This document shows positions 1 to 26,118 of a stretch of 26,118 bases of DNA, in pieces. The notes under the pieces were generated by a model, which searched no databases, had not been told where the DNA came from, and saw only the letters and a program-made list of their open reading frames with translations. How positions within the stretch are numbered: position 1 is the stretch's first letter; each line of letters starts with the position of its first letter. The translations under genes and the position numbers were made by a program. The stretch comes from a virus, in IMG/VR virus record IMGVR_UViG_3300035698_005287, positions 1 to 26,118 of that record; one strand, written 5' to 3'.

Positions 1-2
1 GT

Positions 3-1109
3 GCAACTGTTAACTTTACTTTGCCAACAAGGTATACAACAACTAATTCACTGGTTGCTAACTTCCAGGGAACAGAGCAAAGATTGCATGCGTTAACAGT
101 TGATAAAGCTGAAAACGTATCTGTAAGTTTCTCTGCTACTCAGTTCATTTTACAAGCACGTGATTACATGGAAGAGTTTGGTAAGTCTGCTATTGCAGAA
201 TTAGCTACATCTGTGGAATGCAGTGTTGCTCTTAACTGTGAAAGCGGTCCTTATCGTTTCTATGGTAACGGTGTTGCAGCGATTGATACTTACCTTGAGC
301 TATCAGACGCTCTATCTCTATACCGTAACTACGGTGCTGTTAAAACAGACACTAAATGTTACATCGATGATACTGCAGTTCCTGCAATCATCAACTCTGG
401 ACTGCAACAATTCACGCTTAATCGTGGTAACAAAGAGGCAATGAGTTGGGAGCTTGGAGACTTTAATAGATCTACTTGGTATCAGTCTAACTTGCTTCCT
501 GTTCACGTTGCTGGTACTGAAGGTATTCAGGATTCAACACTGACTGTTGTTAGTACTACTCTTGATGCTGATGGTGCTGTAACAGCAATCACATTCAGTG
601 GCGCTGATGCTGCTAGTGATGTTGACTCTATTAAATTGCATGATAGATTGCAGTTCAATGATTCTGTTGCTGGTCAAGCTAACGCTAGATTCTTAACATT
701 CATTGGTCACAAAGTATCTAAAAACCAAGTTCAGTTCAGAGCTACAGCTGATGCAGCTTCTACTGCTGGTTCAGAGGTTACTGTTTCTGTTTATCCTGCA
801 TTACAAGCTAATGCTGGCCGTAACCAGAACATTAACCGTGCGATTACAGCTGGTATGCAGGTATCTGTTCTTCCTACGCATCGCGCAGGTATGATTACAT
901 CAGGTAACCCTCTTTTCTTAGGTATGCCAAGACTACCGGAAGAAGTTCCATTCCCAACAGCGAGCAAAACTGATCCAGATACAGGCGTTTCAATGCGTAT
1001 GTATTACGGTTCTTTATTTGGTCAAGACCAACGTGGAATGATTCACGATTGCATATGGGGATCTACAGTTGTACCAGAATACAGCATGGCTTTAATCTTC
1101 CCTGAATGA
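3..1109 (+). CDS. P22-like major coat (capsid) protein, 5' partial
   Basis: Probable major capsid subunit that forms the icosahedral shell. The reading frame is open to the window edge: codons before the TTG at 21 read A-T-V-N-F-T without a stop, so that TTG is not a credible start and the true N-terminus lies upstream. At least 368 residues are present, against 430 in P22 coat. An N-terminal helical stretch (QARDYMEEFGKSAIAELATSVE) resembles the P22 region that follows its QLRADDLRD motif. A central beta-rich segment with a KLHDRLQF-type turn corresponds to the telokin-like I-domain position, and the C-terminus is hydrophobic. The gp4-like and gp10-like genes downstream match P22 order (5-4-10), which is the strongest support. 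Family assignment rests on weak similarity plus synteny. Confidence 0.7.
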   Translation, partial: ATVNFTLPTRYTTTNSLVANFQGTEQRLHALTVDKAENVSVSFSATQFILQARDYMEEFGKSAIAELATSVECSVALNCESGPYRFYGNGVAAIDTYLELSDALSLYRNYGAVKTDTKCYIDDTAVPAIINSGLQQFTLNRGNKEAMSWELGDFNRSTWYQSNLLPVHVAGTEGIQDSTLTVVSTTLDADGAVTAITFSGADAASDVDSIKLHDRLQFNDSVAGQANARFLTFIGHKVSKNQVQFRATADAASTAGSEVTVSVYPALQANAGRNQNINRAITAGMQVSVLPTHRAGMITSGNPLFLGMPRLPEEVPFPTASKTDPDTGVSMRMYYGSLFGQDQRGMIHDCIWGSTVVPEYSMALIFPE

Positions 1110-1119
1110 TTGCCCCAGT

Positions 1120-1148
1120 AAGGGGGTGGTTATGTTGACCGCCCCCTT
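1120..1148 (+). terminator. Hairpin after coat gene (terminator or attenuator)
   Basis: An 11-bp stem with one G-U wobble pairs 1120-1130 with 1138-1148 around a 7-nt loop. The core is GGGGG/CCCCC. It is followed by TGATTAATTAATTAA, an AT-rich run but not a clean T tract. Its place directly after the coat gene would let coat mRNA be stabilised or reduce read-through into the next genes. Confidence 0.6.
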
Positions 1149-1177
1149 TGATTAATTAATTAAAGAGGACTTTAAAA

Positions 1178-1930
1178 ATGACAGTACAAACACCTATCAA
1201 AAATGATGGCTTGTATTACATCAACGGCTTAAAACTAGCTAATGATGGCACTACTCCTGATTCAATCGTAACGATTGCAACTGGCGCGGCTCGTAACTCT
1301 ACTAATGCAAATGACATTGTTGTTGCTTCTGCTTTAAGCGTTGATAACACAGTATCAGGCGTTAATGGTTTAGACACAGGCACAGTTGCTAACAGCACTT
1401 TATATGCAGTGCATGCAATTGCTGACTCACGTGGCTTTAAAGATACTGCAGGTATTATATCACTAAGCGCAACTGCTCCTACACTACCATTTGGCTATGA
1501 CATGTTTAGACGTGTTGGCTATGTTTTAACTGACGGAACAGCTGACTTCTTAGCTTTTGACCAAACTGGCAAAGGAAGCGAACGTACTGTTTGGTATAGA
1601 ACTTCTATAGCTACAGACGTTACAGCTGGAGCATCTGCTACATTTGCTGCTGTTGACGTGTCTGGTTCAGTGCCAGCTCAAGAAACAGAAGTTATTCTTA
1701 GAGCTTCATTCACTCCTACTGCAGCGAATGATGAACTTAACCTAAGACATGGCGATTCAGCGGTTGACGCTGGAATGGCTGTTGCAAGTGGTGCGGTTGC
1801 CGGCGTTGTTGAAGTTACTTCAATGAGATGTCCAGCTAGTGCTACACCTGCTTCTGCTATTGACTATAAAGTAACTGGTTCTGCAGTTGCTCTTAACGTG
1901 CAAGGCTATGTAGACCAATTAGGCTTGTAA
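1178..1930 (+). CDS. Virion structural protein of unknown role (head decoration/fibre-like)
   Basis: A 250-residue, Ala/Thr/Ser/Val-rich, Cys-poor protein with no membrane segment. The N-terminus (YYINGLKLANDGTTPDSIVTI, followed by AARNSTNANDIV) resembles a beta-rich module I recognise from many phage structural regions, usually annotated as hypothetical structural protein. The start has a good Shine-Dalgarno (AGAGGA near 1164). It sits between coat and the gp4-like gene, where P22 has no gene, so it is an insertion into the P22 order. A head decoration, head fibre or other accessory virion role is inferred from position only. Confidence 0.55.
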   Translation: MTVQTPIKNDGLYYINGLKLANDGTTPDSIVTIATGAARNSTNANDIVVASALSVDNTVSGVNGLDTGTVANSTLYAVHAIADSRGFKDTAGIISLSATAPTLPFGYDMFRRVGYVLTDGTADFLAFDQTGKGSERTVWYRTSIATDVTAGASATFAAVDVSGSVPAQETEVILRASFTPTAANDELNLRHGDSAVDAGMAVASGAVAGVVEVTSMRCPASATPASAIDYKVTGSAVALNVQGYVDQLGL

Positions 1931-1952
1931 TATCACTTTAATGGAGTGAATT

Positions 1953-2972
1953 ATGACCTACACTGTTACCGAACTCATATCTAGTTCCCTGGTTTTATCA
2001 GGGATATCTAGCCGTGAGTTCGAGCAGCCTACAGACACAGAGTTGGCTGATGGGCTTGACGAATTAAACTTTATCCTTGCTGACAAGACAGTTAACGATA
2101 GTATGCTGGCGTATAAAACCAGATACCCGTTAACAGCAATTGCTGGGCAAGAAGAATACTACATCCCTAATTTAATTAGTGCGGACACGCTTACCTTTAA
2201 TATTGACACTGTACGCTACCCAATGGTTCAACTGCAGCGTGATGAATATTATGGTCGTGCTAGAGCTAACAACATTACGTCTTTGCCATTCTCGTTCCAT
2301 GTGGAACGTGAGTTTGGTGGCGCAAGGCTCTCCATGTATTACTTGCCAGACCAGGCATATGTAATGAATCTTTGGGGGTTCTTCAGGCTTTCATCTGTTA
2401 TTGCAACTCAAGATTTACAGTCAGGTGTTGCAACTGCCAATCTTGGCGCTACAACTGTTGTAGGTTCTGGGACATTAGCAACTGGCAATCTAGTTATTAA
2501 TGGCATAGATTTAGCTGGTGCATATTCAAGTGCTATTACATTGAGAGATTATATCAACACTGGCGTAGTTGCTAACGTAACTGCTAGTTATGATGCCAAT
2601 GGCTTTACCCTTACTAGCTCTTCAAATACTAGCTTGGTTATATCTACTAATGGCACAGCTGATACTTTAGATAGCGTAACATTCTTTAACTTTAGTACTG
2701 TTGGTGGTGAGTTAGAGCAGACATATTTTGCTATGGCTTTAGACTTATTTTACATAGGGTATATTCGTTATGAGTTGGCTTCTAGGTTATGTGGCGTTTA
2801 TAACATACCAGTACCAGGGCAGGTTGGGTCTCAATTACAAAAATACAATAACTGGATTGACAACAAGTCTGCACCTATGGATTTACGCACTAGAAAAACC
2901 AGCACTTTAAGTAATTCGGGTAATTTCAACTACGGGCAAGCTAATCTTGGCCGGGGGTATGAACCGACATGA
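1953..2972 (+). CDS. gp4-like tail accessory / head-completion factor with inserted domain
   Basis: Likely P22 gp4 homologue, which in P22 binds under the portal and seals the packaged head. Residues 1-150 (TVTELISSSLVLSGI, ADGLDELNFILADK, YPLTAIAGQEEYYIP, LWGFFRL) and 253-315 (LEQTYFAMALDLFYIGYIRYELASRLCGVYNIP) match the two halves of that family. P22 gp4 is only 166 residues; this protein has 339. About 100 extra residues (roughly 152-250) lie between the halves and look like a flagellin/hook IN-type repeat: LVINGIDL, then a helix TLRDYINTGVVANVTA, then GFTLTSS and LVIST. GGAG lies before the ATG at 1953. The gene's end overlaps the next start by 4 nt. Confidence 0.7.
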   Translation: MTYTVTELISSSLVLSGISSREFEQPTDTELADGLDELNFILADKTVNDSMLAYKTRYPLTAIAGQEEYYIPNLISADTLTFNIDTVRYPMVQLQRDEYYGRARANNITSLPFSFHVEREFGGARLSMYYLPDQAYVMNLWGFFRLSSVIATQDLQSGVATANLGATTVVGSGTLATGNLVINGIDLAGAYSSAITLRDYINTGVVANVTASYDANGFTLTSSSNTSLVISTNGTADTLDSVTFFNFSTVGGELEQTYFAMALDLFYIGYIRYELASRLCGVYNIPVPGQVGSQLQKYNNWIDNKSAPMDLRTRKTSTLSNSGNFNYGQANLGRGYEPT

Positions 2973-4642
2973 GTTTAACAGGGAAAAAACAAGAACAATT
3001 AAATATTGTAGGTGGATCTAATTTTGGCGTTCACACTAAAGTTAATGCTGAAAAAACCTTCAACATGTTTGTCTCTGACAAATGGTTCTTGGATTTCCCT
3101 GGCTTCAAAGTAGTTACTAACATGAGTCGTAACCATGATACTACCGCTGGTGGCAACAATGATGGCAAAGCTAAAGCGTCAAGTGCTGGTGTTGGTCGTG
3201 GAATATTTCTTAGTACTCGTGGTGGATTTGCTATAGGCGTTGTTAATAATGAAGTTTATAGAATCACTCCTAACTTGCAGCCGGTATTTGTAGGCAATCT
3301 TGCAACAAGTTCTGGTGAAGTCTTTATGGCTGAAAACCTGAATGCTCAGATATGTATTGTTGATGGAATTAATGTTTACATTTGTTCTTATATAGGCAGC
3401 GCTACTACATTAACTGTGCAATCTACTGGTCTTCCTGCGTTGATTCCTAACTATGTTGAATATCATAACTCATTCTTTTTGCTTGGTAACAGAAACAAAG
3501 GTGCATCAAGTACATCTTGGTATGTGTTTAAGTTTATGGACGCCACTCATATTGAAAGGGTTTTGGCTGATGCTGGCGGAGAGCACACACTGCAAACTAA
3601 GCCAGATTACCCTTTGGCGATTAAGCGTATTCCCGGACAGTCTGAAAATGTTTTGGTGTTTGGTACAACTGTTTGTGAGATTTTTACACATATTGGCGGA
3701 TTAAAGAACTATAGGCGCGTATCTAGTTCAAGTATTGATTATGGTTGCCAAAACGTATCAACGATTGCATCTAATGATTTATATATTGCATGGCTTGCAA
3801 CAAACGAAGATAGTCCACCAGTTATAATGACTTATGGCCCAGAGGGTCAAAAGGTTATTTCCACGGATGGAATCAGTCATTTATTAAGCAGGGTTAAAGA
3901 GCCTAATAAATCTACTGCATATTTTACAAGGCAGTCTGGTCATTTATTTTATTGCCTTACATTTTATGGTGAAGAAGACTCATTATCATTAGCTTATGAT
4001 TTTAATACTGGAATGTTTTTCAATTTGTCAGATGCTGACTTATCTTATCATCCTATTAGGCAGATGATATTTTTTGATAGTAATGCTGGCTTTGCTAAGT
4101 CTTATTTTCTTTCGTTAAAGAATACTTTGTTATATGAGCTAGACTATGACAATACAACTTATGATGAAAATAGACCTGACCAAACAAGAGATTTATCTTT
4201 AGTTCATGAGATACCACGTTTAAGATTTACTAACAGCATTCGTAGTGGTGATTCTTTAAGGTTTGTAGCAGATTCTTTAGTTATAACGATACAGCAAGGA
4301 ACAGACCCAGAGTTTTCACAGTTAGACTTAGATGATGCGTGTGGCATTTTAATTGTTTCAGAACTTGCAGTTGATATTGTTACAGAGACTGGAGTTAGTA
4401 CGGTTGTAGAAGAGTATGACATTAGTTGTTTGCCGTACAGGCCGAGAGTAGATTGCGCCATTTCTAAAGATGGAGGGGTTACTTATAGTAACTTTGTTCC
4501 TAGATATTTGAATCCTGTTGGAAGAAGACCGAATCAATTGAGATGGGGCCGCTTGGGTCAAGCTAATGATTTAACTTTTCAGTTTAGGTTTTGGGGTCGT
4601 AGCCACTTTGTGGTGAATGACGGTTTTGTGGAGATTGTATAA
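2969..4642 (+). CDS. gp10-like packaged-DNA stabilisation protein (tail hub)
   Basis: Likely homologue of P22 gp10, the hexameric tail hub that joins gp4 to the tail needle and stops DNA leaking from the head. It is 557 residues, against 472 in P22. Family-like features are the N-terminal pattern of an N-rich start leading to FNMFVSDKW and DFPGFK, the VGRGIFLSTRGGFAIGVVNNEVYRI strand pairs, a middle IDYGCQNVSTIASNDLYIAWLA segment, and a C-terminal 'ISKDGG...RRPNQLRWGRLGQA' segment comparable to gp10's 'SATTDG...LWKRVGRIRKN' end. Beta-propeller-like repeats are inferred. It overlaps the previous gene by 4 nt (ATGA) and its TAA overlaps the next ATG by 1 nt, so the three are translationally coupled. 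Confidence 0.72.
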   Translation: MSLTGKKQEQLNIVGGSNFGVHTKVNAEKTFNMFVSDKWFLDFPGFKVVTNMSRNHDTTAGGNNDGKAKASSAGVGRGIFLSTRGGFAIGVVNNEVYRITPNLQPVFVGNLATSSGEVFMAENLNAQICIVDGINVYICSYIGSATTLTVQSTGLPALIPNYVEYHNSFFLLGNRNKGASSTSWYVFKFMDATHIERVLADAGGEHTLQTKPDYPLAIKRIPGQSENVLVFGTTVCEIFTHIGGLKNYRRVSSSSIDYGCQNVSTIASNDLYIAWLATNEDSPPVIMTYGPEGQKVISTDGISHLLSRVKEPNKSTAYFTRQSGHLFYCLTFYGEEDSLSLAYDFNTGMFFNLSDADLSYHPIRQMIFFDSNAGFAKSYFLSLKNTLLYELDYDNTTYDENRPDQTRDLSLVHEIPRLRFTNSIRSGDSLRFVADSLVITIQQGTDPEFSQLDLDDACGILIVSELAVDIVTETGVSTVVEEYDISCLPYRPRVDCAISKDGGVTYSNFVPRYLNPVGRRPNQLRWGRLGQANDLTFQFRFWGRSHFVVNDGFVEIV

Positions 4643-4890
4643 TGGCAAATAATCCAGAGCTACCAATCTATCTGCAGACTGATAGTGAGAACTACAGGGA
4701 AGAGCTTAACCAGACTTTATTGCAGTTGTTAAATTCAGATGGTTGGAGATTACCGTATTTAACTGCAGCACAGGTTTTGCTGATAGCGTCAACTGCCCCA
4801 AGGGGTGCGCAATGGTACAACACTGACACGAACAAAATGCAAATTATGACAGCGAGTGGTGTTGTAAGAAGCATCGACACCACACCTTAG
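4642..4890 (+). CDS. Small protein at the tail-needle position
   Basis: An 82-residue protein starting in the TAATG stop/start overlap of the gp10-like gene. The N-terminus (NNPELPIYLQTDSENYREELNQTL) is polar and probably helical. The C-terminus (GAQWYNTDTNKMQIM) matches a short strand-turn motif often seen in phage fibre proteins ('G..WYNTDTNK'). P22 carries its tail needle gp26 right after gp10, but gp26 is 233 residues with a long coiled coil, which this lacks. It may plug or cap the hub, or it may be an adaptor. I do not recognise a defined family. Confidence 0.55.
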   Translation: MANNPELPIYLQTDSENYREELNQTLLQLLNSDGWRLPYLTAAQVLLIASTAPRGAQWYNTDTNKMQIMTASGVVRSIDTTP

Positions 4891-4899
4891 GAGATACGA

Positions 4900-5616
4900 A
4901 TGGCTAATGTGATGAAATATTTGAGTCCGATGAGGATGGCAATGGGTGACAGAAAAGACCCAATGAAGGCGGCACAGCCTTTTATGGATCAGATTAAACA
5001 AGGTTACCAGCCTTATGCTCAAGCTGGGCAGCAAGCGATGGACACTACGCAGCCTCAATATCAGAGGATGGCTAAAGACCCTCAGTCTATGATTAATGAA
5101 ATCCTAGCTGGTTATGAGCAATCACCTGGCGCTAAGTATCAGCAAGATAGGCTAGGCCAAGGTATGGCTAATACTGCTGCCGCTGGTGGCTATCGTGGAA
5201 CTGGTTACGACCAAGCTCAACAAGGCGAACTAATGCAGGGGCTAATGAGCCAAGACATGCAGCAATGGTTGCAGAATGTAACAGGGATGCAAGGGCGCGG
5301 CATGCAAGGTTTAGAGCAAGCAACTGGTCGCGGATACAACGCAATGGAAGGCATTGGTAGTGTTCTAGGACAGGAAGGCGGTATGGCTGCTGAAGGAGCT
5401 AATCAATCAAATGCTAGGCGTGCAGCAATGTTGAAAGCGATTGGCCAGATTGGGGGCACCATGCTTGGTGGCCCAGCTGCAGGTGGAGCTATGGGTGAAA
5501 CTATGGGTGGCATCTTTGGCGGTGGTTTTGACCCTAAGAAAGAAGCTGGTAAGAGACAGAGATATGGACAACAGCTAGGCGGCGCAGCTGCTGGCGACTT
5601 ATTTGGGATGTTTTAA
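4900..5616 (+). CDS. Probable DNA-ejection protein (gp7 position)
   Basis: A 238-residue protein very rich in Gly, Gln, Met and Ala (for example MQGRGMQGLEQATGRGYNAM). A Gly/Ala-rich hydrophobic stretch at about 180-210 (AIGQIGGTMLGGPAAGGAMG) could insert in a membrane, and the C-terminus is basic then short and hydrophobic. Length is close to P22 gp7 (229 aa). It is the first of three consecutive genes between the tail hub and the first fibre, exactly where P22 carries gp7, gp20 and gp16, the proteins ejected ahead of the DNA. AGGAG precedes the ATG. The role is inferred from composition and position, not from residue similarity. Confidence 0.6.
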   Translation: MANVMKYLSPMRMAMGDRKDPMKAAQPFMDQIKQGYQPYAQAGQQAMDTTQPQYQRMAKDPQSMINEILAGYEQSPGAKYQQDRLGQGMANTAAAGGYRGTGYDQAQQGELMQGLMSQDMQQWLQNVTGMQGRGMQGLEQATGRGYNAMEGIGSVLGQEGGMAAEGANQSNARRAAMLKAIGQIGGTMLGGPAAGGAMGETMGGIFGGGFDPKKEAGKRQRYGQQLGGAAAGDLFGMF

Positions 5617-5618
5617 TT

Positions 5619-6692
5619 ATGCCTATACAATTACCAAACTTTGCAGACATTATAGCTAGAGGGCCTCAGCCAAAATTAGATTTGATGCAATCAATGAGCG
5701 ATGCTTATGGCCCAGAAAAAGAGTTAGCAGGTATTAGGTTGAAGGAAGCTCAGGCTAAGCAAGCTGAGCGTGGAAGGCAGCCGCGACCATCTGGAATAAC
5801 AGCTAGCCTAGAATGGCTTGAAGAGCAAAAAAGAAGAACCAAAGGGTTGCCCGAAGATCACCCTGATGTTCTTTTTGCTGACCGAGCCGAAAAACAAATA
5901 ATGGCTGACCAAAGAGGCCAGAATGCTACCACTGAGCGTAGTGAGAAGTTAACTTCAACTCAAGAATACAGAAATGCCAACGATGTTGAAAAGATACTGA
6001 TGAATGTTAATCAGATTCAAGACACAGGGCAAATGTATAATAGGTCTGGTGAATTAATAGACTTAACGCCTGACCAGCAAACACAAGCTATAATGGCTCA
6101 GACACGCAATCTGGTTAATAAAAATGTACCGCAACCTCTACAAGACCAAATAACAGCTGGAACCAATTTTGGTACCACCTTAAGCTCAGTTGATCCTGAA
6201 GTTGTTTTCAGAGGGTCTGGTGGTTGGGGTGGATTAAAGAGAAAAATCAATGAACTAGCTGGCGTGGCTGGCTTTGAACAGAGCGAAGAATATAGACAAA
6301 TTCAAGAAGACATGCAGTCATTGTCAGTTGCAGCTGAGCAGTTTGCAAAATTTGCTAAAACACCTGCAGCTCAGAATGTTCATGCTGAAGTTCAAAAGAT
6401 AATAAATCCGACAAGTTGGTTTAAAAACCCAGAGTCTGCCCGCCGTCAATTTGAAAGAATTCGTAAGATTTTCAATGCTGAGCATGCTAATAACATTGTG
6501 GCTGCAACTGACTCTTCAATTTTTGGTTATGATTTCAATAAATCTCCTGCAGCATCTGAAGACGTTAACTCTTTCAATAACGCGCTAGACTCTCGTTCTG
6601 ATGACTCTTATGAAGCAAACTTGCAGCATACGGCTGACCTTTACGGGATAAGCGTTGAAGAGGTCGAAAGGCTTATGGGGGGTAGCGAATAA
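5619..6692 (+). CDS. Probable DNA-ejection protein (gp20 position)
   Basis: A 357-residue, mostly helical, charged protein. Residues ~30-130 are rich in K/E/Q/R and may form coiled coil. A more conserved-looking block around 195-280 contains VFRGSGGWGGLKRKINELAGV, EQSEEYRQIQEDMQSLS and NPTSWFKNPESARRQFERI, a pattern I associate with uncharacterised podovirus internal proteins. P22 gp20 is 471 residues. It starts 2 nt after the previous stop, and its TAATG end overlaps the next start. The DNA-ejection role is by synteny. Confidence 0.55.
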   Translation: MPIQLPNFADIIARGPQPKLDLMQSMSDAYGPEKELAGIRLKEAQAKQAERGRQPRPSGITASLEWLEEQKRRTKGLPEDHPDVLFADRAEKQIMADQRGQNATTERSEKLTSTQEYRNANDVEKILMNVNQIQDTGQMYNRSGELIDLTPDQQTQAIMAQTRNLVNKNVPQPLQDQITAGTNFGTTLSSVDPEVVFRGSGGWGGLKRKINELAGVAGFEQSEEYRQIQEDMQSLSVAAEQFAKFAKTPAAQNVHAEVQKIINPTSWFKNPESARRQFERIRKIFNAEHANNIVAATDSSIFGYDFNKSPAASEDVNSFNNALDSRSDDSYEANLQHTADLYGISVEEVERLMGGSE

Positions 6693-8917
6693 TGCCTAGA
6701 AATTTACTTGAAGGGATTATAGAGCTTCCTGGAAATAATGAGCAACCTGCCAGAAATAATGAAGGGCCTCAAGATTTGTTGTCGGGAATGGGCTTATCTC
6801 CTAAATCAGAGCAGCAAAGTATTTGGAATGACATAAAAGGTTTTCCTGGTAGGGTGGGTGAAAATATACAAGGGTTAGTTGAACCATTTGTTACCAGTCC
6901 AGAAGGTGCCGCAGACAACACTCAGATGAACAAGCTATCTAAAAATACTGGAATGGATCCAATATTTAACCTTCTTCGTTCTAAAGCTGCAGATGAAGTC
7001 AGTGGTGTTATTCAGCAACAACTTGCTGACCCTCAAAGAGCATGGCAAAACCAAAGCCAAGGAGCCATGAGTGGTATAAACACAGCAGCTCAAATCCCTG
7101 CAAACATTTCAAGGTATTTCGAGAGCAGAGGCGGACTGCCTGAAGGGTACACTGACGATTCATGGATGCAATCCTTAGCTGACAGCTCCAACAAAGCACT
7201 CGACAACACAACCAAACAGTTGCAAGGCGCTGGACTTTTAAGACCTGAAGGGGACCCAAGCCAGCCTGGCGATGCTTTAACACAGGGTGCGTTTGATTTT
7301 GCGCTGTTTCTTGGTGCTGGTTTGCCAGGAATTGGTATGCACGCTATTGGAAAAAATGAAGATCCACTTGCAGCAATGGCTGGCCCTAAGATAATACAAA
7401 ACGCCCCAGCTATTGGACGTGCCGGCAAACAAATTGCAAAACAAGGTGCTGACAAATTAGTGAAAACTCCAGCAAAATGGGCTGGCAAAAAAGCAGTAGA
7501 AACAAGCAAAAAGGTAGCTGATAAGTTCCGCGAGCCATTAACAAAAGCTGAAGAATCATATAATAAAGACATCAAATCTTTTAATGATTCCTTAGAAAAA
7601 ATGGAAGCAAAACATGCTGGAAGCCTAGAAAAACCTCAAAAACTTATCGAAATGCAGGAAAAAGAGATAGGGCAGTTAAAAGACTCGATGCTTGAGATAA
7701 ACAATGAACAAATTTCTGTTGGGAAGCAATATGATAACGCTCAGAAAAATGTAGAAACGATTGTGAAAGAAACATCCCCCAAGGATATATCAAGAGCAAG
7801 AGTAGAGACAGCTAAAACAATGAAATCAGCTCACAAGGACATTCGTGCTGAAGGTCATAAAATGTATGAAGACTATTCTAAAAGTGATGCAGGGCAGCGC
7901 TCTATAAAAGTGGAATCTAAAGTAGACCCTAGAAAAATTGGCAATATCACCAACGCTGACCACATAGGCCAAAAGTCTAAGGCGCTCATGGATAAAGTTC
8001 TAGGCAAAGCTAAGAAGACTCCATCAAACCAAAGAGTTTCATCTTCAGGCGCTCCAAGGCCTGAATGGGAAGTAACTGAAGGCTCACACAGAGTTGGAGA
8101 TTACGTCACACTATCCAAAGACTTAAGAGATATTAGTAGCGGCCTTTCAAGAGACATGAAAGCGCCAAATACAAAAATAGCAGAAAGAAACGCTCTTATA
8201 GGGCAGAAAGCGGAAGTGAATGCTCTAAGGGCTAAAGTAGATAAAGCCATATTAGATTCCACTTCAAAAGCTGAAGCAGCAGCGTATCAAAAGATTCAAG
8301 ACCACTGGAGAACCAAGGTAACCCCTTGGGATGAAAAGTCGGTGTTATCAAACGCTCTTGATAACAACCCGTCAATGAAAAGCAAGAACTTGATGGAAGC
8401 TTTAAGTAAGGAAGGGATTCCAGACCTGGTTGATGCATTAGTTAAGCGCGAAGACTTTAGCAGGGCTGTATCTGCTCAAGACATGGCAGGAATGAATGTA
8501 AAAACTCTAAGCGGAGTTAAGAAGTTATCAGAAAACTTATCTGGTGATTTAGGAAGAACTCTAGGGCCAGAAAAAACAGCACTTCTTGAAGCACAGGTAA
8601 GAAGAGTCTTACAAAGCGATGAAATGATAGCGAAGATGAAGGGCGAGCTGGTACAGAAAGGCGTGTCAAAAGCTGAAGCTCAAAGGCGTATGGACGGATT
8701 GAAAAAAGATCTTAAAAAGCAACAAGAAGTTAACGATTCAGAACTAAGGAAATTCAAGGATGAAAAAGTTAGCAAGGAATCAGCATCAAAAGACAAATTA
8801 GAAGCTGCAAAGCAACAGCATAGCGGTAAAGCAGCTGTAGCTAAAGCTGCAGCATTTGGATTAGGCGTAGGCAAAGGCTCATGGGCACTTTTAAAGTTCG
8901 TGACAGGGCAGGGATAA
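6692..8917 (+). CDS. Large probable DNA-ejection protein (gp16 position)
   Basis: A 741-residue protein, the largest of the three putative ejection proteins (P22 gp16 is 609 residues). Order of parts: a polar N-terminus; a hydrophobic Gly-rich segment near 200-222 (FDFALFLGAGLPGIGMHAIG); a long Lys/Glu-rich predicted coiled coil from ~270 to 360; a mixed helical region; a second Lys/Glu coiled coil at ~660-710; and a hydrophobic C-terminal tail (AAAFGLGVGKGSWALLKFV). No catalytic lysozyme or transglycosylase motif was seen. Two membrane-compatible segments in a helical internal protein fit a role in forming a channel for DNA entry, which is inference. It is coupled to the gene before by TAATG. 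Confidence 0.58.
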   Translation: MPRNLLEGIIELPGNNEQPARNNEGPQDLLSGMGLSPKSEQQSIWNDIKGFPGRVGENIQGLVEPFVTSPEGAADNTQMNKLSKNTGMDPIFNLLRSKAADEVSGVIQQQLADPQRAWQNQSQGAMSGINTAAQIPANISRYFESRGGLPEGYTDDSWMQSLADSSNKALDNTTKQLQGAGLLRPEGDPSQPGDALTQGAFDFALFLGAGLPGIGMHAIGKNEDPLAAMAGPKIIQNAPAIGRAGKQIAKQGADKLVKTPAKWAGKKAVETSKKVADKFREPLTKAEESYNKDIKSFNDSLEKMEAKHAGSLEKPQKLIEMQEKEIGQLKDSMLEINNEQISVGKQYDNAQKNVETIVKETSPKDISRARVETAKTMKSAHKDIRAEGHKMYEDYSKSDAGQRSIKVESKVDPRKIGNITNADHIGQKSKALMDKVLGKAKKTPSNQRVSSSGAPRPEWEVTEGSHRVGDYVTLSKDLRDISSGLSRDMKAPNTKIAERNALIGQKAEVNALRAKVDKAILDSTSKAEAAAYQKIQDHWRTKVTPWDEKSVLSNALDNNPSMKSKNLMEALSKEGIPDLVDALVKREDFSRAVSAQDMAGMNVKTLSGVKKLSENLSGDLGRTLGPEKTALLEAQVRRVLQSDEMIAKMKGELVQKGVSKAEAQRRMDGLKKDLKKQQEVNDSELRKFKDEKVSKESASKDKLEAAKQQHSGKAAVAKAAAFGLGVGKGSWALLKFVTGQG

Positions 8918-8920
8918 ATA

Positions 8921-11044
8921 ATGGCATTAAGTGAAAAATTTTTAGCGGGTGTTGATTTAAACCAGGTATTTATAAACAAATACACTGGTGAACCGTTAGC
9001 AGGTGGGTCTATAGAATTTCGCAGGGATACTGACAGAGGCGATACTAAGCTTGTTTATCAGCTGGTATCTACTGGCGGCGTATATTCATACGAGCCATTA
9101 CCTAACCCAGTCACGTTAAGTGCTGCAGGAACTATAGTTGACACCAACGGCAATAATGTTGCGTTGTATTACTATCCTTATTTAGGCGACCCTGAAGATA
9201 CTGATCCAAGTGAAGTGTTGGATTTGTATTACATTCAAGTTTTAGACTCTAAAGGAGTTTCACAATTCACTCGTGAAGCATGGCCAACAATTGCAGGTAG
9301 CACAGACCCGTTATCAGACTATGAAGATTATACAAATGAAGTTTCAAACCCTCAATTTGTAGATGTATTCTTTCCTTCAGGTGTTCAGCAAACTATTAAC
9401 TTCACAGGTGCAAATACTACTACTGTAGCTATTGGCCCTAGTTGGGATTTAGTAATTGCACATACCGTAACAGGCACAGCAAAAGTTACACGTAATGCTA
9501 TTGCTGGTACACAGTTGTTCCCAGGCAATACTCCTTATACTTTAACTGTTGAAGGTGGCGCTGGGATTACATCTTTAGATTTACGTCAAAGATTTACTGA
9601 CAACCCTGCTTTATGGTCACCTGTGGTTGCAGAGCAGAAAGGTTATATTGCTTCAAGCATAATGCTTGCTGATGGCAGCTCAGTTGACATGAAGTACATT
9701 ACATCTCTTGGAACTGAAACAGCATTATTGTCAGCTTCTAACGCATCAGGAAGTGAAGCTGAGTTTAACGCTACTGTGCAGCTTGCACCAAGCTCTAATA
9801 GTGGCGCTGCACCTACTGGATATGTTGATTTAATTGTTTCAGTCTCTGCAACTGGCACAACTGTATTAAGTAATATTCAGCTTGTTGGGTTAAACACAAA
9901 TCAACAAGGTGTGACTTACGACCAGATTTCAGTTAATCGTCAACAAGACCAACTGTATCATTACTATAAAGAGCCACTTGCTGCAAAACGCATACCTTCA
10001 TACTTAGTAGGTTGGGACTTTGCACTGAATCCAGCACAGTTTTTAACATCAACAGTTGCAGCTAGTGCAATTGGCGCGAACAAATCAAAGTATGTTTGGG
10101 ACCAAACATTGATGTTTCAATCAGTTGATAGCGCAATTGGCGTAACAAGAAGCAGTGAAGGGAATATTATTTTAACTGCTGCAATTGCCAGCCAAACTGC
10201 ACTTGTTCAATATTTAGACCAGGCAGAAGCACGTGCGTTACTATCTGGTGAATTATCTGTAAATGTTAGAGGCAAAACCACTAGTGTTACAGCTGTAGCT
10301 GCTAATGTTTCTTTATATTGGACAACAGATGGAACACCCCCTGTTGCAACTGCCGGTACAAATAACTCTATAGTTTTAACTCTGGATGCTACAACAGGCA
10401 AACCTGCAACAACAAACGGAACATGGACTGAGGTTGCACGAGGCGAAAGAGGTAACGCTAACTTTACGTTAACTGATTCTTTAGCTGATTATGGATTTAG
10501 TGGTTGGAATGACACTGTAAGCGGTGCCGGTGATACAACTGCAACTTTCTTTGCAATAGTTGTAGGAACATCGGCAATTGATGTGTCTACAACTGTAGAG
10601 CTTGAATCTATATCCTTAGTCCCAGGGAGCCTTCCTTGTAGACCTGGAATACAAAGCAAAGCTGAAGTGATTTTAGATTGTCAGAGATATTACGAGAAAT
10701 CATTTGATATCGGCACAGCTCCAGCTCAAGCTACAGCTTCGGTTGTTGGCGCGTTTTACTGGATGCACAACACAGCCAATGTTGTAAATGTTATGGGTAC
10801 AATATTTTACAAAGCAACTAAAAGAGTGGGCACACCGACAGTTACTTTTTATAGCCCAATTAATACCGATGCGCTATCAGTAAACCTTTCCAACAGTAAT
10901 GCTCCTGACCCAGGCACGGCAGTTATTGTTAGTGGAGATTCAAGCTTTTCAGGTCAATCAAACGTCGCCACTGGTGACGCCGTTAACAATTACAACCAAC
11001 ACGCTGTTCATTGGTCATCCGATGCGCGATTAGGAATAGTTTAA
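8921..11044 (+). CDS. Tail fibre / tailspike protein with virion-anchor N-terminus
   Basis: A 707-residue beta-rich protein. Residues 1-~127 resemble the N-terminal anchor found on many podovirus spikes and fibres: VFINKYTGEPLAGGSIEF, then NPVTLSAAGTIVDTNGN, then LYYIQVLDSKG. The middle is several Thr/Ser/Ala-rich beta modules, including a carbohydrate-binding-like segment (~160-320). The C-terminal ~120 residues begin at CQRYYEKS (C587) and contain VTFYSP, a module shared with the next fibre. No pectate-lyase-like catalytic motif was recognised, so adhesin is favoured over depolymerase. AGGGA precedes the ATG with 7-nt spacing. This is the likely baseplate-proximal fibre, taking the place of the P22 gp9 tailspike. 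Confidence 0.7.
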   Translation: MALSEKFLAGVDLNQVFINKYTGEPLAGGSIEFRRDTDRGDTKLVYQLVSTGGVYSYEPLPNPVTLSAAGTIVDTNGNNVALYYYPYLGDPEDTDPSEVLDLYYIQVLDSKGVSQFTREAWPTIAGSTDPLSDYEDYTNEVSNPQFVDVFFPSGVQQTINFTGANTTTVAIGPSWDLVIAHTVTGTAKVTRNAIAGTQLFPGNTPYTLTVEGGAGITSLDLRQRFTDNPALWSPVVAEQKGYIASSIMLADGSSVDMKYITSLGTETALLSASNASGSEAEFNATVQLAPSSNSGAAPTGYVDLIVSVSATGTTVLSNIQLVGLNTNQQGVTYDQISVNRQQDQLYHYYKEPLAAKRIPSYLVGWDFALNPAQFLTSTVAASAIGANKSKYVWDQTLMFQSVDSAIGVTRSSEGNIILTAAIASQTALVQYLDQAEARALLSGELSVNVRGKTTSVTAVAANVSLYWTTDGTPPVATAGTNNSIVLTLDATTGKPATTNGTWTEVARGERGNANFTLTDSLADYGFSGWNDTVSGAGDTTATFFAIVVGTSAIDVSTTVELESISLVPGSLPCRPGIQSKAEVILDCQRYYEKSFDIGTAPAQATASVVGAFYWMHNTANVVNVMGTIFYKATKRVGTPTVTFYSPINTDALSVNLSNSNAPDPGTAVIVSGDSSFSGQSNVATGDAVNNYNQHAVHWSSDARLGIV

Positions 11045-11058
11045 ATTAGGAAAATGGA

Positions 11059-13887
11059 ATGACAATTAAATATAGCCAATTTCAGGATGGCGGAGAAGTT
11101 AGAGTAGGCGACATAGTTGTTGGCTTGCGTGCTGGAGTTAATGCAAAGTTTGACTTCCCAGGTGCTGGCATAGGAAATGCTAGTGGGGAAAAGATTGTTG
11201 CATGGACGCCACCTGCTGGCGTAATCGCAAACTACCCTGATTTAATAGCATCACTTACTACTGTTAGCGTTACTTATGGCGCTGAAGGTAGTGACACAGA
11301 CATAGATGTAACTGTTACCAGTAAAGGGACAGGCAATGTACTTTTAGATCCAGCGGGCGATGGTAAAACTAAAGCTGTTGGAACTAACTCTTTTGTAATA
11401 CCTGCAGGAACAACACCTGAAAGACCAGCTACAACTGTAGCCGGTGATATCAGATACAACACTACAGAAGACTGGATTGAGTATTGGGATGTAGGAAACG
11501 CGCAATGGGAAGCAATCCCAGGAACAAGCGGAACAGTAAACAGCGTCACTGGCACAGCAAATGAAATAGATATTAGTGGCCCTGCTACAGACCCTGTTGC
11601 TGGTTTCTCTGCAACTGCAGACTTCCCAGGAACAATGACAGTTGGCGGAACCACTGCAATCGACAGCATAATTAACGATGACTCCATGGCCACTGCCGAT
11701 GCTGCTAATGTTTCAACTGCTCTTGCCATGAAAAATTATGTTGATGCTCAAGTTGGCGGTTCAGGCCAAGTAGATAGTGTTGTTGGAACTACTAATCAAA
11801 TAGATATAGATGCAACAGACCCAGCTAATCCTATCGCTTCATTGTCTAGCACATTGGTAGCACCTGGCACTGTAACTTTAAACGCTGACCCTACAACAGC
11901 ATTGGGAGCTGTAACCAAACAATATGCAGATGCTTTGTTTGCAGCTAGCGAATGGAAAGACTCATGCACTGCTGCGACTACAGAAGAATTTGCATCAGCT
12001 TATGCTAACGGCACAGCAGGTGTTGGCGCTACATTAACAGCAGATGCTGTTGGTGTGTTCGCACCTGATGGTGTAACGCTTGCATTAAATGATAGAGTTC
12101 TTGTTAAAGACCAAGCAACTACATTTGAAAACGGCATCTATCAAATCTCCACACTTGGAACAGCTGGCATTGAAGCAGTGCTAACTAGAACTACAGACTT
12201 TGATACTGCTGATGAAATTAATCCAGGTGCTGCTACATCAGTAGACCAAGGAACTGTTGCAGCTCTTAGCTTGTGGCTTCAAACAGCTAACGTAACTACT
12301 GTAGGTGCAGACGCTGTTTCCTTCACTCAGTTTGCAGGAAGTGGTTCAGGTAGCGCATCAGGCAGCACCATTGAGATTAATCAAGTAGCCCACGGTCTTA
12401 TTGTCGGTGATTGGGTTTACAACCTTGCAGGCGTAATTACTAAAGGTATCGCAACAAGTGCAGCAGCGTCAGAAATTATTGGTGTTGTTAGTGCAGTTGC
12501 AGACGTTGATAACTTTACGTTACAAATGAACGGTCACGCTACAGGCTTGCCTACATTAACCACTAACACTGTTTACTTTTTAAGCACTTCAGTTGCTGGG
12601 GCTTTGCAAACAACAAAAACCACTACAGTTTCTGAAGTTGTAAAACCACTGATAGTTACAGACTCTACAACATCTGGCGTGATGCTTACTTATCGCGGTG
12701 ATGAAGTTGCAAGCTCAACAGCGTTGACTATTAATCGCGCAGTTATAAGTGATGGGTCAGGCGCTCTAGATACATCTGCAACAACAAGCACAGAGATTGG
12801 TTATGTTGCAGGTGTAACGTCAGGTATTCAAGCACAGATAGATTCGCTGAGTGGTGGTGAGATTGCATCCAACCTTGCGATTGGTGGTAACTTTGATACT
12901 AATCCCTGGCAAAGACAGGTTAGCTTTACAGCCCCAGCTAACGGTGAGGGGACTGCTGATAACTGGCGTTGGGGAACGAACGGCGCTGGCGTTGTTAATG
13001 TTTTAAAAACTGCTGATGCTCCAACCGCTGCTGAAGCTGGGGTTTACACAGCAAACTGTCTGCATGTTGACGTAACCACAGCCGATGCCGCAATTGCTGC
13101 TGGTGACCACTACGCCACCACAACATACATTGAAGGCTACAACTTCTCTCATATTGCAGAGCAAGCTTTTGTATTAACTTTCTGGCACAAGCATACTAAG
13201 ACTGGAATCTACTGTGTTGGTTTTAGAAACACAGGAAACGACAGGTCTTATGTTGCTGAGTACACACAATCTGTAACTGATACTTGGGAGAAAGCAACCA
13301 TAACTGTATCAGCATCCCCCTCAGCTGGAACTTGGGACTACACTAACGGTGTTGGCTTGACTGTTGCGTTCACAGTAATGGCTGGTTCAGACTTTCAAAC
13401 TACTGCTGACGCATGGCAGACCGGAAGCTTTATCACCACAACCAACCAAGTAAACGGCATGGACAATGCAGCCAACAACTTTAAGATTGCGCTGGTGTTT
13501 ATACAGAAAGGAAGCGCAGCAACCGATTTCCCATACCGCTCTAGAGCAGATGAAATGGCTTTGTGTCAAAGGTATTACTACAAGAGCTACGAAGAAGGCG
13601 TGTACCCTGGTGCCGTTTCATCTGTTGGGTATATCTATAATAGCTGGGCAAACACAACCTCGCAGAAAAGTTCACACACCGAGTACCCTGTAACCATGAG
13701 GGCGGTGCCCACCGTTCAATACTACAGCCCTGCAACTGGAACGGCTGCTAGAGTGCGGGTTGATGCTACAGATGTGACTGGGTTCACAGCTCAACCTGGA
13801 AGCAAAGGTGTGTCAGTTGGAACCAATGACGCAACAGCAAGGGCGACTTTGGCTTACCACATAACAGCTGAATCTTCATTACAGTAG
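11059..13887 (+). CDS. Large modular tail fibre protein
   Basis: A 942-residue mosaic fibre. Modules in order: an N-terminal GEVRVGDIVVGLRAG region; an IRYNTTEDWIEYWDV strand-turn motif (~130-150); two T-[AT]-N-[EQ]-I-D-I repeats (near 165 and 245); an EWKDSC-to-FTQF module (~298-430) containing the widespread LNDRVLVKDQ...ENGIYQI signature; an HGLIVGDWVY module (~435-553) duplicated in the fibre at 14154; a jelly-roll-like carbohydrate-binding region from NLAIGGNFDTNPWQRQ (~605) to ~830; and a C-terminal CQRYYYKS module (C836) shared with the preceding fibre. Receptor recognition at the cell surface is the expected role. AGGAAAA precedes the ATG. No intramolecular chaperone dyad was recognised. 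Confidence 0.72.
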   Translation: MTIKYSQFQDGGEVRVGDIVVGLRAGVNAKFDFPGAGIGNASGEKIVAWTPPAGVIANYPDLIASLTTVSVTYGAEGSDTDIDVTVTSKGTGNVLLDPAGDGKTKAVGTNSFVIPAGTTPERPATTVAGDIRYNTTEDWIEYWDVGNAQWEAIPGTSGTVNSVTGTANEIDISGPATDPVAGFSATADFPGTMTVGGTTAIDSIINDDSMATADAANVSTALAMKNYVDAQVGGSGQVDSVVGTTNQIDIDATDPANPIASLSSTLVAPGTVTLNADPTTALGAVTKQYADALFAASEWKDSCTAATTEEFASAYANGTAGVGATLTADAVGVFAPDGVTLALNDRVLVKDQATTFENGIYQISTLGTAGIEAVLTRTTDFDTADEINPGAATSVDQGTVAALSLWLQTANVTTVGADAVSFTQFAGSGSGSASGSTIEINQVAHGLIVGDWVYNLAGVITKGIATSAAASEIIGVVSAVADVDNFTLQMNGHATGLPTLTTNTVYFLSTSVAGALQTTKTTTVSEVVKPLIVTDSTTSGVMLTYRGDEVASSTALTINRAVISDGSGALDTSATTSTEIGYVAGVTSGIQAQIDSLSGGEIASNLAIGGNFDTNPWQRQVSFTAPANGEGTADNWRWGTNGAGVVNVLKTADAPTAAEAGVYTANCLHVDVTTADAAIAAGDHYATTTYIEGYNFSHIAEQAFVLTFWHKHTKTGIYCVGFRNTGNDRSYVAEYTQSVTDTWEKATITVSASPSAGTWDYTNGVGLTVAFTVMAGSDFQTTADAWQTGSFITTTNQVNGMDNAANNFKIALVFIQKGSAATDFPYRSRADEMALCQRYYYKSYEEGVYPGAVSSVGYIYNSWANTTSQKSSHTEYPVTMRAVPTVQYYSPATGTAARVRVDATDVTGFTAQPGSKGVSVGTNDATARATLAYHITAESSLQ

Positions 13888-13896
13888 GAATAAATT

Positions 13897-14154
13897 ATGT
13901 ATAAATTAACACTAAAAGAGTATGGGGTAATCATCAGGCTGAGTGATGGGGTATCAATACCTTATGCTGAGGATAACTATGACTACAAGGAATATCTAAA
14001 ATGGCTAGGCGAGGGCAACACCCCCGAGCCTGCTGACCCTGCAGTGGTAGACGACATGCCTTCACTTGACGAAAAGATAGACGCTCTACTTGAAGGTGGT
14101 TCCAAGTTAGCCGAACTCAAGGCGAGAATTGCTGCAAAGAAAGGAGATAAGTAA
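13897..14154 (+). CDS. Small tail-fibre-associated protein (assembly chaperone-like N-terminus)
   Basis: An 85-residue protein. Residues 1-~50 (IIRLSDGVSIPYAEDNYDYKEYLKWL, then GNTPEPADP) match a short motif widely seen at the start of phage proteins encoded beside fibre genes, some called tail fibre assembly or DUF4376-type proteins. The C-terminal half is a Lys/Glu/Leu helix (LLEGGSKLAELKARIAAKKG). It lies between two fibre genes, and its TAATG end couples it to the next fibre. A chaperone role is inferred from context. Confidence 0.55.
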   Translation: MYKLTLKEYGVIIRLSDGVSIPYAEDNYDYKEYLKWLGEGNTPEPADPAVVDDMPSLDEKIDALLEGGSKLAELKARIAAKKGDK

Positions 14155-15398
14155 TGGCGAATTCAACTTTCACCCTATTAAACACCGCTGGTGGTTCTGG
14201 AGACAGCTTAACCACAGACATAGCCCAAGGAACACACGGGTTCTCAGTTGGTGACTGGCTGTACCTTAACGGCTCGACTTATACTTTAGCTGCAAATACC
14301 AGCGTTGTTTTAGCTGAGGTTGTAGGCGTGGTGTCTGTTGTTGCAGATGCAAATAACTTTACGCTGCAAACAGCAGGTTTAGTAACTGGGTTGGCTGGGC
14401 TTACAAGCGGAACAGTTTATTACCTTGGGCTGGCAGGAGCATTGACAGCAACTGAACCCACCACAATTTCTGAGGTTGTTAAACCGCTTCTAATTGCCAG
14501 CGGAGCAACCAGTGGCTTTATACTTCCATTTCGTGGTGACTTGATTGGCACAGGCTCTGTACCTAGTGATTTCCTTGGCAGTGTAGGCGGAAGGTTGACG
14601 CTTGTTAGTGGTAATCCAACCCCCACAACAGACCAAACTGGAAAGACTACTGTGTATTACACCCCGTACAATGGCAATGCAACCGCTATATTTGATGGGG
14701 TTTCTACGTGGTCAATCTTAAACTCAGCAGAGATATCTATAGCTGTTCCTGCCACAACAGTAACAATGTATGACGTGTTTGTTTACGACAACGCTGGAAC
14801 ATTAACGCTGGAGTTAACAGCGTGGACTAACGACACGACACGAGCAACCGGAATAATTTATCAAGATGGTGTGCTGGTTAAATCTGGGGCAACTACCAGG
14901 CGATTCATTGGCTGCATTAGAACTAGTGGGGTATCCGGGCAGACTGAGGATACCGGCGCTGAAAGGTTTGTATGGAATTACTACAACCGCGTTAGCAAGC
15001 TCTTGTATAAAGCATACTCCGCAGCTAGCTGGGCCACCACATCCACAACTGTTAGACAGATGGCAAACAATGTCAACAATAGGATGACAATGATTATTGG
15101 CGCGTCAGAAGATGTGGCTTCGTTTAAAATCGGTGTGACACCTGTGGGTTCGGGGACTAATGGTTACGACCTAGGGTTTGGCACCAACTCTGTAACCGTG
15201 TATGACAGCCTGGGTGTCTCGGTAGCATCATCTAACACTACAACTGTTATACCTGCGTATGCTTCTATGGACAGGTACATGCCTATTGGCTTTAGTTATG
15301 TGGCAGCACTTGAAAGCATAGCTGGGTCAGGAAGCATCACAGTCTACACAAGTGTTAACAAGCTTGTTAATCGTATGAATGGTGTAATAAAAGGATAA
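14154..15398 (+). CDS. Second tail fibre protein
   Basis: A 414-residue beta-rich fibre component. Residues ~11-130 (HGFSVGDWLYLNG to ILPFRGDLIG) repeat the module in the 942-residue fibre. The following block (GGRLTLVSGNPTPT, YYTPYNG, YDVFVYDNAGTLTLELTAW, ATGIIYQDGVLVKSGATTRR, VWNYYNRVSK) is a module I recognise from many phage fibre regions, of unknown function. The C-terminus (GSITVYTSVNKLVNRMNGVIKG) is short and amphipathic. AAAGGAGAT lies inside the end of the preceding gene and serves this start. Confidence 0.65.
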   Translation: MANSTFTLLNTAGGSGDSLTTDIAQGTHGFSVGDWLYLNGSTYTLAANTSVVLAEVVGVVSVVADANNFTLQTAGLVTGLAGLTSGTVYYLGLAGALTATEPTTISEVVKPLLIASGATSGFILPFRGDLIGTGSVPSDFLGSVGGRLTLVSGNPTPTTDQTGKTTVYYTPYNGNATAIFDGVSTWSILNSAEISIAVPATTVTMYDVFVYDNAGTLTLELTAWTNDTTRATGIIYQDGVLVKSGATTRRFIGCIRTSGVSGQTEDTGAERFVWNYYNRVSKLLYKAYSAASWATTSTTVRQMANNVNNRMTMIIGASEDVASFKIGVTPVGSGTNGYDLGFGTNSVTVYDSLGVSVASSNTTTVIPAYASMDRYMPIGFSYVAALESIAGSGSITVYTSVNKLVNRMNGVIKG

Positions 15399-15402
15399 AA
15401 TT

Positions 15403-15741
15403 ATGGGAAACTCAGCATTTACAAAGGGCGCATCTGCTGGCGGTGGCACACAACAAGTTAACGGGTGGGCGCAAGTTACATCTGGTCAAGCTTTGGCTGC
15501 TGGTCACAACGTAAGCAGTATTACCAGTCACGGGACAGGGGATTACTCTGCGGTTTGGTCGACTGCCTTTGCAGCTGCCAACGCTTATGTTGCAACCATG
15601 AGGTCGCCAGGTGGTAGATACTTTACAGTAATAAACAACGGCTCAAGTACAACTTCATGCCGAGTTAATGCTTATGATACTTTAGGGAATCCAGCTAGCG
15701 GGTCTGGTTCTACTTGTTTAGGAATGGGAGAATTAGCATGA
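15403..15741 (+). CDS. Standalone fibre-tip domain protein
   Basis: A 112-residue protein that is essentially one domain: NGWAQVTSG, then HNVSSITSHGTGDYSAVWSTAFAAANAYVA, then SSTTSCRVNAYDTLG. This matches a C-terminal tip module ('A.V.F......NVSSITDNGTGDYTVNF') normally fused to the end of long phage tail fibres. Here it is a separate gene, starting 4 nt after the stop of the 414-residue fibre with an AAAAGGA site. It probably binds the end of a fibre as a receptor-contact cap. A split of an ancestral longer fibre gene is the alternative origin. Confidence 0.6.
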   Translation: MGNSAFTKGASAGGGTQQVNGWAQVTSGQALAAGHNVSSITSHGTGDYSAVWSTAFAAANAYVATMRSPGGRYFTVINNGSSTTSCRVNAYDTLGNPASGSGSTCLGMGELA

Positions 15742-16184
15742 GAACATTTGCTTTATCACGTACTGATGGTGGCGTTGATGTTATGCGTATCTACAATGAC
15801 AACAATGTTGAAGGTGAAATACAAAAGCTCGGAGTTGAAGTTAGAGAAAGGATTGCATCTTCGCTAGAAATTCCTGAAGCCAATGTGCCGGCAGACATGG
15901 AGTTTCGTGACGCTTGGAAACAAAATGGCTCTATGATTGACCATGACCTAGACAAAGCTAAAGACATTCAGCTTGAAAGAATCAGACTTGCACGCGAGCC
16001 TAAGCTTGCCGAGTTAGACAGGGAATATATGATTGCTGATGAAAAGTCTGACGCTGTAGAGAAGGCAGCCGTTGTGTTAAAGAAAAAAGCATTACGTGAA
16101 ATCACCGAGCCATTAAAAGCATTGAAACCAACAAGCATAGATGACATCAAGAATGCTTTCCCACAATTATTAAAGGAGAAATGA
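15738..16184 (+). CDS. Tail assembly chaperone-like protein
   Basis: A 148-residue protein. The ATG at 15738 is chosen over the upstream in-frame TTG at 15714 because it forms an ATGA overlap with the previous stop and has GGGAG at a good distance. Features: SLEIPEANVPADMEFRDAWKQNG, then the K-x-I-x-x-E-R-I-R helix (DIQLERIRLAREPKLAELDREYMIADE) and LRE-I-TEPL. This pattern ('FRDAW..NG', 'KLA.LD.E[YF]M.A.E', 'K..LR[DE]') is common in small phage proteins found beside fibre genes and resembles tail assembly chaperones. It probably aids folding or attachment of the fibres just upstream. Confidence 0.55.
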   Translation: MRTFALSRTDGGVDVMRIYNDNNVEGEIQKLGVEVRERIASSLEIPEANVPADMEFRDAWKQNGSMIDHDLDKAKDIQLERIRLAREPKLAELDREYMIADEKSDAVEKAAVVLKKKALREITEPLKALKPTSIDDIKNAFPQLLKEK

Positions 16185-16185
16185 T

Positions 16186-16263
16186 ATGAAAGGTAAACCA
16201 ATGACCAAGCCTAAGAAAGCTGTGCCTAAGAAAGCTGTGCCTAAAAATAAAAAGTCTTATTAA
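16186..16263 (+). CDS. 25-residue Lys/Pro-rich peptide
   Basis: A tiny gene encoding MKGKPMTKPKKAVPKKAVPK followed by NKKSY. It has an AAAGGAG site at 16172-16178, starts 1 nt after the previous stop, and its TAA overlaps the endolysin ATG (TAATG), which has no Shine-Dalgarno of its own. It therefore at least works as a coupling leader for endolysin translation. The peptide is strongly basic (11 Lys). The core is encoded by a perfect 15-bp tandem repeat. Binding to nucleic acid or an acidic surface is a guess. Confidence 0.6.
   Translation: MKGKPMTKPKKAVPKKAVPKNKKSY
16210..16239 (+). repeat. 15-bp tandem repeat (two perfect units plus partial)
   Basis: CCTAAGAAAGCTGTG occurs at 16210-16224 and 16225-16239, followed by a partial third unit. 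In frame it encodes P-K-K-A-V. A change in copy number would keep the reading frame. Confidence 0.9.
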
Positions 16264-16649
16264 TGAACTGGAATGAATATCCAAACTTTAGTTTCGAAGA
16301 GCTAAGGTGCAAAGAAACTTTTGAGTGCGACATGAACCCAGAGTTTATGCGCACTCTTCAGTCTATTCGTGATGTTTACAGTAGGCCAATGATAATCTCT
16401 AGCGGTTATCGTAGCCCCCTTCATTCTAAAGAAATAATAAAGCCAGTAAAAGGCGAACATACTAAAGGGTTGGCTGTCGATGTGGCTGTGTATGGGTCGC
16501 ATGCTTTAGACTTAATAGGCATATCTTTATCACACGGCATTGGGAGAATAGGCGTTTCACAGAAGGGCACACATAGCCAAAGATTCCTGCATCTTGGAAT
16601 GGGCGACCTGGAACACAAAGAGTTTTTGCCGGGCGTTTGGTCTTACTGA
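16263..16649 (+). CDS. Peptidase M15-type endolysin (D-Ala peptidase fold)
   Basis: A 128-residue zinc peptidase that likely cleaves peptidoglycan cross-bridges at lysis. It has the M15 signature set: SSGYRSPLHS (46-55), the first zinc ligands in GEHTKGLAVDV (H66, D73), and the last ligand in FLHLG (H110). The fold matches the short VanY/M15_3 group of phage endolysins and Hedgehog-like hydrolases. There is no signal peptide or separate wall-binding domain, so release should need a holin. Its start lies in a TAATG overlap with the Lys-rich peptide gene, so expression depends on that gene's translation. Three tiny membrane-protein genes follow. Confidence 0.85.
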   Translation: MNWNEYPNFSFEELRCKETFECDMNPEFMRTLQSIRDVYSRPMIISSGYRSPLHSKEIIKPVKGEHTKGLAVDVAVYGSHALDLIGISLSHGIGRIGVSQKGTHSQRFLHLGMGDLEHKEFLPGVWSY

Positions 16650-16687
16650 GCTATACTTACAGCCGGTTAACTAAAAAGGCTAATGCC

Positions 16688-16777
16688 ATGATTTGTTTGG
16701 AAGATTATATCAAAGGGTTCTTATTTATATCTACTATAATTATGAGTACAATCATAATATCGGGGCTAGTAACATGA
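16688..16777 (+). CDS. 29-residue single-span membrane peptide
   Basis: A short gene encoding a Cys/Glu/Asp-containing start, then the hydrophobic run FLFISTIIMSTIIISGLVT (11-29), one membrane span ending at the C-terminus. AAAAAGG at 16673-16679 sits 8 nt before the ATG, a strong site. The end overlaps the next start by 4 nt (ATGA at 16774-16777). It follows the endolysin, so a holin or other lysis role is possible. It is too small to classify by family. Confidence 0.55.
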   Translation: MICLEDYIKGFLFISTIIMSTIIISGLVT

Positions 16778-16965
16778 CAAGTAAAATGAAAGGATGTATT
16801 GAGCCAGTAAGCATAGCTATAATTGTAGGCTGCATGTTAGGGGGTGGATATTTTATGTACAAATCCAAGACAGTAGATCACCCTTTAGAACAAGTTATAG
16901 AAAGTGTACTTGAGAAACAAGGTATTGATATAGACTTTTCAGAGCATAAAAAGAAGGAAGATTAA
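16774..16965 (+). CDS. 63-residue membrane protein of the lysis region
   Basis: The ATG at 16774 is preferred over an in-frame TTG at 16693, because the region upstream is already read as the 29-residue peptide in another frame and the two genes join by ATGA. One span is seen at ~10-29 (EPVSIAIIVGCMLGGGYFMY). A charged tail of ~34 residues (HPLEQVIESVLEKQGIDIDF, then SEHKKKED) follows. The short N-terminus, span and charged helix suit a holin-like, pinholin-like or spanin-like component. No lipobox was seen. Confidence 0.55.
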   Translation: MTSKMKGCIEPVSIAIIVGCMLGGGYFMYKSKTVDHPLEQVIESVLEKQGIDIDFSEHKKKED

Positions 16966-17109
16966 ATGTTGGCAATAGCCTTTAATAGGGTGTGGGTTGG
17001 AGTCGGTGAGATTAACGAGCTGACACTAGCTAAAATCTTCGTGTGGGCCTTGATGTCGTCTTTAGTGCTAGTGGTAAGCATTATCATAGCTGGCGTGATT
17101 CAAGGGTGA
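16966..17109 (+). CDS. 47-residue single-span membrane protein (holin candidate)
   Basis: The gene starts directly after the previous stop with an AGAAGGAAG site 7 nt upstream. It has an amphipathic N-terminal part (MLAIAFNRVWVGVGEINELT) and one clear span at ~23-44 (IFVWALMSSLVLVVSIIIAG), ending GVIQG. It is the last gene of the late strand and overlaps the end of the opposing 134-residue gene by 10 bp. Holin function is inferred from position and topology only. Confidence 0.55.
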   Translation: MLAIAFNRVWVGVGEINELTLAKIFVWALMSSLVLVVSIIIAGVIQG

Positions 17110-17504
17110 GGTCGCCCTTTACGGCTCTTTCTGTCGGTATGTTCACCATCACGCTGCTCTTCAGTGACTTTTTCAACTATGTGGTTGCCTGAATCAGACT
17201 TTTCAAGAACTTTGGTAGTTTCGGTTACGCTATAGGTGTAAGCGTCGTGATGACTGCTTTCGTCTTCATCTTCTTCTATTTCGGGGTTTACACATTCAGG
17301 CACGAAATATCCCACAACTCTAGAGCATACGATTTTGACTACTTCTTGGCCGGCTATCATGGCGACTGCTGTTCCTGCTGCTGCAACAATAGGTGCTGCT
17401 GGGGGAAACAATATGACCGTTGCCACAGTCCCTACAATTGTGAGGGCCAGTGTTATCCCAGCAACTAATTTAAGCATAGTAGATTTTGTTATTTTAATTT
17501 TCAT
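17100..17504 (-). CDS. Small membrane protein with charged cytoplasmic-type tail
   Basis: A 134-residue protein of unknown family. Two hydrophobic segments lie near 11-33 (LKLVAGITLALTIVGTVATVILF) and 36-58 (PAAPIVAAAGTAVAMIAGQEVVK), separated by a Pro-Pro turn, so a membrane hairpin is likely. The rest is charged: an acidic EEDEDESSHH stretch, then a basic C-terminus (DRKSRKGRPHP). It is the last gene of the - strand set, 18 nt after the 60-residue gene. Host membrane or superinfection functions are possible but unsupported. Confidence 0.55.
   Translation of the reverse strand: MKIKITKSTMLKLVAGITLALTIVGTVATVILFPPAAPIVAAAGTAVAMIAGQEVVKIVCSRVVGYFVPECVNPEIEEDEDESSHHDAYTYSVTETTKVLEKSDSGNHIVEKVTEEQRDGEHTDRKSRKGRPHP
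17102..17119 (+). terminator. Weak hairpin at the point where the two gene sets converge
   Basis: AAGGGTG pairs with CGCCCTT (7 bp with one G-U wobble, 4-nt loop) across the overlapping stop codons of the + and - strand gene sets. There is no good T tract. It could mark the end of the late transcript, but the support is structural only. Confidence 0.3.
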
Positions 17505-17522
17505 GCCCTAAGTATAGTTGAA

Positions 17523-17705
17523 TTACTTAGGTACGAGGGTTAAGATTGGCCCTTGTTTTTCTGTCACTAAATCTTGAATTTCTCTATGTAGGTATTCACG
17601 AAGTGAAACTTCATGACCGCCCACTTCTAGCAGCAAGTCAAAACCAGAAACTTCACACACATCAAGCAGCTCAACTAAGAACTCGCATTCTTCGTTATCA
17701 TCCAT
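17523..17705 (-). CDS. Small acidic protein, unknown
   Basis: A 60-residue acidic protein rich in Glu, Asp and Leu (MDDNEECEFLVELLDVCEVS). AAAAGGAATAATATC before the ATG gives a good ribosome site. It has no recognised family. It lies between a ~150-nt untranslated region carrying a 15-bp direct repeat and the membrane protein gene, so these two genes may form their own transcript. Small acidic early phage proteins often bind host enzymes, but nothing here shows a target. Confidence 0.55.
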   Translation of the reverse strand: MDDNEECEFLVELLDVCEVSGFDLLLEVGGHEVSLREYLHREIQDLVTEKQGPILTLVPK

Positions 17706-17768
17706 GATATTATTCCTTTTGAGGCATACCTTTATAGTTTATACCTCATTTGAGCAGCTTACAGAGCT

Positions 17769-17849
17769 GGTTTGCGTTAAAGGGCTCCAGGCCCCGTGAT
17801 TGCTAGGTTCTTATCTTTTTGAGGGTGGTTTTTAGGTTTGCGTTAAAGG
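17769..17849. repeat. 15-bp direct repeat in untranslated region
   Basis: GGTTTGCGTTAAAGG occurs at 17769-17783 and 17835-17849, start-to-start 66 bp, in the gap between the 51-residue gene and the 60-residue gene (17706-17880). A short GC stem (GGGC at 17782-17785 with GCCC at 17791-17794) adjoins the first copy. Paired operator sites for a repressor are the simplest reading. Confidence 0.6.
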
Positions 17850-17858
17850 ACTTCTTAG

Positions 17859-17888
17859 CTATCGGCAACGCTTTAATTTTTCAGTCAT
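17859..17888 (-). pseudogene. Nine-codon remnant after an ATGACTGA joint
   Basis: The last joint of the cassette string reads ATGACTGA, the same start/stop overlap as at the other joints, but the ATG opens only M-T-E-K-L-K-R-C-R before TAG. It may be the start of a deleted gene, or a chance ATG. It matters mainly as a fifth exact copy of the joint. Confidence 0.35.
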
Positions 17889-18036
17889 CATCTCTCTTTA
17901 CACCCTTAACCTTTTCATCGAGCTGCCAGAGAACTTTTTCTACAAAATCTCTAATCTCTGGGGAAGCATCTATGAAATCAGCGTTAGCATTGAGTAGCCA
18001 CTTAAACCATTCAGGCCAGCTTGATTCTTCAGTCAT
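17881..18036 (-). CDS. 51-residue acidic/Trp-rich protein, unknown
   Basis: MTEESSWPEWFKWLLNANAD, then FIDASPEIRDFVEKVLWQLDEKVKGVKRDDD. The start is the ATG of an ATGACTGA overlap with the preceding gene's stop. AAGGA lies 10 nt upstream. The protein appears to be two amphipathic helices with four Trp and a charged tail. No family is recognised. It is the last intact gene of a coupled string of tiny genes. Confidence 0.5.
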   Translation of the reverse strand: MTEESSWPEWFKWLLNANADFIDASPEIRDFVEKVLWQLDEKVKGVKRDDD

Positions 18037-18223
18037 TCTTCAGCATCCTTAAAGTTCTATTTGTTTCAATCTTACGAATAAAAGCTTCATCTACAAGTGT
18101 TTCTAAAGCTATAAGTTCACCTATTGAATACTTGCTCAGCTCTCTTGTATGGCTCACGTCATCAGCGTTAGACCAGATTAATGACTGCCATCTATCGTCA
18201 CGGTCAAGGTCTTCTTTAGTCAT
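18029..18223 (-). CDS. 64-residue helical protein, unknown
   Basis: Begins MTKEDLDRDDRWQSLIWSNA and ends in N-D-stop. It contains a predicted long helix (YSIGELIALETLVDEAFIRK). GGAGAAAAG directly precedes the ATG. The start overlaps the upstream stop by 4 nt (ATGA), and the stop lies in the ATGACTGA shared with the downstream gene. No recognisable family. Confidence 0.5.
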   Translation of the reverse strand: MTKEDLDRDDRWQSLIWSNADDVSHTRELSKYSIGELIALETLVDEAFIRKIETNRTLRMLKND

Positions 18224-18387
18224 CTTTTCTCCAAAGCCTCTTTGATATTGTATATGTGGTTGTTATATGACTCTAGTATCCAGCGGTTATCTACTATGAA
18301 AGCATAAAACTTAGACATCCAAAAACAAAACGCAAAAGCTAAACCTACTAACGCGCTCGCTATTACAAAAAGAAAATATTCAGTCAT
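18220..18387 (-). CDS. 55-residue single-span membrane protein
   Basis: MTEYFLFVIASALVGLAFAF, then CFWMSKFYAFIVDNRW and a charged helical tail ending in EALEKR. There is one N-terminal membrane span (~4-24). The start is the ATG of ATGACTGA (18380-18387), with AAGGG 8 nt upstream. The stop overlaps the next gene by ATGA. It could act on the host envelope, but nothing specific is visible. Confidence 0.5.
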   Translation of the reverse strand: MTEYFLFVIASALVGLAFAFCFWMSKFYAFIVDNRWILESYNNHIYNIKEALEKR

Positions 18388-18535
18388 CTTCATCACCCTT
18401 CAGTATATCTCTAGCCTCCATCAAGCCCATCATTATCCCTTCCATTACAGAGTTATGGAATGCTTCCGGGTTTTTAATTCTCATCTTTAAAAGCTCATCA
18501 ATTCTGTTTTGTATTTCTTTTAATTCTTCAGTCAT
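18380..18535 (-). CDS. 51-residue coiled-coil protein, unknown
   Basis: MTEELKEIQNRIDELLKMRI, then KNPEAFHNSVMEGIMMGLMEARDILKGDEDD. The first half has the heptad-like Leu/Ile spacing of a short coiled coil. The frame stays open upstream to an ATG at 18664, but that longer version would overlap the Lar-like gene by about 137 nt. The ATG at 18535 forms the same ATGACTGA overlap as its neighbours, so it is preferred. No known family. Confidence 0.5.
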   Translation of the reverse strand: MTEELKEIQNRIDELLKMRIKNPEAFHNSVMEGIMMGLMEARDILKGDEDD

Positions 18536-18779
18536 TCTTACTATTCCAATCCTTAACTGCATCAGCTCTAAGCTGGAACCTATCAGACTTGCTGTAGCAG
18601 CGTTCACACCTGACCCTATACTTGCCAAACATATTAACAATGCTAGGATAGCGCCCTCTGCCATAGCATGGGCACTTTTTCATGGTTTCTTGTGCATTGC
18701 TCTTAGGCTCTGCACACGTTTTAGGCTTTTCTTGTGGATAGCTTGTGCGTGCGCATAAGTCAGCTATTGCATCAGTCAT
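18528..18779 (-). CDS. Lar-like zinc-ribbon protein (possible restriction alleviation)
   Basis: An 83-residue protein. The C-terminal half fits the Lar family pattern: KKCPCYG (C36, C38), then YRVRCERC (C58, C61), then ADAVKDWN (D77-N79). Lar proteins of phage and prophage are known for relieving type I restriction. The first Cys pair here is C-x-C, not the usual C-x-x-C, so metal binding may be altered. The N-terminal ~30 residues (two more Cys) are extra. AAAGGA precedes the start, and both ends lie in ATGACTGA overlaps. Confidence 0.6.
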   Translation of the reverse strand: MTDAIADLCARTSYPQEKPKTCAEPKSNAQETMKKCPCYGRGRYPSIVNMFGKYRVRCERCYSKSDRFQLRADAVKDWNSKND

Positions 18780-19632
18780 TTAAAGCTTCCTTTATTTCTT
18801 CGCGCCACTCTCTTACTTTGCGGGGCATAAAGATGCCGTATAACACTATATCCCACTGGTTTGAAAAATAATTTGATAGATTAAATGTGGCCTTTTCTTT
18901 TTCAAGGTGTAAGAAAGCTTCTTTTGGGCATAAATTGTTATCTGCAGCCCAAGAGAGAGCATTTCTCGTGGTTAAAAGTTTTTCTTTATCTTCGCTAGTC
19001 AAACATCTAAGCACCGTGGGAGAACTTCTCTCTCTGTTCCCAGGCATTTGGTTTTTAGGCATCCTAAGTTTTCTCAAGGCTTTTGCCTCTATCTGCATAA
19101 TTCTGCTAATTGAGATTTCAAGCTCTTTGCCAAGATCTTTAAACGTTAATAATGGCCCATCAAAACCAAAACGTCCTTTAATAACTCTTTTCTCCCTAGG
19201 GCTTAGGCATTCTAACCCCTTAGATATAATCTTTTTTTCTTCTTCATCCTCAATCGCCAATATTGGATCACTACCGCCAATCATAAGAGGACACAAAGAC
19301 TCCATATCTTCTCGTGACAAAGCTCTTTCCGCCTTATTAGTAAGAAGAGGATTGCTCATCTGCTGCTCGTTAAACATCTCTTCAGGCTTAACACCCAAAG
19401 AAGCTGCTATCTTTTCAACAGCTGGCGCCCAAAGATTAGAACCACCTTCATTAGCCTTCCTAGAAAAAGGCGACGCAGTCATATTTAAAAAATCACCCAC
19501 CCGGGACTGACTTATACCGGCATCCCGAGCAAGCTGCGCAGCATTAATGATGCCACGCTCTTTCATTAAAGAAACTATCTTATTATTCTGAATCTTTACC
19601 TTTAAAAGGTAATCTTTGTTACTTGACAGCAT
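18772..19632 (-). CDS. XRE helix-turn-helix / sigma-70 region 4 fusion regulator
   Basis: A 286-residue DNA-binding protein. Residues ~13-88 form a Cro/CI-type HTH: IVSLMKERGI, AAQLARDAGISQSRVGDFLN, and EKIAASLGVKPEEMF. Residues ~127-190 match sigma-70 region 4: LSPREKRVIKGRFGFDG, then LTFKDLGKELEISISRIMQIEAKALRKLR, the -35-recognition HTH. No sigma region 2 is present, so it cannot act as a full sigma factor. The C-terminal ~95 residues are unassigned (WAADNNLCPKEAFLHLEKEK, EWREEIKEAL). The ATG at 19632 overlaps the previous stop (TGATG); a TTG at 19635 is an alternative. It may steer host RNA polymerase or compete with the host sigma at -35 sites near its own operator. Domain calls are confident; role is inferred. 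Confidence 0.8.
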   Translation of the reverse strand: MLSSNKDYLLKVKIQNNKIVSLMKERGIINAAQLARDAGISQSRVGDFLNMTASPFSRKANEGGSNLWAPAVEKIAASLGVKPEEMFNEQQMSNPLLTNKAERALSREDMESLCPLMIGGSDPILAIEDEEEKKIISKGLECLSPREKRVIKGRFGFDGPLLTFKDLGKELEISISRIMQIEAKALRKLRMPKNQMPGNRERSSPTVLRCLTSEDKEKLLTTRNALSWAADNNLCPKEAFLHLEKEKATFNLSNYFSNQWDIVLYGIFMPRKVREWREEIKEALND

Positions 19633-19874
19633 CAACCATCGGCTCCCACATCATCTTGCTCAGCTTCTTTAGCTTTGCGTAATATACCTGCACTATTCTT
19701 CCAAACGTATTCTAACTGACAGAGTAAATCTTTAAGCTCTGGCCTTGCAAGCTGAACTACAACATTTTCAGCTGACCCCATGCTTTCCACTTCAAGAAAT
19801 ACACCTTGAGGTGATGCACTTACATTGCACTCGCCATCTGTAAAACTGCAGTTAATTGTAAAAGGTGTATTCAT
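19632..19874 (-). CDS. 80-residue protein, unknown
   Basis: A beta-rich N-terminal half (INCSFTDGECNVSASPQGVF, LEVESMG, NVVVQLAR) and a helical, charged C-terminus (LLCQLEYVWKNSAGILRKAK). It overlaps the upstream gene by ATGA and the downstream regulator by TGATG, so it is co-translated with the regulator. No recognised family. Confidence 0.5.
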   Translation of the reverse strand: MNTPFTINCSFTDGECNVSASPQGVFLEVESMGSAENVVVQLARPELKDLLCQLEYVWKNSAGILRKAKEAEQDDVGADG

Positions 19875-20062
19875 TCTTGATCACCCTCACGCAAAACCAT
19901 AACTTGCACATAGCTGCATTTCTCGGCGCCAGGCTCACCACCTATAGTCATTTTTAGTTCACCATAAGGCTGCCATCCATTAGATAGCCCCCTTTTAACA
20001 TATTTGACAGTTTCATCTAAGTTTGTGAAATCTATGATTTCATAATTAATTATTTTATTCAT
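19871..20062 (-). CDS. DUF1737-like small protein
   Basis: A 63-residue protein. YEIIDFTNLDETVKYVKRGL, then NGWQPYGELKMTIGG and YVQVMV fit the DUF1737 pattern (hydrophobic strand, helix ending in a V..li..GWQP.GG turn, strand with Q-A/V-M). The function of that family is unknown; it recurs in phages and bacteria. It is coupled by ATGA at both ends. Confidence 0.65.
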   Translation of the reverse strand: MNKIINYEIIDFTNLDETVKYVKRGLSNGWQPYGELKMTIGGEPGAEKCSYVQVMVLREGDQE

Positions 20063-20403
20063 TTCTCACCCCACCCTAAAAACACCTCCATGTCCTTTAG
20101 GTTGAGTAAAAATCTAGCAAAATCTTTCTCTCTAAGGGGTATATGGATACCACCTTTATCACCTTCAAATCTAACGTAAGCCATTTGTTGGTGCAGATTG
20201 CCGCCAACCCTTAAAATCGCAGAGTCACAATTTTCATCTATGACCAACTGCTTTAAAATGTGAACATCATCTACGCCCTCAGACGTAGGACAATCATCCT
20301 TACAATCACCAGCTTCATGCCTTGCATTCACAGCCTCAAATAACATCTTCATTATTCTATCTAACTCTTTCTCTCTTTCCGCTCTACTCATATCAATCTC
20401 CAA
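20059..20403 (-). CDS. 114-residue protein, unknown
   Basis: The N-terminal helix is charged (MSRAEREKELDRIMKMLFEA), followed by a Cys/Asp/His patch (RHEAGDCKDDCPTSEGVDD) that could bind metal, then strands (CDSAILRVGGNLHQQMAYVRFEG). It is the first gene after the 20420-20472 hairpin, and its stop overlaps the next start by 4 nt. An alternative start is the ATG at residue 5. No family recognised. Confidence 0.5.
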   Translation of the reverse strand: MEIDMSRAEREKELDRIMKMLFEAVNARHEAGDCKDDCPTSEGVDDVHILKQLVIDENCDSAILRVGGNLHQQMAYVRFEGDKGGIHIPLREKDFARFLLNLKDMEVFLGWGEK

Positions 20404-20419
20404 CTTAAAAACAAAAGGC

Positions 20420-20472
20420 GTGCGGCGCGAATATGACGATTCAAATCTGGGTGTACTTCAGATACGCCGCAC
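20420..20472 (-). terminator. Large two-part hairpin between recombination and regulator genes
   Basis: An 8-bp perfect stem (20420-20427 with 20465-20472, GTGCGGCG/CGCCGCAC) encloses a second 5-bp stem (20445-20449 with 20459-20463). On the - strand it is followed by GCCTTTTGTTTTT, so partial transcription termination between the SSB-like gene and the downstream regulator cluster is likely. The long inner loop is unusual for a plain terminator. Confidence 0.5.
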
Positions 20473-20484
20473 ATTAATCAAAAA

Positions 20485-20931
20485 TTAAAATGGCACCGCG
20501 TCATTTGGTGTGACTTCGCCCGTCTCTTTGTTGATTGTCTCAACAGGCTTAGGCTCAGCAACAAGCCACATGCTCACAACTGACTTAGGCTTGTACTTTG
20601 GGTCAGAAGGCATATCAGTACTAATAATACAATTGCCTTTATGGCCTTCCAATAACTTTTCATTCACTTGCCCCCGCTCATTATAAAGTTCCGGCTTGCC
20701 AATCGCATGACAAATATCATGCAGCTTATATGCAGCCTTTGCAGTAATGTACTCAGTAGCTAAAGTCTTTTGACCCTTGTCGTTAGATAAAGCCAAACCC
20801 AGCACCAACATATTATTATTATTGTTTGAAACTTTTTGTGATACTTCAACTATCTTGAACCAGCCTTCACCTTCATCAATAACATTGTAAGCACTCAACT
20901 TATCTTCGGGCACGTAATCAAAACCAAACAT
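20485..20931 (-). CDS. Probable single-stranded-DNA-binding protein (DUF669-like)
   Basis: A 148-residue protein. Signs of an ssDNA-binding partner: a beta-rich core (GEGWFKIVEVSQK...MLVLGLALSNDKG), a helix KAAYKLHDICHAIGKPELY, a CIISTDM strand, and an acidic disordered tail ending NDAVPF, very like the DDDIPF tip by which bacterial SSB recruits partners. DUF669-type phage proteins share the 'helix + CxAIGKP' layout and lie beside recombination ATPases. It lies 10 nt downstream of the Sak4-like gene in the same transcript. Expected role: coat ssDNA and recruit the annealing or replication proteins. Confidence 0.65.
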   Translation of the reverse strand: MFGFDYVPEDKLSAYNVIDEGEGWFKIVEVSQKVSNNNNNMLVLGLALSNDKGQKTLATEYITAKAAYKLHDICHAIGKPELYNERGQVNEKLLEGHKGNCIISTDMPSDPKYKPKSVVSMWLVAEPKPVETINKETGEVTPNDAVPF

Positions 20932-20941
20932 AAACTATCTC

Positions 20942-21784
20942 CTATTTTTTTAAACTATCTATACACGCTTGTATTATTCTTGAAGGCATCTGCTCGAACT
21001 CAGTTACCTCTGCTTTTTTAAACCACTTGTCAACCGTAAAGGGTGGAACCTCTTTATCATTTATAAGTTTAAAAATCTCGTCAATCTGCTCAACCGTTGC
21101 AAAGGGTTCAACCTTTGCTTCTTTCTCTAAAACATCAGCGCCATATTTTTCAGCAATAGCCTTGTAGGAAAATTCAAACTCTTCAAACTCATCAAACGTA
21201 GCAATGCGAGTCTTTCTTACAACACCCGTTCTCACTGTTCCCATCTTTTGAATCTCAATCACTAAATCAAATAAATAATCTAGCTTTTTATAACAATCAA
21301 AAGTACTTCCAATAACATTCATGTTATTGCCATATTCATTTTTAGCGTGGGATGAAACAATCACATTCATATCAAGCTTTAACAGCATGGCAAGCAATCG
21401 TTTCATTGCAGCATTAGCAACACCGTAATGACGGCCATATGCTGTAGGGTCTTTCTCACTTGGATCATGAGCAGCCTTATCAACCAACTCGCTATATACA
21501 GTAGTCAGCGGGTCAATCACTAAAGTCTTATAAGGGTGAGGCTCAGTAGCCAGCGAATATACCTCTTTCATTATCTCGTCAAAGTCTGAAGACTGAAATA
21601 TTGCTCCGCCACTCTTTTTAAGCAAATCTAAATATTGGGAGTTTTCTATCCCCTTTTCTGTGTCAATCACATAAGGTGCAGGAAATGATAACGCAGCGTA
21701 GCTCTTGCCAGCTCCAGCCACTCCATACAACAACATCTTTAAACGCTTCTCAATCGCTTCAGGTTGAACACCTCTTAATCCCAT
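20942..21784 (-). CDS. Sak4-type RecA-like recombination ATPase
   Basis: A 280-residue AAA_24/Sak4-family protein, a minimal RecA core that promotes single-strand annealing with SSB. From the preferred start: Walker A GVAGAGKS at 21-28, YVIDTEKG (acidic after a strand, as in the family), Walker B LVIDPL near 88-93, and VIVSSHAKNE near 140. The ATG at 21784 is chosen because GGGGAG lies 4 nt upstream. An ATG at 21823 would add 13 polar residues but has no ribosome site. The SSB-like gene follows directly, the known Sak4-SSB pairing. It diverges from the ribbon-helix-helix gene. Confidence 0.78.
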   Translation of the reverse strand: MGLRGVQPEAIEKRLKMLLYGVAGAGKSYAALSFPAPYVIDTEKGIENSQYLDLLKKSGGAIFQSSDFDEIMKEVYSLATEPHPYKTLVIDPLTTVYSELVDKAAHDPSEKDPTAYGRHYGVANAAMKRLLAMLLKLDMNVIVSSHAKNEYGNNMNVIGSTFDCYKKLDYLFDLVIEIQKMGTVRTGVVRKTRIATFDEFEEFEFSYKAIAEKYGADVLEKEAKVEPFATVEQIDEIFKLINDKEVPPFTVDKWFKKAEVTEFEQMPSRIIQACIDSLKK

Positions 21785-21826
21785 TGCACTCCCCTTGTCT
21801 TTATCACTCTCATGGTTTAACATGTC

Positions 21827-21863
21827 TTATGCTACACAGTAGCAGTAACAAACAATAGCATAA
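21827..21863. promoter_or_regulatory. Inverted repeat operator candidate in divergent promoter region
   Basis: TTATGCTA at 21827-21834 and its exact reverse complement TAGCATAA at 21856-21863 lie 21 nt apart in the only divergent intergenic space, between the Sak4-like gene and the ribbon-helix-helix gene. The same half-site forms a tighter palindrome before the gene at 25862. Confidence 0.5.
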
Positions 21864-21881
21864 ATTAAAGGAAGCGGTCAA

Positions 21882-22082
21882 GTGAAGAAAGTAAAAAAGG
21901 CTACAAAGAAAGAATGTAAGACTACATACAAAGAAGATAAGATTCGACAGCACACATCCGTGTCTTACCCTATAGCACTGTATGAGCGTCTACAGAGATC
22001 TACAGAAGTCTTGGAGCGTACACGTAACAATATTGTAAACTTGGCGGTGAAGGAGTATTTAGATTCATATGAAATTAAGTAA
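21882..22082 (+). CDS. Ribbon-helix-helix (Arc/CopG-like) DNA-binding protein
   Basis: A 66-residue protein. After a Lys-rich leader come a short strand (HTSVSYP), a helix (ALYERLQRSTEVL), a turn and a second helix (RNNIVNLAVKEYLDSYE), the RHH layout in which two chains make a DNA-reading sheet. The GTG start has AAAGGA 9 nt upstream. The gene sits at the divergent promoter, so it likely controls its own operon and the Sak4 operon, perhaps through the TATGCTA repeats. It overlaps the YopX-like gene by 14 nt. Confidence 0.68.
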   Translation: MKKVKKATKKECKTTYKEDKIRQHTSVSYPIALYERLQRSTEVLERTRNNIVNLAVKEYLDSYEIK

Positions 22083-22482
22083 CCTAAAATTTAGAGCTTG
22101 GCATAAAGGGTTGAATAAGTGGTGTGAACCTCGCATCTTTTCAATGGAAGATTTAATGAACATTCCTTTTAGCTCGGTAGGACTTAGCATATATGATGGT
22201 GGTCACTGCCTCTCAGTGGAGTCTAAGGATGTAGAACTCATGCAGTGGACAGGCTATGCAGACGAAGACGGTCTAGACATCTATGTTGGTGACATCGTTA
22301 AGTATTACCCTTACCTGTCTAAGCAATGGAGAGATAATCCTGAAGCGGTGGTGGTCGAGTCGCTGGAATCTTTTTATAGTGATTTGCACAATATTGTAAT
22401 CTTGGATAGGTCTAAGGTGATAGGAAACATACATGAAAATCCTGAACTCTTAAAGAAAACGCCTAGCGAGGAAAACGACTAG
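22069..22482 (+). CDS. YopX-family protein
   Basis: A 137-residue protein with the YopX pattern: LKFRAWHKGLNKW at the start, then LMQWTGYADEDGLDIYVGDIV in the middle, and VIGNIHENPELL at the end. YopX proteins are common in phages of many hosts; their function is not established. The start lies inside the end of the RHH gene. AAGGAG is about 14 nt upstream, longer than usual, so coupling probably helps. The stop codon is inside a terminator hairpin. Confidence 0.82.
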   Translation: MKLSNLKFRAWHKGLNKWCEPRIFSMEDLMNIPFSSVGLSIYDGGHCLSVESKDVELMQWTGYADEDGLDIYVGDIVKYYPYLSKQWRDNPEAVVVESLESFYSDLHNIVILDRSKVIGNIHENPELLKKTPSEEND

Positions 22483-22488
22483 GCGTTT
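22457..22488 (+). terminator. Terminator hairpin after YopX-like gene
   Basis: A perfect 10-bp stem, AAACGCCTAG (22457-22466) with CTAGGCGTTT (22479-22488), and a 12-nt loop. The gene's TAG stop is in the right arm. The sequence after it is TTTGTAATGATTT with TTT inside the arm, an imperfect but plausible terminator. Confidence 0.65.
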
Positions 22489-22497
22489 GTAATGATT

Positions 22498-22665
22498 TGC
22501 GTCCGGGTAAGACGCATAAACATATAGAGATCAGTTTTATTGTGGGCTAGATGTTAGCCAGCGTCAAGAAATAATTCTTGATCTAGGTGTAGGTAATCTA
22601 TAGTCTTGATGTTCAGCTTAGGGGAAACCCTAGAGAAAGAAAAAGCCCAGCTGCAAACTAGGCTT
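22498..22665 (+). ncRNA. Run of small hairpins in untranslated region (candidate RNA)
   Basis: The 288-nt gap 22483-22770 has no credible gene. It holds five further hairpins in a row: 22498-22503/22511-22516 (6 bp), 22545-22549/22555-22559 (5 bp), 22564-22570/22575-22581 (7 bp), 22618-22623/22628-22633 (6 bp with one wobble and a GAAA tetraloop), and 22643-22647/22661-22665 (5 bp). This density suggests a folded leader or small RNA, but no known class is recognised and chance hairpins cannot be excluded. Confidence 0.35.
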
Positions 22666-22725
22666 AACAACATAGTGTCTCTAGCACTACATAATGTATC
22701 GCCATTATCTGCTCCACACTATAAG

Positions 22726-22754
22726 TTGTCAAGCTTTTTTTAACCTGGATGTTA
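22726..22754 (+). promoter_or_regulatory. Possible promoter for the replication genes
   Basis: TTGTCA (22726-22731, 5/6 to TTGACA) lies 17 nt before a weak -10 (ATGTTA, or TGTTAA with 18-nt spacing) just upstream of the gene at 22771. A T7 run at 22735-22741 lies between them. It is weak evidence; the T run could instead end the upstream hairpin RNA. Confidence 0.3.
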
Positions 22755-22770
22755 AATTAAGGATAATTTT

Positions 22771-23334
22771 ATGGAAGACACAAGCCGATGGAAAGAAAGA
22801 AAAAGGCTCATGTATCAGTGGGCAAAAGAACGCCACGCTAAACACCTCTACCCCGAACGCACCCGTCAATTCCTAGACGCAATAATTACCTGCTGCAACA
22901 TGTCGGGCAAGTCTAACGCCCCCATAGAATCTATCCTCGATGCCTATGAAAAGCAAAATGGGTACAGACCATCTAGCCGAACAGCTAAGAATCATATCGC
23001 CACATTAGTGACCAAAAGGGACATCACTAGGAGTGACCAGCTGGGGTACAACAGGCCAGTAACCACAAGGCTTGTAGGGATTAAGTCAGTTATACGTAGC
23101 GGGCAACTATTGCACACTAATCTTTACCTAGCAAAGAGTAAAGAGGATATAGCCGCCGCTTTGCCTGCTTCGCGGCACGCGGCTGTGGATAACTCTCAAT
23201 ATCAATATGGGGTCATGGGTGTCCATGTAATGTGTACACCTGAAAATCCATATGGACAGAGAGATGCCACTCCTGAAGAAGAGGCAGAGATGAAAAGAAA
23301 AACTGATGAATATTTGGCCAACATGTTTAAGTGA
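22771..23334 (+). CDS. Probable replication initiator or helicase loader
   Basis: A 187-residue basic protein. A central segment (DAIITCCNMSGKSNAPIESI, LDAYEKQNGYRPSSRTAKNHIATLVTKRDI) looks like a winged-helix DNA-binding domain, followed by RPVTTRLVGIKS. The C-terminal third is probably disordered with a charged tail helix (PEEEAEMKRKTDEYLANMF). It directly precedes the DnaB-type helicase across an inverted repeat, the place where phages encode an origin-binding or loader protein. Family similarity was not recognised, so the role rests on position and fold impression. Confidence 0.5.
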   Translation: MEDTSRWKERKRLMYQWAKERHAKHLYPERTRQFLDAIITCCNMSGKSNAPIESILDAYEKQNGYRPSSRTAKNHIATLVTKRDITRSDQLGYNRPVTTRLVGIKSVIRSGQLLHTNLYLAKSKEDIAAALPASRHAAVDNSQYQYGVMGVHVMCTPENPYGQRDATPEEEAEMKRKTDEYLANMFK

Positions 23335-23377
23335 GGCTGGTTGATCTGAATTTGGGGAATGTGTAACATTGATGGAC

Positions 23378-23424
23378 GTTGTCGCGACTAACGTTTTTCA
23401 TGGTGGAAATCCAGTCGCGACAAC
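23378..23424. promoter_or_regulatory. 12-bp perfect inverted repeat before helicase gene
   Basis: GTTGTCGCGACT at 23378-23389 is the exact reverse complement of 23413-23424, with a 23-nt spacer. Each arm holds the 8-bp palindrome GTCGCGAC, so it may be two operator or origin sites, or an RNA stem that ends right before the AAAGGA ribosome site (23425-23430) of the helicase gene. Confidence 0.6.
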
Positions 23425-23436
23425 AAAGGAAACCTT

Positions 23437-24798
23437 ATGGAAAATATATTACCATTCAAAAAACCCCAGTCAACTAATTTAGTTGGCGAGTATAATTTAG
23501 ATAAAGAACAAATAGCGACGATGGAACATCTATGTGAGCAGATGGTAATTCAGTCATTGCTTGGTTTGCCTGATTCACTTGATGGCACATCTATTGGCCC
23601 GGTGTGTTTTAACAATCCACATTTCCGTCGCATCTATTGCATGATTGCCGAACTTCGAAAGAAGGGCGTCCCGATTGAAAAGAAAATAATCCATTCGAGT
23701 TACATTGATGATTTCCAGGATGCTGAGTTCTTGGAGTTCTTCAATACCCTGTGGCTTGATAGAGACCAAAGATTAAGTCCAAGCTTGGATTATCATATCC
23801 AGATATTGGATGAAGCGTTGATGCGTCATGAGTTTGATGTGGTGAAGGCTTCATCAGTCCCTAACCAGCCAATTGAGAAACAGGTTGAACATATGATTGA
23901 GCGTTCGACTGAAATCATGACTAAGCATGCCAAGGTTGATGCGGCATCTTTTGCGGGTGACTGGGATACAGTGCTTGAGGTTGCCAGGGATGCGGAGAAC
24001 GGGATTAAGCCTAATTCGTTGTATACCGGTTACAGCTCCTTAGACGCGATTCTAGGCGAGGGGATTTTAGATGACTACTTGTGGATAGTGGGGGCTGATA
24101 GTGGCGCAGGGAAGACTACGTTCGCTTTAAACGTGATTAAGAACCTGGCATTGAATAACAGGGTGAGTACTTTGTTTTTATCGTTTGAGATGGGTAGAGA
24201 GCGTTTGATGCGATGGTTTATGGGGGCATGCACTGGTATTCCGTTGAGATCGTTTGTTGAGGGTGACATAACTGAAGAGGGTTACAGGCAGATTGCAGAC
24301 CTTCAATGCAACAAATTAAATTTTAATGCTTTGGATATTGTTCCAGCTGATCCAGAATTGAGCAATGTGGTGAAGGTTATCAAGTTGCATGTTAAGCGTA
24401 ATCCCAATTGTAAATTTATTGTGCTTGACCATCTTCACCTAATGAGCTGGAACAAATCCATTCAAGCTACTGACGTAGTGAGTGCCATTACTAAGACTTT
24501 AAAGCATTTAGCTATTGAGCTTGGAGTTCCTATCATGTTGTTAGCCCAGCTTAAGAAGCCAGAGGCCCCAATTCCTGGGAAGCCACGGCGTGAGCCAGTG
24601 GCGAGCGACCTGAAGGGTTCAGGTAGTATTATTACCGATGCAGATTTAATCACGATATTACAAATTGATAACACTATATCCAGATACGGTAATAACCGTT
24701 TATTAAATGCTTTTGTTTTGAAAAATAGAGGTGGTAGAGGTGATGGTAGCCACTCCACCCTAACTCACCTTGCCGAAAGTGGAGTTATCTATGAGTGA
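23437..24798 (+). CDS. dnaB: DnaB-type replicative helicase
   Basis: A 453-residue hexameric helicase expected to unwind phage DNA at the fork. The N-terminal ~150 residues fit the DnaB N-domain (MVIQSLLGLPDSLDG, FNNPHFRRIYCMIAELRKKG, HIQILDEALMRHEF). A linker precedes the RecA-like C-domain: Walker A GADSGAGKT at 219-227 (K226), FLSFEMGRERLMRWFMG (family DnaB motif), Walker B FIVLDHLHLM with D331, then LLAQLKKPE and SDLKGSGSIITDADLI. AAAGGA precedes the ATG, adjoining the inverted repeat. The stop overlaps the next gene's start by 8 nt (ATGAGTGA). Confidence 0.88.
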   Translation: MENILPFKKPQSTNLVGEYNLDKEQIATMEHLCEQMVIQSLLGLPDSLDGTSIGPVCFNNPHFRRIYCMIAELRKKGVPIEKKIIHSSYIDDFQDAEFLEFFNTLWLDRDQRLSPSLDYHIQILDEALMRHEFDVVKASSVPNQPIEKQVEHMIERSTEIMTKHAKVDAASFAGDWDTVLEVARDAENGIKPNSLYTGYSSLDAILGEGILDDYLWIVGADSGAGKTTFALNVIKNLALNNRVSTLFLSFEMGRERLMRWFMGACTGIPLRSFVEGDITEEGYRQIADLQCNKLNFNALDIVPADPELSNVVKVIKLHVKRNPNCKFIVLDHLHLMSWNKSIQATDVVSAITKTLKHLAIELGVPIMLLAQLKKPEAPIPGKPRREPVASDLKGSGSIITDADLITILQIDNTISRYGNNRLLNAFVLKNRGGRGDGSHSTLTHLAESGVIYE

Positions 24799-24925
24799 TT
24801 TAGAAAAAACTGACGAAGAGTGGTATGAGTGGTTATTGCAGTTACAACGAGACGCTGAGCATGGCATCGTTAAATTAGAAACAGTTATAACCGATGAAAT
24901 AGTGAGGCAATATGATGAAGACTGA
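24791..24925 (+). CDS. 44-residue acidic protein, unknown
   Basis: MSDLEKTDEEWYEWLLQLQR, then DAEHGIVKLETVITDEIVRQYDED. It starts inside the helicase stop (8-nt overlap) and overlaps the following gene by 14 nt. It is acidic and helical with two Trp. Coupling suggests equal supply with the helicase; no family recognised. Confidence 0.5.
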   Translation: MSDLEKTDEEWYEWLLQLQRDAEHGIVKLETVITDEIVRQYDED

Positions 24926-25094
24926 AAGCAAATTTGAAGAATGCAGCAAAGATATATTGGAATATCTTGTAAGTTTATTTAGCTCAGATGTTACCAAAAT
25001 GAATGAAGAGATAAGCAAGCTTGAAGGCCAAATAATTAAAAGACATGAAGTTATAGGTGAGATTTTTGAGGTCTTAGACAGGAAGCACAGGTAG
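24912..25094 (+). CDS. 60-residue coiled-coil protein, unknown
   Basis: The double M start (24912 or 24915) is followed by KTESKFEECSKDILEYLVSL, then MNEEISKLEGQIIKRHEVIG, with a heptad-like hydrophobic pattern over residues ~8-55. The gene ends at the spacer of a strong promoter whose -35 lies inside its last codons. No family recognised. Confidence 0.5.
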   Translation: MMKTESKFEECSKDILEYLVSLFSSDVTKMNEEISKLEGQIIKRHEVIGEIFEVLDRKHR

Positions 25095-25103
25095 GGGTAT
25101 ACT
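25075..25103 (+). promoter_or_regulatory. Strong sigma-70-type promoter
   Basis: TAGACA (25075-25080, 5/6 match) is separated by exactly 17 nt from TATACT (25098-25103, 5/6 match). The -10 sits in a small palindrome (GGGTA/TACCC, 25095-25107). The predicted start is about 25109-25111, the first base of the tRNA-like stem. This is the best promoter seen in the window. Confidence 0.65.
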
Positions 25104-25109
25104 ACCCAA

Positions 25110-25190
25110 GCTCACAGCATTAATTCAATTGGTCAGAACCAGGGCTTTCATACCCCGGAATGCGAGTTCGAATCCCGCATGCTTGTGAGC
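25110..25190 (+). ncRNA. tRNA-like structure at the 5' end of an untranslated RNA
   Basis: The fold has tRNA hallmarks: T and A at positions 8-9 (25121-25122); a D-arm with TTC/GAA pairs and the loop AATTGGTCA; an anticodon-like stem (CC-A-GGG with CCC-C-GG, one mismatch) with an 8-nt loop CTTTCATA; and a T-arm GCGAG-TTCGAAT-CCCGC with one mismatch. The acceptor helix is unusual: 11 bp with one bulged T (25110-25120 with 25179-25190), not 7 bp, and no CCA follows. The anticodon cannot be assigned. It is more likely a tRNA mimic or decayed tRNA than a working tRNA. Confidence 0.6.
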
Positions 25191-25464
25191 AACTTGAATT
25201 TCGCCATCACGACCCTGAACCAAAGGAACTAAAAAATCCTTAACATAAAGGGCTTAGGTGTGCCTACCGAAGTGAGCAGGTAGGATGCATAGCCCAACGG
25301 TATAAAGAGAGATATGAGAACCACAGGAATCTAGCATGGGTAAATCGTGGTGACAGCTTGGAGAGACAGGCAACTTTATGTATAAGCTTCAGGCGGGCTG
25401 AAACTCCCCGGTTTACCGGTCAGCGAACCCTACTGGAGCTTGTGCTCCCATTCAAGGATGAAAA
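25191..25464 (+). ncRNA. Structured untranslated leader before rusA, unknown class
   Basis: No credible gene lies in these 274 nt. Visible stems: 25223-25227/25237-25241 (AAGGA/TCCTT); 25250-25254/25291-25295 (GGGCT/AGCCC) enclosing CCTACC/GGTAGG (25263-25268/25279-25284); TTCAG/CTGAA (25388-25392/25398-25402); CCGG/CCGG (25408-25411/25416-25419); and GGAGC/GCTCC (25435-25439/25444-25448). No match to tmRNA, RNase P RNA, group I core or known riboswitch motifs was recognised. It probably continues the RNA started at ~25110. Confidence 0.45.
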
Positions 25465-25806
25465 ATGGAAATCACATTACCCTATCCACCATCAGTAAAC
25501 CATTACTGGGGTGTATCAGGCAGAAGACGCTTTATAGGCAAGCGTGGCATCCAATTCAGAGCAGAAACACTACAGCTGATACCAAAGGCCCACAAAATGT
25601 TAGAGGGCCGTATACGGCTTCACATCAAAGCATACCCACCAGATAAAAGAGTCAGGGACTTAGATAACTTATTTAAGGCTGCTTTAGATTCACTTACTCA
25701 TGCTAATGTCTACACTGATGATTCATTGATAGATTATTTATCTATCGAGAGAATGGAAAAAGTTAAAGGTGGAAAACTAGAAATAACTATCACTGAGCTT
25801 GACTAA
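25465..25806 (+). CDS. rusA: RusA-type Holliday junction resolvase
   Basis: A 113-residue endonuclease that cuts four-way DNA junctions, useful for resolving recombination products before packaging. Family features: LPYPPSVNHYWG at the start, PPDKRVRDLDNLFKAALDSL (D65, D67, the metal ligands, and K71) and VYTDDSLID (D86). These match the Asp triad of E. coli RusA (120 residues). AAGGATG precedes the ATG. It lies 355 nt downstream of the tRNA-like promoter start. Confidence 0.9.
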   Translation: MEITLPYPPSVNHYWGVSGRRRFIGKRGIQFRAETLQLIPKAHKMLEGRIRLHIKAYPPDKRVRDLDNLFKAALDSLTHANVYTDDSLIDYLSIERMEKVKGGKLEITITELD

Positions 25807-25826
25807 GTGACATCTACACGGTATCA

Positions 25827-25845
25827 TATGCTATGAAGTAGCATA
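25827..25845. promoter_or_regulatory. TATGCTA-N5-TAGCATA palindrome
   Basis: A perfect 7-bp inverted repeat with a 5-nt spacer, 16 nt before the ATG at 25862. The half-site is the same as at 21827-21863. It is a likely operator, or a short mRNA hairpin before the ribosome site. Confidence 0.5.
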
Positions 25846-25861
25846 ACAAGAGGAAATAGAG

Positions 25862-26077
25862 ATGAAAGAAGAAAAGAGATCGTGTGCTGATCAGGCATTG
25901 ATTGAAAAATTGATTTATTTATTAGAAGATCAGTTAGAGCAATTGGATTTAATTGCATCAGATATATCTAATCGTTTAAGAAGCGGTCAAGATGCTTTTG
26001 AAATATTAGATGATGCACGTTCCAATACAGGTGTTGTTCATGATAAACTAGCAATTCAATTAAATAAACTGGATTGA
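25862..26077 (+). CDS. 71-residue helical protein, unknown
   Basis: MKEEKRSCADQALIEKLIYL, then LEDQLEQLDLIASDISNRLR and VVHDKLAIQLNKLD. It is mostly helix with Leu/Ile heptads and an acidic balance. AGAGGAAAT lies before the ATG. It follows rusA and its own palindrome, so it may be controlled separately. No known family. Confidence 0.5.
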   Translation: MKEEKRSCADQALIEKLIYLLEDQLEQLDLIASDISNRLRSGQDAFEILDDARSNTGVVHDKLAIQLNKLD

Positions 26078-26082
26078 TAGTT

Positions 26083-26118
26083 ATGTTGTTTTTGGTAGCT
26101 GCAATATGTGTGTGTACA
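26083..26118 (+). CDS. Possible start of a membrane or secreted protein, 3' partial
   Basis: An ATG 6 nt after the previous stop opens M-L-F-L-V-A-A-I-C-V-C-T and runs off the window. The residues look like a signal peptide or membrane span, but only 12 codons are visible and the ribosome site is weak. Confidence 0.3.
   Translation, partial: MLFLVAAICVCT

Follow-up and report, generated by a model that had tools for sequence, protein, structure and literature searches.

A repeated start/stop joint in a string of small phage genes, and one gene replacement at such a joint in close relatives

The early operon and its string of small genes

The window, that is, the whole stretch of DNA analysed here, is a 26,118-base fragment (positions 1 to 26,118 of IMG/VR virus record IMGVR_UViG_3300035698_005287). 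Profile matches identify genes for a P22-like coat protein and a gp10-like head-closure protein. Replication genes, among them one for a DnaB-like helicase, are on the + strand. The - strand carries an early operon. This runs from a Sak4-like gene, through several small genes and an HTH/sigma-region-4 gene, to a string of five small genes that ends at 17881. The Sak4-like gene (20942-21823, - strand) encodes, by profile match, a single-strand annealing protein (AAA_24). The product matches the AAA_24 and Sak4 profiles (PF13479, 88 bits; phrog_124, 91 bits, E=1.7e-25) and is a candidate recombinase for short-homology exchange. The adjoining gene (20485-20931, - strand) encodes a 148-aa protein with the acidic tail NDAVPF. 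No family match at a convincing E-value was found for this protein, which is SSB-like by position and tail only. It may be the cognate SSB of the Sak4-like protein. Its position is conserved in loci L010 and L011, with about 28% identity.

The gene that heads the string (18772-19635, - strand) combines a Cro/C1-type HTH with sigma-70 region 4. Its reading frame opens from TTG, and an ATG start lies at 19632. The protein has no match to sigma region 2. A distant relative, in locus L008, has 31% identity and a long C-terminal extension. Five small genes follow on the - strand. The first (18528-18779) encodes an 83-aa, weakly Lar-like protein. Its score against the Lar restriction alleviation family (PF14354) is 18.4 bits, under the Pfam cut-off of 28.6, so it was not assigned to that family. 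Next are a 51-aa gene with a charged, helical product starting MTEELKEIQ (18380-18535), a 55-aa gene with a membrane-like product, hydrophobic in its N-terminal half (18220-18387), a 64-aa gene (18029-18223), and a second 51-aa gene, starting MTEESSW (17881-18036). These four match no family. Note that the gene opening at 18535 has 51 codons; the mechanical list of open reading frames holds a 94-codon version, from an upstream ATG. All of the small genes have phage-like codon use and score as coding in the frames given here. Their products are unlike in character (Cys-rich, hydrophobic, or charged). The linked proteins had been described as looking unrelated and, indeed, no similarity was detectable among the five. 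All ten pairs gave z below 1, so the neighbours lack the residual similarity expected in a tandem array of paralogues.

An 18-base direct repeat (94%), reading GGTTTGCGTTAAAGG(G/A)CT, is found directly downstream of the string, at 17769-17786 and 17835-17852. A search of Rfam found no RNA element.

Six joints, J1 to J6, link these genes, and five of the six are exact copies of ATGACTGA. J1 (18772-18779) joins the stop of the HTH/sigma-region-4 gene to the start of the 83-aa gene. J2 (18528-18535; longer form ATGACTGAAGAATTAAAA) joins the 83-aa gene to the first 51-aa gene, and J3 (18380-18387) joins the latter to the 55-aa gene. J5 (18029-18036; longer form ATGACTGAAGAAT) lies between the 64-aa gene and the last 51-aa gene. 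J6 (17881-17888) contains the stop of that gene and the start of a 9-codon open reading frame. In each of these cases, stop and start overlap by 8 nt. The remaining joint, J4 (18216-18223), between the 55-aa and 64-aa genes, is the variant ATGACTAA. The preliminary description had placed all six joints correctly. For J4, the position holds and the 8-nt form does not, since this overlap is of 4 nt (ATGA). All six are on the - strand, and each has the overlapping stop and start seen in pairs coupled by termination-reinitiation. Two further copies of ATGACTGA, at 3873-3880 and 23550-23557, are antisense within large genes.

One frame of the 8-mer is ATG-ACT, and both remaining frames contain TGA. 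The preliminary description also pointed to shared protein ends, with upstream genes finishing (N/D)-D-stop and downstream genes beginning M-T-(E/D). Both patterns are present, but they are largely forced by the 8-mer read in two frames, which gives GAC TGA and ATG ACT GA. Hence, they are not independent evidence.

Repetition of the joint and extent of sharing

The window contains seven copies of ATGACTGA, five of them the exact 8-nt overlaps described above, where 0.83 are expected. None of 100 dinucleotide shuffles of the window reached seven. Hence, the comparison with shuffled sequence, proposed in the preliminary description, comes out in favour of repetition. ATGACT starts all five of the genes beginning in the string and none of the 29 other genes in the window (Fisher p=3.6e-6). 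Elsewhere, ATGACTGA forms 25 of 1,484 coupled joints (1.7%), in a comparison set enriched by the pattern scan. Four detected joints carrying an identical 8-mer fall within 2 kb in the window, and nowhere else in the 2.2 Mb of phage DNA fetched.

Sharing beyond the 8-mer is uneven. J1, J3, and J4 have only 6-8 bases in common. Conversely, J2 and J5 have 17 consecutive bases in common, and this match, already noted between 18036 and 18535, is exact. J2 and J6 are equal at 29 of 39 bases, with the similarity extending upstream of the start. Across the window joints, the 5' bases show no shared sequence (p=0.76). Once the 8-mer is masked, the six together resemble one another no more closely than other gene starts do (p=0.17). 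In the window, the start-context test described below for another phage gave p=0.11. Individual pairs do stand out. Again with the 8-mer masked, J2-J6, and the pairs formed by J2 with joints of two relatives (J2-G001b and J2-G020), scored above all 406 control pairs. The J2 and G020 joints have 21 perfect bases in common (18518-18538; E=8e-4), and their genes and genome positions differ. A short sequence at the borders of otherwise unrelated genes is therefore found at the five window joints, in the J2-G020 match, and in the repeat within G001. The few bases common to J1, J3, and J4, and the result for the masked set, speak against a uniform cassette system.

Gene replacement in relatives of the window

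The closest relative of the window, judged by the gp10-like protein (69% identity), is G001, an 18,102-base contig. G020 is a second record, from the same sample, found by pattern scan. G001 opens with two joints, at 87 and 250. These are 163 bp apart and equal at 20 of 21 bases. A gene for a 56-aa Lar-like protein (PF14354, 34.3 bits, above the Pfam cut-off) begins at the first. Behind this gene, the second joint starts an unrelated 42-codon gene. The overlap is 4 nt at the first copy and 8 nt at the second. Hence, conservation of the joint does not follow the upstream reading frame.

Over 103 bases, which cover the upstream gene up to and through the joint ATGACTGAAGARTTAAA, G001 and G020 have 98% identity. 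After this, G001 has the Lar-like gene and the 42-codon gene, whereas G020 has an unrelated 67-aa gene. Past the exchanged genes, and ahead of the next shared gene, the alignment resumes at 84%. In the terminase and capsid genes, identity is only 64-65%. We conclude that genes were replaced here, and that one edge of the replacement is at the joint. The locus is on the + strand, before the terminase gene, in a different genome place from the window string. Among the sequences compared, only this pair changes gene content exactly at the shared sequence. A scan with the upstream gene returned G001 and G020 alone, with no third allele, so the exchange comes from one genome pair, in one metagenome, with both loci near contig ends. 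No Sak4 match was found in either fragment.

Locus L115 has a 75-base direct repeat (434-508 and 1042-1116; 79%), before two genes and ending in TTACAAGGAAAGT. It may be a duplicated promoter and ribosome-binding region, and its first copy adjoins the right edge of the exchanged genes. At 407-425, the same locus has a third, degraded, joint-like sequence, GTGAATAAAGAATTAAA, which opens a 12-codon open reading frame, MNKELNRSMSTE, closed by a stop. This parallels the 9-codon frame that opens at J6 in the window (17859-17888, - strand), which reads MTEKLKRCR before its stop. The latter had been taken for the remnant of a lost cassette, and that idea gains some support. Its start resembles MTEELKPC, the start of the Lar-like protein in G001, and the G001 string likewise ends in a short joint-like remnant.

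The preliminary description proposed cassette exchange, detectable as a change in gene content between conserved joints. Such a change was found once, in the relatives and at a different locus. Exchange was not seen in the window itself, because no fetched record carries its small genes. Viral contigs and annotated phages, searched with the small genes and the HTH/sigma gene, yielded nothing close. None of about 80 Sak4 relatives has any gene of the string, and a DnaB query found no match. Across all fetched loci, alignment ends show a slight excess at coupled joints (6.1% versus 3.4%), to which groups of related, non-independent contigs contribute.

G008 (locus L116), a more distant phage related to the window via the coat gene, has the same habit with different joints. 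Here, GGAGAACNANAATG is found at eight successive small-gene starts, four of them as GGAGAACAACAATGA. At two of these four, the upstream gene ends in one frame and, at the other two, it ends in the other. Hence, it is DNA or RNA that is kept, not a protein end. Starts of neighbouring genes are more alike than those of distant ones (permutation p<0.0005). The eight-gene string includes one clear paralogous pair (z=10.8), so duplication contributes in G008. With the string at 9643-10874 (- strand) and those on its + strand, this phage has three small-gene strings, and each repeats a ribosome-binding/start sequence of its own (GGAGAACNANAATG, GGAGAAGAANAATGAGT, and GGAGAAAGCAAATGACA). Separately, similar joints in locus L059 (4390-5900, + strand), from a Sak4-carrying phage, were considered and rejected as support. 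The genes there are tandem, small, serine/arginine-rich paralogues.

Possible origin of the joints and comparison with known systems

We consider it marginally probable that these small accessory genes form an early operon with joints that are copies of one start/stop element, and that genes can be exchanged while translation stays coupled. The element would be ATGACTGA, in a fuller form about ATGACTGAAGAATTAAA. A ribosome would stop at TGA within the joint and restart at the ATG a few bases upstream, which would couple each gene to its predecessor. An upstream gene in either of the other frames would end no more than 8 bases from the next start, a spacing that should favour termination-reinitiation (PMC6728339). 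With a start codon in one frame and a stop in each of the others, the 8-mer could take a crossover at any point and still join two genes, whichever they are, without loss of either reading frame or of coupling. The exception would be an upstream gene arriving in the frame of the start codon itself, which would fuse. In simulated crossovers, between all ten pairs of exact joints, both open reading frames were kept. Annealing at short common joints, perhaps aided by the Sak4-like protein of the phage, would then allow genes to be gained, lost, or swapped. Eight bases is less than the homology usually thought efficient for annealing recombination, and this counts against exchange at the 8-mer. 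We infer that the window joints share common descent, that exchange has happened in the window, that Sak4 acts at the joints, and that translation is coupled across them. The joint probably keeps translation linked during gene exchange.

The possible alternatives start with convergence. If tight coupling and efficient initiation alone select ATGACTGA, the joints have no common origin and exchange is incidental. This is a serious rival, because no more than 6-8 bases are common to J1, J3, and J4. The 8-mer stops both other frames, places a small residue (Thr) second, and gives an A-rich start. Overlaps of 8 nt are the third commonest class of coupled joints (104 of 949), and sharing in the window is mostly confined to the functional 8-mer. 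Furthermore, MTEELK starts are widespread in unrelated phages, mostly off joints (111 of 120 are free-standing). However, ATGAATGA, ATGAGTGA, and ATGAATAA would serve equally and are about as frequent elsewhere, yet all five joints have ACT. ACTGA also occurs in 4-nt joints that do not need it (G001a and G020). Identical codons for the same MTEELK peptide are expected in only 1.2% of pairs, and the local joint forms of G008 contradict a single genome-wide optimum. On this evidence, we regard convergence as unlikely, though far from negligible.

Duplication and divergence is an improbable source. Here, a gene plus its joint would have been duplicated in tandem, repeatedly, with the bodies diverging and the joints held by constraint. 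The paralogous pair of G008, and the obvious paralogues of L059 with their similar joints, illustrate such a process. The similarity of J2 and J6, part of which is upstream of the start, also fits. Against this, the five window proteins retain no similarity to one another and differ in character, and the G001/G020 difference is replacement rather than divergence. Finally, a chance origin of the repeated joints is unlikely, and we give almost no credence to the idea that a short, common start context clustered by chance since, even though ATGACT is an ordinary start and eight bases are short, no shuffle reached seven copies, the Fisher test gave a very low p value, and the same joint was found again at the exchange boundary of G001 and G020.

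Exchange at copied joints could also have a wider form, which we put forward tentatively and hold to be doubtful. The joint would be a frame-independent docking element in phage accessory operons. It would start one gene, stop both other frames, and be copied to every joint of a string, with each string having its own version. Small genes would be inserted or removed by short-homology annealing, with translation undisturbed.

The nearest architectural parallel is the lambda nin region, a chain of small accessory genes, many with ATGA overlaps. Kroger and Hobom, in 1982, reportedly described lambda ninR as a chain of interlinked genes. The region differs in that its longest in-register sharing is 10 bases (ninC/ninD) and its overlaps are mostly 4 nt. 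ATGACTGA is absent from it. In Cluster I mycobacteriophages, the Island3/Brujita insertion is a small gene gained or lost between repeats of about 50 bp at gene ends (PMC3029335). Those repeats are the 3' ends of genes, whereas repeats in the window comprise gene starts and the upstream stop. Termination-reinitiation coupling (PMC6728339) likewise involves overlapping stop and start codons, with Shine-Dalgarno-like bases within the upstream gene. That work concerns ATGA and TGATG overlaps, and neither exchange nor the repetition of an identical joint. Single-strand annealing by Sak4 of phage HK620 is stimulated by the SSB of that phage (PMC5928155). The window also encodes a Sak4-like protein with a small, acidic-tailed neighbour, but this pair is known from sequence, and the likeness of the neighbour to SSB is confined to its place and tail.

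Phage mosaics break at gene borders. The debate is whether recombination is targeted to short border sequences, or joining is random and followed by selection. As cited in PMC3233612 and PMC3029335, lambdoid boundary sequences were proposed as recombination targets (Susskind and Botstein 1978; Clark et al. 2001, for HK620). Both citing papers doubt the generality of the idea. In the form presented there, the conserved sequences resemble the window joints in being short, at gene borders, and common to unrelated neighbours, and homologous recombination at them was proposed to generate mosaics. By comparison, the border in the window is an overlapping start/stop pair, found five times in one operon, that blocks both other frames. 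A joint that is both coupling element and shared border would explain where breaks fall, and how gene order changes without loss of expression. One replacement with the joint retained, and two related phages with repeated joints of different sequence, make the idea open to genome comparison and simple reporters. What sets this apart from the known boundary idea is a border formed by the codon pair itself, its repetition along one operon, and a swap caught with the joint in place.

What the first reader, a model, noticed from the sequence alone, without database searches (positions are those of the whole stretch)
25075..25464. Promoter that starts exactly on a tRNA-like fold, followed by a ~355-nt untranslated structured RNA
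A 5/6 + 5/6 promoter with ideal 17-nt spacing predicts transcription from about 25110, the first base of an 11-bp bulged stem that closes a tRNA-like cloverleaf (T-loop GTTCGAATC, D-loop AATTGGTCA, T8/A9). The acceptor helix is too long, the anticodon loop is 8 nt, and there is no CCA, so it is not a normal tRNA. A further ~270 nt with several stems precedes rusA. In a genome where genes overlap by 1-14 nt, 370 nt without a gene suggests a functional RNA: a tRNA mimic acting on RNase P, synthetases or ribosomes, or a long leader controlling rusA.
Basis: partly seen in the sequence, partly recalled or inferred. Interest (0 to 1): 0.82.

Follow-up and report, generated by a model that had tools for sequence, protein, structure and literature searches.

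The report
Worn tRNA-like element upstream of rusA
Between two phage genes lies a stretch that clearly descends from a tRNA but no longer has the shape needed to decode a normal codon; it may be a leftover, or one of a recurring set of non-decoding tRNA-like RNAs that related phages carry.

Summary
The anatomy is real. Window 25110-25190 is a tRNA-like sequence inside the longest gene-free gap of the window (25095-25464). It scores 25.9 bits for Rfam tRNA, below the cut-off of 29 (E=0.004). A model built from it alone retrieves only tRNAs and tRNA-like genes from 1.34 Mb of phage DNA. The 11-bp bulged stem, 8-nt anticodon loop and missing CCA are confirmed.

The promoter is no better than chance. 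D-, anticodon- and T-stems each carry one A-C mismatch, and RNA folding does not recover the D- and T-arms. The downstream 270 nt folds only moderately better than expected; its closing helix depends on the flank folded. No homologue was found, so covariation could not be tested.

Best reading: a diverged, non-decoding phage tRNA derivative, remnant or structural. Context adds interest: in phages related by capsid or Sak4 genes, 15 of 22 tRNA-like hits lack a normal anticodon arm (14 of 21 without a duplicate), yet all 16 tabulated elements keep fully paired acceptor and T stems. Some appear nested. The window element resembles these but is the most worn.

The parts
25075..25103 (+). Sigma-70-like promoter candidate TAGACA-17-TATACT
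   Evidence: no more sites than in shuffles, so not shown to be real
25110..25190 (+). tRNA-like element (outer 11-bp bulged stem enclosing D, anticodon and T regions)
   Evidence: Rfam tRNA 25.9 bits at 25114-25186; R1 model matches only tRNA-like genes
25110..25120 (+). 5' strand of the 11-bp stem, GCTCACAGCAT
25123..25139 (+). D-arm equivalent ATTC-AATTGGTCA-GAAC, 3 of 4 pairs (A-C mismatch)
   Evidence: not predicted by free folding
25140..25157 (+). Anticodon-arm equivalent CAGGG-CTTTCATA-CCCCG, 8-nt loop, 4 of 5 pairs (A-C mismatch)
25162..25178 (+). T-arm equivalent GCGAG-TTCGAAT-CCCGC, 4 of 5 pairs (A-C mismatch)
25179..25190 (+). 3' strand of the 11-bp stem, ATGC-T-TGTGAGC, T25183 bulged; no CCA follows
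25193..25456 (+). Downstream region, possibly closed by CTTGAAT/ATTCAAG; moderately structured, no known family
25454..25458 (+). Shine-Dalgarno candidate AAGGA of rusA, partly covered by the possible closing helix
   Evidence: sequence; accessibility depends on context
25465..25806 (+). rusA-like Holliday junction resolvase gene
   Evidence: PHROG 34, E 4.6e-41

Best explanation
The element is a phage tRNA gene that has stopped being a decoding tRNA. It keeps the tRNA signature (U8/A9, GG in the D-loop, a consensus T-loop). It has lost one pair in each of the D-, anticodon- and T-stems, each time as an A-C mismatch such as a G-to-A change produces. Its anticodon loop is 8 nt, and its acceptor is now part of an 11-bp bulged helix without CCA. 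If transcribed, it most likely sits in the leader of the rusA transcript as a stable closed tRNA-like hairpin that enzymes reading the acceptor/T half (for example RNase P) might still recognise; it does not decode in the normal way. Shown: the tRNA relationship, the non-canonical geometry, the robust outer helix (in silico). Inferred: transcription, processing, and the choice between passive remnant and retained structural RNA; I rate remnant slightly more likely.
For: Rfam tRNA alignment over the whole length, E 0.0041 among 4227 families. All matches of model R1 other than itself are tRNA or tRNA-like genes: L233 tRNA-Lys-like, L115 tRNA-Glu, L089/L119 tRNA-Asn (one genome), L254 tRNA-like (coordinates agree). 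ARAGORN rejects it. Stem counts: acceptor 5/7 without the bulge, D 3/4, anticodon 4/5, T 4/5, against 112/112 acceptor and 80/80 T pairs in 16 comparable elements of other phages. Outer helix robust. tRNA-like genes without a normal anticodon arm are frequent in related phages.
Against: The acceptor extension (4 extra pairs beyond 7; by my rough estimate about 1% by chance) is not expected of simple decay. The gap has not been lost although neighbouring genes overlap. No canonical parent tRNA is in the window and no homologue shows the direction of change.
Confidence: 0.55

Rival explanations
1. A retained, functional non-decoding tRNA-like RNA: the acceptor/T half is kept for recognition by host tRNA enzymes, as a decoy, a processing mark or a stable 5' element of the rusA transcript.
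For: Lengthened and robust outer stem; gap kept in a compact region; in related phages the acceptor and T stems of anticodon-altered elements are all intact and their altered middles fold better than shuffles (Fisher p 3.5e-6).
Against: The window element itself has a mismatch in D-, anticodon- and T-stems and fails the descriptor that found the others; no transcript data; no homologues.
Confidence: 0.25
2. The gap is a structured leader that controls rusA, for instance by covering its Shine-Dalgarno sequence; the tRNA-like part is incidental or part of the fold.
For: z about -3 for 25190-25460; possible helix 25193-25199/25450-25456 overlaps AAGGA.
Against: The helix probability falls from about 0.9 to 0-0.4 with other flanks; folding is not unique among windows of the genome; no Rfam match.
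Confidence: 0.12
3. A working tRNA with an expanded anticodon loop, for example one that reads four bases or resists an anticodon nuclease.
For: 8-nt loop; phage tRNAs with anticodon-loop changes are described as escaping anticodon nucleases (PMC10264068).
Against: 11-bp bulged acceptor, no CCA, mismatched D- and T-stems, below the tRNA cut-off.
Confidence: 0.04
4. An attachment-site remnant of a host tRNA gene.
For: tRNA fragments in mobile elements often arise by integration (PMC9897764).
Against: Both halves of the tRNA are present; the 22-nt 3' half has no exact match in genomes of 84,980 species; I recognised no integrase among the window proteins searched (not all were searched).
Confidence: 0.03

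Closest known systems
Phage-encoded tRNA genes (Rfam RF00005)
   Same: U8/A9, D-loop GG, consensus T-loop, order of arms
   Different: Score below the family cut-off, 8-nt anticodon loop, 11-bp bulged acceptor, no CCA, A-C mismatches in D-, anticodon- and T-stems
tRNA gene fragments left by mobile elements (PMC9897764)
   Same: tRNA-derived, non-canonical sequence in a mobile genome
   Different: Nearly full length rather than a 3' part, and no matching host tRNA found
GOLLD and ROOL RNAs of phages (PMC12286853)
   Same: Phage-borne structured RNA near or containing tRNAs
   Different: No Rfam match; about 350 nt, whereas many GOLLD RNAs exceed 800 nt
Bacterial Y RNAs (YrlA) with a tRNA-like domain
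   Same: A bulged stem closing a tRNA-like fold (my own knowledge)
   Different: No Rfam match up to E 10; a Ro60 partner was not looked for systematically
tmRNA
   Same: tRNA-like domain linked to a longer structured RNA
   Different: Cloverleaf here is contiguous at the 5' side, no tag frame called, no Rfam match

Membership tests
tRNA (RF00005) | Score at or above the gathering cut-off of 29 bits | tested here: not met
   25.9 bits
tRNA (RF00005) | 7-bp acceptor, 7-nt anticodon loop, paired D and T stems | tested here: not met
   11-bp bulged stem, 8-nt loop, D 3/4 and T 4/5 pairs
tRNA (RF00005) | Homology to tRNA | tested here: met
tRNA (RF00005) | Aminoacylation and decoding | not testable with these tools
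   needs RNA from infected cells
tmRNA | tmRNA call with tag peptide, or Rfam match | tested here: not met
YrlA / Y RNA | Match to a Y RNA family model | tested here: not met
   none up to E 10
YrlA / Y RNA | Binding by Ro60 | not testable with these tools
   no assay
GOLLD / ROOL | Match to the Rfam model | tested here: not met
Group I intron | Match to RF00028 | tested here: not met
   none in the window, while the same model finds one in a relative
Structured cis-regulatory leader | Covarying helices in homologues | not testable with these tools
   no homologue found
attP in a tRNA gene | Identity to a host tRNA 3' half | tested here: not met
   no exact match of the 22-nt sequence in genome contigs

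The most novel reading that the evidence does not exclude
Phages of this kind carry a recurring, overlooked set of non-decoding tRNA-like RNAs: a preserved acceptor, D- and T-arm scaffold whose anticodon arm is replaced by another hairpin, shrunk, or expanded to hold a further tRNA-like unit. The window element is a diverged member. Such natural tRNA scaffolds could carry decoys, antisense loops or processing marks that work through host tRNA enzymes.
Probability: 0.25. Interest if true: 0.78.

Novelty: new variant of a known kind. Interest (0 to 1): 0.42.

Why it matters
On its own, a worn tRNA-like element is of modest interest. If the pattern seen in related phages is real, ordinary tRNA finders miss or mislabel a set of phage RNAs in which the half read by RNase P, the CCA enzyme and EF-Tu is kept and the decoding half is replaced. 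That bears on the old question of why phages keep tRNA genes, and small-RNA sequencing could test it.

Tried and rejected
DNA similarity to phages and plasmids: none for the whole gap; the tRNA-like part alone gives only weak matches, the best to phage tRNA-Cys genes; the 268-nt part gives three weak short matches.

Relatives by protein in IMG/VR: helicase by single protein gave none and by alignment only distant ones, at most 35% identity; RusA, capsid and Sak4 relatives exist, but none was seen to share the gap.

Exact patterns in IMG/VR: a 50-mer gave none; two 18-mers gave one hit each, both overlapping protein genes and judged chance.

A blastn match in L255 is a single 19-nt stretch, E 0.33; its context showed nothing further. 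Weak matches in RusA loci at a similar distance look, by eye, like one conserved coding stretch.

Host: no capsid relative in GTDB, so host and promoter type stay unknown.

Full report
The gap. Window 25095-25464 lies between a 60-aa gene of unknown function and a rusA-like gene. No ORF of 50 aa or more occupies either strand from 25095 to 25439, and this is the longest such gap in the 26-kb virus record. Its capsid relatives are IMG/VR contigs of up to 39 kb, so the genome is probably incomplete here.

The tRNA-like element. ARAGORN and Rfam at its cut-offs report nothing. As an independent check I built a covariance model from this sequence alone and searched 1.34 Mb of phage DNA; apart from itself it matched only tRNA or tRNA-like genes. 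I take descent from a tRNA as shown.

Why it is not an ordinary tRNA. The outer stem is 11 bp with a bulged T and is predicted almost with certainty. The anticodon loop is 8 nt; its sequence CUUUCAUA resembles a tRNA-Glu loop with one extra base (my inference). There is no CCA. The D-, anticodon- and T-stems each contain one A-C mismatch, and free folding pairs other parts instead of forming the D- and T-arms. Three A-C mismatches where G-C pairs would stand fit simple wear. The 4-bp extension of the acceptor does not; by my rough estimate it has about a 1% chance of arising at random.

The promoter. TAGACA-17-TATACT is present, but such sites are no more frequent than in shuffled sequence (3 against 4.7). 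The host, and so its promoter type, is unknown.

The downstream 270 nt. Folding energy is better than shuffles by about 3 standard deviations, and the whole gap by 2.7. Against other windows of the same genome, under a wider null, it is near the bottom of 102, with one lower. A helix CTTGAAT/ATTCAAG could close the region and cover part of the rusA Shine-Dalgarno sequence. Its probability is about 0.9 in one context and 0-0.4 in others, so control of rusA is only a possibility.

No homologues. The gap has no match in phages or plasmids, in capsid relatives, in RusA or Sak4 relatives, or by exact patterns in IMG/VR beyond chance. The 3' half of the tRNA-like element has no exact match in genomes of 84,980 prokaryote species, which argues against an attachment site copied from a host tRNA.

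A wider pattern. While looking for relatives I found that tRNA-like genes in related phages are often odd. A descriptor requiring acceptor, D-arm and T-arm but leaving the middle free gave 6 hits in capsid relatives and 16 in Sak4 relatives, with 0-0.5 expected from Markov-resampled sequence. By a rule for a normal anticodon arm (at least 4 of 5 stem pairs, 7-nt loop, U33), 7 were canonical and 15 were not. Two of the 15 are the same virus on two contigs. Among RusA and helicase relatives 7 were canonical and 3 were not. Caveats: the sets are small, the Sak4 and helicase sets are mixed phages, and the rule is strict enough that ARAGORN still names four of the 15 as tRNAs (L233 Lys, L234 Trp, L279 Phe, L294 Gly).

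I tabulated 16 non-canonical elements: 13 from the capsid and Sak4 sets and 3 from helicase relatives, leaving out the duplicate and a 370-nt outer frame in L253. All 112 acceptor pairs and all 80 T-stem pairs are intact, although the filter allowed one loss in each. The altered middles fold better than shuffles overall (Fisher p 3.5e-6), but 6 or so drive this and several are unremarkable. Examples: L111 18434-18538 has a paired hairpin of about 17 bp in place of the anticodon arm and ends in ACCA. L254 13146-13208 has only CGTTAATTAACG there. L267 carries two in a 937-nt region that folds at z -6.6 against 20 shuffles. L253 holds a tRNA-Gln inside a larger tRNA-like frame (not tested further). 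Larger frames around the elements in L233 and L254 were read by eye and not tested.

How the window element fits. It shares the altered anticodon arm and has a lengthened stem, but unlike the 16 it has lost pairs in its stems, and the descriptor does not find it. It is either a decayed element of that kind or an independent remnant. The elements are nearly unique in sequence, so I cannot place it in a lineage.

Verdict. A diverged non-decoding tRNA derivative is the best-supported reading (0.55). A retained structural RNA is the main rival (0.25), and a rusA leader is possible (0.12). Related published ideas are phage tRNAs with anticodon-loop changes that escape anticodon nucleases (PMC10264068), tRNA fragments from mobile elements (PMC9897764), and GOLLD/ROOL RNAs near phage tRNAs (PMC12286853). 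My literature searches found no description of the remodelled pattern, but most subscription journals are not held, so its novelty is not established.

Noticed in passing
L267:214-1150 (+): A 937-nt gene-poor, strongly structured region (z -6.6 against 20 shuffles) upstream of Sak4, with two tRNA-like elements (582-654, 675-806) that have altered anticodon arms, plus a further T-arm-like piece near 957-985.
   Followed up: partly
L111:18434-18538 (-): tRNA-like gene ending in ACCA whose anticodon arm is a long hairpin with a 14-nt loop, upstream of the capsid gene.
   Followed up: partly
L253:8220-8589 (-): A tRNA-Gln gene (8430-8499) lies inside a larger tRNA-like frame of acceptor, D-arm and T-arm, a nested arrangement.
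   Followed up: partly
L233:5859-6149 (+): By eye, an outer acceptor GAGAATAT/ATATTCTC with a T-arm encloses a tRNA-Lys-like gene (5919-6001) that has a 10-bp acceptor and no U33.
   Followed up: partly
L254:13146-13208 (+), also seen as L309: Minimal tRNA-like element with good acceptor, D- and T-arms but only CGTTAATTAACG for an anticodon arm; by eye it sits inside an outer stem ACCTGTG/CACAGGT.
   Followed up: partly
L121:4814-4909 (+): In the closest capsid relative, a class II tRNA-like gene with an 8-nt anticodon loop GGTAATAG and an 8-bp acceptor, about 1 kb upstream of the capsid gene; the same sequence is on contig L082.
   Followed up: partly
L115:2666-2728 (-): tRNA-Tyr-like gene that seems to have lost its anticodon arm; part of its 3' half matches the tRNA-Tyr of L232 at 94.7% over 38 nt.
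   Followed up: partly
L114:6147-6393 (-): Group I intron (75.6 bits) next to the capsid gene of a relative.
   Followed up: no
window 18772-19635 (-): Protein with matches to sigma-factor and transcriptional-regulator families; a possible phage regulator.
   Followed up: no
window 22483-22693: Second-longest gene-free gap in the window (211 nt), not examined.
   Followed up: no
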